Shown here one piece after another: positions 1-64,000 of a stretch of 64,000 nt of DNA. Below the pieces are notes generated by a model. The model was given only the letters and a program-made list of their open reading frames with translations. It had not been told where the DNA came from and made no database searches. The position numbers and the translations under genes were made by a program. The stretch covers positions 620,001 to 684,000 of the forward strand of contig NZ_VTZS01000002.1 of the NCBI RefSeq assembly GCF_008367235.1. Direction: 5' to 3'. The stretch is from Pareuzebyella sediminis. Its GTDB lineage: Bacteria > Bacteroidota > Bacteroidia > Flavobacteriales > Flavobacteriaceae. Position 1 is the stretch's first letter, and each line of letters starts with the position of its first letter.

Positions 1-841
1 AGATATTGAGGGCAGAAGTGTTATAATACTTGAAGATATTGTAGATACGGGTCGAACGCTTCAGACCTTGATTCATATGTTCTCCAATATTAAGGTCAAG
101 GAGTTCAAAATTGCGACGCTCTTCTTTAAGTCGGAAATCTATAATGGGGAGTATTCAGTAGATTATGTAGGTATAGAGATACCGAATAAATTTATTGTGG
201 GGTATGGGCTGGACTATAAAGAACTCGGAAGAAATCTAAAAGAAGTATACCAAATAAACCAAACACATATGATCAACCTCGTACTATTCGGGAAACCTGG
301 TGCCGGAAAAGGTACTCAAGCTGAGTTTTTAAAAGAAAAATATAATCTCAAGCATATTTCTACCGGCGATTTGTTTCGGTACAATATGAAAAACGACACA
401 AAACTTGGCCAACTTGCCAAATCATACATTGACAATGGTGATTTGGTACCCGATGAAGTAACCATTAAAATGCTTGAGGACGCCGTTGAGAAAAACCCCG
501 ACGCCAGCGGTTTCATATTTGATGGTTTCCCTAGAACTGCCGCGCAGGCCGAAGCTTTAGATAATCTTCTCACGGCAAAAAACATGAAGGTAGATGCGAC
601 TATCGCCCTTGAAGCCAATGACGAGGTTTTAATACAGCGTCTCTTGGAACGGGGTAAGGTAAGCGGTCGCTCAGATGATCAAGATGAAGCCAAAATTCGC
701 AATCGTTTTGATGAATACAATACGAAGACGGCTCCTCTTAAAGATTATTACGAGGCCCAGGGAAAATTTCACAGTGTTAACGGTATAGGGGCTATAGATG
801 AAGTGACCCATCGTTTGGGAAAAGTTATCGAAGAGCTTTGA
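1..841 (+). CDS. adk: Hypoxanthine phosphoribosyltransferase-adenylate kinase fusion (5' end outside window)
   Basis: The gene enters the window already open. The first codons give the phosphoribosyl-pyrophosphate binding motif VIILEDIVDTGRTL typical of hypoxanthine/guanine phosphoribosyltransferases (purine salvage). The same frame runs without a stop into a complete adenylate kinase (ATP + AMP = 2 ADP), which begins at the internal Met at 269 and is 190 residues long. That half has the P-loop GKPGAGKGT at its residues 8-16, an FDGFPRT motif and a short lid without the four-Cys zinc site. Both domains act on purine nucleotides in the cytoplasm. Many Bacteroidota carry hpt, adk and obgE side by side; here the first two are joined. 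Internal initiation at 269 is possible, so separate adenylate kinase may also be made. The upstream start is not visible. Confidence 0.93.
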   Translation, partial: DIEGRSVIILEDIVDTGRTLQTLIHMFSNIKVKEFKIATLFFKSEIYNGEYSVDYVGIEIPNKFIVGYGLDYKELGRNLKEVYQINQTHMINLVLFGKPGAGKGTQAEFLKEKYNLKHISTGDLFRYNMKNDTKLGQLAKSYIDNGDLVPDEVTIKMLEDAVEKNPDASGFIFDGFPRTAAQAEALDNLLTAKNMKVDATIALEANDEVLIQRLLERGKVSGRSDDQDEAKIRNRFDEYNTKTAPLKDYYEAQGKFHSVNGIGAIDEVTHRLGKVIEEL

Positions 842-925
842 AGGGCGTACTTTAGAAAGACCTTCCGTTTTATAGGAAAGACGTCCGGCCGGTAGAGAGC
901 ACAGGCGGTTCAAATTAATTATACC

Positions 926-2359
926 ATGGTATACGTAAGAAAGAGGGTCCAATTTACACTTTCTACATTGCTTTTTGCTTTCTTGCAGTGGGGTATGCTA
1001 TATTCTCAAGGTCATGAAAAGGTCTATTTTACCACAGGCTTAAAGATCGGTGAGGTGACCGATACCAGCGCGGTTATTTTGACTCGCCTTTGCGCAGTGG
1101 AAGAGCCAAATCCGATTGTTCATAGACAAAAGGAACCTCCGTTTCGAGAACCGATCAACTTTGACGACACTATGCCCGTTGTACAAATGGATGGGGGAGT
1201 ACCAGGTGCTTTCGGGGAAGTTAAAATGGAACTGATCTCGAATAGTGACACTATTTCAAGAGGCTGGACGTATGTGTCTTCCTATAAAGACTACACCATT
1301 AAAAATGTATTTCATGGTTTAAGGCCTTACACCAAATACAAACTGGTACTTTCTGGACGTAAAAACGAAAATGCCCCGGTAACAAAAATCAGGGGTGAAT
1401 TTCGAACGGCACCAAAGGCTCAAGAAATCGTTCCCGTATTTTTTACATCGTCTACCTGTCAATATTTTTGGGATTACGACGACCCTCTCAGAGGATTTAA
1501 GGTGTATGATCAGATGAGAAATTTAAACCCCGATTTCCATTGCCAGACGGGGGACTATGTCTATTATGACAAACCCGGCCCAATGGCTACTACCGTAAGT
1601 TTAGCGCGGCATAAATGGCATGCCATCAATGCATGGTCCTCACTTGTAGATTTTTACGCACATACCCCGTTATTTATTCAAAAAGATGATCACGATGTGA
1701 CTAAAGATGACGCCACCCCATTTAGTACACCGTTCGGTGAGATTACCTTTGATGACGGTATTGCCATTTGGAAAGAGCAGACCCCTACCTATGAAAATAG
1801 GCCGTATAGAACTTTACGTTATGGTCAAGATTTGGAAATTTGGTTCGTTGAAGGACGCCTTTATAGAAATACTGATAACAGCGGCGAACCCCAAGGTTCG
1901 ATTTGGGGCGATGAACAGAAGAAATGGTTTGTCAAATCCGTAGCGGACTCTGATGCTACATTCAAAATATTGATGTCTCCCACTCCAGTGGTCGGTCCGG
2001 ACCGTGATGCAAAAAGGGATAACCATGCAAATTCAACATACGAGGAAGAAGGTAGGTGGCTTCGTAATTTCATCGCCGCTCAGAAAAATATGTATATTGT
2101 TAATGGCGACAGACACTGGCAATATGTTTCGAAGGACTCGTCAACCGGAGTGCTTGAATTTAGTCAAGGCCCTTCAAGTGATGCACACGCCCAAGGATGG
2201 AAAGTGGGCGATGTACGGCCGGAGCATGAATTTTTAAGGGTCATGGGAGGGTTTTTGGCAGTAAAGGTGGAACGCGTGCACGCTATCGCGCAAATCGCTT
2301 TTATCCATTATGATGTCAACGGCAATCAAGTGCATAGAAAGGTCATTTTATCTAAATAG
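926..2359 (+). CDS. PhoD-like alkaline phosphatase family protein, secreted
   Basis: A 477-residue protein of the PhoD-like metallophosphatase family (phosphomono- or phosphodiester hydrolysis outside the cytoplasm). Residues 1 to about 28 form a signal peptide with basic RKR and a hydrophobic stretch ending near SQG. An N-terminal beta domain of about 130 residues follows, with phrases such as VTDTSAVILTR and GLRPYTKYKLVLSG that recall the fibronectin-like domain of PhoD. The catalytic part shows TSSTCQYFWDY, QTGDYVYYD, KDDHDVTKDD and NGDRHWQYVS, which supply the Asp, Asn and His metal ligands. The start lies 84 bases after the hpt-adk stop. The substrate cannot be deduced; related families include phospholipase D-type enzymes. 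Confidence 0.88.
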   Translation: MVYVRKRVQFTLSTLLFAFLQWGMLYSQGHEKVYFTTGLKIGEVTDTSAVILTRLCAVEEPNPIVHRQKEPPFREPINFDDTMPVVQMDGGVPGAFGEVKMELISNSDTISRGWTYVSSYKDYTIKNVFHGLRPYTKYKLVLSGRKNENAPVTKIRGEFRTAPKAQEIVPVFFTSSTCQYFWDYDDPLRGFKVYDQMRNLNPDFHCQTGDYVYYDKPGPMATTVSLARHKWHAINAWSSLVDFYAHTPLFIQKDDHDVTKDDATPFSTPFGEITFDDGIAIWKEQTPTYENRPYRTLRYGQDLEIWFVEGRLYRNTDNSGEPQGSIWGDEQKKWFVKSVADSDATFKILMSPTPVVGPDRDAKRDNHANSTYEEEGRWLRNFIAAQKNMYIVNGDRHWQYVSKDSSTGVLEFSQGPSSDAHAQGWKVGDVRPEHEFLRVMGGFLAVKVERVHAIAQIAFIHYDVNGNQVHRKVILSK

Positions 2360-2410
2360 GATTGTGCTACAAACCCTTTTAAGAAAGCACCATGCCTATC
2401 GTGAATTCCG

Positions 2411-2418
2411 TACTTTTG
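2411..2418 (+). promoter_or_regulatory. Putative obgE promoter, -7 element
   Basis: TACTTTTG matches the Bacteroidota -7 consensus TAnnTTTG exactly and lies 31 bases before the obgE start. No clear TTG sits 17-21 bases upstream, so the -33 element is weak or absent. Assigned by motif only. Confidence 0.45.
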
Positions 2419-2449
2419 TGGTTTAATCTATAGTGTTAAACTCATTTTC

Positions 2450-3451
2450 ATGACCGAAGGTAATTTTGTTGACTATGTTAAAGTACAAGCCCAATCAGGG
2501 AATGGCGGTAAGGGCTCGACTCACTTGCACCGTGAGAAGTATGTAGCCAAAGGAGGACCTGATGGTGGCGATGGGGGGCGCGGTGGCCACGTTATCGTTC
2601 GGGGAAACGAAAATCTTTGGACCTTGGTGAGTTTTAAGTTCAAAAAACACTTCAAAGCAGGTCATGGAGAGCACGGTGGGAAACAAAGAAGTAGCGGTGC
2701 TGACGGTGAGGACGTGTATATGGATGTTCCTCTAGGTACGGTTGTCAAGGATGCCGAAACCAAAGAGACGCTTTTTGAAATTACTGAAAACGGCGAAGAG
2801 AAAATCTTGGTAAAAGGAGGTATTGGCGGACGTGGTAACTGGCACTTCAAAAGTAGTACCAATCAGACCCCACGCTATGCCCAACCTGGAATATCGGGCG
2901 AGGATATCGAAGTTATTTTAGAATTGAAGGTTTTGGCCGATGTGGGCTTGGTAGGCTTCCCAAATGCGGGAAAGTCAACCCTACTTTCAGTTATAACATC
3001 CGCTAAACCCAAAATTGCCGATTATGAGTTTACCACACTAAAGCCCAATTTAGGGATTGTTCAACATCGCGATTTTCAAAGTTTTGTAATGGCCGATATT
3101 CCCGGTATTATCGAAGGAGCCGCTGAAGGCAAAGGACTCGGGCATTACTTTTTGCGACATATCGAACGCAATGCGACCCTTTTGTTCCTGATACCGGCCG
3201 ATAGTAACGATATCAGTAAGGAATATGACATTTTGTTAGATGAGCTTCGTAGATATAATCCTGAACTTTTAGATAAGGAACGTTTGGTTGCAATTTCAAA
3301 AAGTGATATGCTCGACGAAGAGCTTATGAACGAAATGAGAACGGAATTGGATGAAGATTTTAAAGATGTTCCTTATATGTTCATCTCTTCCGTGGCTCAA
3401 CTGGGGATTACCGAACTTAAAGACAGGCTTTGGGCTATGCTAAACAATTGA
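2450..3451 (+). CDS. obgE: GTPase Obg
   Basis: A 333-residue Obg/CgtA GTPase, a ribosome-associated factor for 50S assembly and stress control. Residues 1 to about 158 are the glycine-rich Obg fold ([23 protein letters not shown]). The G domain follows, with G1 GFPNAGKST near residue 168, the switch region [12 protein letters not shown]3 DIPGIIEGA near 214 and a G4 written SKSD instead of NKxD near 285. It ends soon after the G domain, so the C-terminal extension of some homologues is absent. The order hpt-adk-phosphatase-obgE resembles the hpt-adk-obg neighbourhood of other Bacteroidota, with the phosphatase inserted. An exact -7 promoter motif precedes it. Confidence 0.97.
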
Positions 3452-3644
3452 TAAAAAGATATATCGGCTTTAAACGGGCTTTTTTGTGTTTTAATAACAC
3501 CACTTTTAACCGATGCACTTTCTCCTTCTAAGGCGGTAGTTTCTTTTTTAACATAGCGCATTGTAGTATCGAATACGTAGTCGATGAGTTTCATCCAGAT
3601 GGAGCTCCAAAATCTGGTTATACAACTGTAATTGAATTGTAGTT

Positions 3645-4163
3645 ATGAGGTATTCAGTAAAGCTCTTCGTACTTTTTACTTTGCTCTCATGTAGTAGCGT
3701 TCGCGTTAACTATGATTATGAAGAGGCTGCCGATTTTTCGAATTATCACACATATAATTATTATTCTGATATGAATACTGGCCTTAGTGAACTTGATACA
3801 AGGCGTCTACTCACCTCGCTCGACGGGCAAATGAAATTAAAAGGGATACGCTTTTCGGAAGACCCCGATTTCTTGATCAATATCGAAAGTCGATTGATTC
3901 CATCCCCGAATAGTACCTCGATCGGATTGGGAGTTGGGGGGACAGGTAGAAACGTTGGGGGTGGTATCTCCGTGGGTATTCCTGTTGGACAGAGCAATAT
4001 AGAAAGACAAATTTTCTTCGACTTAATAGATAGTCATAGTAATGCCTTGTTCTGGCAGGCGGTCAGCGAGGATTCTTTTAAGGAAAATATATCACCTGAA
4101 AAGCGGGAAGAACACCTGCAAGCATTGGTGGCTAAAGTATTCTCTAAATATCCTCCCAAATAA
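3645..4163 (+). CDS. DUF4136 family lipoprotein
   Basis: A 172-residue predicted lipoprotein. The N-terminus has a short hydrophobic run ending in the lipobox LLSC with Cys16. The rest matches the pattern of DUF4136 proteins: an early V-x-Y-D-Y motif, F-x-x-Y-x-T-Y, a GIRFSEDPDFLIN segment, a glycine-rich middle (GLGVGGTGRNVGGGISVGIP) and a late LFWQA followed by a helical end. These proteins sit in the periplasm or on the outer membrane and have no known function. It stands alone between obgE and a small membrane protein, about 190 bases from each neighbour. Confidence 0.82.
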   Translation: MRYSVKLFVLFTLLSCSSVRVNYDYEEAADFSNYHTYNYYSDMNTGLSELDTRRLLTSLDGQMKLKGIRFSEDPDFLINIESRLIPSPNSTSIGLGVGGTGRNVGGGISVGIPVGQSNIERQIFFDLIDSHSNALFWQAVSEDSFKENISPEKREEHLQALVAKVFSKYPPK

Positions 4164-4407
4164 GCTTAGGTATTCAAGCCTTTCCATCTGTTATATACGT
4201 AAATTCACCCTCTTTGGTAAGAATACTTCTCTATCGAATAATTTTTATTTGTAGGTACCCCATTATTCAATATTTTCGAACAACCATTGAAGAAAAACCT
4301 ACATTTCGAGTATTGAAAAGCCTGCTTTCCTTTTTGACTTTTCGGTGCCTACCTTTCTTCTTTGGATATTAATAGCCACTATACAAACCTTTTAAGAAAT
4401 TGTCTTC

Positions 4408-4767
4408 ATGGCCAGGCGCGCCCTTTATTATGTTGAAAACTATAAGATAGAAGTTATCAAAACTTTTTTTGGAAAGGAAAAAGTACTTCTGAATGGGAAA
4501 AAAGTCTCCGAAAAACGCATCGGTACGGGAGTGGAGCATATCTTCTCTATTGACAAGAACAACTATAAGATAGTTCCGCGAGAGGCAACTAGCGCTAAAA
4601 GAATGAATGCCTATGAAATTAGAAAGAACGGAAACCCAATGGCCCTGATGAACGCGGTAAGCACTAATTCACTTCAAATGTTTTTACTGATTATTACGAT
4701 TGGGCTGGGTTGTGGTTTTCTTTTTGGTATGATACTCTATAAAATGTTCTTTCCGGTTTCGGTTTAA
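4408..4767 (+). CDS. Hypothetical small protein with C-terminal membrane anchor
   Basis: A 119-residue protein I do not recognise. The first 85 residues are hydrophilic, lysine-rich and alternate in a beta-like pattern (YKIEVIKTFFGKEKVLLNGKK). Residues about 88-112 form one clear transmembrane helix (FLLIITIGLGCGFLFGMILY), followed by a very short tail. There is no signal peptide, so it is probably a tail-anchored inner membrane protein with its soluble part in the cytoplasm. It converges with the transglutaminase gene on the other strand. The ORF is free of internal stops and has normal codon use, so I consider it real. Confidence 0.65.
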   Translation: MARRALYYVENYKIEVIKTFFGKEKVLLNGKKVSEKRIGTGVEHIFSIDKNNYKIVPREATSAKRMNAYEIRKNGNPMALMNAVSTNSLQMFLLIITIGLGCGFLFGMILYKMFFPVSV

Positions 4768-4847
4768 AGCTTTTTATCGTTGGATAATTCTTTCTTCAAT
4801 TTCCATTCTTACCGTTTTTCGAACCAAGGTATGATTCCTGAGCATTG

Positions 4848-5861
4848 TCAATTTCTTTTTACCCTTACCACGTAGGTTGCTACGATTTTGTTATCGACTT
4901 TCAGATGAACGTCATATCGGCCGGTTCGATCAAAAGTATATCTCATAGTGAGGATATTTTTATCTTTTTCTATTGAAGGTTTTACGGTTCGGTTGGCTTT
5001 GCCGCTATTTAGAACAAGGTCTATAGTATTCACTTCGAGATGGTCTGGTATATGAAATGAAAAGATCACATTATTATTCTTTGCGGTTTCCAGATGCATC
5101 TTTTCCGGGAAAACAGGAATGATAGTGGAGGTAAAGGCTTCTTTATATACCAAGGGACCCTTTATAAATGCATCGAAGGTCGGAGGATGTGGCAAAAAAG
5201 TCAGTTCTGTATTCAAAGGATAGTGGTTCTTCACAAACAAAAGGGGATCTGCCAAGAAATAACCATCATGGTACTCGCCTTGAAATTCGGGCGTGTAATC
5301 TTCAATCTTTATGGAGCCGGCCGACCATGTGGCATCACACAAATACCATTTATCATTTAAGAATACCGCATTCCAAGAATGATTTGGAGTACTTTGACTA
5401 TTCAAACGAACCGCAGCGGTACGGCCAAAACCATTGATGATCTTACAATTGATATTCGCGAGCCCTGCCATTTCACGGGTCAAATACGCATAACCCGTAC
5501 AGGCCGTCTTTCTATGTTCGATCAATTTCTGGAAGACTTTTGGAGTGAAACCATCGTTCCATTGCTTATAGGCATCCCAGTTCTCGGCATATTTTTTACG
5601 TTTTTTACTAGTGGTAATATAACCGTGATAGTCGTTTTCGATATTAGTGCATATCCAGGTATATATGGCCCTAAATCTCTCGACCTCGGTGTTGAGTTTT
5701 GAGGTGAGGTTATAGGTCAATAAGGGAAGATTTTTGAGGCTTGCTCCCCGATAGACCATGGCGATACTATCCGCTTTTTCAAAATCGACGGTATAGAAAT
5801 CGGAGCGTTGGCCAAAGGCCATTGCTCCGAATAAAAATATAAGGCAAATGATACCTCTCAT
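4848..5861 (-). CDS. Secreted transglutaminase-like domain protein
   Basis: A 337-residue exported protein with a signal peptide at residues 1 to about 18 (ends AMAFGQ). The central transglutaminase-like fold (Pfam Transglut_core type, as in kyphoscoliosis peptidase) has a complete catalytic triad: Cys121 in KTACTGYAYL, His161 in PNHSWNAV and Asp176 in LCDATWS. The last 100 residues are beta-rich and end with a basic tail, possibly an Ig-like binding domain. Likely activities are peptidase or amide-bond transfer in the periplasm; the substrate is unknown. Its ATG overlaps the stop of the upstream gene by one base (TAATG), so the two are translationally coupled. Confidence 0.85.
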   Translation of the reverse strand: MRGIICLIFLFGAMAFGQRSDFYTVDFEKADSIAMVYRGASLKNLPLLTYNLTSKLNTEVERFRAIYTWICTNIENDYHGYITTSKKRKKYAENWDAYKQWNDGFTPKVFQKLIEHRKTACTGYAYLTREMAGLANINCKIINGFGRTAAVRLNSQSTPNHSWNAVFLNDKWYLCDATWSAGSIKIEDYTPEFQGEYHDGYFLADPLLFVKNHYPLNTELTFLPHPPTFDAFIKGPLVYKEAFTSTIIPVFPEKMHLETAKNNNVIFSFHIPDHLEVNTIDLVLNSGKANRTVKPSIEKDKNILTMRYTFDRTGRYDVHLKVDNKIVATYVVRVKRN

Positions 5862-6595
5862 TACCTAAAGAGTGCTACAAACTTTTGAAAGATGTTGCGC
5901 TTAGATTTATAGGTTCCTTCTACGGAAACCTCGCCCATAAGCTCGATATCACTGCTTTCGAATTTTATAGTAATATCTATGGTGTCATTTTCACTTTGGG
6001 CTATCCGATACGATTTTGTATCGTATCCGAGGTAATTGAAAACAAGTATATCTCCTACCTTCAAGGCTTTCGGAAATTCGAACTTTCCCTCCAAATCGGT
6101 CGATACACCGATATCAGATCCTTTTAAAACGACAGAAACTCCTGGTAAGGGTAGGTTGTCTTCGTCGATGACTTTTCCCTTAACGATGTACGTCTCATAG
6201 AACTGATGTGGAGCAAATTCAATATTTCCAGAAGACGTGACCTGCGCTGGCCATTTTGAAATTATGCTTGGGCTTTCAAGGGCCTGCACAGAAGTAGAAG
6301 CACTTATGGTCAAAACCGCAAAGCATAAAGAGCCTATCCGAGTCGGCCAAAAGTTGCTTTCGTTGGTGACTCCTACGGATACATTTGCCGACTCTAATTG
6401 ATTACGTTTAAAACGGCCACATATAGTATGGGTTTTGCTACTAACTTTCTGGGTTATCATGGTTTTTGACATCATGCTAAAATCTATAACTTCTTTTTGG
6501 CATTGGGGACAAAGCCCTCCTTTTTTCGTTCTTTTAAAGGTATCAAATTTTTCAGAACAAGGGTTTTTAATAGTAATACGTACTGCTTTTTCCAT
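5861..6595 (-). CDS. Membrane protein with Cys-rich N-terminus and carboxypeptidase-regulatory-like domain
   Basis: A 244-residue protein with three parts. Residues 1-62 form a small Cys module (Cys13, Cys29-P-Q-Cys32, Cys59-GRF) of a kind seen at the N-terminus of many flavobacterial envelope proteins, probably metal-binding. Residues about 87-105 are a transmembrane helix (IGSLCFAVLTISAS). Residues about 135-205 are a CarboxypepD_reg-like beta sandwich (VKGKVIDEDNLPLPGVSVVL, then FNYLGYDTKSY). The topology is probably cytoplasmic N-terminus with the sandwich in the periplasm. It is coupled by a one-base overlap to the secreted transglutaminase-like gene, so the pair probably works together at the envelope. 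Function unknown. Confidence 0.75.
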   Translation of the reverse strand: MEKAVRITIKNPCSEKFDTFKRTKKGGLCPQCQKEVIDFSMMSKTMITQKVSSKTHTICGRFKRNQLESANVSVGVTNESNFWPTRIGSLCFAVLTISASTSVQALESPSIISKWPAQVTSSGNIEFAPHQFYETYIVKGKVIDEDNLPLPGVSVVLKGSDIGVSTDLEGKFEFPKALKVGDILVFNYLGYDTKSYRIAQSENDTIDITIKFESSDIELMGEVSVEGTYKSKRNIFQKFVALFR

Positions 6596-6598
6596 AAG

Positions 6599-6739
6599 GC
6601 ATCGGTTTATTAGTTAATACCTAAACTATCATTTATCGATGTTTCAAAAAATTTGTATTGAGTGAAGCACCCTTGTCGTTGGGTTACTATGTGGTTTCGA
6701 TGAGTTTGGCCATGTTTAGAATTTAAAAAAAACCGATGC
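6599..6739. repeat. 10-bp inverted repeat arms flanking the leader of the 5861-6595 gene
   Basis: The arm GCATCGGTTT at 6599-6608 is exactly complementary to AAACCGATGC at 6730-6739. In the minus-strand transcript the second arm ends four bases before the start codon at 6595, and the first arm is followed by a U-run just after the alpha-2-macroglobulin stop. A long-range stem or a chance match are both possible. Confidence 0.35.
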
Positions 6740-6759
6740 TCAAGGGAGATTTTCTAAGA

Positions 6760-9700
6760 TCAATTGCCTACCAGTACTTTTTCTCCTTCGGAGTGGCTAT
6801 TGAATTCAGGGGCATACATGTTTTCGATGGTAGTAATACCATTGCTGAAGGCTCCGGCGTTGTTCACTCGTAGGTCATATTCGAAAACGTAAACCCCTTT
6901 AGGCAAATAATCGAAAAAGAAATGGGTGCTGGCATCTTTGGTACTCTCATAATAGCCCAAACCATCTTGCCATTTATATTGCGACAAAACGTTTACCGGT
7001 TCAAAGCCTGCCGCTCGCATATCTTTCATATGGATGTATTCCATATCGCGGTCGGAGCGGATTTCGATTCTAACTCTAACCAAATCACCCACTTTTAGTG
7101 TGGTACGGGAAGTAATTTCGGTGATTTTTTCGCCGGTATCGGTATTCTTTTTTAAAAAAAGATTTTTCTTCAGTTGTAAGGGTGTTTCTGAGGATGTTAT
7201 CTTATCCATATCTTCAAAGTATTGCCAATACAGAGCGCCCCATGCCATGCCTTTTCCCTTTTGTGTCAATTGAACGGTAGCCATGGTCGGCTTTATATCT
7301 TTCGGTCCCCAAGAGGTTTTAAAATAGCCCGTTCCAGCCTCCACCTTTACATTTTCGAGTTCGGAAGGTTCGATTTTTTTTCCTCCGACCAAAACATCAA
7401 CAGCTTCGGTAAAGGAGAGCCAGTCGCTTCCTTGAAGCAATAAGGCATAAATCGCTTCGGTGGTCGCTTTGGTAGTTTTCCAATGTGAAGTCTGCTTGTT
7501 TTTCAATAGCCAGATTTTAAGGTTATCGATGGTTTCGATGTCGTTTTGTATTTCTCCAAAGGCCTCTATCATTAAGGCTTGCGTCTCGATGGGTGCTTGG
7601 TGCCATTGCCAAGATGCCGTGTTTTCTTTCCAGTACATGCCAATTTCATCTGAAATGATACTGTTTTCTTTTAAAGAGCGCAAGATTTTGGTAGCGGTTT
7701 CGCGGTCGTTCATTCGATATAAGATCAGGGCCAACATACCTTTGGCATACAGTCCCTTCTTCATCCAGTACGTTTGGGCTTGGTTTTGATAGTATTTGGT
7801 AATTTCCTGAACTTTTTCGGAGGTTTTTATGTCCTTGAAAAAGCTACGCATATACAGATAATGGATCTGTGTCTGGCTCAAATGGTCCTCTTCGAGATTC
7901 GAACTATATTTTTTCATGCGGTCGTACTCGTTTGTGAATTCGGAGTCCAAGTAGGCTATCGCGTTTTGAATAATTTCTGTTTGGTCGCTAAGCACGGCCG
8001 AATTGATATTTAGCTTCTTCAAATGACCCAATCCGGCAACAACATGTTGGGTGATGAACCGATTGTCAGGTCCGCCCTTGAACCAAGCCCAAGCTCCGGA
8101 GGGCTTTTGGTTATTTTTTAGACTTAGTAGAGCGGATAGCCTTTCGTTTTTCATCTTGTTGAGGTCAAAAAGTAAGGCTATTCGTTTTTTCTGTTCGGCT
8201 TCCGATTCGGCATCGCGCAACCACGGGGTTTCTTGAATAAGCAGCGATTTCAGTTCCTCGTTCTTTTCGAGATTACTTATCAAGGCGTCAGAATTGGCCC
8301 ATTGTTCAAATACCTGTTGTATTCGCGGGTTTGAATTCGCAATATGGGTTGCCAAAGTATTGCTGTAATACCGTGCAAAGATTTGCTCGTTGCAATCGTA
8401 GGGGTACTCCATCAAATAAGGTAGAGCCTGAACCGCGTACCAAGCGGGGTTGGTAGTAATTTCTAAGGTCAATTGGTGATGATTGAGCGTATGTGAAGAC
8501 ATATCTTTCAACTTATCCAACGTAAATGTCTTGGTCTGATCGCTTCGCACCCATATGGGAAGGGTCTCGGTGACCAACATGCGGTTGGTCAACACCGGCA
8601 GCAGGTTTTGTTCCCCATCACTGAATTCACCGGCCTTGGCCACTATCTTGTATTGAAGTGCCCTCAGGTCTTTCGGTATGTGCAATCGCCAGGAGACTTG
8701 GGTGTTGCCCATGGCATCTATCGAGAATTCTTTTTGGAGACCCTGCCCCGTAATTAGTAGCGCTCCAACATCCTCTCCTGTCAAGCCATTTTCGAGCATC
8801 AGTTGGGCGGTGCCTGAAAGGGATTTTGTGGTCAGGTTGCTAATTTTGCTACTGATAGTAATTTCATCGCCTTCCCGTAAGAACCGCGGTACATTCGGTA
8901 CTATCATCAATTCTTTTTGGGTCACCGAGGTAAACGTAGATACTGCACTTTCGAGACTTTTGGTGTAAGCCAATAATTGTAGTTTCCATTCGGTGAGGGC
9001 CTCGGGGGAAGTAAACGTAAATGACACGTTGCCCTCATTATCCGTCATTAGCTTGGGAAAAAAGAAAGCCGTTTCCTGTAGATTTTTTCGAACCTGTATG
9101 TCCTCGAAACCGTTTTTATTTTTTAGGGCTTCGGTGCTTTTATCTTCCACTTCCAGAACTTCTACGCCGGCCAGATTACCTTGTAGGCTTTCTTCGGCAA
9201 CTTCATCTTTGTTGACTTCCATATCCATGGAAGCGGCATTAGCCATGGGTGCGGCTTGTTTTCTTACGAGTCCCGTCGACTGAAAGCGAATGGGCTGTCT
9301 TCCAAAATAGAATCCGAACCAATTGAACGAATCATAAAGTTGGGGTTTAATACTATAAGATTCGGGATCTTGATAGGTTCTAAACGATTCGATGCCGAAA
9401 CTATTTTGGGCATGGCTAAAGAAGCTTGAATAATAGTTTGCCCTGAAAAGGGGTTCGAAACTGTAGACATGCGGGCGAAATGCATCTAATGAAGTGTCGT
9501 ACATGCTGGCCAATAATTCGGCCGTAACCTTTTCGCCTTTAGGGCCCTTAACCTTGAAGGCCCAGGTTTCCTCCTCACCAGGCCGTAATTTATCGCGAAA
9601 GGTCATGGTCTCGATGTGAAGTTTCGATGTAGGGTAGGGGACCGAAATGGACAGCGAGCCCGATTGAAAAGAATTAAAAGCCGAAAAACTATAATGTACG

Positions 9701-12700
9701 GAGAAACCACCGAGGTCGTTTTCTGTAACTGGAATTTTCAGGGTTTTGACGTTCTCGCTTAGATAAACGATCCGGGCTTCAGTAATCTGTTTATTTTTCT
9801 CTGTGATCACGGTGACATACAGGTTTTTGGCGGCAGAAGACAGGGTTACTTCAACCTTATCACCGATATCATAGCGTTCTTTGTCCGTTGTAATTTGAAA
9901 TAATTGGTTGTCGGCAATTCGGGTGTCGTTATCCCCATATAAGGTGACTAGCGCCTTTTCGATAATCTTTTGGCCGAATTTATCCGCGGTTTCCACTACT
10001 ATCAAATATTTTCCGGAGTCCCATTTCTTAAGGTTCTGCAATTCGATTTTTGTTGAATTCTGGGTATCGAAATCACGTTGCCATATCAATTTTTCTTTTC
10101 CCCAGCTAGCCACGTTATCCTCTTGGTCAAAAGCATCATGAGGGAACAGGGCCTTGAATTCTTTTTCAGGCCACCCTTTATAATCGGGCGAGGGCCATGG
10201 TCTTTGACGCAATACATAATCCGGCGCCTTTAGTTTGAACATTTTTAGTGTACCGCGAGCGGGAACAAATTGTCCGTTAAGATTTCTAGTATTGACTTCA
10301 ACGATATGGCTCGTTTTGGTTTTATCGATCCTGTCCGGTACGTTAATAGACGCCTTTAGTGTATGATAACCCACGTTAATAATAGTGGAGGTACTATGGG
10401 TCTCACCATTAATGTCCGTCACATCGGCTATAATTTCATACTGGAATGTCGGTAGATTCTCTTTGGATACACTTTTGTCGGGAATGGCCTTAAAGGTAAT
10501 TTCATAGCCCCCCGAGTCGTCGGTTTTCGTTTTGCCATAGGCAATTTCTTGGGGACTTCCCTGAAAAGCGGAAGGGCGCCAGTCATACCACCATGGGAAG
10601 ATAACAACTCTTCTCACGCGGTAGCTGACACTTGCATTGCTTATTGCACTGCCGGCATATCCCATGGCATTTCCATGTTCTGTAATACTATCCCCAATTT
10701 TATAGCCTTCCTTAACAGGTTCGAAAGTAGTAGCAAACTTTGGTCTTTTATATTCCTCTACCGAAAAACTGGAATAGCCGTGCAAGGCTAGTTCTTTGGC
10801 ACTTGCCTGTATTGAAAAGTTCCCGGAAAGACCAGCTCGGGGTACAATAAATTCGCCAGAAAACGACCCATAGGCATTGGTTGTAAATTTTTGGGATGAA
10901 ATGACCTGTCCGTTAACATCGTGAAGCGCAACAAGTACTTCGGTGTCGTCTAAAATGCTAGAGGTCCTATTTGTTTTCTGAATCGCTATGCCCTTGAAAT
11001 AAACCGTTTGTCCTGGTCTATATATGCTACGGTCAGTAAACAAAAAACAGGAATATTCGATTTTTGTAGGTGCTTTGTCGTAACGTTGGTTCACATAATA
11101 GTTTTCAAAATAAGCGCTTTCATCCCCATTTGATACCTCGACGGAAACATCGCTCCAATTGGCCTCTGGAAGCGGTATGGAAACCTGTCCCATATCATCG
11201 GAAATCATTTTTTTGCTTACGTAGGGCTTATTGTAATTTTTGAGATAACTAAAGTTGAGAATCGCACCGGGCACCGGCGCTCCATCTCGACGGTCTACCA
11301 CTTGAAAATTATAACGTGATTCGGTTTGAGTGGCGATTAGGGCCATATTAGTAACCTGCAATTGGCCGAAAGCAAAGGTATTTGCCGATGCTTTTCCTTT
11401 TGTGCTATCTAGTGGTGTGGCCAATATCAGATATTGGCCGTTGGGTAATTTGGGTACCTGAATTTCGGTACGGTGATTTTGATAGTCATTTTCATCTTTT
11501 AATTCGGCAGCCCAGTTGGTCACGGTGGGCAGGGTCTCAATAAAGGCCAATTGTTTGGAAGGAGGATAGGTTTTCATCAGTTGTTTCCACTGGTCGGGAG
11601 TGATCTCATAGGCTATCAGCTGAAGTTTCGAATGATTCTTGTAACTGACCAGCATACGGGAAACCGTGTTGGTCGGAACAAAATTTTCAACCTTGACTTC
11701 TATACTTGGAGCAAGAATTTCCGATTTTAGGGCCATGCATTTATTTGCGGCTCGGCTATTGGGAAATCGTGCTATGACCGATTCGCAAAGCTGCAAGGCT
11801 TCTCTTTGTTTCCATTGATTTTGCTCGTTGGTTTGAGGGTCATACGTATTCCCTTGTTGATGAAAAAGTCGTGCAATTTCGTATTCATAGAGTCCCGATA
11901 CCTCATTGTGCCTCAAATTTTTGGCAGAGTTATGAAGTGTTTCGAGCAATCGATCGTCTTTGTCCTCAAAAACCGCATTTTGATGGGTGTAGTTGAGCCT
12001 ATCGATATCCACGTCGACAAATGCCTCTAATTGAGGGTCGGAAAAATGAAACTGCAAAAGCTTTTGGTAGGTAAGCAGCGCTTTTGATTGTAGTAGGTTC
12101 TCATCTTGGGCAGGAAGATTGAGTTGGATGAAATCGTAGGCTTCACACAAATATTTGGGATCATCGATTTCAAACCTATCGGAAGGCTGGTTGACTGATG
12201 TTTCCTCGGTTTTGTAAAAGGTAAGGGCATTATGGGCCAAAATGTCGAACAGGGTAGGGCGGAAGTCTTCCGAATTAGGCTGTTGTGTTAGAATGTTACG
12301 GAAACTGTCCAAGTTCTGTTCCTGCAATCTTTTTGGATGGTCCAAAGAAGCCTCGAAATGTTCATTGATTTTATGAAAAAGCGAAGTGAGGTCCCAGGTT
12401 CGAAAATCGGCTGAATCGATAAGTGTGGTCGTGGCCGTACGCTGGTAGAATTGATGACGATGCTGTTGGAAGTATTGCCAATACAGATTGGCCAAATAAC
12501 TTTCCAAAACATTTTTGACAGGAAATTCCGCTTTTTCGATTTCCATCCTAAAATCATGGATAATTTTGAGCTGGGCATCCTCCTCTAAAGTCATGCTATA
12601 TTTTGATGTATATAGTAAGGCTTTGATCTTTTGTTCAGGGTTCTTTTCGCGATGTGCTTTCTCGGAAATAGTTTGAACAATTTTAAGCGCTGATTTGGTG

Positions 12701-12822
12701 AGGGCTTCTCGCTCTAACTTTTGAACTTTCTGCCATAAGACCTCATAGGCATCATCATTTTGCTGTGTCAGCGCTACGAGAGGAAAGAGCAGTACCATTA
12801 ATAGTGTGTGAATTTTTGGCAT
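6760..12822 (-). CDS. Alpha-2-macroglobulin family protein
   Basis: A 2020-residue secreted protein of the bacterial alpha-2-macroglobulin family (large protease-trap proteins). The start at 12822 is chosen because it begins a good signal peptide (MPKIHTLLMVLLFPLVALTQ); a longer reading to 12915 adds 31 residues before it. An N-terminal helical region of about 370 residues is followed by stacked MG-type beta domains (SIYRPGQTVYFKGIA is the MG2 hallmark), the A2M domain with LTEWKLQLLAYT, and the alpha-alpha toroid with thioester-type motif CNEQ at Cys1477. Unlike E. coli YfhM it has no lipobox, and no pbpC neighbour is visible. A free-standing gene with gaps of 150-220 bases on both sides. 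Expected role: trapping attacking proteases in the periplasm or at the surface. Confidence 0.92.
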   Translation of the reverse strand: MPKIHTLLMVLLFPLVALTQQNDDAYEVLWQKVQKLEREALTKSALKIVQTISEKAHREKNPEQKIKALLYTSKYSMTLEEDAQLKIIHDFRMEIEKAEFPVKNVLESYLANLYWQYFQQHRHQFYQRTATTTLIDSADFRTWDLTSLFHKINEHFEASLDHPKRLQEQNLDSFRNILTQQPNSEDFRPTLFDILAHNALTFYKTEETSVNQPSDRFEIDDPKYLCEAYDFIQLNLPAQDENLLQSKALLTYQKLLQFHFSDPQLEAFVDVDIDRLNYTHQNAVFEDKDDRLLETLHNSAKNLRHNEVSGLYEYEIARLFHQQGNTYDPQTNEQNQWKQREALQLCESVIARFPNSRAANKCMALKSEILAPSIEVKVENFVPTNTVSRMLVSYKNHSKLQLIAYEITPDQWKQLMKTYPPSKQLAFIETLPTVTNWAAELKDENDYQNHRTEIQVPKLPNGQYLILATPLDSTKGKASANTFAFGQLQVTNMALIATQTESRYNFQVVDRRDGAPVPGAILNFSYLKNYNKPYVSKKMISDDMGQVSIPLPEANWSDVSVEVSNGDESAYFENYYVNQRYDKAPTKIEYSCFLFTDRSIYRPGQTVYFKGIAIQKTNRTSSILDDTEVLVALHDVNGQVISSQKFTTNAYGSFSGEFIVPRAGLSGNFSIQASAKELALHGYSSFSVEEYKRPKFATTFEPVKEGYKIGDSITEHGNAMGYAGSAISNASVSYRVRRVVIFPWWYDWRPSAFQGSPQEIAYGKTKTDDSGGYEITFKAIPDKSVSKENLPTFQYEIIADVTDINGETHSTSTIINVGYHTLKASINVPDRIDKTKTSHIVEVNTRNLNGQFVPARGTLKMFKLKAPDYVLRQRPWPSPDYKGWPEKEFKALFPHDAFDQEDNVASWGKEKLIWQRDFDTQNSTKIELQNLKKWDSGKYLIVVETADKFGQKIIEKALVTLYGDNDTRIADNQLFQITTDKERYDIGDKVEVTLSSAAKNLYVTVITEKNKQITEARIVYLSENVKTLKIPVTENDLGGFSVHYSFSAFNSFQSGSLSISVPYPTSKLHIETMTFRDKLRPGEEETWAFKVKGPKGEKVTAELLASMYDTSLDAFRPHVYSFEPLFRANYYSSFFSHAQNSFGIESFRTYQDPESYSIKPQLYDSFNWFGFYFGRQPIRFQSTGLVRKQAAPMANAASMDMEVNKDEVAEESLQGNLAGVEVLEVEDKSTEALKNKNGFEDIQVRKNLQETAFFFPKLMTDNEGNVSFTFTSPEALTEWKLQLLAYTKSLESAVSTFTSVTQKELMIVPNVPRFLREGDEITISSKISNLTTKSLSGTAQLMLENGLTGEDVGALLITGQGLQKEFSIDAMGNTQVSWRLHIPKDLRALQYKIVAKAGEFSDGEQNLLPVLTNRMLVTETLPIWVRSDQTKTFTLDKLKDMSSHTLNHHQLTLEITTNPAWYAVQALPYLMEYPYDCNEQIFARYYSNTLATHIANSNPRIQQVFEQWANSDALISNLEKNEELKSLLIQETPWLRDAESEAEQKKRIALLFDLNKMKNERLSALLSLKNNQKPSGAWAWFKGGPDNRFITQHVVAGLGHLKKLNINSAVLSDQTEIIQNAIAYLDSEFTNEYDRMKKYSSNLEEDHLSQTQIHYLYMRSFFKDIKTSEKVQEITKYYQNQAQTYWMKKGLYAKGMLALILYRMNDRETATKILRSLKENSIISDEIGMYWKENTASWQWHQAPIETQALMIEAFGEIQNDIETIDNLKIWLLKNKQTSHWKTTKATTEAIYALLLQGSDWLSFTEAVDVLVGGKKIEPSELENVKVEAGTGYFKTSWGPKDIKPTMATVQLTQKGKGMAWGALYWQYFEDMDKITSSETPLQLKKNLFLKKNTDTGEKITEITSRTTLKVGDLVRVRIEIRSDRDMEYIHMKDMRAAGFEPVNVLSQYKWQDGLGYYESTKDASTHFFFDYLPKGVYVFEYDLRVNNAGAFSNGITTIENMYAPEFNSHSEGEKVLVGN

Positions 12823-13041
12823 ATTCGTTACTTTACGGAACAAAGATTTACAAAACCTGTGCCATCTCATATTAAAATAGAGGGAACTGTGCTTTTGGAT
12901 GAGTAAACATAACACATAATCAAGGGTAAATAAACCAGTATCCTTGCTTATTCTTTTGAATCAAAATTTGAATCAATAGAAGCTATCGGGAATTAAAGTA
13001 GATTTTATTTTGGCTCCTAATTTCATTCAAAAACCGATAGT

Positions 13042-13131
13042 ATGGAAAGTGGGCCAACCTCGCTTAAATTGACTTTAGTTTTGCTTTTTTTTCTGGTCGC
13101 TTTATTGATGATAGCGTCCTATACCGCTTAG
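13042..13131 (+). CDS. Putative 29-residue single-pass membrane peptide
   Basis: ATG at 13042 to TAG at 13131 encodes a 29-residue peptide: nine polar residues (MESGPTSLK), one strong transmembrane helix (LTLVLLFFLVALLMIA), then SYTA. It lies in the gap between the divergent-side ends of the alpha-2-macroglobulin and SDR genes, on the opposite strand to both. About 30 bases upstream is TATTTTGG, close to but not matching the -7 consensus. The protein-like hydrophobic pattern, with a lysine at the edge of the helix, argues for a real gene; the short length allows chance. No function can be given. Confidence 0.42.
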   Translation: MESGPTSLKLTLVLLFFLVALLMIASYTA

Positions 13132-13151
13132 ATATTTTATAGTCCTGCCCT

Positions 13152-13937
13152 TTACAGGCTTTTCAAAAGGCCCCCGTCAATGGGAATTTGTGTACCTGTG
13201 ATATAGGCCGCTTTTTCAGAGGCTAAAAATGCGGTCAAATACCCGTATTCCTCCGGTTTACCGATTCTTTTCACCGGCACTTTAGACTCCATATCGGAAC
13301 GTACATCTTCTTGGGGAATGCCCAGTTGTTCCGCTTTTTTAGCATTTAATTGAGCTATACGATCGGTATCGAAATAACCGGTCAAAATGCTGTTGACCGT
13401 TATTCCTGAGGGGCCTACATCGGTAGCCAGCGATTTGGCCCAAGTAACAACGGCTGCCCTCAAGGTATTCGATAGCGCCAAGTAAGACAATGGCTCTTTT
13501 ACGGAGACGGATGCCACATTAATAATACGTCCCCATTTATTTTTTATCATTTGATCTAAAGCCAGTTCGGTAGTGCGTACGGTTGTCTTAAAAAGTAGAT
13601 CAAAAGCTTCTTGGTAATCGACCAACCCTTTTTCAAGTGTATTGCCTGCCGAGGGCCCTTGGGTATTATTCACTAGAATATCGACGGAATTATGCGTGAA
13701 ATATTCTGTGATACTATCCTGATATGCCCTGAAATCTGAAAAATCGACCACCAAGTATTGGTGTTTTTGGCCCTGATCGGTAGGTAAATAGGAGACAATT
13801 TTTTGTAACTTACTGGCACTGTGTGATGTTAGTGTTACGCTGGCACCACTTTCAGCCAACTGTATCGCTACCGCTTTGCCGATACCACCACTACTGCCGC
13901 CGACCAATGCTTTTTTCCCTTTTAGGCTTATATTCAT
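13152..13937 (-). CDS. SDR family oxidoreductase
   Basis: A 261-residue classical-length short-chain dehydrogenase. The cofactor motif is GGSSGGIGKA at residues 13-22, then DILVNNTQG near residue 90 and a C-terminal ITGTQIPIDGG. The usual catalytic Ser-Tyr-x-x-x-Lys is altered: the expected YxxxK place reads LALSN, preceded by a displaced Tyr. This change is known in a subgroup of SDRs often labelled 3-oxoacyl-ACP reductase-like, and it makes ordinary proton-relay chemistry doubtful. It lies 55 bases downstream of the cupin gene and is probably co-transcribed with it. Substrate unknown. Confidence 0.85.
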   Translation of the reverse strand: MNISLKGKKALVGGSSGGIGKAVAIQLAESGASVTLTSHSASKLQKIVSYLPTDQGQKHQYLVVDFSDFRAYQDSITEYFTHNSVDILVNNTQGPSAGNTLEKGLVDYQEAFDLLFKTTVRTTELALDQMIKNKWGRIINVASVSVKEPLSYLALSNTLRAAVVTWAKSLATDVGPSGITVNSILTGYFDTDRIAQLNAKKAEQLGIPQEDVRSDMESKVPVKRIGKPEEYGYLTAFLASEKAAYITGTQIPIDGGLLKSL

Positions 13938-13992
13938 TTTTAAGTAAAAAAGATTTAAGTCCTTACAGAAAGGACACTGATTTAATATTCTA

Positions 13993-14310
13993 TTATTTGT
14001 AGGCTTCCCTGACTGGACTAAATACGTCCATTAGTTTACAGGCGGTCAAAGCCTTGCCGCTATGTACGGCATGCGGGGGAATAACTACAAGGTCGTTCGC
14101 GACATGAATATTTGTATTTCCATTCACGGTAAATTCGAACCTGCCTTTTAATACATGCATTATCTGTTCGTTCATATGGGAATGTTCAGGAACTACGGCT
14201 CCTTCTTCGACTTCCCAAAAAGCTATCGACATATGTTCCGCATGAACGAGCTTAGCGTGGTAGCCCGGCATTATTTCTTTTGATGGAATGGAATCAAGGT
14301 TAAAATTCAT
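13993..14310 (-). CDS. Single-domain cupin protein
   Basis: A 105-residue small beta-barrel protein. Cupin motif 1 is visible as PEHSHMNEQIMHVLKGRFEF (metal ligands His-x-His, Glu and a later His), and motif 2 as VVIPPHAVHSG. Such proteins bind a metal and act as isomerases, dioxygenases or sensors of small acids or sugars. It is first in a likely two-gene operon with the SDR at 13152-13937, which suggests shared metabolism of a small carbonyl compound. A 17-bp palindrome sits about 25 bases upstream. Confidence 0.83.
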   Translation of the reverse strand: MNFNLDSIPSKEIMPGYHAKLVHAEHMSIAFWEVEEGAVVPEHSHMNEQIMHVLKGRFEFTVNGNTNIHVANDLVVIPPHAVHSGKALTACKLMDVFSPVREAYK

Positions 14311-14332
14311 GAAAGCATTTAAAACACTAAGA

Positions 14333-14349
14333 TAGAGATATGATCTCTA
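14333..14349. promoter_or_regulatory. Palindromic operator candidate upstream of cupin-SDR operon
   Basis: TAGAGAT-ATG-ATCTCTA is a perfect 7+3+7 inverted repeat, 23 bases before the cupin start codon. Its size and position fit a dimeric repressor site. No regulator gene lies next to it, so this is inference from symmetry and position only. Confidence 0.4.
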
Positions 14350-14508
14350 AATAAAAAGGTAGAAATAAGCAATGCTTCGAAAACTATCGTCCTTAGTTGG
14401 TGAGGGAAGTCTGAATGGATCTATCGATTTTATCAAATCTATAATTCGGATTCCGAGACCGTACACTGATCATGAAAAATGGCATCGTCAGGCTACTTGA
14501 CTTCATGA

Positions 14509-14541
14509 TTTGAAAAGCTTTCGTAGCAATGTATATCTTTG
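14509..14541 (+). promoter_or_regulatory. Promoter of mpl
   Basis: TTTG at 14509-14512, a 21-base spacer, then TATCTTTG at 14534-14541 match the Bacteroidota -33/-7 pattern. Transcription would start near 14548. The ATG at 14529 is therefore upstream of the transcript, which supports the ATG at 14559 as the real start of mpl. Confidence 0.65.
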
Positions 14542-14558
14542 CTGAAAATACGAACCTG

Positions 14559-15917
14559 ATGCAAATTCATTTTATAGCCATTGGCGGTAGTGCGATGCAC
14601 AATTTAGCCTTGGCCTTGCAATACAAGGGATATACTATCACTGGAAGTGATGATGTGATCTTTGAGCCTTCACGATCTAGATTGAAGGCTAAAAATCTGT
14701 TACCACAGGCTTTCGGATGGTTTCCCGATAAAATTCACACCGGTCTCGATGCCGTGATATTGGGTATGCATGCCAAGCCCGATAACCCCGAGTTATTAAG
14801 GGCTCAACACTTAGGGGTGCCCATTTTTTCCTATCCGGAATTCCTTTACGAGCAATCGAAGAATAAAACACGTGTAGTTATTGGCGGTAGCCATGGAAAA
14901 ACTACGATTACCTCTATGATCTTACATGTATTGAAGTATCATGAGCGTGAGGTCGATTATATGGTAGGGGCACAGCTTGAAGGTTTTGAGAGAATGGTGC
15001 ATTTGACCGACGACAACGACTTTATTGTACTGGAGGGCGATGAATACTTGTCCTCCGCCATCGATAGAAGGCCCAAGTTTCATCTCTACAGGCCTAATAT
15101 TGCATTGCTTAGTGGGATTGCATGGGACCATATCAATGTATTCCCAACGTTCGATAATTATTTGGAACAGTTCCGAATTTTTGTAGATGGCATCGTAAAA
15201 GGAGGTAGTATCACCTACAATGCCGAAGACCCTAATGTCAAGAAAGTAGTCGAGGCATCTGAGAATCCCATTAGAAAATTGCCCTATGTCACTCCCGAAT
15301 ATGAGATAGTCGATGGCCAAACACTTTTGAAAACCCCGGAAGGCCCAATGCCGATAGAGGTATTCGGGCAACATAATCTAAGCAATCTCGCCGGTGCCAA
15401 ATGGATTTGTCAGAATATGGGGATCGATGAAGATGATTTTTATGAAGCTATAGCCACATTCAAAGGAGCCTCTAAACGGTTGGAAAAAGTAATCGAAACC
15501 AGAGCATCAGTGGCCTATAAAGACTTCGCCCATGCCCCAAGCAAGGTGGCCGCTACCACAAAAGCAGTGAAAGAACAGTATCCGGACAGAAAATTGATTG
15601 CATGCCTCGAATTGCATACCTATAGTAGTTTCAACCCTGAATTCCTTAGAGAATACAAGGGAGCGCTTGAGGCTGCGGACGAAGCTGTGGTTTTTTATCT
15701 CCCCGAATCGGTGGCTATCAAAAAATTGTCACCGGTCACTGCCGACCAAATCTCAAAAGCTTTTGGCCGTAACGACCTTCAGATTTTTACCGAGGCAAAA
15801 ACCTTCCATGATTTTATTTTTAACAAAGATTACGATAAATCGGTTTTATTGCTCATGAGTTCGGGTGACTATGGAGGATTGGATTTTGAAAAAATGAAGT
15901 TGGAATTGTTCGCTTAG
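14559..15917 (+). CDS. mpl: UDP-N-acetylmuramate:L-alanyl-gamma-D-glutamyl-meso-diaminopimelate ligase
   Basis: A 452-residue Mur-ligase family protein. It joins recycled murein tripeptide to UDP-MurNAc using ATP (peptidoglycan recycling, cytoplasm). Evidence is the N-terminal dinucleotide-like motif HFIAIGGSAMHNLALAL, where MurC would have GIGG-x-GM, the ATP loop GGSHGKTT near residue 110, the central LEGDEY and SGIAWDHINVF motifs, and the C-terminal domain with YKDFAHAPSKVAAT, characteristic of Mpl rather than MurC. The start was moved to 14559 because the longer ORF begins inside the promoter. Monocistronic, followed by a 285-base gap. Confidence 0.92.
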   Translation: MQIHFIAIGGSAMHNLALALQYKGYTITGSDDVIFEPSRSRLKAKNLLPQAFGWFPDKIHTGLDAVILGMHAKPDNPELLRAQHLGVPIFSYPEFLYEQSKNKTRVVIGGSHGKTTITSMILHVLKYHEREVDYMVGAQLEGFERMVHLTDDNDFIVLEGDEYLSSAIDRRPKFHLYRPNIALLSGIAWDHINVFPTFDNYLEQFRIFVDGIVKGGSITYNAEDPNVKKVVEASENPIRKLPYVTPEYEIVDGQTLLKTPEGPMPIEVFGQHNLSNLAGAKWICQNMGIDEDDFYEAIATFKGASKRLEKVIETRASVAYKDFAHAPSKVAATTKAVKEQYPDRKLIACLELHTYSSFNPEFLREYKGALEAADEAVVFYLPESVAIKKLSPVTADQISKAFGRNDLQIFTEAKTFHDFIFNKDYDKSVLLLMSSGDYGGLDFEKMKLELFA

Positions 15918-16202
15918 AATCAAAGCACGATCCAAAGGTCCGAGCTTTCAGATTTTAGTGCAATATTTCGATGGAGTGAGTCAATATCTGATTTTTAAAG
16001 AAAAATCCGGGTAAGAGCCAATCGCTATACCAATGGCCGGGACCTTCATGGTCATCTGAATGGCAACCCATAGTCGGACGACGTGCGAAAGTAGATGACG
16101 AAGTCTAGCTTCCCCTGAAAGGGTATTCCTCTAAAATATCGCTGCCTACAAAATACAGCTCGCCTCCCTTTACCCCCTAAATTTCTTTAGTATCTTTAAC
16201 AT

Positions 16203-16901
16203 ATGTACGAAAAATCAACTTCCTTTTCTATTAAGAATTGGGCCGATGATGATAAGCCCAGGGAAAAATTGGCCCAAAAAGGAAGGTCTGCCCTTAGCGA
16301 TGCCGAACTCATTGCTATTCTTATAGGGTCTGGAAGCAAGGAAGAAAGCGCAGTAGAATTAGCTAAGCGTATATTGGCATCTGTAGATAATAACCTTAAC
16401 AGTTTGGGCAGGTTAACGATAAAACAATTAATGCAGTTTAAAGGTATCGGCGAGGCCAAGGCCATTACGATTGCGGCTGCCTTGGAAATGGGACGGAGGC
16501 GAAGAGGTGAAGATGTACAGAAAACAACCAAAATAAGCTGTAGCAAAGATGTTTTTGACCTATTGCACCCCAGTATTGGTGAATTAACTCATGAAGAATT
16601 CTGGATTATTTATCTAAATAATGCTAACAAGGTCTTGAACAGTGTGCAATTGAGCAAAGGCGGTTTGAGGGGCACCCTTGTCGATGTTCGAATCGTGATG
16701 CGTAAGGCACTCGAATTGGGTGCTGTGGGTTTGGTGCTGGCGCACAACCACCCTTCCGGCACATTAAAGCCAAGCCAAGCAGATAAAGAGGTGACCCGAA
16801 AGTTGAAAGAGGCAGGCCTGTCTTTAGATATAAAAGTTTTAGACCATTTGATCATAACCCAAAAGGAATATTTTAGTTTTGCCGATAAGGGAATTCTTTG
16901 A
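16203..16901 (+). CDS. radC: RadC family protein (JAB/MPN metalloprotein)
   Basis: A 232-residue RadC/YsxA family protein of usual length. The N-terminal part has a helix-hairpin-helix-like region (LMQFKGIGEAKAITIAAALE). The C-terminal JAB1/MPN domain carries the metal motif HNHPSG near residues 181-186, with the following Asp in ADKEVTRKL. The historical link to DNA repair is not well supported; the domain looks like a metal-dependent isopeptidase or nuclease fold. The ATG at 16203 is the only start that keeps the conserved IKNWADDDKPREKL opening. Stands alone. Confidence 0.92.
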   Translation: MYEKSTSFSIKNWADDDKPREKLAQKGRSALSDAELIAILIGSGSKEESAVELAKRILASVDNNLNSLGRLTIKQLMQFKGIGEAKAITIAAALEMGRRRRGEDVQKTTKISCSKDVFDLLHPSIGELTHEEFWIIYLNNANKVLNSVQLSKGGLRGTLVDVRIVMRKALELGAVGLVLAHNHPSGTLKPSQADKEVTRKLKEAGLSLDIKVLDHLIITQKEYFSFADKGIL

Positions 16902-17019
16902 ACCGATTTGAATTTTACAAATGTGTTTAAGATTCGCAAGTCAACGTATGCCTGCCCGATAGGCTTCAACAAAAGCTCGGGTATTGATAACTGTATGTTT
17001 TTATTCAACTTTGTTTTCT

Positions 17020-18315
17020 ATGCTACTTATATATACCCATAAAATAACACCGCGTTTTACGTTTACAATGAAGCAAATGTTCACGCGGATTTTGGGTATC
17101 GATGTCAGGTTCTGCACCGAAGTGGAAGACTTTATTAAACATTCAGGACCAAAAATAACCTATACCAAACAACCCTTGCAAAATGAGTTTTTTGTAAGAA
17201 GCAACGATTTGCTGTTTGAACAGGGAGTTAATGATCTTGAAATTACACCTGCGGACTGGGAAGGTGTTCCCTGTTTTTTTAAGGCCGGGGAGCGTAGTAA
17301 TTTGCCTTTCGATATTTTTTCGGCCAGCTTTTTTCTTTTGAGTCGTTATGAAGAGTATTTGCCACATGTAAAGGATGAGCATGGAAGGTTTCCTCCCAAA
17401 GACAGTTTGGCGTATCGCCATAAATTTCTCAAGCTGCCCGTAGTTGATATTTGGGCCTATAAGCTACTGGACAAACTGAAAGACCGTTTTCCAGATCTCG
17501 AAGCCAAATCGAAGAACTATCGCTATACTTCCGTGATAGATGTTACGACCTCGCATAGTTTTGCCCACCGGGGACTGTTCAGGAGCGTGGCAGGGCTTTT
17601 CTATGATTTGGCAACCTTAAAATTCAGAAGAGTGGTGCAACGGGTACAGGTTTGGTTCGATTCTAGAAAAGATCCCTACGATAATTTTTCGCACCTTATC
17701 GACCTTCATAAAAGATATAAGGTGAATAGCATGTTTTTCTTCCAATTCGCCTCTTATTCTACGTACGATAAGAATGTCTCGACCAATAATAACAAATTCA
17801 GATTTCTTATCAAGTCCATTGCCGATTATAGTAAGGTAGCCCTAGCGGCTTCCTACAGTTCTTTTAATGATTTGGAGCTTCTCAAAAAGGAAAAGAAAAA
17901 GTTGACGGGTGTAATCAATAGGTCGATCGATTCGGCCCGCATGAGGTACAATCGGGTCGATATTCCGCATACGTATAGAAATCTTATGGATGCCGAGTTT
18001 TCATATGATTATAGTATGGGATACACCCATGAAATCGGATTTAGGGCGGGTACATGCACTCCTTTTTATTTCTATGATATTCCCCTTGAAATACAGCAAC
18101 CAATCCAAATTTCCCCATTTGCCATTCATGATTACGCTTTTCTAAACCATAAAAGTAAAGCTGAAATTGTTCAGATTATCGATGTGTTGTACCAACGAAT
18201 TAAAGACGTGGAAGGGCAATTTATCACCGTATTTTCGAACGAACTTTTGGGCGGTTCACATAAGGTAGACTGGCAAGATTTGTACACCACGGTTTTAAAG
18301 AATTATAATGTTTAA
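17020..18315 (+). CDS. Polysaccharide deacetylase-like protein (DUF7033 type)
   Basis: A 431-residue protein of a family widespread in Flavobacteria and usually annotated as polysaccharide deacetylase-like with an N-terminal DUF7033 region. The start at 17020 (MLLIYTHKITPRFTF) is the conserved beginning; the longer ORF adds 12 poorly conserved residues. Visible features are ILGIDVRFC, an aromatic LLSRYEEYL, then TSVIDVTTSH where catalytic members would have an Asp-Asp/Asn metal site, and the late RAGTCTPFYFYDI. The NodB-type metal residues look incomplete, so deacetylase activity is doubtful. The last 8 bases overlap the HAD phosphatase gene, so the two are coupled. Confidence 0.75.
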   Translation: MLLIYTHKITPRFTFTMKQMFTRILGIDVRFCTEVEDFIKHSGPKITYTKQPLQNEFFVRSNDLLFEQGVNDLEITPADWEGVPCFFKAGERSNLPFDIFSASFFLLSRYEEYLPHVKDEHGRFPPKDSLAYRHKFLKLPVVDIWAYKLLDKLKDRFPDLEAKSKNYRYTSVIDVTTSHSFAHRGLFRSVAGLFYDLATLKFRRVVQRVQVWFDSRKDPYDNFSHLIDLHKRYKVNSMFFFQFASYSTYDKNVSTNNNKFRFLIKSIADYSKVALAASYSSFNDLELLKKEKKKLTGVINRSIDSARMRYNRVDIPHTYRNLMDAEFSYDYSMGYTHEIGFRAGTCTPFYFYDIPLEIQQPIQISPFAIHDYAFLNHKSKAEIVQIIDVLYQRIKDVEGQFITVFSNELLGGSHKVDWQDLYTTVLKNYNV

Positions 18316-18997
18316 GAATATCGTAAGGGACGTATTTTTTGATTTAGATCATACGCTTTGGGATTTCGAGCGAAATTCGGCGTTGACGTTTGAAAAAATT
18401 TTATCGGAGAATGACATAGCTGTCGATCTTCCTGATTTTTTGGAGGTCTACGTCCCCGCCAATCTAGACTTTTGGAAGCGTTACCGCGAGGGAAAGATCA
18501 CCAAAGAGAAGCTACGCTATCAGCGATTAAAGACTGTTTTCGATGAGTTGGGTTATCCGGTCTCCGATACGGTCATTTTTAAACTTTCCGAAGAATATAT
18601 CGCCCATCTATCCTCTTACACCCATTTGTTTCCCAATACGGTGGCCATATTGAATTATTTACGACCAAAATACAGGCTTCATATCATCACCAACGGATTC
18701 GAAGAAGTACAAAATAGGAAGCTGAAGAACTCGAAGATTCATTCGTATTTCCATCAAATCATCAATTCTGAAATGGCAGGGGTGAAGAAACCAGACCCCA
18801 AGATCTTCGAACTGGCGCTCCATATGGCCAAAACCAAACCCGAGCTTTCCCTTATGATAGGCGACAGCCTGGAAGCCGACATTTTGGGTGCCAAAGCAGT
18901 TGGTTTTCATACGTTGCATTTCAACGCCCATAATGACCCGCACCACGAATTTTGCCAAATGATTCATGATTTGAACGAAATAAAAACCTATTTATAG
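18308..18997 (+). CDS. HAD hydrolase, YjjG family nucleotidase
   Basis: A 229-residue haloacid dehalogenase-like phosphatase of the YjjG (noncanonical pyrimidine nucleotidase) type. All four HAD motifs are present: DLDHT with nucleophile Asp12 and acid Asp14, HIITNGFEEV (motif II Thr), the Lys in VKKPDPKIF (motif III), and IGDSLEADILGA (motif IV). The helical cap lies between motifs I and II. It overlaps the preceding deacetylase-like gene by 8 bases. Likely function: dephosphorylation of nucleoside monophosphates or similar housecleaning in the cytoplasm. Confidence 0.9.
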   Translation: MFKNIVRDVFFDLDHTLWDFERNSALTFEKILSENDIAVDLPDFLEVYVPANLDFWKRYREGKITKEKLRYQRLKTVFDELGYPVSDTVIFKLSEEYIAHLSSYTHLFPNTVAILNYLRPKYRLHIITNGFEEVQNRKLKNSKIHSYFHQIINSEMAGVKKPDPKIFELALHMAKTKPELSLMIGDSLEADILGAKAVGFHTLHFNAHNDPHHEFCQMIHDLNEIKTYL

Positions 18998-19047
18998 AGT
19001 TATATAGGTGTTAGCTGTTCCACCATAATTTTAAGGGGAATAAAGGT

Positions 19048-19602
19048 TTGGGAATGAAAGGAAGGTTTAAATTTCTTATGGGTTTCACTTTGTCTTTCAT
19101 GATGATTTTATCATGCATAGAAGATCAAGATTTTGGGCAGTATGATGAAATTTCAGTGACGCCTACCGTAGAAGGTAGTATGCTTTACATTGAGGCCCCG
19201 GAATATTTGATCAATCAGAGTGATCCTTCGGATGTTATTTCAAGGAATTTTAATTTTGAGGCATTCAGCAACGATCTCTTTGCAGAGCGCGTGATAGATG
19301 GTACCATTACTTATATTATAGAAAATACGACCAGTAAGGAATTAAGGGTGATAGCAGAGCTTTTAGATGACAATGGTAATGTTCTTGATACTGAAATATT
19401 GCCTGTAGACCCGGCTCCAATGACTGAATATCAAAGAGATATATTTTACGGTAGTTCTGGGAAAAGTATCGATATCATTAAAAACACTTCGAGCATAAGG
19501 GTTACGGCTACTAATCTTGGCGACACAACAAGTACCTCCGATCTACCCGAACCAAAGGTTGTTTTAAAATCAAGCGGTAAATTCAGAGTCCGTTTAAAAT
19601 GA
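19048..19602 (+). CDS. Hypothetical lipoprotein
   Basis: A 184-residue predicted lipoprotein: basic MGMKGRFKF, a hydrophobic run, and a lipobox ending MILSC with Cys23, followed by acidic IEDQD. The mature part is beta-rich and polar, with no domain I can name. Either Met1 or Met3 could be the start. Its last 4 bases overlap the start of the DUF5723 gene (ATGA), so the two proteins are made together. Inference: a surface or periplasmic partner of the DUF5723 outer-membrane-like protein. Confidence 0.72.
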   Translation: MGMKGRFKFLMGFTLSFMMILSCIEDQDFGQYDEISVTPTVEGSMLYIEAPEYLINQSDPSDVISRNFNFEAFSNDLFAERVIDGTITYIIENTTSKELRVIAELLDDNGNVLDTEILPVDPAPMTEYQRDIFYGSSGKSIDIIKNTSSIRVTATNLGDTTSTSDLPEPKVVLKSSGKFRVRLK

Positions 19603-21029
19603 GAATACCCATCATTCTTTTTGCGGTCCTTTTATGGGCAGGTCTCCACGTGCAAGCACAAAATAAGCAATTGCTGTACGATTTTGTGGAAATCCCGCAA
19701 TCGGGTATGGTCAACCCTGGAGTAGAGACCGATTTTCAATGGTATACAGGCATTCCCATACTTTCTGGTATTTCATTTCAAGCAGCTTCTAGCGGAATTT
19801 CTGTCCATGATATTTTTGCTGATGACGGTCGTGATATCAACGATAAGATACGCGAGAAGGCCATTTATGGGATGACGCCTCTAGATGAATTGAGCGGCAC
19901 CTATCAAATTGAACTCTTGAATATAGGTTTCAGGGGAAAGGATCCGGATTATTTTTACTCGCTCGGAATCTACAATGAAGGAGATGCGATTGGCTATTGG
20001 TTTCATGACTATGCAGTGCTGGGCTTTGAAGGTAATGCCGATAAGTTGAACCAAAGATTTCAATTGGATCACTTAAAGACGAGAGGTGAAATGGTCAATG
20101 TGTTTCATTTTGGGGTCAATAGACGCCTGAATAATTCTTTAACCGTTGGGGGAAGGGCGAAATTATATTCGAGCATATTTGATTTCAACTCCACAAAAAA
20201 CAAAGGGTATTTTGTGACAAGGCCAGGGGAAAATAATGTTTACGCAAGCACCTTAGTGGCCGATATGCAGTTGAGAACCTCAGGGTTGGACGAGTTGAAC
20301 GACGCTATCGATGATGGAACACTAGCGGGTACGATACTAAGAAGGGCATTCTTTGGCGGAAATTTGGGCCTTGGTTTTGATGTAGGCTTTACCTACCATT
20401 TAAACGAGCAGACCGTGGTAACCGGAAGTGTGTTAGACCTTGGATTTATTTACCATACGGGCGATGTACATAATTTTACACTGAACGGGGAAGCGACCGT
20501 TGAAGGTATAGAGGTTATTTTGCCTGGTGCAGCAAATGATCCAAATACAGATTTTTGGCAAGATTTGGTTGACGATGTAGAAGGATTTTTTCCATTTGAA
20601 AGAAATAGGTCCAGTTATATTTCCTTTCGACCTACCAAAGTATACGGATCCTTGAGATACGATTTCGGTGAGCCTTTAAGAAGTAGGGCCAATTGCGACT
20701 GTGGCCTCGGCACGACCAGAAACTCGATACGGGCAAAATACACAAATAGTATGGGGGGGCAATTGTATATGATTAACCGCCCCAGGGGTCCTCAAGCTGC
20801 CTTAACTGCATTTTATCAGAGAAGGTTTGGGAATTTTATGGCATTGAAATCTACGTATACCGTCGATAAATTTTCATTTACCAATATCGGTCTCGGTCTG
20901 AACTTGCAGACGGGCCCTATAAATTTATATGTAATGGCCGACAATCTATTGGGCTACAGCAATCTGGCAGATAGCCATTACACCTCTTTTCAGTTAGGAT
21001 TAAATATCATATCTTGGGGCAAGAAGTGA
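19599..21029 (+). CDS. DUF5723 family outer-membrane-type protein
   Basis: A 476-residue exported protein with a signal peptide at residues 1 to about 20 (ends HVQAQ). The repeating pattern of alternating hydrophobic and glycine/aromatic residues (GVNRRLNNSLTVGGRAKLY, LGLGFDVGFTYHLNEQTVV), ending GLNLQTGPINLYVMADNLL and FQLGLNII, is that of the DUF5723 family and suggests a beta-barrel in the outer membrane. It is the second gene of a coupled pair with the 19048-19602 lipoprotein and is followed 84 bases later by another exported protein. Function unknown. Confidence 0.82.
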   Translation: MRIPIILFAVLLWAGLHVQAQNKQLLYDFVEIPQSGMVNPGVETDFQWYTGIPILSGISFQAASSGISVHDIFADDGRDINDKIREKAIYGMTPLDELSGTYQIELLNIGFRGKDPDYFYSLGIYNEGDAIGYWFHDYAVLGFEGNADKLNQRFQLDHLKTRGEMVNVFHFGVNRRLNNSLTVGGRAKLYSSIFDFNSTKNKGYFVTRPGENNVYASTLVADMQLRTSGLDELNDAIDDGTLAGTILRRAFFGGNLGLGFDVGFTYHLNEQTVVTGSVLDLGFIYHTGDVHNFTLNGEATVEGIEVILPGAANDPNTDFWQDLVDDVEGFFPFERNRSSYISFRPTKVYGSLRYDFGEPLRSRANCDCGLGTTRNSIRAKYTNSMGGQLYMINRPRGPQAALTAFYQRRFGNFMALKSTYTVDKFSFTNIGLGLNLQTGPINLYVMADNLLGYSNLADSHYTSFQLGLNIISWGKK

Positions 21030-21113
21030 TGCGCACCCACCTTTGCTACTTTATTTTGGGGTTTGGCACGCTTTTTTCATCTTATATTCCATAAGATTTA
21101 AAATTTTAAAATT

Positions 21114-22064
21114 GTGAAGCATTTTTTTATCGTCCTGATAGTATTGATAGGTTTTAAGGGTATTGCCCAAGATCAATTGAATGATTATAAATATATCATC
21201 GTTCCAAAGAAGTTTGAAGAGTTCAAAAGGGTCAATCAATACCAAACCAGCACTTTGGTAAAACATCTTTTCACCAAGTCTGGGTTTACTGCTGTTTATA
21301 ATGATGAACTTCCATCCGATCTGAACAATAACAGGTGTTTGGGCCTCATGGCCCATTTAGTTGACGATTCGTCACTGTTTACCACCAAAACTACATTGGT
21401 TTTGAAAGACTGCACAGGAAAGGAAGTATATGCAACAATGCAGGGAAAGAGTAAGGAGAAAGACTACAAGAATGCCTATAATGAGGCGTTGAGGGATGCT
21501 TTTAGCTCGCTAGAGACGGTCAATTATGCGTACAACGGAAAGGCCGGGGATAGCCGGCCGGTTTCGGTCAGCTTTGAAAATGATGTCAAAGACGCGGGCA
21601 CTACGAATACGGAAGGTGCAGATCTGAAACCTTCAAAAAATCAGAATGCAATGGTAACGCAGCAGGCGACTCCTGAAAATCAAAGTTATGTTGACAAAAG
21701 ACCAAAGCCGTCCGATTTTAAAAAGGCGGAACCTGGGCAGGTCGTAATAGCGCAACCGGCCATTCAACAAAGTCAGGACAAAACAACGTTGCCGGAATCT
21801 AAGGTGGTGGGGCGTCCGATACAAAGATCGAGGTTCAAGAGTGACATGGGTACCTTATATGCTCAAGAACTCGACAATGGGTATCAGTTGGTCGATAGTA
21901 CTCCGAAAATTCGACTGAAAATATTCAAGAGTTCCAAACCTAATTTTTTTATGGCTGAAGGGGAGGGTCGAAAGGGCGTGCTCTATCAAAAAGACGACAA
22001 ATGGCTTTTTGAATATTATTCCGGAGATGAACTTATTACCGAAGAGTTGAACATAAAATTTTAG
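21114..22064 (+). CDS. Hypothetical exported protein
   Basis: A 316-residue protein starting at a GTG codon, chosen because it directly begins a signal peptide (MKHFFIVLIVLIGFKGIAQ); no ATG is available before the hydrophobic part. Residues 20-145 look like a small alpha/beta domain (YKYIIVPKKFEEFKRVNQYQ, VYNDELP, then TTLVLKDCTGKEVY) found in other flavobacterial secreted proteins. Residues about 155-250 are low-complexity, rich in Gln, Pro, Lys and Thr. The last 65 residues form a compact beta segment. Probably co-transcribed with the DUF5723 gene. Function unknown. Confidence 0.7.
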   Translation: MKHFFIVLIVLIGFKGIAQDQLNDYKYIIVPKKFEEFKRVNQYQTSTLVKHLFTKSGFTAVYNDELPSDLNNNRCLGLMAHLVDDSSLFTTKTTLVLKDCTGKEVYATMQGKSKEKDYKNAYNEALRDAFSSLETVNYAYNGKAGDSRPVSVSFENDVKDAGTTNTEGADLKPSKNQNAMVTQQATPENQSYVDKRPKPSDFKKAEPGQVVIAQPAIQQSQDKTTLPESKVVGRPIQRSRFKSDMGTLYAQELDNGYQLVDSTPKIRLKIFKSSKPNFFMAEGEGRKGVLYQKDDKWLFEYYSGDELITEELNIKF

Positions 22065-22087
22065 AGTCGATTATAAGACTAAAATTA

Positions 22088-22126
22088 AATAAGTGAGGCC
22101 TGCGGTTGTCTCATCAGGCCGTTATT
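22088..22126. terminator. Hairpin between convergent genes (possible bidirectional terminator)
   Basis: AATAA...GGCCTG (22097-22102) pairs with CAGGCC...TTATT (22115-22120) around a 12-base loop, between the converging 21114-22064 gene and rarA. The stem is GC-rich, but the T-run on either side is short. It includes the rarA stop codon. Confidence 0.45.
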
Positions 22127-23396
22127 CATATTTCTTTTTCCATCTATTTTTTAGAAAATCACGTATTGCATTTTCCCTAGGATTATTGCCAGGGTCGTAA
22201 AATTTGGTTCCAGAAAGGCTTGCTGGTAAAAATTCCATGGGTGCGAAATTAGTATCAAAGTCATGGGCATACTTGTATTGCTCCCCATAGCCTAAATCTT
22301 TCATAAGCTTTGTTGGGGCGTTCCTCAAGGGAAGAGGAACGGCGAGATCTCCTGTTTCCCGAACTTTCTGTTGCGCCTTTTTAATGGCCACGTAGCTTGC
22401 ATTGCTTTTTGGGGAAGTGGCCAGATATACTGCGCATTGGCTAAGAATGATACTCGCCTCTGGATAACCAATGGTGGTAACGGATTGAAATGTTGAATTG
22501 GCGATAACCAAAGCAGTTGGATTGGCAAGGCCAATATCTTCGGATGCCGAAATCAAAAGTCTTCTCGCAATAAATTTAACGTCTTCGCCACCCTCTATCA
22601 TTCTAGCCAACCAATATACCGCTCCGTTCGGGTCGCTTCCCCTTATAGATTTGATAAAAGCCGAAATGATATCATAGTGTTGTTCTCCGGTTTTATCATA
22701 AAGTACCGTGTTTTTCTGCACTTTGGCCAGTACTAATTCATCGGTAATAGTTATGGTATCGCCTTCTTCCGAGTTGACTACAAGTTCAAAAATATTCAAT
22801 AGTTTTCGCCCATCTCCACCTGAAAGACGCATAAGCGCTTCTGTTTCCTTAAGAGTTATTTCTTTTGATTTTAGAATGGTATCCTGCGCAATAGCCCTTT
22901 TTAAGAGGTTTTCAAGATCCTTTTTACCGAAAGAATCAAGTACATATACCTGGCATCGAGATAGCAATGCCGGTATTACCTCAAAACTCGGATTTTCCGT
23001 AGTCGCTCCGATAAGGGTAACCCACCCCTTTTCGACCGCTGCCAAAAGAGAATCTTGTTGTGATTTGCTAAAGCGATGTATTTCATCGATGAATAAAATC
23101 GGGTTTTTGGAAGTGAACAAACCCCCACTTTGTTTGGCTTTATCAATTACCTCACGAATGTCTTTCACCCCACTATTTATGGCGCTCAAAGTGTAAAAAG
23201 GCCTTCCACTTTCATTGGCAATAATATGGGCAAGGGTGGTTTTGCCAGTTCCAGGAGGTCCCCAGAAAATTAAGGAGGGTATAATTCCTTTTTTGATCTG
23301 GTGCGTAAGGGAACCATTCTCTCCTACCAAATGATTCTGACTGATGTAGTCTTCTAAGGTTTTGGGTCGTATGCGTTCTGCTAAAGGCTCGTTCAT
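22122..23396 (-). CDS. rarA: Replication-associated recombination protein A (AAA+ ATPase)
   Basis: A 424-residue AAA+ ATPase of the RarA/MgsA/WRNIP1 family, which acts at stalled replication forks. Motifs are the opening PLAERIRPKTLEDYISQNH, Walker A GPPGTGKT at 46-53, Walker B LFIDEIHRF with Asp104-Glu105, sensor 1 IGATTENPSFE, then the C-terminal tetramerisation domain with KSIRGSDPNGAVYWLARM. The start at 23396 replaces a longer ORF (to 23414) because the extra codons lie inside a good promoter. Converges with an exported-protein gene; monocistronic. Confidence 0.96.
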   Translation of the reverse strand: MNEPLAERIRPKTLEDYISQNHLVGENGSLTHQIKKGIIPSLIFWGPPGTGKTTLAHIIANESGRPFYTLSAINSGVKDIREVIDKAKQSGGLFTSKNPILFIDEIHRFSKSQQDSLLAAVEKGWVTLIGATTENPSFEVIPALLSRCQVYVLDSFGKKDLENLLKRAIAQDTILKSKEITLKETEALMRLSGGDGRKLLNIFELVVNSEEGDTITITDELVLAKVQKNTVLYDKTGEQHYDIISAFIKSIRGSDPNGAVYWLARMIEGGEDVKFIARRLLISASEDIGLANPTALVIANSTFQSVTTIGYPEASIILSQCAVYLATSPKSNASYVAIKKAQQKVRETGDLAVPLPLRNAPTKLMKDLGYGEQYKYAHDFDTNFAPMEFLPASLSGTKFYDPGNNPRENAIRDFLKNRWKKKYE

Positions 23397-23400
23397 TTCG

Positions 23401-23428
23401 CAAAAATAGGACAAACAGATCAGATCAA
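23401..23428 (-). promoter_or_regulatory. Promoter of rarA
   Basis: On the minus strand TTG (23428-23426), a 17-base spacer, and TATTTTTG (23408-23401) match the Bacteroidota promoter. The -7 box ends only five bases before the ATG at 23396, so the transcript has almost no leader or is leaderless. Confidence 0.65.
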
Positions 23429-23528
23429 GGCCACTCGAAATACTAACGTCTATCTTTTCACTGAGAAAAGACGTATGACTTTTTTTCAGTCAAGCTGCTA
23501 TTGGCCAGCTTATTGATATGCTTTAGGC

Positions 23529-24275
23529 ATGTCGGAAAACCAATATTTTAAGTTTACGAATGCGGTCGTGATTGCGCCCTTACTGTCGGTCTTGCTGGTT
23601 TGGACCGTCTTTTTGATGGAACTACGCTTTAGGATCAATCTAAACGAATACGGTATTTATCCCATGAGGCTCTCAGGCTTACGAGGTATTTTTTTGAGTC
23701 CTTTTATTCATGGTTCTGTAGAGCATCTATATAATAATACAATCCCACTGGCCGTGCTGATGGCCGCCCTTTTTTATTTTTATAGATCTATCGCCCTACG
23801 GGTACTTTGCATAGGGATATTGGTTTCAGGTTTTTTCACTTGGATGATAGGAAGACCATCTTATCATATCGGTGCCAGTGGCGTGATTTATTTTTTGGCG
23901 AGCTTTATGTTTTTTAAGGGAATTTTCACTAAGCATTATCGGCTGGTCGCGCTTTCATTGATTGTTGTATTTATATATGGAAGCATGTTATGGTATATTT
24001 TCCCCATTGAAGACGGTATTTCATGGGAAGGGCATCTAGGCGGATTTTTAACTGGTTTGGGAGTAGCGTTTACCATAAAATCGAAAATTCCGCCTCGACC
24101 AAAGTTTGATTGGGAACGGGAAGACTATGACGAGGATGCCGATGCATTTTTAAGACAGTTTGATGCACACGGAAATTTTATAGAACCTCCCCCTGAAGAA
24201 ACCGAAGAGACCTCCATTAAGATTCACTATCACATTAAAAAGACTCCAGGGAAGCCCGAGCAAAACGATGTTTAG
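23529..24275 (+). CDS. Rhomboid family intramembrane serine protease
   Basis: A 248-residue polytopic membrane protein. Six hydrophobic segments fill residues 12-187. The catalytic dyad is Ser117 in GASG and His169 in WEGHLGGF, with the supporting HGSVEHLYNN segment at 61-70 on an earlier helix, as expected for rhomboid proteases, which cut substrate transmembrane helices in the inner membrane. The last 60 residues are a charged cytoplasmic tail rich in Asp, Glu and Pro. The stop lies just before a hairpin shared with the convergent rlmB. Confidence 0.92.
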   Translation: MSENQYFKFTNAVVIAPLLSVLLVWTVFLMELRFRINLNEYGIYPMRLSGLRGIFLSPFIHGSVEHLYNNTIPLAVLMAALFYFYRSIALRVLCIGILVSGFFTWMIGRPSYHIGASGVIYFLASFMFFKGIFTKHYRLVALSLIVVFIYGSMLWYIFPIEDGISWEGHLGGFLTGLGVAFTIKSKIPPRPKFDWEREDYDEDADAFLRQFDAHGNFIEPPPEETEETSIKIHYHIKKTPGKPEQNDV

Positions 24276-24277
24276 AA

Positions 24278-24318
24278 CGATTGGTAAATCGGTCCGAAGC
24301 TTTTTTGACCGACAATCG
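24278..24318. terminator. Bidirectional terminator between rhomboid gene and rlmB
   Basis: CGATTG (24278-24283) pairs with CAATCG (24313-24318), and CGGTC (24290-24294) pairs with GACCG (24307-24311). The loop contains a T6 run. It lies exactly between two convergent genes. Confidence 0.55.
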
Positions 24319-24330
24319 ACCTTGTCTCCT

Positions 24331-25077
24331 TTATATTTTGCCGATCCTTCGTTGTCGTACGGCCTCGTAAAGGAATACCCCGCAGGCAACGGACACGTTC
24401 AACGATTCTATTTCTCCTAAAAGGGGTATTTTGGCAAGCTGGTCCGCGGCTTTGAGTATTGAGGGCGAAATGCCCCTATCCTCTGAGCCCATGACGATGG
24501 CGCAAGCTCCAGTAAGTGAAACACTATAGATATCCGTATCCGTTTTTTCGCTAGCCGCCACCACCGAGAAACCACTTGCTTGAAGGTAATACACGGCATC
24601 CTTAATGTGGTCTACTTTGGCAATAGGCACTTTGAAAGCTGCTCCGGCCGAAGTTTTAATGGCATCGGAAGTCAAGGGTGCAGACCCTTTCTTTTGTACA
24701 ATCACCCCATCTACACCAGTGCATTCGGCCGTTCTGATAATTGCTCCAAAATTACGCACATCTGAAAGTTGGTCCAGTAGTAGTAATAAGGGCGCCTCTT
24801 TCGATTGTAGTATACTTTCAACAAGTACTTCAAAATCATGAAATTGTACCGGAGAAATAGTAGCGACCACTCCCTGGTGATTGTTGGGGGTCAATCGATT
24901 CAACTTCTCGATGGGCACATAGGTGGTATTGATACCCTGTTTCCTTAACAAGCGCTCGAGCTCTTGTGACAATTCGCCTTTAAGTCCCCTTTGAAGAAAT
25001 ACTTTATCGATAGGTTCATTGGCATTTATAGCTTCTATTACAGCCCTAGTGCCATATATTTGTGTCGTTTTTTGCAT
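24331..25077 (-). CDS. rlmB: 23S rRNA (guanosine-2'-O-)-methyltransferase RlmB
   Basis: A 248-residue SpoU/TrmH family RNA 2'-O-methyltransferase (SAM-dependent, modifies G2251 in E. coli 23S rRNA). The N-terminal substrate-binding domain begins IYGTRAVIEAI and contains VFLQRGLKGE. The knotted C-terminal domain has motif 1 LDQLSDVRNFGAIIRTAECTG, motif 2 IVMGSEDRGIS and motif 3 IPLLGEIESLNVSVACGVFLYE. All residues for SAM binding are present. Other TrmH proteins look alike, but the length and N-domain favour RlmB. Monocistronic. Confidence 0.93.
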   Translation of the reverse strand: MQKTTQIYGTRAVIEAINANEPIDKVFLQRGLKGELSQELERLLRKQGINTTYVPIEKLNRLTPNNHQGVVATISPVQFHDFEVLVESILQSKEAPLLLLLDQLSDVRNFGAIIRTAECTGVDGVIVQKKGSAPLTSDAIKTSAGAAFKVPIAKVDHIKDAVYYLQASGFSVVAASEKTDTDIYSVSLTGACAIVMGSEDRGISPSILKAADQLAKIPLLGEIESLNVSVACGVFLYEAVRQRRIGKI

Positions 25078-25185
25078 GAAGTTAAAAGTAGTAAAATGAC
25101 TTCGGGGGACGTCAAAAATTCCAGAAAAATTTATATAAAGGAGGAGGTCAGCTACTGGCTTTCAATATGTATTAAAAAGAATGCG

Positions 25186-26196
25186 CTATTCCTCAAAAAC
25201 GAAATGGTCAAAGAAGTCTTGCCAAGCAAACCAAGCGGCCGTATATGCCCGGGGCGATTGCAATTGTAAGTCTTTGTCGGGGCCTTGTAAGACAAGACCC
25301 ATGGCATTGTAAACATTGCCTTGATCGTCTATAAATTGATACGGATTTGAAGGATCTACCATATATTTGGTATTGTTATACATAAGATAAGACGATATAA
25401 AATTAAGTTTTTTATTGCCGATCACAAGTACACGCTTTCCTGATATAAGCGTAGTTTTTAGTACCAAGCCCTCACCGTCAAAAAGGTCGTAACTAAAAAT
25501 GTGAACGGTAACATTGTTGATGCCTGAAAGTATGCCATACCTAAAAAAGTCTCTGTTGGTAGGCTCCGATTCAATTATGGTAGTTTCTATAGAGGTTTCT
25601 TCGGTTTCCGGGCGATATACTTTCGCATTTGGAAAAAGCGTTCTTACCGTTTTCCAATCCGTTTCTACGGTATTAAAAGTGTCGTGAAAGACATAGTCAT
25701 ATTTTCCCCTTACACCCCTCATCAGCATTTGTGACCAAATGGTGCCCGATTCGATATCGGTAGGCATTAGATTTTCATTGTATAGATATCCCGAGGCTTT
25801 TAAAGTAATTGTTGTACTCTCGACCTTTCGATTCCAGCAAATCGTACTTACTGTTTGAGGGCAATGGGTAATGGCATATTCTTTACCGTTGTACTCATTA
25901 TTGATTACTTCGTAAAGTGCTAGATAGGCGTTTGGATAGGCACGAAGTTCATTGGGTCCGAAACTTATTAGAGCTGTAGAGTGGTTATCCGGATATTGTA
26001 CCTTGCTTACAGGAACAAAGGAATTTTCGGTAATTAGAGGGAAAGGGGGAAATGAACCCAAAACTTCCGTTTGGGGAATGGACCACGCAGTTTCGTTTGA
26101 AACGGGCAGAGGCTGCGGTTCAGAGCCGTTGTCGCTTTTGCTACAACCTACCACACTAAGGAAAATTAGCGGGAATATGTATACTCTTATAGTCAT
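25186..26196 (-). CDS. DUF3179-like lipoprotein
   Basis: A 336-residue predicted lipoprotein with Cys18 in SVVGCSKSDNG. The middle resembles DUF3179: RAYPNAYLALYEVINNEYNGKEYAITHCPQTVSTICWNR corresponds to the family's A-Y-P...hE-vvND...vavtYCPlC region, split here over the description only. Both family Cys positions are kept (THCPQT and TICWNR). DUF3179 proteins are exported and uncharacterised. It lies downstream of a SusC/SusD pair but is separated from it by a strong terminator, so it probably has its own promoter. Confidence 0.72.
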   Translation of the reverse strand: MTIRVYIFPLIFLSVVGCSKSDNGSEPQPLPVSNETAWSIPQTEVLGSFPPFPLITENSFVPVSKVQYPDNHSTALISFGPNELRAYPNAYLALYEVINNEYNGKEYAITHCPQTVSTICWNRKVESTTITLKASGYLYNENLMPTDIESGTIWSQMLMRGVRGKYDYVFHDTFNTVETDWKTVRTLFPNAKVYRPETEETSIETTIIESEPTNRDFFRYGILSGINNVTVHIFSYDLFDGEGLVLKTTLISGKRVLVIGNKKLNFISSYLMYNNTKYMVDPSNPYQFIDDQGNVYNAMGLVLQGPDKDLQLQSPRAYTAAWFAWQDFFDHFVFEE

Positions 26197-26256
26197 GTAT
26201 GTGTTATGGGAAACATTTGTTTAGCCTTACTCAAGAACTAAAGCTTACAAAAAAAA

Positions 26257-26289
26257 GAGCCCGTTCATCAAATTGAACGGGCTCTTTTT
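26257..26289. terminator. Strong bidirectional terminator after susD-like gene
   Basis: GAGCCCGTTC (26257-26266) and GAACGGGCTC (26275-26284) form a perfect 10-bp stem with an 8-base loop, preceded by a run of A and followed by T5. It would stop SusCD transcripts on the minus strand and also works on the plus strand. Confidence 0.88.
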
Positions 26290-26317
26290 CTAAAAATGTT
26301 ATGATAGGAATGCAATT

Positions 26318-27742
26318 CTACTCAACATCCCAAAATACTCGTGACGATTTCAGGTCACCTCCCATTGCTGAAGCGGCAGCTTGATAACTTGCTCCATTTC
26401 TAGAAGGTTCGTCCACGGGATATGTATATCTTCTTGGCACATCTTCCATTGAAATAGGTGCGGGATTCATCGCAGGGAAACCATATTTTCTATAGGTAGT
26501 CCATGCTTCAAAACCTCTATTGAACAAAGCAATCCACTTTTGGGTGGCAATTGTTTCCTGCCAAGATGAAGAAGCGGTGTTATAGGCAACCTCAGGTTTG
26601 GTCAGATATGCTTCAACGCCCTCTACGCCCCAATAGTCGAAAGAAGCTTCTATGGCGGCATTGTAATGTGTCTCGGCCTCGGAAGGAGATCCTGCTAAGC
26701 CCAATTCAGCTGCTTCAGCCAATAAAAATTCTACTTCCGCGTAATCCATCAAAACGCCTGGGGTGTCTGGTTGGTGAAAAATATCACCTAAATGGGTGTG
26801 ATCGCCATATGGTGCATTTTGTCCGTATTCACCACCAACGTAATCACCTTCGAGGTTATCGTCATAATACACAGCTCTTCTAGGATCTTCTAAGTCATTC
26901 AAGATGTCTACATGTGTGTTGGCGGGAATGAAATCCTGACGACCGCTGAGTACCAAATCTACATACACGGGGTTAGTGTTCGGTGCTCCTTCTAGATAAG
27001 CAAAAGTCGCATTATCCTCATTAGACTCAAAAACCCCATCGGCTATGGCTTGCGTGGCCATGGTCGCAGCTTTCCCAGCGTCTACCGATGCAATTCTTAC
27101 AGCCATTCGTAATTTTAAGGAGTTGGCAAATTTGCTCCATTTGGCCATATCACCGCCATAAATTAAATCGGCGGCACCGAAAGCTTCTTCGCTAGCAGAA
27201 ATCGAGGCAATAGCCTCATCCAATCGTGTGATTATTGAATTATAAATCGCAGCATCGTCATCATAGGCGGGTAACACATTATCAATATCGAGTGCTTGTG
27301 TATATGGCACATCACCAAAAACATCGACTAAAACATGATAGGTGAAAACTTCCATTATGCTTAATACGGCCAATTGGTTATTTCGAACCGCAGTAGTTAA
27401 GGTAGGGTCGTCAGACGCCTCAATAATCGTACGAGCCTCGTCTAAATCTTTTAGTACATCTCTATAAGAGAAATCCCAATGGGTTCCGGGTTGATCACGG
27501 GTTACAAGATCATAATTAGTCTCATCCGTATAGGTGGTCTCCGTCCAATTCTGTGCGAACAATCGAAAGATATTTCGGTTAACGTTCGTACTTGTCATTA
27601 AATCCACAAGGTTTCTTGTGCCATTTGAAAACAAAGTTTCCGGCGGGACCTCTATTGCGGACTTGGAATCCACATTTAAATCCCCAAAATCAGAGCACGA
27701 GATAAATGCTATCGTAGTTAAAATTAAAAGATATTTTTTCAT
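26318..27742 (-). CDS. SusD/RagB-like surface lipoprotein
   Basis: A 474-residue lipoprotein with Cys16 in AFISCSDFGDLN. The helical TPR-like scaffold and phrases such as LMDYAEVEFLLAEAAELG, HYNAAIEASFDYWGV, IATQKWIALFNRGFEAW and PRRYTYPVDE are typical of the SusD-like family (SusD_2 branch). Such proteins sit on the outer-membrane surface as a lid over their SusC partner and bind the nutrient. It is 10 bases downstream of the SusC-like gene in one transcription unit. No glycoside hydrolase or peptidase is adjacent, so the ligand cannot be inferred. Confidence 0.93.
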   Translation of the reverse strand: MKKYLLILTTIAFISCSDFGDLNVDSKSAIEVPPETLFSNGTRNLVDLMTSTNVNRNIFRLFAQNWTETTYTDETNYDLVTRDQPGTHWDFSYRDVLKDLDEARTIIEASDDPTLTTAVRNNQLAVLSIMEVFTYHVLVDVFGDVPYTQALDIDNVLPAYDDDAAIYNSIITRLDEAIASISASEEAFGAADLIYGGDMAKWSKFANSLKLRMAVRIASVDAGKAATMATQAIADGVFESNEDNATFAYLEGAPNTNPVYVDLVLSGRQDFIPANTHVDILNDLEDPRRAVYYDDNLEGDYVGGEYGQNAPYGDHTHLGDIFHQPDTPGVLMDYAEVEFLLAEAAELGLAGSPSEAETHYNAAIEASFDYWGVEGVEAYLTKPEVAYNTASSSWQETIATQKWIALFNRGFEAWTTYRKYGFPAMNPAPISMEDVPRRYTYPVDEPSRNGASYQAAASAMGGDLKSSRVFWDVE

Positions 27743-27752
27743 AGTTTTTTAT

Positions 27753-30700
27753 TTAAAAGTCAAATCTCACGTTAAATCCATATTCTCTAGCGGTAGGATA
27801 TGGGCTAGATTGATATCCCTGTAAGTTACCTGAACTGAGTCCCGCTTCAGGGTCGGTATATGGCATGTTCTTATCAATGATCCAAAGGTTCCTCCCAACT
27901 AGCGAGAATGTCATGTTGTTAATTGGGATATTTTTAAGCATTTTGTTGGGAAGTTTGTAGGAAAAGGTTACTTCCCTAAGCTTCACAAAGCTGGCATCAT
28001 AAACATGTAGTGCGTTGGGAGCTCTTGTATAACCCAAAGCATGTGCGTAATAGTCCATACGTGTTCGGGTGGTGTTTGGCGAACCATCAGGGTTGACACC
28101 TTCCAATAAAATACCACCACCTTCGTCTACAGGATCTCTTTTTGGATTACCCAACTCGTTCAAACCAGCGGTAACATCATATACACCTGTAGCATAGCCG
28201 TACCAAGTATCCAGAGAGAAAACATCTCCGCCTTTTTGTACGTCGATCAAGAAGCTCATCGATAGGTTTTTGTATCGCAAGAGGTTGTTCACCCCACCTT
28301 TCCAGTCAGGGTTAAAATCACCAATCGGTTGAGGCGTAGCATCTACCACATACCTTCCTGTATCGGCATCGATAACGCGCTCACCGTTCAAATAGGTAAA
28401 GTTCGTTCCCCAAATGCTACCATAAGGCTGTCCAACGGTTGCATTAATGGTGACACCACCTTGGTTTGAAGTAAGCTGAACGTTGTCTACACCATCAAAT
28501 AATCGAATGACCTCACTTTTATTTTTAAACCATGTAGCATTTACCGTCCACTCGAAATCTTCGGTCTTAACTGGAGATACGAAAAGCGCAACTTCAAAAC
28601 CTTTGTTTTCGATATCTCCTGAATTCACCACTTTATCGCTATATCCAGTCGCTCTACTCACAGCAACCGGGAAAATTTGATCTACGGTATTGGTCTTGTA
28701 ATATGAAATATCGAAACCGGCCCGTTTATTTGCAAAATTCATTTCAAGCCCTAATTCGTATGATTTACTCAATTCATTAACCAAATTACTATTATTTGCT
28801 TGAAGATCGACAGAGAACAAAGGAACTGATCCAAAGTTAGTAGGGCTAAAATATGCGTTGAACACCCGCTGTGGTACGGTGCTGTTCCCAACCTCTGCGT
28901 AGTTTGCTCGTAGCTTACCAAAACTCAACCAATCGGCGTTCAACAACTTTGAGAATACGAAAGACGTAGAAACTGCAGGATAAAAGTATCCGTTGTTAGA
29001 ATCTGGCAACGTAGAAGAAATATCATATCGCGCGGATAAATCAAGATAAAGTACCCCGTCATATCCAAAAGAAGCGTTTCCAAAAAAGCCATATTGTTTC
29101 AATTCTCCTAGATATTCTGTTGGTGCCTCCAATAGATTTTGCGAGTTACTCAATGAGTATAATCTTGGAACGACCAATCCTCCACTGGTTGCGGCACGAA
29201 TCCATTCAATGCGTTGTTGTCTTGCCGTTGCACCAAGTACCCCATCAAGGGAAAGTTTTTCCGATAAGTCGAAGTCATAATTAAGTAATAGATCATAGTT
29301 CAATTCTGTATATGAACGATTATACCTTCGATACCTACTTGGGTAACTTAAGTTTTGTGGTGTGGTTCCTGGAACACTTCCGACGGCATGTCGTTCTTCT
29401 TGAAGTTCCGCATAAGTATCCAATGATGTTCGGCCGGTAACACTTAACCAATCGGCAATATCATAGGTTAGGTTAATATTTCCGAACAATCGGTTCCGAG
29501 TATCCGTTTGAAAGTTTTCATAAAGGACCCAATACGGGTTATCAAAGAAAATGGGCACTTGACCGTCTTCTGTAAGTGGGTCCCCACTGTAATTCCAAGT
29601 AATATTTCTTCTGGTATCAAAATAGGCGTCCTTTTGTGCTTGGAAATCAACGTTTCGTTGGTGCCATTGCCTAAAACTCTGCATCAGGTTATTTCCATCA
29701 TAACCTGTACCATACCGACCCTTTCCATCAGTTTTGGTAAAAGTTGCTTTTACACCGGCCCTCAGTCTGTCCGAAAGCTCTTGCGATCCATTAAAATCTA
29801 TAGTATGCCTTTGAATTTGACTATTGGGAACGATACCCGTTTGATCTAAATTGGTGTATCCCAATCGAAAAGATCCCGTTTCGCTTCCTGCAGAAAGGGA
29901 GACACTATTATTTAAGGTAACTCCAGTGATGAAAACCGATTCTGGCCCGTTTTTACCTGCCAAATAAGGAGTGGCCGTCAGATAGTTTGAAGATTCTGGA
30001 TAAAAGGCATCCCATTGATAGACCAATAGATTAGGGTCGAAAGCCGCTCCAAAGGAAGCATCTTCGGTAAATACCGTAGTCAAATCATCAATTCCGTCAC
30101 CATCGACATCCTGCTCAAAAAAATAACCTCCTGGTCCACTGTAGTAAGCTCCATACCCTGCCCCATATTCGTTTTGATATTTAGGAAAAGTATCTGGGTC
30201 ATATTTGGCCATGGTAACGCCTGAATTCACGGTTACACCAAGTCCCTGACCTTTCTTACCGGTTTTGGTCGTAATGATAATTACACCATTGGCAGCCCTA
30301 GAACCATAGAGGTTGGTAGCGGCAGCACCTTTCAAAACGTTGACTGATTCGATATCCTCTGGGTTAACGTCCATGGCGGCATTTCCGTAATCGTAGCCAC
30401 CTCTACCCGTAGTTTGTCCAGAGGTGTTAGTATTTGAGTTGCCGATAGGGGTACCATCTACCACAAATAAAGGTTGATTATTCCCGGTAATAGATGTATA
30501 ACCTCTAATTACGATATTCGAAGATCCTCCTAAAGAACTACTTTTCTTGACATCAAGACCGGCAACTTTACCAGAAAGGGAGTTCATGAAGTTGGTCTCT
30601 TTGGCAGTATTCACCTGATCTCCACTTACTTCTGTAGTGGCATATCCCAAGGCTTGCTTTTCCCTTTTGATACCAAGTGCGGTAACCACAACTTCCTCCA

Positions 30701-31004
30701 GGGCTTCTGCATCTTCTACCATTTGTACATTAATGGTGTTGGAAGCTCCCACCAATCGAGATTCTGTTTTAAACCCCAAATAGGAGAAAGAAAGATTCTG
30801 ACCTTCACTCGCCCCAATGGAATAGTTTCCGTCAAAATCGGTTTGGGTCCCGGTAGTGGTACCCTGTACAACAATATTGACCCCAGGTAGCGGAAGTCCA
30901 TCCGCATCGGATACTATACCTGTGATCGTTTTGTCTTGTGCAAATGAAATCTGCACGATTAACGCCACGAAAAGCGCTAACAATCCTTTGTGTTTTGCTC
31001 TCAT
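27753..31004 (-). CDS. SusC/RagA-like TonB-linked outer membrane transporter
   Basis: A 1083-residue protein. The start at 31004 begins the signal peptide MRAKHKGLLALFVALIVQIS, cut near FAQ; the longer ORF adds ten residues upstream. Residues about 25-105 are a CarboxypepD_reg-like domain (GIVSDADGLPLPGVNIVVQG), then the TonB-box-like VVVTALGIKREK, the plug domain with LSGKVAGLDV and IVIRGYTSITGNNQPLFVVDG, and a 22-stranded barrel ending in Phe (YGFNVRFDF). It imports a bound oligomer across the outer membrane using TonB energy, with the SusD-like lipoprotein encoded just downstream. A near-consensus promoter precedes it. Confidence 0.95.
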   Translation of the reverse strand: MRAKHKGLLALFVALIVQISFAQDKTITGIVSDADGLPLPGVNIVVQGTTTGTQTDFDGNYSIGASEGQNLSFSYLGFKTESRLVGASNTINVQMVEDAEALEEVVVTALGIKREKQALGYATTEVSGDQVNTAKETNFMNSLSGKVAGLDVKKSSSLGGSSNIVIRGYTSITGNNQPLFVVDGTPIGNSNTNTSGQTTGRGGYDYGNAAMDVNPEDIESVNVLKGAAATNLYGSRAANGVIIITTKTGKKGQGLGVTVNSGVTMAKYDPDTFPKYQNEYGAGYGAYYSGPGGYFFEQDVDGDGIDDLTTVFTEDASFGAAFDPNLLVYQWDAFYPESSNYLTATPYLAGKNGPESVFITGVTLNNSVSLSAGSETGSFRLGYTNLDQTGIVPNSQIQRHTIDFNGSQELSDRLRAGVKATFTKTDGKGRYGTGYDGNNLMQSFRQWHQRNVDFQAQKDAYFDTRRNITWNYSGDPLTEDGQVPIFFDNPYWVLYENFQTDTRNRLFGNINLTYDIADWLSVTGRTSLDTYAELQEERHAVGSVPGTTPQNLSYPSRYRRYNRSYTELNYDLLLNYDFDLSEKLSLDGVLGATARQQRIEWIRAATSGGLVVPRLYSLSNSQNLLEAPTEYLGELKQYGFFGNASFGYDGVLYLDLSARYDISSTLPDSNNGYFYPAVSTSFVFSKLLNADWLSFGKLRANYAEVGNSTVPQRVFNAYFSPTNFGSVPLFSVDLQANNSNLVNELSKSYELGLEMNFANKRAGFDISYYKTNTVDQIFPVAVSRATGYSDKVVNSGDIENKGFEVALFVSPVKTEDFEWTVNATWFKNKSEVIRLFDGVDNVQLTSNQGGVTINATVGQPYGSIWGTNFTYLNGERVIDADTGRYVVDATPQPIGDFNPDWKGGVNNLLRYKNLSMSFLIDVQKGGDVFSLDTWYGYATGVYDVTAGLNELGNPKRDPVDEGGGILLEGVNPDGSPNTTRTRMDYYAHALGYTRAPNALHVYDASFVKLREVTFSYKLPNKMLKNIPINNMTFSLVGRNLWIIDKNMPYTDPEAGLSSGNLQGYQSSPYPTAREYGFNVRFDF

Positions 31005-31031
31005 TTTATAATTATTTGAATTAGCTAGCGG

Positions 31032-31062
31032 CAAAAGTCATAAATTAACGTTAATAATCCAA
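31032..31062 (-). promoter_or_regulatory. Putative promoter of the SusC/SusD operon
   Basis: On the minus strand TTG (31062-31060), a 20-base spacer, then GACTTTTG (31039-31032), one mismatch from TAnnTTTG, located 28 bases before the susC-like start. Confidence 0.45.
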
Positions 31063-31745
31063 TTTTTTTTGACATTAAATTATGCATGCATAGTTTTTTT
31101 GCTGTTAGAAATAAGCGATTTCTTTACACATTCTGTTAAAATTCAACAGAAAATAAGCATGATGTTAAGAAAATGCGACAATTCATCTAGTCCAACTATA
31201 AAATGGAGGTATTTTTTGTTAATTTTTTTGGAATTCCTTAAATACTAATTTCCATGGTAATCTGCATGTTTTAGAAGGTTTTAAAACAATAAACAAATGA
31301 TTAATCATTAATAAAATAAAGAATAAGCCTACATTTTAGAAGATGATTGATCGTTTTAAGTGATTTTTGAAACTCTTTAACTTGAAATTTTGTAAGTATA
31401 TCTCGGTTTTTAAACCTGTATTTTTTAGGTCTTCGGAATAGTCTTGCTTGTATTAAAATCAGTAAAACGAACCTTTTTGTTTTTGACTCTAGCGGCAAGG
31501 GCAGGTAAACTAAATCTTCTTTTGAAGTTGTTCTGGTTTTTGGGTTTCTAAGGATGGCGTCTTTTGCTACTATTCATATATATAAGATAGGTTTGGTTGT
31601 ATTTTAAAATTAACCGACTTTTTGAGGGGGTGTATTTGCCAAAATAGCGATTCCTTTGCAACCTTATGTTATAGTGGTATTGGGTGTATCCGAAGGGCGA
31701 GAAAAGGGGTTGTTCAAAAATGTTTTAAAATTAATGCTGTAGGGT
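31063..31745. other. AT-rich gene-free region between divergent SusC and rpsL units
   Basis: This stretch separates two divergent operons. I find no convincing gene. It is rich in A/T runs and holds a 14-bp palindrome, AATGATTAATCATT, at 31296-31309, which could be a regulator site for the SusC/SusD operon. One minus-strand ORF of 65 codons at 31301-31498 looks like chance. Confidence 0.4.
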
Positions 31746-31775
31746 TTGAATTTTTACGAAATAGTCTTACATTTG
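31746..31775 (+). promoter_or_regulatory. Promoter of the str/S10 ribosomal protein operon
   Basis: TTG at 31746-31748, a 19-base spacer and TACATTTG at 31768-31775 match the Bacteroidota consensus exactly. Transcription would begin near 31780-31782. At that point CCCTT-AAAC-AAGGG (31780-31793) can fold into a 5-bp hairpin at the 5' end. The leader to the rpsL ATG is about 40 bases, A/T-rich and without Shine-Dalgarno. Confidence 0.8.
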
Positions 31776-31819
31776 CCAGCCCTTAAACAAGGGGTTATTT
31801 TATACATATATAATATAGT

Positions 31820-32194
31820 ATGCCAACAATTTCACAATTAGTACGAAAAGGAAGGTCCACGATTACTAAGAAGAGTAAATCGGCGGCTTTGGATTCGTGC
31901 CCTCAGCGAAGAGGGGTTTGTACGCGTGTATATACCACTACACCTAAGAAACCAAACTCTGCCATGCGTAAGGTGGCCAGGGTTAGGTTGACCAACGGTA
32001 AGGAGGTAAACGCTTACATTCCCGGAGAAGGGCACAACCTCCAAGAGCACTCGATAGTATTAGTAAGGGGCGGAAGGGTGAAAGATTTGCCAGGTGTTCG
32101 GTACCATATTGTAAGGGGAGCTCTCGATACCGCAGGTGTCGCAGGACGTACCCAGCGAAGGTCCAAATACGGGGCAAAACGACCCAAAAAGTAA
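31820..32194 (+). CDS. rpsL: 30S ribosomal protein S12
   Basis: A 124-residue S12, at the decoding centre of the small subunit. The conserved opening [12 protein letters not shown], the loop [21 protein letters not shown] around the streptomycin-relevant Lys, and [16 protein letters not shown] are all intact, so no classic streptomycin-resistance substitution is seen at the KPNSA or GRVKDLPG positions. First gene of the cluster, directly behind the consensus promoter, followed after 67 bases by rpsG. Confidence 0.98.
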
Positions 32195-32261
32195 ATGATT
32201 AAAAAGGTTGGGTTGGCTGAATTGTTTTTAAAAGCTCGCCTAAAACCTGAAATTTTTAGAA

Positions 32262-32738
32262 ATGAGAAAAAAACAGGCAAAAAAAAGGCCACTTTTACCA
32301 GACCCAAGGTTTAATGACCAGTTGGTGACGCGCTTTGTGAATATGATGATGTGGGATGGTAAGAAATCTGTGGCTTTCGGTGTATTCTACGATGCAATGG
32401 ATATCGTTGAGGAAAAGAAAACGGATGACGAGAAGTCATCACTCGAGCTTTGGAAAGATGCACTTTCCAATATTATGCCCCATGTTGAAGTACGAAGTAG
32501 AAGGGTTGGTGGGGCCACCTTTCAAATACCAATGCAGATTCGGCCCGACCGAAAGATTTCTACGGCAATGAAATGGCTTATCAGTTTTGCGCGGAAAAGA
32601 AATGAAAAAGGTATGGCGCAAAAATTAGCGGCAGAGGTACTGGCCGCCGCAAAAGAAGAAGGTGCTGCTGTCAAGAAAAGGGTAGACACGCATAAGATGG
32701 CCGAAGCGAACAAAGCATTTTCTCACTTTAGATTCTAA
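32262..32738 (+). CDS. rpsG: 30S ribosomal protein S7
   Basis: A 158-residue S7, the assembly initiator of the 30S head that binds the 3' domain of 16S rRNA. Recognised by the N-terminal basic arm with [19 protein letters not shown], the central [16 protein letters not shown] and the end [15 protein letters not shown]. It follows rpsL by 67 bases, the place where S7 represses its own synthesis in E. coli; I see only weak pairing there. fusA begins 6 bases later. Confidence 0.98.
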
Positions 32739-32744
32739 TCAGAA

Positions 32745-34871
32745 ATGAAAAGAGATTTAAAATATACAAGAAATATTGGTATCGCGGCACATATCGATGC
32801 CGGTAAAACAACGACCACCGAGCGTATCTTATTTTATACAGGTGTGAGCCATAAAATAGGGGAAGTTCACGACGGTGCTGCTACTATGGACTGGATGGAG
32901 CAGGAGCAAGAGCGTGGAATTACGATTACTTCAGCGGCAACTACGTGCTCATGGACCTTTCCAATGGAAAACGCGCAGCCGACTCCTGATGCAAAAGATT
33001 ACCATTTTAATATTATTGATACTCCCGGTCACGTTGATTTTACCGTAGAGGTAAATCGCTCGTTGCGGGTGTTAGATGGTCTGGTATTTCTTTTTAGCGC
33101 AGTTGATGGTGTAGAGCCACAGTCTGAAACTAACTGGAGGCTGGCCGACAATTATAAGGTGCCAAGAATTGGTTTTGTAAATAAAATGGACCGACAGGGT
33201 GCCAACTTTCTTGAGGTTGGTAAGCAGGTCCGGGAGATGTTGAAGTCCAATGCCGTGCCTATTGTCTTACCTATTGGCGACGAAGCGGATTTTAAAGGTA
33301 TTGTCGATTTGGTGAAGAACCGAGCCATTGTTTGGCATGAGGAAAACTTCGGGGCTACTTTCGATGTGGTCGATATTCCCGAAGAAATGAAAGATGAGGT
33401 CAGGGAGCATAGGGCCACGCTGATAGAAGCGGTAGCCGAATACGATGAGCACCTCATGGAAAAGTTTTTTGAAGACGAAGATTCCATTACCGAGGACGAA
33501 GTGCATGCAGCATTAAGGGCGGCTGTTATGGATATGAGTATCATACCTATGATTTGTGGTTCTTCCTTTAAAAATAAAGGAGTTCAGTTCTTGCTGGATG
33601 CCGTATGTCGATATTTGCCATCGCCTTTAGATAAAGATGCGATTGTAGGTGTCAACCCTGATACTGAAGAACAAGAGAAGAGAAAGCCTGATTTGAAGGA
33701 ACCGTTTTCTGCATTGGCGTTTAAGATCGCGACGGATCCATTTGTGGGTAGGTTGGCTTTCTTCAGGGCCTATTCAGGAAAATTGGATGCCGGATCTTAT
33801 GTATTGAACAATCGATCAGGAAATAAGGAGCGCATCTCGAGAATTTATCAAATGCACTCCAATAAGCAGAATGCCGTAGATTCTATTGGAGCTGGTGATA
33901 TCGGTGCTGCGGTAGGTTTTAAAGATATTAAGACGGGAGATACCTTGTCGGATGAGAAGCATCCGATTATTTTGGAAAGTATGAATTTCCCGGATCCCGT
34001 AATCGGTATTGCAGTTGAGCCAAAAACCAAGGCTGATGTCGATAAATTGGGTATGGCACTGAGTAAGCTGGCAGAGGAAGATCCTACGTTCCAAGTGAAA
34101 ACGGACGAGGCGTCTGGTCAGACCATTATTTCTGGAATGGGCGAGTTACACCTTGACATTATTGTAGATCGTTTACGACGTGAATTCAAGGTGGAAGTGA
34201 ATCAGGGTCAACCTCAGGTAGAATACAAAGAAGCGCTTACCAAGGCGGCTGATCATAGGGAGGTTTATAAGAAACAATCTGGTGGTCGCGGTAAGTTCGC
34301 CGACATCGTTTTCACCATGGAGCCTGCAGAAGAAGGTAAGGTAGGACTTGAGTTTGTCAATATGATTAAAGGGGGTAATATTCCTAGGGAATTTATCCCA
34401 TCAGTGGAAAAAGGCTTTAAAGAAGCCATGAAAAACGGACCTTTGGCCGGTTTTGAAATGGACAGTATGAAAGTGACGCTGAAAGATGGTTCTTTCCATG
34501 CGGTCGATTCGGATTCACTATCATTCGAATTAGCAGCCAAAATGGGATATAAAGATGCGGCGAAAGCAGCACGTGCCGTGCTGATGGAGCCGATTATGAA
34601 AATAGAGGTGTTGACCCCAGAAGAGAACATGGGAGATATAGTAGGCGACCTGAACCGTAGAAGAGGTACTATTTCCAATATGAGCGATAGGGCCGGATCT
34701 AAAGTTATCAAAGGTGAGGTGCCATTATCGGAAATGTTCGGGTATGTGACATCTTTGAGAACGTTGTCATCAGGTAGGGCAACTTCAACTATGGAGTTCT
34801 CTCATTACGCAGAGACCCCATCGAATATCGCAGAGGAAGTAATTAAGGCTGCAAAAGGAGTAACCGCTTAA
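32745..34871 (+). CDS. fusA: Elongation factor G
   Basis: A 708-residue translational GTPase that moves tRNA and mRNA through the ribosome after each peptide bond. G1 is [14 protein letters not shown], the switch region has [11 protein letters not shown]3 DTPGHVDFT and G4 NKMDR, followed by domain II, then the domain IV/V hallmarks [10 protein letters not shown] and a conserved end. Full length, in the usual str-operon place between rpsG and rpsJ. A second EF-G may exist elsewhere, but this context marks the housekeeping copy. Confidence 0.98.
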
Positions 34872-34884
34872 TTTTTTTAGAAAG

Positions 34885-35190
34885 ATGAGTCAAAAAATCA
34901 GGATAAAGTTAAAATCTTACGATCACAATTTGGTAGACAAGTCCGCCGAGAAAATCGTAAAAACGGTAAAAACTACCGGCGCAGTGGTTACGGGACCAAT
35001 TCCTTTGCCAACGCATAAGAAAATATTTACGGTATTGCGTTCACCCCACGTAAATAAAAAGTCTAGAGAGCAGTTTCAGTTAAGCTCATATAAGCGACTT
35101 TTAGATATATATAGCTCTTCATCGAAAACCATCGATGCGCTTATGAAGCTTGAGCTTCCGAGTGGGGTTGAGGTCGAGATTAAGGTCTGA
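34885..35190 (+). CDS. rpsJ: 30S ribosomal protein S10
   Basis: A 101-residue S10, a 30S head protein that also acts as the NusE antitermination factor. Conserved [42 protein letters not shown] and the closing [11 protein letters not shown] are clear. It closes the str-type unit (13 bases after fusA) and is separated from rplC by 220 bases, the largest gap in the cluster. In E. coli rpsJ heads the S10 operon with its L4-binding leader in front; here the likely leader lies after rpsJ. Confidence 0.97.
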
Positions 35191-35339
35191 TATACCAAAC
35201 ATCGGTCAGTGTGGCCGAAAATGACATGTCCTAAGCTGCGGGCGAGGGAAAAACGGAGAAAAAATTTATTCGGGGTTGAATAATTTTTGACCCTATTTTT
35301 TTGTCAAATAGTTAAGAGTAATAAGTAAATTAATAACAA

Positions 35340-35394
35340 CGGACTTTTGGGTTTTCATTTGAAAATCTAAATACCGGTTACAGCCGGAAAGTCC
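35340..35394 (+). ncRNA. Structured leader upstream of rplC (three-way junction), candidate r-protein regulatory RNA
   Basis: In the 220-base gap between rpsJ and rplC the last 70 bases fold compactly. P1 pairs GGACTTT (35341-35347) with AAAGTCC (35388-35394). P2 pairs GGTTTTCA (35350-35357) with TGAAAATC (35360-35367). P3 pairs CCGG (35374-35377) with CCGG (35384-35387) around TTACAG and abuts P1. The element ends 16 bases before the rplC ATG, right for control of initiation. By analogy with the L4-controlled S10 leader of E. coli, a protein from rplC-rplD may bind it. The pairing is seen; the role is inferred. Confidence 0.5.
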
Positions 35395-35410
35395 ATAATT
35401 CAAAATCAGT

Positions 35411-36034
35411 ATGTCTGGGTTAATAGGAAAAAAAGTGGGCATGACCAGCATTTTTGACGAGAACGGGAAGAATGTTCCGTGTACCGTCATCGAGGCCGGG
35501 CCATGTGTGGTTACCCAAGTCAGAACCGAGGAAGTTGATGGCTATAGAGCACTTCAGCTAGGTTTCGATGACAAGGCAGAAACACGTGCTAATAAGGCCG
35601 AGAGCGGTCACTTCAAAAAAGCAGGTACTACGCCTAAAAAGAAAGTCGTCGAATTTCAAGGTTTTCAGGGAGACTATAAATTGGGAGACACCTTAGGTGT
35701 CGACATTTTTGTTGAAGGAGAGTTCGTAGATGTCGTAGGTACATCGAAAGGAAAGGGCTTTCAAGGCGTTGTCAAAAGACATGGCTTTCGGGGAGTAGGT
35801 CAATCTACACATGGTCAACATAACAGACTACGTGCTCCGGGGTCGATCGGTGCGGGATCTGATCCTTCACGGGTTTTTAAAGGAATGAAGATGGCCGGAA
35901 GAATGGGAGGTGAGCGGGTAACCGTTCAGAACCTACGGGTTTTAAAGGTAGTGCCGGAAAAGAATCTTTTAGTGGTAAAGGGTGCCGTTCCTGGTCATAA
36001 AAATGGGTATGTAACTATTCAAAGATGGCAGTAA
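35411..36034 (+). CDS. rplC: 50S ribosomal protein L3
   Basis: A 207-residue L3, an early assembly protein near the peptidyl transferase centre. Recognised by [20 protein letters not shown] at the start, the long central loop [31 protein letters not shown] (split motif: [12 protein letters not shown] and [15 protein letters not shown]) and the end [15 protein letters not shown]. It begins a new unit behind the structured leader and ends in TAATG, sharing a base with rplD. Confidence 0.98.
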
Positions 36035-36666
36035 TGAAGGTAGCAGTATTAGATATTAAAGGAAAGGAAACCGGTAGAAAAGCAGAGCTTTCTGACGACG
36101 TTTTCGGAATCGAGCCCAATGAACATGCCGTTTATTTGGATGTTAAGCAATATTTGGCTCATCAAAGACAAGGAACGCACAAATCGAAAGAGCGTGCCGA
36201 AATCGCAGGTAGTACAAGAAAAATCAAGAAACAAAAGGGAACGGGTACTGCACGTGCGGGTAGTATAAAGTCTCCTATATTTCGCGGTGGAGGTAGAATT
36301 TTTGGACCAAGGCCTAAAGATTATTCCCAAAAATTGAATAAAAATTTGAAGCGTTTGGCCCGTAAATCGGCGTTGAGCATCAAGTCAAAGGAAAATGCAA
36401 TTTTGGTGGTAGAGGACTTCAGTTTTGACACACCAAAAACCAAGGAATTCAAGAATGTTTTATCATCACTTGGATTGGAAAACAAAAAATCCCTCATTGT
36501 CTTGGGCGATTCAAATAATAGCGTATATTTGTCTTCGCGAAATTTGAAGGGTTCCGAAGTTATAACATCCTCAGAAATAAGCACTTACAAAATATTGAAT
36601 GCCAACAATGTCGTGTTGTTGGAAGGTGCTTTGGAAGGATTGGAATCAAACCTAAATAAATTGTAA
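36034..36666 (+). CDS. rplD: 50S ribosomal protein L4
   Basis: A 210-residue L4, an exit-tunnel protein and the autogenous repressor of the S10 operon in E. coli. The ATG at 36034 overlaps the rplC stop by one base and starts [10 protein letters not shown]; three extra upstream codons are possible but lie inside rplC. The tunnel loop with KKQKGTGTARAGSIKSPIFRGGG is intact, including the Lys-Gly-Thr-Gly part where macrolide resistance changes occur. A good candidate binder of the rplC leader. Confidence 0.97.
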   Translation: MKVAVLDIKGKETGRKAELSDDVFGIEPNEHAVYLDVKQYLAHQRQGTHKSKERAEIAGSTRKIKKQKGTGTARAGSIKSPIFRGGGRIFGPRPKDYSQKLNKNLKRLARKSALSIKSKENAILVVEDFSFDTPKTKEFKNVLSSLGLENKKSLIVLGDSNNSVYLSSRNLKGSEVITSSEISTYKILNANNVVLLEGALEGLESNLNKL

Positions 36667-36669
36667 GCC

Positions 36670-36960
36670 ATGAACGTGTTGATAAAACCAATTATTACGG
36701 AAAAAATGACCGCTGACAGCGAGTTGTATAACCGATATGGTTTTTTGGTTGACCCTAGGGCAAACAAGATTCAAATCAAAGATGCGGTCGAAGCGGCTTA
36801 TGGAGTATCGGTGAAAAAGGTTCGAACCATGAATTATGGTCCGTCGAGAAAAACGCGCTATACCAAAACAGGTGTACAGCACGGTAAGACGAATGCTTTG
36901 AAAAAGGCGATCATTGATGTGGTTGAAGGAGATGTCATCGATTTTTACAGTAATCTATAA
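36670..36960 (+). CDS. rplW: 50S ribosomal protein L23
   Basis: A 96-residue L23, at the exit-tunnel rim and docking site for trigger factor and SRP. Seen in the opening VLIKPIITEKMT, the segment YGFLVDPRANKIQIKDAVEAAYGVSVKKVRT and the closing basic tail. Three bases separate it from rplD and nine from rplB, so translation is coupled along the S10 operon. It has the normal bacterial length. Confidence 0.97.
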   Translation: MNVLIKPIITEKMTADSELYNRYGFLVDPRANKIQIKDAVEAAYGVSVKKVRTMNYGPSRKTRYTKTGVQHGKTNALKKAIIDVVEGDVIDFYSNL

Positions 36961-36969
36961 AGACACGAA

Positions 36970-37794
36970 ATGTCAGTTAGAAAATTAAAACCAGTAACTC
37001 CCGGACAGCGTTTTAGAGTGGTAAACGGATTTGATGCAATTACCGCTGATAAGCCGGAGAAGAGCTTGCTCGCTCCGTTAAAAAAGTCTGGAGGTAGAAA
37101 CAGTCAAGGTAAAATGACCATGCGCCATAAGGGTGGAGGTCATAAAAGAAGATATCGTATTATCGATTTTAAAAGGGATAAGCAAGATGTTGCGGCTACC
37201 GTTAAGTCGATTGAATATGATCCAAATAGAACGGCTTTTATTGCTTTGTTGGAATATGCTGATGGCGAAAAGAGATATGTTATTGCTCAAAATGGATTGC
37301 AGGTAGGTCAGGAAGTATCTTCCGGGTCTAATGTGGCACCTGAGATAGGTAATGCGCTTCCTTTGAATGAAATCCCTTTGGGAACGATCATTTCTTGTAT
37401 CGAATTGCGCCCTGGTCAAGGAGCGGTTATGGCAAGGAGTGCTGGAACTTTTGCACAGTTGATGGCCAAGGAGGGAAAGTTCGTTACCGTGAAAATGCCT
37501 TCTGGTGAAACGCGATTGATTTTATCGGGGTGTATGGCAACTGTAGGAGCGGTTTCTAATTCAGACCACCAATTATTAGTCTCTGGTAAAGCGGGACGAA
37601 GCAGATGGTTGGGAAGAAGGCCTAGAACAAGGCCGGTCGCAATGAACCCTGTTGATCACCCAATGGGTGGTGGTGAAGGTAGGGCTTCAGGAGGACATCC
37701 AAGGTCGAGAAATGGAATTCCTGCAAAAGGATACAGAACTCGGCTTCGTACCAAGAAGACAAACAAGTATATTTTAGAACGTAGAAAGAAATAA
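36970..37794 (+). CDS. rplB: 50S ribosomal protein L2
   Basis: A 274-residue L2, required for peptidyl transferase assembly. The family signature region is intact near the C-terminus ([20 protein letters not shown], containing the critical His) and the N-terminal [19 protein letters not shown] resembles other Bacteroidota. The end [12 protein letters not shown] is the normal basic tail. Located between rplW and rpsS as in nearly all bacteria. Confidence 0.98.
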
Positions 37795-37807
37795 AAAGTA
37801 GAAAGCA

Positions 37808-38086
37808 ATGGCACGTTCATTAAAAAAAGGACCTTACGTTCACTACAGTCTGGAAAAAAAGATTCAGCAAACAGTATCATCAGGTAAGAAGAGCGTCATC
37901 AAGACATGGTCTAGGGCATCGATGATTACCCCTGATTTTGTGGGTCTTACGATAGCAGTTCACAATGGTAGGCAGTTCGTACCGGTTTTCATTACGGAGA
38001 ACATGGTAGGTCACAAATTGGGAGAATTTTCTCCGACACGATCTTTTAGGGGTCATGCCGGAGCCAAGAATAAAGGAAAAAAATAA
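37808..38086 (+). CDS. rpsS: 30S ribosomal protein S19
   Basis: A 92-residue S19, in the 30S head near the A-site tRNA. Typical [19 protein letters not shown] start, the [28 protein letters not shown] core and [18 protein letters not shown] end. It lies 13 bases after rplB and 3 before rplV in the S10 operon. Confidence 0.98.
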
Positions 38087-38089
38087 GCT

Positions 38090-38497
38090 ATGGGAGTTCG
38101 AAAAAGACAGATGGCCGAACGAATCAAGGCCGAAAAGAAGCAGATGGCTTTTGCGAAGTTGAACAACTGTCCGACTTCTCCACGAAAAATGCGATTAGTC
38201 GCCGATTTGGTTAGAGGTGTTGAGGTTGAAAAGGCTTTGGCTATACTTAGGTTCAATCCGAAGGAAGCTTCCCGTAAATTGGAAAAGTTATTGCTTTCGG
38301 CCCTTGCCAACTGGCAAGCCAAAAATGAAGAAGCGAACGTTGAAGAGGCTGGTTTGTTCGTAAAGGAGATAAAGGTGGATAGTGGAAGTATGTTGAAAAG
38401 GTTGCGGCCAGCGCCACAAGGTAGGGCACATAGAATAAGAAAGCGTTCGAACCATGTTACATTGGTTTTGGGGTCTAACAATAATATAGAAAGCTAG
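38090..38497 (+). CDS. rplV: 50S ribosomal protein L22
   Basis: A 135-residue L22, with a beta-hairpin that lines the exit tunnel. Recognised by [19 protein letters not shown] and by the hairpin region [25 protein letters not shown]. The N-terminus carries about 15 extra basic residues ([17 protein letters not shown]) compared with the E. coli protein. One base separates its stop from the rpsC start. Confidence 0.97.
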
Positions 38498-38498
38498 A

Positions 38499-39218
38499 AT
38501 GGGACAGAAAACAAATCCGATAGGAAATCGTCTAGGAATCATCAGAGGATGGGAGTCTAATTGGTATGGTGGAGACGATTATGGTGATAAACTAGCTGAA
38601 GACGACAAGATTCGTAAATACATCCATGCGCGTTTGGCCAAGGCCAGCGTATCAAGGGTAATCATTGAACGTACACTTAAATTGATTACCGTTACCGTAA
38701 CTACGGCAAGACCTGGAATTATTATTGGTAAGGGTGGTCAAGAGGTAGATAAGTTAAAAGAAGAGCTTAAAAAGATTACCAATAAGGAGGTGCAAATCAA
38801 TATTTACGAGATTAAGCGCCCGGAGCTGGATGCCAATTTGGTGGCTGCGAGTATCGCAAGACAGATTGAAAGTAGAATTTCTTTTAGAAGGGCGATTAAA
38901 ATGGCTATTGCCGCTGCAATGCGAATGAATGCGGAAGGAATAAAAGTACAGATTTCAGGACGTCTTAACGGGGCTGAAATGGCCCGTTCGGAGTCGTATA
39001 AAGAAGGACGCATTCCTTTGTCTACTTTTCGTGCCGATATTGATTATGCGCTACAGGAAGCACAAACTACCTATGGAAAACTGGGTATTAAAGTGTGGAT
39101 CATGAAAGGTGAGGTTTATGGAAAACGTGATCTTTCACCACTTGTAGGTATGAAGAAGGGTACCGGAGGGAAAAACGATAAACGTGAAGGTGGAAGAAAA
39201 CCACGTCGTAGAAAGTAA
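38499..39218 (+). CDS. rpsC: 30S ribosomal protein S3
   Basis: A 239-residue S3, at the mRNA entry channel with helicase activity. The KH domain motif is [20 protein letters not shown], and the C-terminal domain has [20 protein letters not shown] and [15 protein letters not shown]. It ends in a basic tail [15 protein letters not shown] common in Bacteroidota. Followed 19 bases later by rplP. Confidence 0.98.
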
Positions 39219-39237
39219 TTTTATAAAGAGGTAAACC

Positions 39238-39666
39238 ATGTTACAACCGAAGAGAACCAAGTTTCGAAAGATGCAGAAAGGCCGCATGAAAGGTAATGCG
39301 GGTAGAGGGTTTCAATTGTCTAACGGTATGTTCGGCATTAAAACTTTGGATTCGAAATTTATTACATCAAGGCAGATAGAGGCTGCACGTATTGCAGCAA
39401 CACGCTACATGAAAAGGCAAGGACAGCTTTGGATTAAAATTTTTCCGGATAAGCCTATTACCAAAAAGCCTTTGGAAGTACGTATGGGTAAAGGTAAGGG
39501 TGCACCTGAATATTTTGTGGCAGTCGTAAAACCTGGTAGGGTATTATTTGAAGTGGCTGGTGTGCCTATGGACGTTGCCAAGGAGGCCTTACGACTTGCG
39601 GCCCAGAAGTTGCCGGTAAGAACTAAGTTTATCGTCGCCCGCGACTATGTTGAAGATATAATTTAA
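39238..39666 (+). CDS. rplP: 50S ribosomal protein L16
   Basis: A 142-residue L16, which helps place A-site tRNA on the 50S subunit. Visible are [19 protein letters not shown] at the start, [18 protein letters not shown] and the loop [19 protein letters not shown]. The Arg of the loop that is hydroxylated in E. coli (Arg81, in VRMGKGKG) is present. Normal length and place. Confidence 0.98.
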
Positions 39667-39674
39667 GGTGTACA

Positions 39675-39866
39675 ATGAAAAATAAAGAAATCAAAGAATT
39701 GTCGGTCGAAGATCTTAAAGAAAAGATCGCTGAATATAAAAAGCAGCATGCAGACCTTAAAATGGCACATTTTGTTACACCGTTAGAGAATCCGCTTCAA
39801 ATTAGAAAGGCAAGAAGAACGGTGGCTAGATTGGCAACGGAATTAACTAAAAGGGAAAACCAATAA
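39675..39866 (+). CDS. rpmC: 50S ribosomal protein L29
   Basis: A 63-residue two-helix protein at the exit-tunnel rim, opening [20 protein letters not shown] and closing with [18 protein letters not shown]. It is recognised by size, helical pattern and place between rplP and rpsQ. Gaps are 8 and 13 bases. Confidence 0.95.
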
Positions 39867-39879
39867 TTGGTTCTGCTTT

Positions 39880-40140
39880 ATGGAAGATAAAAGAAATTTA
39901 AGAAAAGAAAGAGTAGGGGTAGTAACGAGCAACAAAATGGAAAAGTCCATTGTTGTAGCCGAGGTGAAGCGCGTAAAGCACCCTATGTACGGTAAGTTCG
40001 TTTTAAAAACGAAGAAGTATGTTGCTCACGACGAGAAGAACGATTGTAATGAAGGCGATACCGTGAAGATTATGGAGACCCGCCCCATGAGTAAAACTAA
40101 ATGTTGGCGATTAGTAGAAATCTTAGAAAGAGCTAAATAA
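39880..40140 (+). CDS. rpsQ: 30S ribosomal protein S17
   Basis: An 86-residue OB-fold protein that binds the 5' domain of 16S rRNA. Typical features are [39 protein letters not shown] and [20 protein letters not shown], the family signature. The stop lies 2 bases before rplN. Confidence 0.97.
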
Positions 40141-40142
40141 TT

Positions 40143-40511
40143 ATGTTACAGCAAGAATCAAGACTAAAAGTAGCGGACAATACTGGGGCAAAGGAGGTTT
40201 TGACCATTCGTGTTCTAGGAGGTACTAAGAGGAGATATGCTTCCATTGGTGACAAGATCGTCGTATCCGTAAAGGAGGCTACACCAAACGGTGGTATTAA
40301 AAAAGGTGCTGTTTCAACGGCCGTTGTCGTTCGTACCAAAAAAGAGGTTAGAAGACCTGATGGCTCATATATTCGTTTCGATGATAATGCCTGTGTGCTT
40401 TTGAACCCGACCGGTGAAATGAGGGGTACGCGTGTTTTCGGTCCAGTGGCACGAGAGCTTCGGGACAAACAGTTTATGAAAATCGTTTCATTGGCCCCCG
40501 AGGTCCTATAA
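40143..40511 (+). CDS. rplN: 50S ribosomal protein L14
   Basis: A 122-residue L14, part of the inter-subunit bridge and the binding site for silencing factor RsfS. The opening [18 protein letters not shown], the signature [21 protein letters not shown] and the end [20 protein letters not shown] segment are present. First gene of the spc-like group; it follows rpsQ directly, so the S10 and spc groups are joined. Confidence 0.98.
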
Positions 40512-40521
40512 TAGGAAGAGT

Positions 40522-40836
40522 ATGACAAAGTTGAAAATAAAGACAGGAGATACGGTACGGGTCATAGCAGGTGACCATAAGGGCACTGAAGGAAAAGTGG
40601 TACGTGTCGATAAAGAAAAGAACAAAGCTATTGTTGAGGGTGCCAATATGGTTTCAAAACATGAGAAGCCTAGCGCAAAGAATCCTCAAGGTGGCATCGT
40701 TAAAAAAGAAGCCCCTATACACATTTCAAACCTTTCGCTTATCGATTCAAAGTCTGGTGAGACTACAAGGGTTGGTTATGAAGTTAGGGATGGAAAAAAA
40801 GTAAGGGTTTCCAAAAAATCGAATGAAGTAATATAG
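40522..40836 (+). CDS. rplX: 50S ribosomal protein L24
   Basis: A 104-residue KOW-domain protein that initiates 50S assembly at the 5' end of 23S rRNA. The KOW motif is [21 protein letters not shown] near residues 6-26, followed by [21 protein letters not shown]. It lies between rplN and rplE with gaps of 10 and 2 bases. Confidence 0.97.
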
Positions 40837-40838
40837 GT

Positions 40839-41390
40839 ATGGCTTACATCGCAAGGTTAAAGAACGAATATAAAGAGCGTGTAGTAAAAGCGCTTAAAGA
40901 GGAATTCGGTTACAAGAATGTAATGGAAGTTCCCAAGCTGAAGAAAATAGTTGTCAGCAGAGGCGTTGGTGCCGCTGTGGCTGATAAAAAGCTTATCGAT
41001 CACGCTGTAGACGAACTTACCAATATTACCGGTCAAAAAGCGGTTGCTACTTTTTCCAAAAAAGACGTCGCTGCTTTTAAGTTGCGTAAAGGTATGCCGA
41101 TAGGTGCGAAGGTTACTCTAAGAGGTGAACGAATGTATGAATTTTTGGATCGTTTAATTACAACGGCTTTGCCAAGGGTTCGCGATTTTCAAGGAATCCG
41201 TAGCACAGGTTTTGACGGGCGTGGAAATTATAGTCTTGGCGTTACAGAGCAAATCATTTTTCCAGAGATCAATATTGATAAAATCAATAGGATTAACGGT
41301 ATGGATATTACCTTTGTTACTTCCGCAGCGACCGATAAAGAGGCAAAGTCTTTACTAACAGAATTGGGGTTACCCTTTAAAAAGAATTAA
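40839..41390 (+). CDS. rplE: 50S ribosomal protein L5
   Basis: A 183-residue L5, which binds 5S rRNA in the central protuberance. Clear motifs are [51 protein letters not shown] and [14 protein letters not shown]. One base separates its stop from rpsN. Confidence 0.98.
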
Positions 41391-41391
41391 T

Positions 41392-41661
41392 ATGGCTAAA
41401 GAATCAATGAAGGCCCGAGAGCGAAAAAGGGCAAAGACGGTAGCAAAGTACGCCGAGAAACGCAAGGCCTTGAAAGAGGCTGGTGATTACGAGGCACTTC
41501 AGAAACTCCCACGTAATGCTTCACCGGTAAGAATGCACAACCGTTGCAAATTAACTGGTAGACCAAAAGGATATATGAGAACTTTTGGTATCTCAAGGGT
41601 AATGTTCAGGGAAATGGCCAACCAAGGATTGATTCCTGGGGTTAAAAAAGCGAGTTGGTAA
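41392..41661 (+). CDS. rpsN: 30S ribosomal protein S14 (zinc-free type)
   Basis: An 89-residue S14 from the 30S head. The end [26 protein letters not shown] is typical, and the CxxC pair of the short zinc-binding form is missing, so it is the longer zinc-independent class. A lone Cys remains in NRCKLTG. Its position between rplE and rpsH is standard. Together with the Cys-poor L36 it suggests a zinc-sparing ribosome. Confidence 0.97.
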
Positions 41662-41692
41662 TAATTGATTACTAGATATTTATTTAAATAAG

Positions 41693-42091
41693 ATGGTTAC
41701 AGATACTATAGCAGATTATTTAACAAGGGTAAGAAACGCCAGTCGTGCAGGTCACAGGGTAGTTGATATTCCTGCTTCCAAAGTGAAGAAAGAAATAACA
41801 AAGATATTGTTCGATCAAGGATATATCTTAAGTTACAAGTTCGAAGAAGATGAGGTTCAGGGTAATATCAAGATTGCCTTGAAATATGACAAGGCTACAA
41901 AAGAGCCCGTCATAAAGAAAATACAACGCATTAGTAAGCCGGGTCTACGTAAGTATGCGGGTTCAGACGATTTGCCTAGGGTGTTGAATGGTTTGGGTAT
42001 TGCCATCGTTTCGACCTCTCACGGGGTAATGACGAGCAAACAGGCTAAGAATGAGAATGTAGGGGGCGAAGTTCTTTGCTACGTTTATTAA
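41693..42091 (+). CDS. rpsH: 30S ribosomal protein S8
   Basis: A 132-residue S8, a primary 16S rRNA binder and the spc operon repressor in E. coli. The start TDTIADYLTRVRNASRAGH and the C-terminal GIAIVSTSHGVMTSKQAK with GGEVLCYVY are intact. It is followed by a 105-base gap that can fold into two hairpins before rplF. Confidence 0.97.
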   Translation: MVTDTIADYLTRVRNASRAGHRVVDIPASKVKKEITKILFDQGYILSYKFEEDEVQGNIKIALKYDKATKEPVIKKIQRISKPGLRKYAGSDDLPRVLNGLGIAIVSTSHGVMTSKQAKNENVGGEVLCYVY

Positions 42092-42111
42092 TAATATTAG
42101 AATACTGAGTT

Positions 42112-42163
42112 ATAGGTAAGGTTTACAGCCTATGGTCAAGATTCATGGTAAATGAATAATGAC
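42112..42163 (+). ncRNA. Two tandem hairpins upstream of rplF, candidate regulatory RNA
   Basis: In the 105-base rpsH-rplF gap, hairpin 1 pairs ATAGG (42112-42116) with CCTAT (42129-42133) and has a small inner pairing. Hairpin 2 pairs GTCA (42135-42138) with TGAC (42160-42163) and ATTCAT (42141-42146) with ATGAAT (42152-42157), with a small AG/AA internal loop and a GGTAA loop. The rplF ATG is 34 bases further on. Pairing is seen directly. A role as a binding site for S8 or L6 is a guess based on position. Confidence 0.42.
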
Positions 42164-42196
42164 TTACGTTGTACTTAACTATCAAATACTAAAAAA

Positions 42197-42739
42197 ATGT
42201 CAAGAATAGGTAACAATCCGGTAGCGATCCCTGAGGGGGTGACTGTTGAAGTAAAGGATAACCAAATTGTCGTAAAAGGGAAATTGGGAGAGCTTACGCA
42301 AGAGTTCTCTGCTGTAGTGGTAAAAATAGAAGACAACAACGTTTGGGTAACAAGACCTTCTGATTCAAAGGAGCACAAAGCGAAACATGGGCTTTACCGT
42401 TCATTGGTGAAGAATATGATCGAGGGGGTTTCAAAGGGATGGACGAAGGAGTTGGAATTGGTCGGTGTAGGTTACCGTGCCAGTAATCAAGGACAAAAAC
42501 TAGATCTAGCCCTTGGTTTTTCGCACAATATCGTAATCGATTTGGCGCCTGAGGTAAAAGTCGAGACAGCCTCTGAAAAAGGTAAAAATCCTATTATTAA
42601 ATTAACGTCCCACGATAAGCAGTTGGTGGGGCAGATTGCTGCTAAAATACGATCCTTCCGCAAGCCGGAGCCTTATAAAGGTAAAGGTATCAAGTTTGTT
42701 GGTGAGCAATTGAGAAGAAAAGCAGGTAAATCAGCTTAA
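42197..42739 (+). CDS. rplF: 50S ribosomal protein L6
   Basis: A 180-residue L6, near the GTPase-associated centre. It starts MSRIGNNPVAIPEGV and ends with PEPYKGKGIKFVGEQLRRKAGKSA, the family signature. Two repeated alpha/beta domains are visible around residues 5-80 and 90-170. It is preceded by an unusual structured gap, so it may be regulated separately from rpsH. Confidence 0.98.
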   Translation: MSRIGNNPVAIPEGVTVEVKDNQIVVKGKLGELTQEFSAVVVKIEDNNVWVTRPSDSKEHKAKHGLYRSLVKNMIEGVSKGWTKELELVGVGYRASNQGQKLDLALGFSHNIVIDLAPEVKVETASEKGKNPIIKLTSHDKQLVGQIAAKIRSFRKPEPYKGKGIKFVGEQLRRKAGKSA

Positions 42740-42748
42740 TAGTATATC

Positions 42749-43105
42749 ATGGCATTATCAAAAACCGAAAGAAAACAAAGAATACGGAGAAGAATCAGAA
42801 AAGTATCTTCTGGCACTGCCGAAAGGCCTAGATTGTCTGTATTTAGAAGCAATAACGACATTTATACTCAAGTCATTAATGATGTGGAAGGAGTTACTTT
42901 AGTGGCCGTTTCATCAAGAGACAAAGAGTTCGAGAAAGCAGAGGGCACGAAGACAGAAATCGCCAACTTAGTTGGTAAGGCTGTGGCCGAAAAATGTAAA
43001 AAGGCCGGTATAGAAACAGTAGCGTTCGATAGAGGAGGTAACCTATACCATGGCAGAGTGAAATCATTGGCCGAAGGTGCCCGAGAAGCAGGACTTAAAT
43101 TTTAA
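42749..43105 (+). CDS. rplR: 50S ribosomal protein L18
   Basis: A 118-residue L18, which binds 5S rRNA. The N-terminal basic arm [37 protein letters not shown] and the end [24 protein letters not shown] are standard. Eight bases separate it from rpsE. Confidence 0.98.
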
Positions 43106-43113
43106 ATAATACT

Positions 43114-43638
43114 ATGTACCAGAAATACAAGAACGTAGAGACCGTTAAACCCGGTGGACTGGAATTGAAAGACAGGTTGGTCGGTATCCAGCGAGTTACC
43201 AAAGTGACAAAAGGAGGTAGGGCTTTTGGCTTTTCTGCCATTGTTGTCGTGGGTGACGAAAATGGAGTTGTAGGAAGTGGTCTTGGAAAATCGAAAGAAG
43301 TGGCTACGGCAATAGCAAAGGCCGTCGAAGATGCCAAGAAAAACTTGATTCGCATTCCATTGAACAAGGGTACTTTACCCCATGAACAAAAGGGTAAATA
43401 TGGTGGCGCAAGAGTTTATCTGCAGCCTGCCTCGCATGGTACCGGGGTAATTGCAGGTGGTGCCGTCAGAGCGGTTTTAGAGTCCGTGGGTGTGCAGGAT
43501 GTACTTTCGAAATCACAAGGTTCATCAAACCCCCACAATGTTGTTAAAGCCACTTTTGATGCGCTTCTACAACTTAGGGATGCCAGTACTGTTGCTAGTC
43601 AAAGGGGAGTATCCTTGGAAAAAGTATTTAAGGGATAA
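43114..43638 (+). CDS. rpsE: 30S ribosomal protein S5
   Basis: A 174-residue S5, involved in decoding accuracy and the mRNA channel. The signature [22 protein letters not shown] and [20 protein letters not shown] is followed by the second domain ([21 protein letters not shown]). The usual spectinomycin-contact loop around KGGR appears intact. Normal length. Confidence 0.98.
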
Positions 43639-43649
43639 TCAAAGAAATT

Positions 43650-43832
43650 ATGGCGAAGAAAATACAGGTCAAACAACTTAGAAGCAGTATCAAGAGACCA
43701 CAGAACCAAAAAAGAACCTTGGTAGCATTGGGTCTAAAGAAAATCGGCCAGGTCGTTGAACATGATGCGACCCCCAATATTCTTGGTATGATAGATAAAG
43801 TTAAACATTTAGTGTCCGTACAGGAGGCTTAA
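43650..43832 (+). CDS. rpmD: 50S ribosomal protein L30
   Basis: A 60-residue L30: KKIQVKQLRSSIKRPQNQKRTLVALGLKKIGQ contains the family motif (given in two pieces: QVKQLRSSIKRPQNQ and TLVALGLKKIG), followed by HDATPNILGMIDKVKHLV. Some bacteria lack this protein; here it is in its standard place between rpsE and rplO. Confidence 0.97.
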   Translation: MAKKIQVKQLRSSIKRPQNQKRTLVALGLKKIGQVVEHDATPNILGMIDKVKHLVSVQEA

Positions 43833-43845
43833 ATAGCATAGAATA

Positions 43846-44298
43846 ATGAACTTAAATAATCTAAAACCGGCAGAAGGTTCAACGAACAGGACGGGGAAAA
43901 GAGTAGGAAGAGGACAAGGTTCCGGCAAGGGTGGTACGGCTACGAGAGGTCACAAGGGTGCCAAGTCGAGATCCGGCTATTCAAAGAAAATCGGTTTCGA
44001 AGGGGGGCAAATGCCATTGCAACGCCGTGTGCCTAAATTCGGTTTTACCAATATCAACCGTGTTGAATACAAGGGGGTAAATCTCGATAAACTTCAAGAA
44101 TTGGTCGATAGTAAAAAGGTCAAGGATACAGTGAGCCATGAAGATTTGGTGGAGAACGGTTTGGCAAAGAAAAAAGATTTAGTTAAAATATTGGGTGGCG
44201 GAGAATTAAAGGCCCCCTTAAAAGTTTCCGTGCATAAATTTACGGCAAGTGCCAAGGCGGCAATAGAAGCTGCAGGTGGTGAAGCAATAAATTTATAA
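43846..44298 (+). CDS. rplO: 50S ribosomal protein L15
   Basis: A 150-residue L15, a late-binding organiser of 23S rRNA. The glycine- and arginine-rich N-terminal arm ([20 protein letters not shown]) and the [19 protein letters not shown] motif identify it. The C-terminal domain ends in a Gly/Ala-rich segment. It precedes secY by 13 bases, as usual. Confidence 0.98.
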
Positions 44299-44311
44299 GT
44301 ACATCCGGACC

Positions 44312-45655
44312 ATGAAGAAATTTTTTGAAACCATATCAAATATCTGGAAGATTGAAGAACTAAGAAAGCGCATTTTGCTTACGCTAAGCCTTCTATTGGT
44401 GTACCGTTTTGGTTGCCAAATTGTTCTTCCTGGTATAGACTCTTCGCAGTTGGCGGCATTGGCCTCTGGTACTGATACGGGTATTTTCGGTCTTTTGAAC
44501 GCCTTCACAGGAGGAGCCTTTGCGAATGCTTCTATTTTTGCTTTGGGAATTATGCCTTATATCTCCGCATCTATTGTGGTGCAATTGATGAGTATAGCTA
44601 TTCCCTATCTTCAGAAATTGGATAAGGAGGGTGAAAGTGGTCGAAAAACAAAAAATCAGATTACGCGATGGTTGACCATCGGTATATGCGTGGTTCAAGC
44701 TCCTGCTTATCTCTATGGACTGGAGGCATTTGGGGTTCAAGACAGTGCGTTTTTGTTGGGTAAGGGACTTAATTTTATGGTTCCGGCTGTCATCATATTA
44801 GTTACAGGATGTGTTTTTGCCATGTGGTTGGGCGAAAAAATTACCGATAAAGGAATAGGGAATGGTATTTCGCTATTGATCATGATTGGTATTATAGCTA
44901 CCATGCCACAGTCTTTTGTTCAAGAATTTGTTTCAAGAACAGTTAATAACAATGGTGGTTTAATGTTCATCCTTATTGAAGTCATCCTATGGTTTTTGGT
45001 AATTCTTGCCAGTGTCCTCTTAGTAATGGCTACTCGTCAAATTCCAGTACAGTATGCTAGAAGAACGGCTTCTGGAGGGTATGAAAAGAACATTATGGGA
45101 TCTCGACAGTATATTCCTTTAAAACTGAATGCATCAGGGGTTATGCCGATAATCTTCGCGCAAGCTATTATGTTCGCACCAAGTTTGATCGGTAAAACAT
45201 TTAATAACACTGCCATAGGTCAATGGATGGAAGTTCAGTTTCAAGATATTTTTGGCTTGGCCTACAACATATTGTTCGGAGTACTTATTATCATATTTAC
45301 GTATTTCTATACGGCTATAACGGTACCGACCAATAAGATGGCGGATGATTTGAAACGCAGTGGAGGGTTTATTCCTGGAGTGCGCCCTGGGAAGGAAACA
45401 GGTGATTTTTTAGACAAAATTATGTCGCTCATTACCCTACCTGGTTCTATATTCTTGGCATTGTTGGCGGTATTGCCTGCTATTGTGGTGAAATTGTTAG
45501 ATATTCAAGCGGGATGGGCTTTGTTTTATGGTGGAACGTCTCTTTTGATTATGGTCGGCGTGGCCATTGATACCGTACAGCAGGTGAACGCCTATCTATT
45601 GAACAGACACTATGATGGATTAATGAAATCTGGAAAAAATAGAAAAGTAGCATAA
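44312..45655 (+). CDS. secY: Preprotein translocase subunit SecY
   Basis: A 447-residue channel subunit of the SecYEG translocon in the inner membrane. Ten hydrophobic segments are visible; signature stretches are [40 protein letters not shown] and the cytoplasmic loop with [15 protein letters not shown]. The late [14 protein letters not shown] loop supports SecA and ribosome contact. Neither map nor adk follows it, as seen in many other bacteria; infA starts after one base. Confidence 0.98.
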
Positions 45656-45656
45656 T

Positions 45657-45872
45657 ATGGCTAAACAAGCAGCAATAGAACAAGATGGATCTATAATCGA
45701 AGCACTTTCGAATGCAATGTTTCGTGTGGAATTGGAAAATGGCCATGTGGTAACGGCACATATTTCTGGAAAAATGCGTATGCATTACATCAAATTGCTC
45801 CCTGGCGATAAGGTCAAATTGGAAATGAGTCCGTATGATCTTACTAAAGCCAGGATCACATATAGATATTAG
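45657..45872 (+). CDS. infA: Translation initiation factor IF-1
   Basis: A 71-residue OB-fold factor that blocks the A site during initiation. Typical features are [39 protein letters not shown], and [13 protein letters not shown] at the end. It begins one base after the secY stop and precedes rpmJ. Confidence 0.98.
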
Positions 45873-45897
45873 TAAATTAAGATAGAAAGATAACACG

Positions 45898-46014
45898 ATG
45901 AAAGTAAGAGCATCAGTTAAGAAAAGAAGCGCGGACTGCAAGATTGTACGCAGAAAGGGCAGATTGTACGTAATCAATAAAAAGAATCCTAGATTTAAAC
46001 AAAGACAAGGATAG
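45898..46014 (+). CDS. rpmJ: 50S ribosomal protein L36 (zinc-free type)
   Basis: A 38-residue L36 reading [20 protein letters not shown], then [18 protein letters not shown]. The gene spans ATG at 45898 to TAG at 46014. In zinc-binding L36 the CxxC pair, a later Cys and a His hold the metal; here only one Cys remains and the late Cys and His are replaced by Asn and Phe, so it cannot bind zinc in that way. It stands between infA and rpsM, 2 bases before the latter. Confidence 0.96.
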
Positions 46015-46016
46015 TT

Positions 46017-46391
46017 ATGGCAAGAATTGCAGGTATTGATATACCAAAACAGAAAAGGGGCGTCATCGCCTTGACCTACATATTTGGTATCGGTAAAAGT
46101 AGGGCCAAGGAAATTTTAGAAAGAGCCGAAGTGAATGAAGATACTAAAGTATCCGATTGGAACGATGACGAGATTGGCCGTATTCGAGAGGCGGTTTCTT
46201 CTTATACTATCGAGGGGGAATTGCGTTCGGAAACACAATTGAACATCAAGCGCCTAATGGATATTGGTTGCTACCGTGGAATTCGTCATAGATCTGGTCT
46301 TCCGCTCAGGGGACAACGTACAAAGAACAATTCTAGGACTAGAAAAGGAAAGCGTAAAACAGTAGCCAACAAGAAAAAAGCTACTAAATAA
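46017..46391 (+). CDS. rpsM: 30S ribosomal protein S13
   Basis: A 124-residue S13, at the head-to-50S bridges. Identified by [21 protein letters not shown], the helix-turn motif [14 protein letters not shown] and the tail [20 protein letters not shown]. It starts the alpha-operon group. In E. coli the S4-binding leader lies before this gene; here only 2 bases precede it, and the structured element is before rpsD. Confidence 0.98.
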
Positions 46392-46400
46392 TAAATAGGT

Positions 46401-46805
46401 ATGGCAAAGACAAATACAAAGTCGAGTGCGAAGACCGCTAAAAAGCGTAAGGTAATTGTTGACTCTGTGGGTGAGGCCCACATTGCAGCGTCCTTTAATA
46501 ATATCATTATATCACTTACCAACAAAAAGGGTGATGTTATTTCATGGTCTTCTGCTGGTAAAATGGGTTTTAGGGGGTCTAAAAAGAATACACCCTATGC
46601 AGCTCAGGTGGCGGCCGAGGAATGTGCAAAGATCGCACATGAGGCTGGACTTCGAAAGGTAAAGGTCTACGTTAAGGGGCCGGGCAACGGTCGTGAATCA
46701 GCCATTCGTGCCGTACACAATTCAGGAATAGAAGTGACCGAAATTATCGATGTTACGCCAATGCCGCACAACGGTTGCAGACCCCCTAAAAGAAGAAGAG
46801 TTTAA
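46401..46805 (+). CDS. rpsK: 30S ribosomal protein S11
   Basis: A 134-residue S11, on the 30S platform near the mRNA exit. Motifs are [40 protein letters not shown] and the closing [18 protein letters not shown]. The stop is followed by a 90-base gap holding the rpsD leader. Confidence 0.98.
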
Positions 46806-46828
46806 TTAATCACTATATTATTTCACAC

Positions 46829-46883
46829 AGAGGTGTAGTTAACGATTATCGAAGGATAAGCCTTAATTCATAATCACACTTCT
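46829..46883 (+). ncRNA. rpsD leader, probable S4-binding regulatory RNA
   Basis: The rpsK-rpsD gap folds into one long hairpin. P1 pairs AGAGGTGT (46829-46836) with ACACTTCT (46876-46883), with one G-U. P2 pairs GATTAT (46844-46849) with ATAATC (46870-46875), directly stacked on the 3' side and leaving a seven-base 5' bulge, AGTTAAC. P3 pairs AAGG (46852-46855) with CCTT (46861-46864). The rpsD ATG is 13 bases beyond. S4 controls the alpha operon in E. coli, and S4 leader classes have, as I recall, been reported in Flavobacteria, so this is probably such an element. I cannot match it to a model here. Confidence 0.62.
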
Positions 46884-46895
46884 AAACTAAAGAAA

Positions 46896-47501
46896 ATGGC
46901 AAGATATACAGGACCAAAAAGTAAAATCGCCCGTAAGTTCGGAGAGGCGATATTCGGGGATGATAAATCGTTCGAGAAAAAGAATTATCCACCGGGACAA
47001 CATGGCAATACAAGACGTCGGGGTAAAAAGTCTGAATATGCAATTCAGCTTATGGAAAAGCAGAAGGCTAAATATACCTACGGTATTTTAGAAAAGCAAT
47101 TTAGAAATATTTTTGCCAATGCGAAGCGCAAAGAAGGAGTAACCGGTGAGGTATTACTTCAGCTTTGTGAGTCAAGATTGGATAATGTGGTGTACCGTAT
47201 GGGGATTTCCCCGTCGAGAAGAGGCGCTAGACAATTGGTTTCCCATAGACATATTACCGTAAATGGTGAGTTGGTCAATATACCTTCTTATTCACTTAAA
47301 GCTGGAGACGTCGTAGGTGTTCGGGAAAAATCAAAGTCTTTACAGATCATACAAGATTCGCTTGCCGCAACCAGCAGTGTTTATGAATGGATTACATGGA
47401 ACTCGGACAAAAAAGAGGGTACTTTCGTATCCGTTCCCGAGAGAATCCAGATTCCTGAGAATATCAAAGAACAATTAATCGTCGAGCTTTACTCTAAATA
47501 A
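46896..47501 (+). CDS. rpsD: 30S ribosomal protein S4
   Basis: A 201-residue S4, a primary assembly protein of the 30S body. The start is [20 protein letters not shown], followed by [20 protein letters not shown] and the S4 RNA-binding domain [20 protein letters not shown] with [16 protein letters not shown]. The N-terminal zinc Cys residues of some S4 proteins are absent. It heads the rpsD-rpoA-rplQ set behind the structured leader, fitting autogenous control of rpoA expression as well. Confidence 0.98.
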
Positions 47502-47519
47502 TTAAGAACACTAATTCCT

Positions 47520-48512
47520 ATGGCATTATTTAATTTTCAGAAACCCGATAAAGTAATAATGATCGATTCCTCGGATTTCGAAGGGAAGTTTGAATTCCGA
47601 CCTTTGGAACCTGGTTATGGATTGACTGTCGGGAACGCATTACGAAGGGTATTGCTTTCATCTTTGGAAGGCCATGCAATAACTTCCGTCAGAATTGACG
47701 GTGTTGAACACGAGTTTTCGGTTATTTCAGGTGTAGTAGAAGATGTTACCGAAATTATATTGAATCTAAAGCAGGTTCGATTCAAAAAACAAATTGATGA
47801 TTCCGAGGCAGAAGTGGTTTCCATTTCAGTGAGCGGAAAAAATCAACTTACGGCCGGTGACTTTCAGAAATTCATTTCCGGTTATCAAGTGTTGAATCCA
47901 GATTTGGTCATCTGTAATATGGATGCCAATGTAAGTATCAACATGGAAATCGTAATCGACAAAGGACGCGGATACGTTCCGGCCGAGGAAAATAAGAAGT
48001 CTAACGCGGCTTTGGGTACTATTGCGGTCGATTCTATATTTACACCTATAAAGAATGTAAAGTATAGCATTGAAAATTTCCGAGTAGAGCAAAAGACCGA
48101 TTACGAAAAATTGGTATTCGAAATAGTTACTGATGGGTCTATTCATCCCAAAGATGCTTTGACCGAAGGCGCTAAGGTTTTGATACATCACTTCATGCTG
48201 TTTTCAGATGAACGTATTACATTGGAAGCTGATGAGATCGCACAAACCGAGACGTATGATGAAGAGTCATTGCACATGCGCCAGCTTCTAAAAACCAAAT
48301 TGGTAGATATGGATCTTTCGGTAAGGGCCTTGAATTGCTTGAAGGCAGCTGAAGTAGATACTTTGGGAGATTTGGTCTCTTTTAATAAGAACGATTTGAT
48401 GAAGTTTAGAAACTTCGGAAAAAAATCGTTGACCGAACTTGAAGAATTGGTCATCAATAAAGGACTAAGCTTTGGCATGGACCTTTCAAAATACAAATTA
48501 GATAAAGATTAA
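47520..48512 (+). CDS. rpoA: DNA-directed RNA polymerase subunit alpha
   Basis: A 330-residue alpha subunit. The N-terminal dimerisation domain has [31 protein letters not shown] (given in part: [18 protein letters not shown]). The C-terminal domain, which contacts UP elements and activators, has [16 protein letters not shown] and [16 protein letters not shown]. The linker near residues 232-250 is acidic. Encoded between rpsD and rplQ, 18 bases after rpsD. Confidence 0.98.
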
Positions 48513-48573
48513 CTGTTATTTCTTACAGGAAAGGGATAATCCCTCAGTTGGAGAAATACATTAGAATAAAGAA

Positions 48574-49269
48574 ATGAGACACGGTAAGAAAGTCAATCAT
48601 TTAGGTAGAAAGACGGCTCACAGAAAGGCAATGTTGGCCAACATGGCTTGTTCGTTGATAGAACACAAGAGAATCAATACCACAGTAGCCAAAGCCAAGG
48701 CATTGAAACAGTTCGTTGAGCCCTTGATTACAAAATCGAAGCCTGAGAACAACGTAACGGCAGAAAAGGGAACGCATAATAGACGTATCGCTTTTAAGAA
48801 TCTTCGTGACAAATATGCAGTCAATGAGTTGTTCAGCGTAGTGGCCGAAAAGGTAGCCGATAGACCAGGAGGATATACCAGGATTATCAAATTGGGTAAT
48901 CGTTTGGGCGATAATGCCGACATGGCTATGATCGAGCTTGTAGATTTTAATGAACTATACAACGCAGGTAAATCTAAAAAGAAATCTACCCGAAGAAGTA
49001 GAAGGAGCAAGGGCAATAAAGAAAATGTTGCCGAGGAGGTAAAAGATACAAAAGCTGAAGAAGTGGCCTCAGAAAGCATTGAGAACCAAGTAGATACGGC
49101 TGCTGAGACTGAGACCCAAACTGAGCCTGAAGTAGAAAGTACCCCAAAGCCGGAAGCTGAAGCAGCGACGGAAACTAAGGTCGAAGAAACCGAAACCCCG
49201 GAGGTAAAGAATACAACGGAGGACTCTGAAAAAGCAGATGAGGAAAGCACCGATGACAAAAAGGAGTAA
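48574..49269 (+). CDS. rplQ: 50S ribosomal protein L17 with long acidic C-terminal tail
   Basis: A 231-residue L17, about 100 residues longer than the E. coli protein. Residues 1 to about 130 are the ordinary fold near the exit tunnel ([40 protein letters not shown]). After a basic link ([13 protein letters not shown]) the last 85 residues are almost only Glu, Thr, Ala, Lys, Val and Asp, and are expected to be disordered. Many Bacteroidota L17 proteins are extended, but this one is near the long end. Last gene of the cluster, followed by a strong terminator. Confidence 0.97.
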
Positions 49270-49294
49270 CGTGTTGATATTTAATAATATTAGG

Positions 49295-49327
49295 AAAAGG
49301 ATAAACTTCATGGTTTATCCTTTTTTT
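49295..49327 (+). terminator. Terminator of the ribosomal protein cluster
   Basis: AAAAGGATAAAC (49295-49306) and GTTTATCCTTTT (49313-49324) form a perfect 12-bp stem with a TTCATG loop, followed by further T residues. It lies 25 bases after the rplQ stop. Confidence 0.9.
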
Positions 49328-49352
49328 ATGTTTATTTGTGAAGTACGTCCTT

Positions 49353-49360
49353 TAATTTTG
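49353..49360 (+). promoter_or_regulatory. Putative carA promoter, -7 element
   Basis: TAATTTTG matches TAnnTTTG exactly. A TTTG at 49335-49338 is only 14 bases upstream, shorter than usual spacing. The 75-base leader to carA contains a 7-codon ORF, MIKAVER (49388-49411). Confidence 0.5.
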
Positions 49361-49435
49361 CATTAGTAATATCGGTGTAAATTAATTATGATAAAAGCAG
49401 TTGAGAGATAATCACTAAATCACTATATAAAATCT

Positions 49436-50557
49436 ATGAAATATCAATCGAAAAGAAAGGCATTAGTGTTATTGGCAGATGGTACAATCTTTTATGGAAA
49501 ATCAGTAGGAAGTAAAGAAGGAACCGCTTTCGGTGAGGTTTGCTTTAATACCGGTATGACAGGATATCAGGAAATTTTTACCGATCCTTCTTATTTTGGG
49601 CAGTTAATGGTAACCACCAATGCGCATATCGGAAATTATGGTACCAATGGCGATGAAGTTGAGTCTGAATCGATCAAAATTGCAGGGCTGATCTGTAAGA
49701 ATTTCAGCTACGAGTATTCAAGATCTTTAGCGGATAAAAGCTTGGAGGCATTTCTCAATGAAAATAATCTTTTTGCCATTTCCGACGTAGATACAAGGGC
49801 TTTGGTTAGCTACATTAGGGATAATGGTGCTATGAATGCGGTGATTTCGACAGAGGTTGAGAATATTGAAGATCTTAAGAAACGTTTGGCCGAGGTGCCC
49901 AGTATGGAAGGTCTTGAGCTCGCCTCAAAAGTATCGACAAAGATGCCTTATTTTTATGGTGATGAAAGTGCCTCTTTTAAAATTGCAGCGCTCGATATTG
50001 GAATCAAAAAGAATATTCTTAGAAATTTGGCCAAGAGGGATGCCTATATCAAGGTATTTCCTTATGATACCTCCTTTGAAGAAATGCAATCTTGGAATCC
50101 GAATGCCTATTTTATATCGAATGGTCCTGGAGACCCCGAGCCACTTTCAGATGCCATTGCCGCGGCTAAAGAAATGATTGCAAGCGGGAAACCTGTATTC
50201 GGCATTTGTTTGGGGCATCAAATTATCGCCCTGGCCAATGGTGTATCCACGTATAAGATGTACAATGGGCACAGGGGTATCAATCATCCTATTTTGAATC
50301 TGTTAACAGGAAAGGGCGAGATTACATCTCAAAATCATGGTTTTGCCGTAAATAGGGAAGAGACCGAAAGTAATCCTGATTTGGAAATCACCCATGTTCA
50401 TCTAAACGATAAAACGGTGGCGGGAATTCGTATGAAGGAGAAAGATGTGTTTTCCGTACAGTATCATCCTGAGGCAAGCCCCGGGCCCCATGATGCCGAT
50501 TATCTCTTTGATCAGTTCTTTGATTTAATAATGAAAGATAGGGTAGAGGCCGTTTAA
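49436..50557 (+). CDS. carA: Carbamoyl-phosphate synthase small subunit
   Basis: A 373-residue glutaminase subunit that feeds ammonia to CarB for carbamoyl phosphate (arginine and pyrimidine synthesis). The N-terminal CPSase domain has LLADGTIFYGKSVGSKEGTA and NTGMTGYQEIFTDPSY. The class I glutaminase domain has nucleophile Cys258 in FGICLGHQI and the His-Glu pair in QYHPEASPGP. carB is not in the window. It has its own promoter after the ribosomal terminator. Confidence 0.97.
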   Translation: MKYQSKRKALVLLADGTIFYGKSVGSKEGTAFGEVCFNTGMTGYQEIFTDPSYFGQLMVTTNAHIGNYGTNGDEVESESIKIAGLICKNFSYEYSRSLADKSLEAFLNENNLFAISDVDTRALVSYIRDNGAMNAVISTEVENIEDLKKRLAEVPSMEGLELASKVSTKMPYFYGDESASFKIAALDIGIKKNILRNLAKRDAYIKVFPYDTSFEEMQSWNPNAYFISNGPGDPEPLSDAIAAAKEMIASGKPVFGICLGHQIIALANGVSTYKMYNGHRGINHPILNLLTGKGEITSQNHGFAVNREETESNPDLEITHVHLNDKTVAGIRMKEKDVFSVQYHPEASPGPHDADYLFDQFFDLIMKDRVEAV

Positions 50558-50621
50558 GGTAGGTTATGGGTGTTAATTTTCATTATCTGCCAATTGTCAA
50601 CGGCTTTCATAACGGGTTTTA

Positions 50622-50629
50622 TATATTTG
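50622..50629 (+). promoter_or_regulatory. Putative eno promoter, -7 element
   Basis: TATATTTG matches TAnnTTTG exactly, 44 bases before the eno ATG. The nearest TTG at 50594-50596 is 25 bases upstream, longer than usual. Confidence 0.5.
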
Positions 50630-50673
50630 TAAACAGTTAAATCAATCGTTTTTTTCCAACTAAAAATATCTAA

Positions 50674-51966
<1,293 letters not shown>

Positions 51967-51985
51967 ATATTATCATTTTATCAGT

Positions 51986-52033
51986 AAAAGGTCTTTCTTT
52001 TCGAAACTTTCGGATAAGAAAGACTTTTTTTTT
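51986..52033 (+). terminator. Terminator after eno
   Basis: GTCTTTCTT (51991-51999) pairs with AAGAAAGAC (52016-52024), and the stem is extended by AAAAG against the first T residues of a T9 run. The loop can pair further (TCGAAA with TTTCGG). Confidence 0.85.
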
Positions 52034-52062
52034 GGTGCCATCGTAAAGTTTACTTACCTTTT
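52031..52062 (+). promoter_or_regulatory. Putative promoter of the GT5 glycosyltransferase gene
   Basis: TTTG at 52031-52034, a 20-base spacer and TACCTTTT at 52055-52062 (one mismatch) precede the ATG at 52089. The -33 element lies in the T-run of the eno terminator. Confidence 0.5.
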
Positions 52063-52088
52063 TCATCAAACAGAAACTAACGCTACGC

Positions 52089-53624
52089 ATGAATAATTTT
52101 CTTTTTGTTGCAGCCGAAAACGATGCTATTCCTGCCTGCAAAGCCGGCGGTATGGGTGATGTGGTTCGTGATGTTCCACGAGAAATCGCCAAGCGCGGGG
52201 ATCGAGTGCACGTGGTAGTGCCGTCTTATGGCAGGTTGCATCAGAATGGTACATTGAAGTCGTATCTTAACTTTCCGATGAGGGGTACCACGTACTCCGC
52301 TGAAATTTATGAAGTGCCTCCAAAAAAGCAAATCGAAAATATTACGCACTATGTAATCCATCATCCGGAAATTATGGAAGGGGGTATCGCCCATATTTAT
52401 CATGACGACCCTACCGAACCGTTCTTCAATGATTTCATTAAATTTATTATTTTTTGTACTGCGGTCGCAGAAGCAATCAAAAGCGATGTTTTTGATCAGT
52501 TAGATGTCGTTCATATGCATGATTGGCATTCAAGTGCCGTACTTTTCTTAAAGAACTACCATCCTGAGTATAGCGATTTGAAGAAGATACGGTACGTCTA
52601 CAGTATTCATAATCTGGCTATTCAGGGCATTAGACCATTTTATGATAATTATGCGTCGGTGCATAACTGGTTTCCAGAAATCGAGTTGAAGCATGATGAG
52701 CTGATGGATCCAAGATATCAAGATTGTATTAATCTGATGGCTGTGGGGATACGTCTTTCCGATGCCGTGCATACGGTTTCTCCCTCCTACAAAGAAGATG
52801 TGATGTTACCGAGTAGAAGACCCGAATTCGTGGGTGGTGAAGGTCTGGAGTTGGACTTGCAAAAGGCCAATAATGAAGGAAGGTTGTATGGTATTTTAAA
52901 TGCATCGAACTATAATAATATAAGGGAGGCCGAGACTGGCTTTTTATATCGAAATACGGTTAAGGCCCTTTTCGGATGGCTTCAAGATGAATCTAAAAAG
53001 TATAAGGCAGATTTCTTGGCGCATACCGGGGAGAAAATCATGAAGTATGTTATCGAGCGCCCTAAATTTATTGTTTCAAGTGTGGCGCGATTGACGGAAC
53101 AAAAATTTTATTTTTTCAAAAGGTCACCAGAGGCACTTGAAGCTATGCTAGAAAGGCTCCATAAAATAGATGGCATTTTTATGCTTTTAGGTACCGGTGA
53201 TCCTGATTATGAAGAGTTTTTTCGCAGTGTGAGCTACAAATACCAGAATTTTATTTTTACCAATGGGCAGTCGGAAGACCTGATCGATTCTATCTATCTA
53301 GAGTCTAATCTCTATTGTATGCCCAGTCTTTTCGAACCCTGTGGTATCAGTCAGATGTTGGCCATGCGTAATGGAAATCCTTGTTTTGTACATCATACCG
53401 GGGGCCTTAAGGATACGGTCATACCAATGAAAACTGGTTTTGCCTTTGAAGGTAGTACCTATGAGGAACAGATTGAAAATATGATTAAAAAATTCGATGA
53501 GGCTCTTACCGTTTGGGAAACCGACCAGCCTACTTGGAAAAAAATCAAGGCGAACGCAAAAAAGGTACGCTTTACCTGGGAAAAATCGCTTGATGAATAC
53601 TATGAAAAACTCTATTTGCTATAG
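52089..53624 (+). CDS. Glycogen/starch synthase-like glycosyltransferase (GT5)
   Basis: A 511-residue GT5 family enzyme that would transfer glucose from a nucleotide sugar to an alpha-1,4-glucan. The N-terminal glucosyl-donor motif is KAGGMGDVV (the K-x-G-G loop), HDWHSSAVL follows, and the C-terminal domain has ARLTEQKFYF, GTGDPDYEEF, and SLFEPCGISQML with HHTGGLKDTV. It is longer than E. coli GlgA (477) because of extra sequence around residues 60-110 and 270-310. No glgB, glgC or glgP is adjacent, which is unusual, so the product could be a related polymer. It stands alone between eno and gltA. Confidence 0.83.
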   Translation: MNNFLFVAAENDAIPACKAGGMGDVVRDVPREIAKRGDRVHVVVPSYGRLHQNGTLKSYLNFPMRGTTYSAEIYEVPPKKQIENITHYVIHHPEIMEGGIAHIYHDDPTEPFFNDFIKFIIFCTAVAEAIKSDVFDQLDVVHMHDWHSSAVLFLKNYHPEYSDLKKIRYVYSIHNLAIQGIRPFYDNYASVHNWFPEIELKHDELMDPRYQDCINLMAVGIRLSDAVHTVSPSYKEDVMLPSRRPEFVGGEGLELDLQKANNEGRLYGILNASNYNNIREAETGFLYRNTVKALFGWLQDESKKYKADFLAHTGEKIMKYVIERPKFIVSSVARLTEQKFYFFKRSPEALEAMLERLHKIDGIFMLLGTGDPDYEEFFRSVSYKYQNFIFTNGQSEDLIDSIYLESNLYCMPSLFEPCGISQMLAMRNGNPCFVHHTGGLKDTVIPMKTGFAFEGSTYEEQIENMIKKFDEALTVWETDQPTWKKIKANAKKVRFTWEKSLDEYYEKLYLL

Positions 53625-53680
53625 TTTTCAATGGCTCTTTGAACAAACCTGTTAATAATTGTCTAAAGCGATTCCCTTAA

Positions 53681-53711
53681 TTGTTAACGTGGTCCATTTT
53701 TCTTAATTTTA
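53681..53711 (+). promoter_or_regulatory. Putative promoter of gltA
   Basis: TTG at 53681-53683, a 20-base spacer and TAATTTTA at 53704-53711 (last base differs from consensus) lie 31 bases before the gltA ATG. Confidence 0.55.
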
Positions 53712-53742
53712 GCGTTCACTTAAACCTAAGCAATACTAAAAA

Positions 53743-55029
53743 ATGTCAGACAAAGCTACCTTAGAATATAACGGTCAGAAATATGAATTTCCAGTAATAG
53801 AGGGTTCTGAAAATGAATTGGCCATCGATATTAAAACTTTGCGCTCTTCGACGGGTGGAATGATTACCATAGACCCGGGATATAAGAATACAGGATCTTG
53901 TGAAAGTGCTATTACTTTTTTAGATGGGGAGAAAGGTATTTTAAGGTATCGAGGGTATTCCATAGAAGAACTGGCTGAAAAAGCGGATTTTTTGGAAGTG
54001 GCTTACCTTCTCATTTTTGGTGAGCTACCGAATAAAGAACAGCTTGAAAAATTTCACAAAGACATTAAAGACGAGTCGCATATTGATGAGGAGATGAAAA
54101 AGATTTTGGATGGCTTTCCGAAGTCTGCCCATCCTATGGGAGTTTTATCTTCTTTGACCAGTGCATTGATTGCTTTTAACCCCTCGACAGTTGATGTTTC
54201 TTCGGAAAAAGATATGTACCACGCCATCGTACGCATATTGGCCAAATTTCCCGTTTTGGTCGCGTGGACATTAAGAAAGAAAAAAGGCCTTCCTCTTGAT
54301 TATGGCGATGATAGTTTGGGGTATGTAGAGAACATACACAAGATGATGTTCAAAAAGCCGAATCAGAATTATCAAACAAACGAAGTTGTAATTGAGGCTC
54401 TTGATAAGTTATTGATACTTCATGCCGATCATGAACAGAATTGCTCAACTTCTACGGTGCGTATCGTAGGGTCTTCGCACGCAGGTTTGTTTGCCTCGCT
54501 TTCAGCAGGGATTTCCGCATTATGGGGACCATTGCATGGTGGCGCGAATCAAGCGGTATTGGAAATGCTTGAGGCTATTGAGAAAGATGGAGGCGATACG
54601 AAGAAATATATGGCCAAAGCTAAAGATAAGAGTGATCCTTTTAGACTGATGGGTTTTGGTCATAGGGTGTATAAGAATTTTGATCCTAGGGCAAAAATTA
54701 TTAAAAAAGCCGCTGATGACGTTTTAGGTAGTCTGGGTATCGAAGATCCGATTTTGGATATCGCCAAGGGCTTGGAAAAAGAAGCTCTGGAAGACCAATA
54801 TTTTGTAGATAGAAAATTATACCCCAACGTTGACTTTTACTCAGGCATTATATATCGGGCGCTGGGTATACCGACCGAAATGTTTACAGTAATGTTCGCT
54901 CTAGGTAGATTGCCGGGATGGATTGCACAATGGCGTGAAATGCGTTTGCGGGGTGAGCCCATAGGACGTCCTAGGCAAGTTTACATCGGAGAGACATTGA
55001 GACCTTTTGTGGAAGTAGGATCGCGATAG
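53743..55029 (+). CDS. gltA: Citrate synthase, type II
   Basis: A 428-residue citrate synthase (oxaloacetate plus acetyl-CoA to citrate, first TCA-cycle step). It has the N-terminal beta domain of the hexameric NADH-sensitive class (LEYNGQKYEFPVIEGSE). The catalytic residues are visible as His in GPLHGGANQAV, His in GFGHRVYKNFDPRA and Asp in NVDFYSGI. Complete, with a strong terminator 22 bases after the stop. Confidence 0.97.
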   Translation: MSDKATLEYNGQKYEFPVIEGSENELAIDIKTLRSSTGGMITIDPGYKNTGSCESAITFLDGEKGILRYRGYSIEELAEKADFLEVAYLLIFGELPNKEQLEKFHKDIKDESHIDEEMKKILDGFPKSAHPMGVLSSLTSALIAFNPSTVDVSSEKDMYHAIVRILAKFPVLVAWTLRKKKGLPLDYGDDSLGYVENIHKMMFKKPNQNYQTNEVVIEALDKLLILHADHEQNCSTSTVRIVGSSHAGLFASLSAGISALWGPLHGGANQAVLEMLEAIEKDGGDTKKYMAKAKDKSDPFRLMGFGHRVYKNFDPRAKIIKKAADDVLGSLGIEDPILDIAKGLEKEALEDQYFVDRKLYPNVDFYSGIIYRALGIPTEMFTVMFALGRLPGWIAQWREMRLRGEPIGRPRQVYIGETLRPFVEVGSR

Positions 55030-55051
55030 CTGTACCACATACAAAGTATTT

Positions 55052-55090
55052 CGAAAGGCCCGTTTGAAACTTCAAATGGGCCTTTCGTTT
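55052..55090 (+). terminator. Terminator after gltA
   Basis: The arm at 55052-55068 (starting CGAAAGGCCCG) pairs with 55071-55087 (ending GGGCCTTTCG), a nearly perfect 17-bp stem with one G-T, followed by TTT. Confidence 0.88.
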
Positions 55091-55102
55091 AAATGGTATA
55101 TG

Positions 55103-55129
55103 TTGCTAAAAGGGCATAACCTATCTTTG
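55103..55129 (+). promoter_or_regulatory. Promoter of the deiminase-ctlX operon
   Basis: TTG at 55103-55105, a 16-base spacer and TATCTTTG at 55122-55129 (exact -7). The G of the box is the first base of a GTG that would begin a longer reading, so the ATG at 55147 is the true start and the leader is only about 10 bases. Confidence 0.6.
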
Positions 55130-55146
55130 TGCAAAAATGGATATAC

Positions 55147-56061
55147 ATGTTTAACCTTCATATAGTCGACGAAATCGCTCCGCTCAAGTCTGTAGTTTTG
55201 GGTACGGCCAAAAGTAGCGGGCCTGTGCCAAGCCCTGAGGAAGCCTATGACCCCAAATCGCTCGAACATATACTAGCCGGTACTTATCCTGCCGAAGAGG
55301 ATATGATTTTGGAAATGGAAGCCTTTGCCGAGGTTTTTAGAAAATATGGGGTAGAGGTCTATAGACCTGAGATTATTGAAAATTGTAATCAGATTTTTTC
55401 AAGGGATATCGCCTTTGTTATAGATAACAAAATGATTAAGGCTAATATACTGCCTGATCGAGAAGAAGAATTCGAAGCTATATTACATGTTCTTGAGGCG
55501 ATTGAACCTGAAAATATTCTTTATCCTCCAGAGGAGGTACATGTGGAAGGGGGAGATGTAATGCCTTGGAATGACTATGTTTTTGTAGGAACCTATACAG
55601 GTGATGACTATCCCGATTATATTACGGCAAGAACCAATCGAGAGGGTGTTGAATATATCAAAGATATGTTTCCTCACAAAAAGGTAAAATCATTTGAGCT
55701 GAGAAAATCGATACGTAATCCTAAGGAGAATGCGTTACATCTTGACTGTTGTTTTCAGCCTATCGGCAAGGGGAAGGCCCTCATTCACAAAAACGGATTT
55801 CTCATAGACGAAGAGTATCAATGGCTGGTCGATTTTTTTGGAAGGGAAAATATTTTTGAGATCACCCCAGATGAGATGTACAGGATGTTCAGTAACGTTT
55901 TCTCTATTTCGCCGGAGGTCGTAGTCACTGAACGGAATTTTACCCGTTTGAACGAATGGTTACAAAGCCAAGGTTTTACCGTCGAGCAAGTACCCTACTC
56001 CGAAGTTTCAAAACAAGGAGGATTATTGCGCTGCAGCACCTTGCCTTTAGTAAGGAAATAG
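55147..56061 (+). CDS. Guanidino-group modifying enzyme (dimethylargininase/amidinotransferase family)
   Basis: A 304-residue protein of the guanidino-modifying superfamily (arginine deiminase, dimethylargininase, glycine amidinotransferase). Catalytic pieces are the acidic EVHVEGGDVMPW, His-Asp in LHLDCCFQPIG and the nucleophile Cys296 in LLRCSTLPL. The internal NCNQIFSRDIAFV fits the substrate-binding Asp. The start at 55147 was chosen because of the promoter. It sits 13 bases before ctlX in one operon, suggesting catabolism of arginine, methylarginine or a related guanidino compound to citrulline, which CtlX would cleave. The exact substrate cannot be told. Confidence 0.82.
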   Translation: MFNLHIVDEIAPLKSVVLGTAKSSGPVPSPEEAYDPKSLEHILAGTYPAEEDMILEMEAFAEVFRKYGVEVYRPEIIENCNQIFSRDIAFVIDNKMIKANILPDREEEFEAILHVLEAIEPENILYPPEEVHVEGGDVMPWNDYVFVGTYTGDDYPDYITARTNREGVEYIKDMFPHKKVKSFELRKSIRNPKENALHLDCCFQPIGKGKALIHKNGFLIDEEYQWLVDFFGRENIFEITPDEMYRMFSNVFSISPEVVVTERNFTRLNEWLQSQGFTVEQVPYSEVSKQGGLLRCSTLPLVRK

Positions 56062-56074
56062 TAAATAGAGAACT

Positions 56075-57004
56075 ATGCAAAGTACCAATAGCATTTTGAT
56101 GATTCGACCGGTCAGCTTTCGCATGAACGAACAGACCGCCGTCAATAATTATTTCCAAGAAGATATCGATCTAAAAAACGCTACGATCAATCTAAGGGCA
56201 CAGGAAGAATTCGATGCGATGGTAAGCCTTTTACGAGAGAACGGGGTAACAGTCATCGTGGTCGACGATACCTTGCAACCTGATACCCCTGATGCTATTT
56301 TCCCCAATAATTGGATATCTTTCCATGAAGACGGTACGGTAGGCCTATATCCAATGTTCGCCGAGAATCGCAGAAAGGAAAGACGGGATGATATTTTCGA
56401 TATTCTCGAACAAAAAGGATTTCGAATTGATACTGTAGTAGATTATACTTCAGCAGAGGTAGAAGGCATTTTTTTGGAGGCCACGGGAAGTATAGTATTT
56501 GACCGTATCGACAGAAAGGCATATTGCGCCCTTTCCGATAGGGCCCATGAAGACCTATTTATTGAATTTTGTGAGGATTTCGAATACTTTCCTGTGATTT
56601 TCACGGCTAACCAGTCAGTAGGCGGTAAGCGAATGCCCATTTATCATACTAACGTGATGATGTGTGTGGCCGATGATTTTTCGATAATTTGTCTTGATGC
56701 TATCGATGATAAAAAAGAGCGTAGGAATGTCATCGATCACTTGAAAAAAAGCGGAAAGGAAATACTGTCGATTTCTGAAGCTCAAATGCACCATTTTGCG
56801 GGTAATATGCTTCAGGTATTGGGCTTCGGCGACAAAAAATACATGGTTATGAGCTCGGCGGCATATCAAAGCCTAACCAAACAACAAGTCGAGCACATAC
56901 AGTCCTATTGCGGGATTATACATAGCTCGCTAAAAACCATCGAAACATGCGGAGGGGGCAGTGCCAGATGTATGATGGCGGAAATATTTCTACCAAAGGC
57001 CTAG
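56075..57004 (+). CDS. ctlX: Citrulline utilization hydrolase CtlX
   Basis: A 309-residue member of the same guanidino/ureido hydrolase fold. Family features are MIRPVSFRMNEQT, DAIFPNNWISFHEDGT, LEATGSIVFDR, HTNVMMCVADD and the C-terminal ETCGGGSARCMMAEI with the nucleophile Cys299. CtlX was shown in Francisella to hydrolyse citrulline to ornithine, ammonia and CO2. The second gene of an operon with a deiminase-like enzyme, it completes a plausible arginine-to-ornithine route near carA. Confidence 0.87.
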   Translation: MQSTNSILMIRPVSFRMNEQTAVNNYFQEDIDLKNATINLRAQEEFDAMVSLLRENGVTVIVVDDTLQPDTPDAIFPNNWISFHEDGTVGLYPMFAENRRKERRDDIFDILEQKGFRIDTVVDYTSAEVEGIFLEATGSIVFDRIDRKAYCALSDRAHEDLFIEFCEDFEYFPVIFTANQSVGGKRMPIYHTNVMMCVADDFSIICLDAIDDKKERRNVIDHLKKSGKEILSISEAQMHHFAGNMLQVLGFGDKKYMVMSSAAYQSLTKQQVEHIQSYCGIIHSSLKTIETCGGGSARCMMAEIFLPKA

Positions 57005-57057
57005 TTTCTCAATATATTCAGATGTACAATTGCGTGGTTTGATCTGTCAAAGCTTAT

Positions 57058-57210
57058 TTAGTGGATAGCTTCTATGGATATTTCTTTTCCCAATGTAGAA
57101 TCGGCCCATTCGTTCTGATCGGCAGAATGAGTATGTGTTACTTGATATTGGATCAAAGCGGCGATTACGAATCCTGTAAAATACAAAAGGCTCTTAACTT
57201 TTTTATTCAT
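57058..57210 (-). CDS. Putative 50-residue small membrane protein
   Basis: ATG at 57210 to TAA at 57058 encodes 50 residues: basic MNKKVK, one transmembrane or signal-like helix (SLLYFTGFVIAALIQYQV), then a polar His/Asp/Glu-rich tail (THTHSADQNEWADS, ending EISIEAIH). The N-in basic start plus helix is protein-like. The overlapping plus-strand ORF looks like a shadow. It lies downstream of GH31 and of a short remnant, tail-to-tail with ctlX. No function can be given. Confidence 0.5.
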   Translation of the reverse strand: MNKKVKSLLYFTGFVIAALIQYQVTHTHSADQNEWADSTLGKEISIEAIH

Positions 57211-57247
57211 GGTATATCTGATTTGATGCTGAAGCTAAAGTAGGGCA

Positions 57248-57405
57248 TTAGTCTTTCAAAAATCCCATGATGTTGTCAATAATGCCCTTTTGGTGGTCAA
57301 AGGCTTTCAAACTGTTGAATAACGTTTTCTTTAATCGTATTACTATGCCTTTGGTCGAATCAGACAATAAATGCTGTCCCGATTTCCATAAGAAGCTATC
57401 TAGAT
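57248..57405 (-). pseudogene. Unidentified coding remnant downstream of GH31 gene
   Basis: Reading minus from the GH31 stop, one frame is open for about 52 codons to TAA at 57248 and looks like protein (LDSFLWKSGQHLLSDSTKG, then LKAFDHQKGIIDNIMGFLKD). There is no ATG or GTG start; the frame runs back into the GH31 end in another phase. I read it as the 3' end of a lost gene. The parent family is not recognised. A functional small ORF starting at TTG cannot be excluded. Confidence 0.35.
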
Positions 57406-59547
57406 TTATTGGGCAGTCATAAACTCCCAGGTTATTTTTCCATAGTCGAACTGACCTTTCTTGATTATTTTAGACGTACCCTTAAGTTTTCCGTTGTTTT
57501 TATTCGCAACGCTCAACTCCCTTAAGGTAAAGGCACCATTTTCATAATCATAGCTGATGCCGTCATCATTGTATAGGGTAAAGGTATTTTCTTTTGTACC
57601 GTAATGTCTCACAAGTATGGGTGGCTTCTCTTCTTTATTGATTTCAATAGTTGCTAACATAGGTATAATAGCCCCATCTTTCACTAAGAGTGGAATTTTT
57701 TCCAAGGTTGTTTTGATCGTAATGGTTTCCCCATTACCCCTAAATTCTCCAGAGTAGAAATCGTACCAATTACCTTCTGGTAGTATAATTTGGCGCTCTT
57801 TTTGACCTGTAAAAACTGGTGCCACGAGAATAGAGGGGCCCATCATGTATTGATCGGTTGCCTCAATGCGTTTTTTTTCAGCATAGGGGTTTTTGGTGTC
57901 GTCCAAGACTCCTTTGGTGTAGCGTTCATTCGATGTATAGCCACTTTCCAAAATCATGGCCCGAAAAGGGGGAATTCCTGTTTGATGGTAGGTATGAAAT
58001 GCCGTATAGAGATAAGGCAGTAGTCTCATTCTTAACTCGATGGTATTGCGCACGATATCGGTAACTTCGGGAAAGCTCCAGGGTTTGGCTCCCGAAGACC
58101 AGGCATTGAGCATCATCAATGGAGAGAAGCATACCGACTGAAAACGTCGTACCCATTCTTCGCTAGAATCGGCACTGCGTATTTCGGGGGTCCATAGAAT
58201 ACCGGCCAGGGAAGAATTTACCAAAGCGGTTATATAGCCTTTATGGTCATAATAATCACTATAGAGCACAAAATTCCTGTTACTTGCCCCGACATAAGAA
58301 GATCTTATGAGTCCGTAGGTACGTTGGTTCTTTTCCTTGAAATAACCGTCGAACATGGCTTGCATCATCATACCATATACTTGGCGCATCGCTATCGCAT
58401 CATGTCCGGAGGGAAAGGTTGCATGATCTGGCCATAACCAAAAATCGTATCCGTCGACTTCATCGAATTTATAGCCGCTGACCCCGATATCAAGATGATT
58501 CTTCTTATGGTGTGCAAGCAGTATTTCTTTTGCTTCGGGAATCGTGTAATCGGGTACCTCGCCCAACCACACCGTATGGCTTGCCGTATATGGATGGATG
58601 GCTTCGTACATGGTAGAGGTGGGTGCCACATAGGGATTTTCCCAAAGGTTTACCCTAATACCTTTGTCGTTCATTTTTTCTAAGAAACTGGCGGGGTCTG
58701 GAAAACGAATAGGGTCCCAATCGAAAGAACACGGATAGGCAAAACTCTGCCATCCCGGTTCGAGACCGATTACGTCCAAAGGAAAGTTATGATGCTCAAA
58801 GTCCTTGACTTCCTTTAGTACATCAGCATCGGAACTTTTGGTATCCATACGATGCCAAAAACCAAGCCCCCACTTTGGAGGTAAAACACCGCCGCCTCCG
58901 AAGAGATTGTAGCGTTGTACCACTTCAAGCAAGGTCTTTCCTGAAAATACATAAATCTCCATTCCGCCGTGTTCAACACTGGCCTCTATAGCATCCGATA
59001 GGGGTCTGGCGGGCCAATTCTTTCCCGTAGTGCGGTCGATGGGCTCTGGCTTTTTACTGTCTTTACGATTTCCGATGCCTACGTGAATTTTTATGCGCTG
59101 AGGAGAGTTGATCAATACGCCATACCCTTGACTCGATATGTAAAAAGGAACAGGTGCATGTGTATACCCTTTAATTCCTCCGTAATGGTCCACCTTGAGG
59201 GTATACACATTACCTCTTCTATTGATGCCTTCAAATTCAAGGCCAAGACCATATATTTTTTCAGTTTCCCCGAGAGGCAAACGAATACTGGTTCTTGTCG
59301 GTGTGAGCAGCCCATAAGTATCTGCCTTTTGAAAGGGAAAAGGCGCTTCACCTAGCGCTTTGATAGCCTGTTCTTTTGGGGCGTTGGCAAATTCTAAAGG
59401 GTTTAATTTCAGGGTTCCAACGGACGCCTTCCAAATACCTGGATGTAACTGCTCCCATTGCAAAGTAGTCATGTCTGAAATTAAGGTGTTCTGGCCTTGT
59501 GCGTTTATCACCGAGAGTAAGAACAGACCGATAAAAATTTTTTTCAT
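57406..59547 (-). CDS. Glycoside hydrolase family 31 protein, secreted
   Basis: A 713-residue alpha-glucosidase/alpha-xylosidase-type enzyme. The start at 59547 gives a signal peptide MKKIFIGLFLLSVINAQGQ; the longer ORF adds 22 residues that belong to the rpiA remnant region. An N-terminal beta sandwich (residues about 30-215) is followed by the TIM barrel with WGLGFWHRMD, and the nucleophile Asp362 in GYKFDEVDG. Asp431 in LYSDYYDH is the likely acid/base. C-terminal beta domains contain GNWYDFYSGE and YNDDGISYDYENGAF. Exported, probably periplasmic; acts on alpha-linked sugars, linkage not deducible. Flanked by two gene remnants. Confidence 0.9.
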   Translation of the reverse strand: MKKIFIGLFLLSVINAQGQNTLISDMTTLQWEQLHPGIWKASVGTLKLNPLEFANAPKEQAIKALGEAPFPFQKADTYGLLTPTRTSIRLPLGETEKIYGLGLEFEGINRRGNVYTLKVDHYGGIKGYTHAPVPFYISSQGYGVLINSPQRIKIHVGIGNRKDSKKPEPIDRTTGKNWPARPLSDAIEASVEHGGMEIYVFSGKTLLEVVQRYNLFGGGGVLPPKWGLGFWHRMDTKSSDADVLKEVKDFEHHNFPLDVIGLEPGWQSFAYPCSFDWDPIRFPDPASFLEKMNDKGIRVNLWENPYVAPTSTMYEAIHPYTASHTVWLGEVPDYTIPEAKEILLAHHKKNHLDIGVSGYKFDEVDGYDFWLWPDHATFPSGHDAIAMRQVYGMMMQAMFDGYFKEKNQRTYGLIRSSYVGASNRNFVLYSDYYDHKGYITALVNSSLAGILWTPEIRSADSSEEWVRRFQSVCFSPLMMLNAWSSGAKPWSFPEVTDIVRNTIELRMRLLPYLYTAFHTYHQTGIPPFRAMILESGYTSNERYTKGVLDDTKNPYAEKKRIEATDQYMMGPSILVAPVFTGQKERQIILPEGNWYDFYSGEFRGNGETITIKTTLEKIPLLVKDGAIIPMLATIEINKEEKPPILVRHYGTKENTFTLYNDDGISYDYENGAFTLRELSVANKNNGKLKGTSKIIKKGQFDYGKITWEFMTAQ

Positions 59548-59572
59548 AGTTTTTATTTTAATAGAAGATCGC

Positions 59573-59850
59573 TTAATTGTCCGGTTTTGGGAACGTTTCA
59601 ATCTCTTCCTCATTGCCCGTGAGTATCAGATCGGCATAGTCAAGGGATAGTCCAGGATCTATGATATCGGGTATATTATTTAGTTGTTCCTTCAACTGAA
59701 ATGGATTTATAATCTTTTTAAATCAAGATCAATGATATAATTACCGTTATCGGATATAAAGATATGACCGGTTACGGTCTTTCACAATAATGGCTTTAGT
59801 CCTAAAAGTAAGGAGGGAATAACAAAATCACTGTTTTTGGGTCTATACAT
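59573..59850 (-). pseudogene. Decayed ribose-5-phosphate isomerase A (C-terminal part)
   Basis: Minus-strand translation in two frames recalls the C-terminus of RpiA. The first frame starts at ATG 59850 and reads KPLL-stop-KTVTGHIFISDNGNYIIDLDLKR (in pieces: HIFISDNGNY, IIDLDLKR). A one-base frameshift follows, then INPFQLKEQLNNIPDIIDPG and LSLDYADLILTGNEEEI, ending TAA at 59573. RpiA proteins have DNGN-hhhD, then L-x-x-x-L-x-x-IPGVVExGLF and a final ADhhhhG, which this follows. The N-terminal half is missing; it directly abuts the BCCT gene stop. One stop and one shift make it nonfunctional. Confidence 0.6.
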
Positions 59851-59851
59851 T

Positions 59852-61330
59852 TTATTTTTTCAATACATCTTTTAGAAATAGCGTACTCATGACGATCATG
59901 TAGAAGGCAAAAGGCAATGAGGTTATGACCAGTAAGAGTTGCACGGCATCCAATACATTAATGTTTTGCTTGGCATTACCTAAGAGTAACAGTGCCATGG
60001 TAGCCATTAAGACAAAAATTGACCATAGAAGGCGATGTTTCTTTAGCGGATTTCTTTTGCCTTTATCAGTAAACATACTCAACACAAATACGGCCGAGTC
60101 TACCGAGGTAACCAAGAATCCGATTAGCAGAAACAGCGTGGTGAAATTGAGTAGGTTTGCACCAGGTAGGTGTTCAAAGAAAACAAATATGGAAGAGAAT
60201 ACGTTACCAAATTCCTGATTGTAGGCACCCCACGTTTCGATTAATTGAAATGCCGAAGTGCCGAAAACTGAAAACCAAAAAAAAGTACCTAAAGACGGAA
60301 TAATCAATACCCCGCCAATCAATTGCCTCAAGGTCCTTCCTTTAGAAATCCGTGCGATAAAAATTCCGGTGAAAGGAGCCCAGGCCAACCAAAAAGCCCA
60401 GTAATAGAAAGTCCAGTCCGTGAGAAAAGAAATTCCCGGGTTGTAGGATCCCCATGCGAGGCTCATAGGTATAAAATCCATGATATAATATCCTGTCGTT
60501 TTGACGAATGCTTGCAAGATAGTCGGCACATCCCCATACAGAAATACAAAGAGCAATATAGCTAGCGTAACCACAATATTTATTTTAGAAATAATTTTAA
60601 TGCCTTTGTTTAAACCTTGCCAAGCAGAATAGAAAGAAAGGCCTGAAACAAGAGTCGCCAGTAAAAGCATGGTTCCCAAACCAAAATTAGGTCCGAATAG
60701 ATGGTTTAGCCCTCCGTTGATTTGTGCGGTACCAAGGCCGATTGCAGCGATTAGTCCAAATACTGTAGTGATAATGGTCATGATGTCGATGCTATGTAAG
60801 GCTATTTTGTTTTCGACGGCATTCTGCACCGCGGCACTCGCCAGCACCTTTCGTTTTTTAACGAATAGCCCGTAACCGATAACAAGAGCAAAAAGCCCAT
60901 AAAACGCCCAAGCCGTGAAGCCCCATTGATAAAAAGTAAATTCAAGGGCCAAGGATTCCCTAGAAAGCCCGGAAAGGTACGGTGGGTGTTGTTGCATGAA
61001 AACAGGTTCTTGAACGGCGCGTAGTAAAATACCAGCCCCCATTCCGGCACTATATAGCATAGCGGTCCAGGCCCATAATGAGTGTTCCGGCTTTGAATCT
61101 TTCTTTCCGAGACGTATTTTTCCTAAAGGGGATAACCCGATACCTATCAAGAAAAGCACACAACCCAGACCCAAATAAAGATAGAAATAGCCAAAATGGT
61201 TGCGTACCCAAAACGATGCCGTTTCTATCATGGCGTAGCTTGTTTCCGTGGCGGAAAATACGACTAGGGTAAACGTAAAAACGATACCTATGGAAACGAA
61301 TAATAAAGGATTTTTGAATAGTTTCCCCAT
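59852..61330 (-). CDS. BCCT family transporter (betaine/choline/carnitine type)
   Basis: A 492-residue inner-membrane transporter with 12 hydrophobic segments. Family motifs are the Gly-rich GMGAGILLRAVQEPVF, the broad WAFWLAWAPFTGIFIARISKGRT and SVDSAVFVLSMFT near the end. In characterised members aromatic boxes in TM4 and TM8 bind quaternary ammonium groups; TM8 here has TFYYWAFWLAW. The Arg-Ala-Val where many have Tyr-Gly-Val is unusual. Met at 61330 or at 61339 could be the start. It lies 34 bases after the preceding gene in a minus-strand operon. Probable role: osmoprotectant uptake driven by Na+ or H+. Confidence 0.88.
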   Translation of the reverse strand: MGKLFKNPLLFVSIGIVFTFTLVVFSATETSYAMIETASFWVRNHFGYFYLYLGLGCVLFLIGIGLSPLGKIRLGKKDSKPEHSLWAWTAMLYSAGMGAGILLRAVQEPVFMQQHPPYLSGLSRESLALEFTFYQWGFTAWAFYGLFALVIGYGLFVKKRKVLASAAVQNAVENKIALHSIDIMTIITTVFGLIAAIGLGTAQINGGLNHLFGPNFGLGTMLLLATLVSGLSFYSAWQGLNKGIKIISKINIVVTLAILLFVFLYGDVPTILQAFVKTTGYYIMDFIPMSLAWGSYNPGISFLTDWTFYYWAFWLAWAPFTGIFIARISKGRTLRQLIGGVLIIPSLGTFFWFSVFGTSAFQLIETWGAYNQEFGNVFSSIFVFFEHLPGANLLNFTTLFLLIGFLVTSVDSAVFVLSMFTDKGKRNPLKKHRLLWSIFVLMATMALLLLGNAKQNINVLDAVQLLLVITSLPFAFYMIVMSTLFLKDVLKK

Positions 61331-61373
61331 ACACTTCAAATTATCGCCTAATTACTTTAGGCGCGTTACCTTT

Positions 61374-62327
61374 TTACCTTTCGGTATTTATAAGTGTGAA
61401 AAATTGACTTTGACCTAAATCGGATTCCAATACAGCCATAAATTCTATCGAGGTTCCCTTGATAATTATAGCAGCCGTATTCGGGCCAACTTCGCCCAGA
61501 TTTTCGGCATACAAGGTTATGGTGTTCGGACCAGGTTGTAATTCAATATCATAGTATTTCTTTTCCCGTGCTAAGGGCAGTCTCTCTACGATTATCTTAT
61601 CATTGAGGTAAATCGTCACGCGGTCATGGTCGATATTTCGGTGGTCATATAGGCCTATTTGAACATTTCTTTGTGGGATGGAATAAGTTTGGCCACTATC
61701 CATAAGTTTTCTTTCTGCAAGGGGGGTATCAGAACTAAGGGTTGTTTTTTCGGGTGGTGTCTTGATATTCTCCATTTTACCCTTTAGGCTTGAAGGTTGT
61801 AAATGGAACCCAATGATTTTTATACTCTTTATGAAATCGGTGGGTATGTTTTGATTATTGACCTTTTGAAGGGCAATGGTCAGGTTCTGATAAGCGTACC
61901 TTGGCTTGATTAAAAAAGTGAAATGACCTCTTGCAGTAAAGGAAGGGGGTGGTCTAACCTCAAGTTGCGGGCTTGGGTGGACTGGTTCGATTTCTTCAGA
62001 ATTGGAAATCAAAGTGTGGTCTGCAGGCTTCGCAAGAAAAAGAGTTATTGGAAAAGAATAGAATCGTGTTGGTACTTGCTTGCCGATGATCCAAAAACTG
62101 GCCTCATAGGTAGTACCCGGTTCTAGTTTTCTATTCCATTCATAAGTCTTGACGGACACATACCCGGTAGGAGCCTTTTTGGGAACCGCTAACTCTAGGT
62201 ACTCAAATTCACTGGTTTTTACCTTTCGACTTTTTTGTTGGCCATTAATCCGTAAACCGTTGAAAAATAACATGTAAGCCACAAGTAGGACATACTTTAA
62301 TGGTATTTTTTGTAGATAAAAAATCAT
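61374..62327 (-). CDS. Hypothetical secreted protein with C-terminal beta domain
   Basis: A 317-residue protein with an N-terminal hydrophobic segment (PLKYVLLVAYMLFFNGLRI), probably a signal peptide. A middle region of about 130 residues is mostly beta-strand. The C-terminal domain (about 210-317) has the pattern QIGLYDHRNIDHDRVTIYLN, then TITLYAENLGEVGPNTAAI, which I have seen repeatedly in flavobacterial secreted and OmpA-linked proteins, with no assigned function. Its start overlaps the stop of the SDR/DUF2867 gene (ATGA), so it is translationally coupled to it, and the BCCT gene follows. Confidence 0.72.
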   Translation of the reverse strand: MIFYLQKIPLKYVLLVAYMLFFNGLRINGQQKSRKVKTSEFEYLELAVPKKAPTGYVSVKTYEWNRKLEPGTTYEASFWIIGKQVPTRFYSFPITLFLAKPADHTLISNSEEIEPVHPSPQLEVRPPPSFTARGHFTFLIKPRYAYQNLTIALQKVNNQNIPTDFIKSIKIIGFHLQPSSLKGKMENIKTPPEKTTLSSDTPLAERKLMDSGQTYSIPQRNVQIGLYDHRNIDHDRVTIYLNDKIIVERLPLAREKKYYDIELQPGPNTITLYAENLGEVGPNTAAIIIKGTSIEFMAVLESDLGQSQFFTLINTER

Positions 62328-63751
62328 TCGGTTTTGGCAATGTTGCGTATCATTCCACCAAAAATGAAATAATGAAATGGAAGTATACTATACCAATATA
62401 ATCGGCCTTTAAGGCCCCTGGGGCGAAATGTCGCTGTTTGATGCAGTATATTGTCCCTATCGATTTTGAATTCAAGCCAAGCTTCACCAGGTAGCTTCAT
62501 CTCCGCAAAAAGAAGGAGGCGCTTTGACTTTTTGTCGGCCAATAATACACGCCAAAAATCCAAGGCATCGCCTGCGGAGAGCTCAAAAGGATGTGTGCGC
62601 CCGCGACGCAAGCCTACCCCACCGAAAACCTTATCCAAAAAGCCCCTTATTTTCCAAAGCCAGTTCCCGTAGTACCAACCTTGGTCTCCACCGATTTTCC
62701 AAATATTGCTCAACACTTCCTGCGGGTTGTCAACCTTTAGCTTCTTTTCATCCTTAAGAATTCCGTATTTAGGAACTTGAATAAAGCTTTCTAGGTTTCT
62801 TTTGAACCGTCCACTGATCATACTGTCTTTCCAACTGCTGATTACAAGGTTCTGTTCAATTTTTTTGAAAGCCATTTTAATGGCTTCGGTATACGTATGG
62901 GTTTGAATTCCTAATATATCTTGTAACCGATGGTCTTTGGCGATTACCTCTACCTTCATGCTGTCGACAAGGTTCAATGCCAATTTGTAAGAGGTCGAGG
63001 TCACAAAATATAACCAATAACTGGAAAGTTTAGGCGTCATTACAGGTACGGTTAAGATCCAATTCTTAAACCCCCTTGTTCGGGCATATAATTGCAGCAT
63101 TTCTTTGTAGCTCAGTATATCTGGCCCCGCAATATCAAAAGAATCATTGTAGGTATCAATGTTTCCCAGCACGCCGGTCAAGAAGTGAATAATATCTCTA
63201 ATGGCAATGGGCTGCGTTTTGGTCAATACCCATTTTGGGGTTATCATAACGGGTAATTTTTCACAAAGATCCCGAATGATTTCAAATGATGAACTTCCCG
63301 AACCTACAATGATTCCGGCTCGGAGTACGGTCAGGTTAAAATTTCCTTTGTAAAGTATCTCCTCTACATTTTTTCGAGACCAGAGGTGCTTTGATAGATT
63401 CTCCTCGTTTACGATACCGCTTAAATAAATAACCTGCTTTACCTCGGTCGACTCTAAATAGGCGTTGAAATTTTGGGCGGTTTTTGCTTCCATTTCATCA
63501 AAATCCTTGGTGGACGAGCTCATGGAATGTATCAAAAAATAAGCGGCATCAATATCTTTTGGAATTCTACTTTCTTCAACGGGCTTTAAAAAATCTATTT
63601 CAATAACATCGATTTGCGATCGGATTTCTTCATCTACGGCAAACCTACCTTCATCGCGTACGGTACAAATTACCTCATGACCAAGATCTAGTAGTTGCGG
63701 CAATAATCGCATTCCGATGTAGCCGTTGGCACCTGTAAGAAGAATTCTCAT
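62324..63751 (-). CDS. SDR/NAD-binding epimerase-like protein with DUF2867 domain
   Basis: A 475-residue two-domain protein. Residues 1 to about 300 are an atypical extended SDR with NAD(P) loop TGANGYIGMRLL at 7-18 and VIYLSGIVNEE, VLRAGIIVGSGSSSFE, and PIAIRDIIHFL in the usual order of NmrA/epimerase-like proteins. The last 150 residues are the DUF2867 domain (GGDQGWYYGNWLWKIRG, FELSAGDALDFWRVL, LPGEAWLEFKI), often fused this way in Bacteroidota. Likely NAD(P)-dependent redox of a quinone or lipid; substrate unknown. First complete gene of a minus-strand operon. Confidence 0.87.
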   Translation of the reverse strand: MRILLTGANGYIGMRLLPQLLDLGHEVICTVRDEGRFAVDEEIRSQIDVIEIDFLKPVEESRIPKDIDAAYFLIHSMSSSTKDFDEMEAKTAQNFNAYLESTEVKQVIYLSGIVNEENLSKHLWSRKNVEEILYKGNFNLTVLRAGIIVGSGSSSFEIIRDLCEKLPVMITPKWVLTKTQPIAIRDIIHFLTGVLGNIDTYNDSFDIAGPDILSYKEMLQLYARTRGFKNWILTVPVMTPKLSSYWLYFVTSTSYKLALNLVDSMKVEVIAKDHRLQDILGIQTHTYTEAIKMAFKKIEQNLVISSWKDSMISGRFKRNLESFIQVPKYGILKDEKKLKVDNPQEVLSNIWKIGGDQGWYYGNWLWKIRGFLDKVFGGVGLRRGRTHPFELSAGDALDFWRVLLADKKSKRLLLFAEMKLPGEAWLEFKIDRDNILHQTATFRPRGLKGRLYWYSILPFHYFIFGGMIRNIAKTE

Positions 63752-63812
63752 GCTGTTATCTCGATTAAAACTATGTGTGGCAGGTTAAATAAGTATATCT
63801 ACCATTATTTTT

Positions 63813-64000
63813 TTACAAATCCTCGATCGATGTGGGTGAATTGTCAGCCTTGTGGTCCAAAAGTTTTTTAAAAAAATTTTGAATGGCTTTGGTGTCCGCT
63901 TTTACTTTAATAAAATGGTGGTCCCGATGTATGGAATATACGGCAAGGTCACCTTTGTAAACAACCAGTTTATAATAGGGAATAATTAGGGCGAATGTTT
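63813..64000 (-). CDS. Partial hypothetical protein (5' end outside window)
   Basis: The minus strand is open from the window edge to TAA at 63813, giving the last 61 residues of a protein: TFALIIPYYKLVVYKGDLAV, then SIHRDHHFIKVKADTKAI and a basic KKLLDHK followed by a polar end. The pattern is two beta strands and a helix. The gene begins beyond the window, 61 bases upstream of the SDR/DUF2867 gene, and may share its operon. I do not recognise the family. Confidence 0.6.
   Translation of the reverse strand, partial: TFALIIPYYKLVVYKGDLAVYSIHRDHHFIKVKADTKAIQNFFKKLLDHKADNSPTSIEDL

Follow-up and report, generated by a model that had tools for sequence, protein, structure and literature searches.

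What is the sequence that separates a BCCT transporter gene from a GH31 glycosidase gene in Pareuzebyella sediminis, and how did it come to lie there? Both genes are on the minus strand of the window (the whole 64-kb stretch of DNA that was analysed). The BCCT gene (59852..61339; PF02028, E 1.6e-129) is the upstream flank of the sequence in the direction of the genes, and an intact gene for a GH31 family glycosidase (57406..59547; PF01055, E 3.5e-46) lies downstream. A preliminary description of this DNA had noted a gap of 304 bases between the two genes, and the coordinates bear this out: the spacer from the BCCT stop codon (59852-59854) to the likely GH31 ATG (59545-59547) is 304 bases. It had also read the minus strand of the gap as the last third of ribose-5-phosphate isomerase A (RpiA), interrupted by one stop codon and one frameshift.

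We found that, judged on its sequence, the similarity to RpiA is real. The read-through sequence, translated with X at both breaks, matched PF06026 (Rib_5-P_isom_A) with an E value of 2.7e-9 and 37.3 bits, above the curated cut-off of 26 bits, and covered profile positions 105-172 of 173. Choosing where two frames join could bias such a match, so we also searched unjoined segments. A profile of 23 intact RpiAs from the family was compared with the 2430 six-frame segments of 15 residues or more that lie between stops in the 64-kb window. The two unjoined pieces of the remnant, 59576-59722 (E 4.9e-7) and 59710-59781 (E 0.008), were the top two of all 2430 segments. The third-ranked segment of the window had an E value of 2.9, and for the 10 shuffled sets the best E values lay between 0.41 and 15. 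Chance similarity is ruled out by the shuffled sets. The early reading of the minus strand thus holds, and the RpiA match that it proposed to look for at the protein level in 59560-59860 is there. When we scanned the P. sediminis genome frame by frame with PF06026 (E 0.001), the remnant was not reported, presumably since none of its unbroken pieces is long enough, and no rpiA was found; protein queries do detect the remnant in this genome.

The remnant consists of approximately 230 bases (59576..59805, minus strand) and encodes, in two frames, approximately 75 residues from the C-terminal third of RpiA, as placed by the profile and protein-query matches. It ends at a stop codon at 59573-59575. 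An in-frame TGA lies within it at 59782..59784, and the frame changes in the stretch 59707..59725, where the matches in the two frames overlap. The 46 bases that adjoin the BCCT gene (59806-59851, minus strand), from the remnant to the BCCT stop codon, gave no convincing match to RpiA, and we take them as the zone of the 5' breakpoint. In the assembly the coding sequence can still be recognised but carries the disabling lesions that define a pseudogene: a 5' truncation, the TGA and the change of frame.

The truncation is extensive. Compared with the nearest intact RpiA that we found (226 residues), the remnant lacks some 150 N-terminal residues, or about two thirds of the protein. The preliminary description was right that the 5' part is missing, but it had put the loss at the N-terminal half. 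In the alignment, the motifs DGADEFD and KGGGG fall in the missing part, and a complete RpiA domain is absent. We take DGADE and KGGGG to be active-site motifs of RpiA. An intact RpiA used as a query against the whole genome (4.9 Mb in 20 contigs, 99.96% complete) at E values up to 10 matched the remnant only, and the lost 5' part was not found. A functional short RpiA was considered and rejected; the region with the conserved motifs is missing. Isomerase activity of the remnant is not expected from the sequence, because no open frame covers the fold. The remnant probably has no product and no function.

We found an intact gene for the other ribose-5-phosphate isomerase, rpiB, on another contig (G000:C14:521416-521829; E 6.8e-53; PF02502, E 1.6e-53). 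The preliminary description had expected a working rpiA or rpiB elsewhere in the genome. The second of these is present. No other rpiA was found, either with the profile (E 0.001) or with the intact RpiA query (E up to 10), so the expectation is borne out for rpiB only.

PF06026 was found in only 23 of 397 family genomes and in 1 of 60 relatives; PF02502 (rpiB) was found in 57 of 60. (The P. sediminis genome is counted in each of the sets of 60, 395, 397 and 99 genomes.) The gene for rpiB was also present in 17 of the 23 family genomes that carry rpiA. We conclude that rpiB is the usual isomerase of Flavobacteriaceae and that rpiA is an uncommon accessory. The sequence beside the BCCT gene is an ordinary find, a pseudogene fragment of an accessory rpiA that was redundant. 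Pseudogenes of redundant accessory genes are ordinary remnants of gene decay in bacteria. The present one resembles them in its truncation, stop and frameshift and in that the genome keeps an intact, non-homologous substitute, and it differs from them in nothing notable.

We did not detect rpiB in six of the 23 carriers of rpiA (G103, G167, G173, G311, G351 and G363; the genome G173 is only 86% complete). Hence rpiA is no mere spare in every lineage, and this suggests that rpiA and rpiB replace each other in some lineages. In a study of Gloeobacteraceae, rpiA and rpiB are described as gained and replaced by lateral transfer (PMC13237429). The likeness is that rpiA and rpiB are gained and replaced independently between lineages; the difference is that the acquired copies are reported there as present genes, whereas here the copy is dead and rpiB was kept. 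An algal RpiA structure is the subject of another paper (PMC7589169). Among the matches listed in literature searches for rpiA pseudogenes and for flavobacterial rpiA and rpiB, nothing dealt with this case, and the word Flavobacteriaceae did not occur among the matches listed for the latter.

The nearest intact RpiA that we found, from a genome of the family (G225), is only 49% identical to the remnant over 75 residues. When the remnant was used as a query against 395 genomes of the phylum, no match from any genome but its own exceeded 41% identity. Compared with the RpiA family (PF06026), the remnant matches the last third of the domain, at this 49% identity to the nearest intact protein, and it differs in lacking the N-terminal two thirds with their motifs and in having a stop and a frameshift inside. 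In a maximum-likelihood tree of 40 rows, the remnant paired with the RpiA of G225 (support 99/92) and fell outside a group of 21 family sequences, three of which come from the genus of G001. With its 70-odd residues the remnant covers no more than 32% of the columns, which makes the tree weak and the placement indicative. For the phylum part of the tree, 19 RpiA loci were tried and three without a full open reading frame were dropped. In all of these comparisons the genus is represented by the P. sediminis genome alone.

To see how the site is arranged in relatives, we scanned named genomes with the BCCT protein and compared the best 80 of 113 relatives, with flanks of up to 6 kb, some of them shorter. 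None of these 80 loci had a relative of rpiA or of the GH31 gene in the fetched flank. The preliminary description had suggested looking for this locus in close relatives, and the arrangement did not recur in these 80. In 48 of the 80, a dimethylargininase-like gene, called ctlX here, lay downstream of the BCCT gene, tail to tail with it. The window has this partner as well (56075..57004, plus strand; PF19420, E 1.1e-109). The gap between BCCT and ctlX was 9-233 bases in 28 of the 80 loci and 450-5731 bases in another 20; ctlX was not found in the flank of the remaining 32. The corresponding gap of the window measures about 2.85 kb. The contents of the spacer between BCCT and ctlX differ among Flavobacteriaceae (L072-L076, L078, L100-L179).

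A small open reading frame delimits the extra DNA on its far side. It has 50 residues (57058..57210, minus strand), and it begins MNKKVKSLLYF. In all five Zobellia loci, an open reading frame of approximately 50 residues lies behind BCCT, with its start 267-356 bases from the BCCT match; its relative in the window lies behind the GH31 gene. Four of the five matches came from tblastn (L101, L102, L103 and L105, with 40-65% identity over 20-50 residues) and one was made by eye from the list of open reading frames (L135). There was no Pfam match for the small frame (49 of its 50 residues were scanned, the start residue being absent), and it may encode an unannotated small protein. The simplest reading of the sequences is that the rpiA remnant and the GH31 gene are extra DNA between BCCT and the small frame. 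On the other side of the BCCT gene, between it and a gene for an NAD-binding/DUF2867 protein, the window encodes a 317-residue protein (61374-62327, minus strand) with no Pfam match at E 0.01; its relatives precede BCCT in six of the 80 loci (L100-L105, from Zobellia, Pelagihabitans and an uncultured member of Flavobacteriaceae; best 80 of 113).

The segment looks inserted because none of the 80 BCCT loci had rpiA or GH31 in the flank and because 28 of the 80 had BCCT and ctlX tail to tail within 300 bases. The preliminary description had proposed that a deletion or an insertion joined rpiA to the BCCT gene. The same two counts favor an inserted segment; BCCT and rpiA do not look as if a mere local deletion had brought them together from an ancestral order of genes. 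The ends of the segment had no convincing repeats, only short imperfect matches, and no Rfam family matched in 56900-60000. Evidence on mobile genes comes from the list of open reading frames and from Pfam searches with eight proteins, seven of them from the window.

We think it likely that the sequence is what remains of a redundant accessory rpiA gained by lateral transfer: a dead, non-coding fragment, cut at its 5' end and decaying beside an intact GH31 gene. A segment with rpiA would have entered the convergent spacer behind BCCT, and GH31 would have come at the same or at another time. The first two thirds of rpiA would have been lost at the junction on the BCCT side, either on arrival or by a later deletion. 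What remained of rpiA would then have been free from selection, as rpiB supplies the isomerase. The starting points of this history are observations: the stop and frameshift in the remnant, the intact rpiB, the lack of another rpiA in our searches, and a segment common to none of the 80 compared loci.

Relatives of the GH31 protein at E 1e-90 or better were found in 13 of 397 family genomes, its own included (at most two candidates were scored per genome). The three nearest are 67-73% identical and sit among other genes without rpiA, and none of the 12 other GH31 loci had rpiA nearby (flanks of approximately 8-10 kb for three and 1.5 kb for nine). From the other direction, we fetched wide flanks for 20 of the 23 family rpiA loci (leaving out those of G173, G258 and G351) and found no relatives of the BCCT or GH31 genes of the window near rpiA. 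The sole window-side gene that matched these 20 neighborhoods was an unrelated gene beyond the end of the window. No donor with rpiA beside this GH31 was found in these 20 rpiA loci or the 12 other GH31 loci, which counts against the history given above. So do the gaps of 450-5731 bases and the loci in which ctlX was not found, which indicate that the site is simply variable. A stronger version of the history seems doubtful to us. In it, foreign genes would land by preference in the convergent spacer behind BCCT across Flavobacteriaceae, and rpiA, at the end of the segment that brought GH31, would have been cut as it arrived.

Instead, the ancestor of the genus might already have had rpiA at this place as a native gene, which was then lost through a simple local deletion and through decay once rpiB made it redundant. 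It is plausible that rpiA became redundant and was lost in a family in which 23 of 397 genomes have rpiA and 17 of those 23 also have rpiB. Some members of the family keep rpiA in a stable place: a gene for a HAD-like hydrolase is beside or near rpiA in seven of the 20 loci (L057, L058, L059, L063, L064, L065 and L071), with proteins 56-84% identical to that of L063. Same-genus pairs among the rpiA neighborhoods share more genes. However, this recurring neighbor has no match anywhere in the window, none of the 80 BCCT loci (best 80 of 113) has rpiA in its flank, and none of the 20 fetched rpiA loci has BCCT or GH31. The tree also set the remnant apart from the 21 other family sequences. We consider a native origin improbable.

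Two other readings concern the remnant itself, and both seem very unlikely. The stop and the frameshift could be sequencing errors in a short intact C-terminal RpiA-like open reading frame; there are only two such lesions, both known from the assembly, and the frame changes in an A-rich stretch. The N-terminal two thirds with the motifs are nevertheless absent here and were not found anywhere in the genome, so that no isomerase would be encoded even if the frame were unbroken. It is similarly hard to believe that the remnant has been kept as an untranslated or regulatory element, as a leader of GH31 or a terminator of BCCT, although it fills most of the gap between these genes and has, on the minus strand, weak promoter-like sites at 59760 and 59583 and a weak terminator-like site at 59779. 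The 11 promoter-like and five terminator-like sites were within two standard deviations of the shuffled means (7.1, sd 2.2, and 2.7, sd 1.7, respectively), the Rfam search was negative, and the remains of rpiA coding sequence explain the sequence.

For annotation, the locus should be marked as an rpiA pseudogene, and rpiB should be taken as the isomerase of the pentose phosphate pathway. The importance of the locus beyond annotation is little. On a small scale it also illustrates how a redundant isomerase is gained and lost where, as in this family, rpiB normally does the work.
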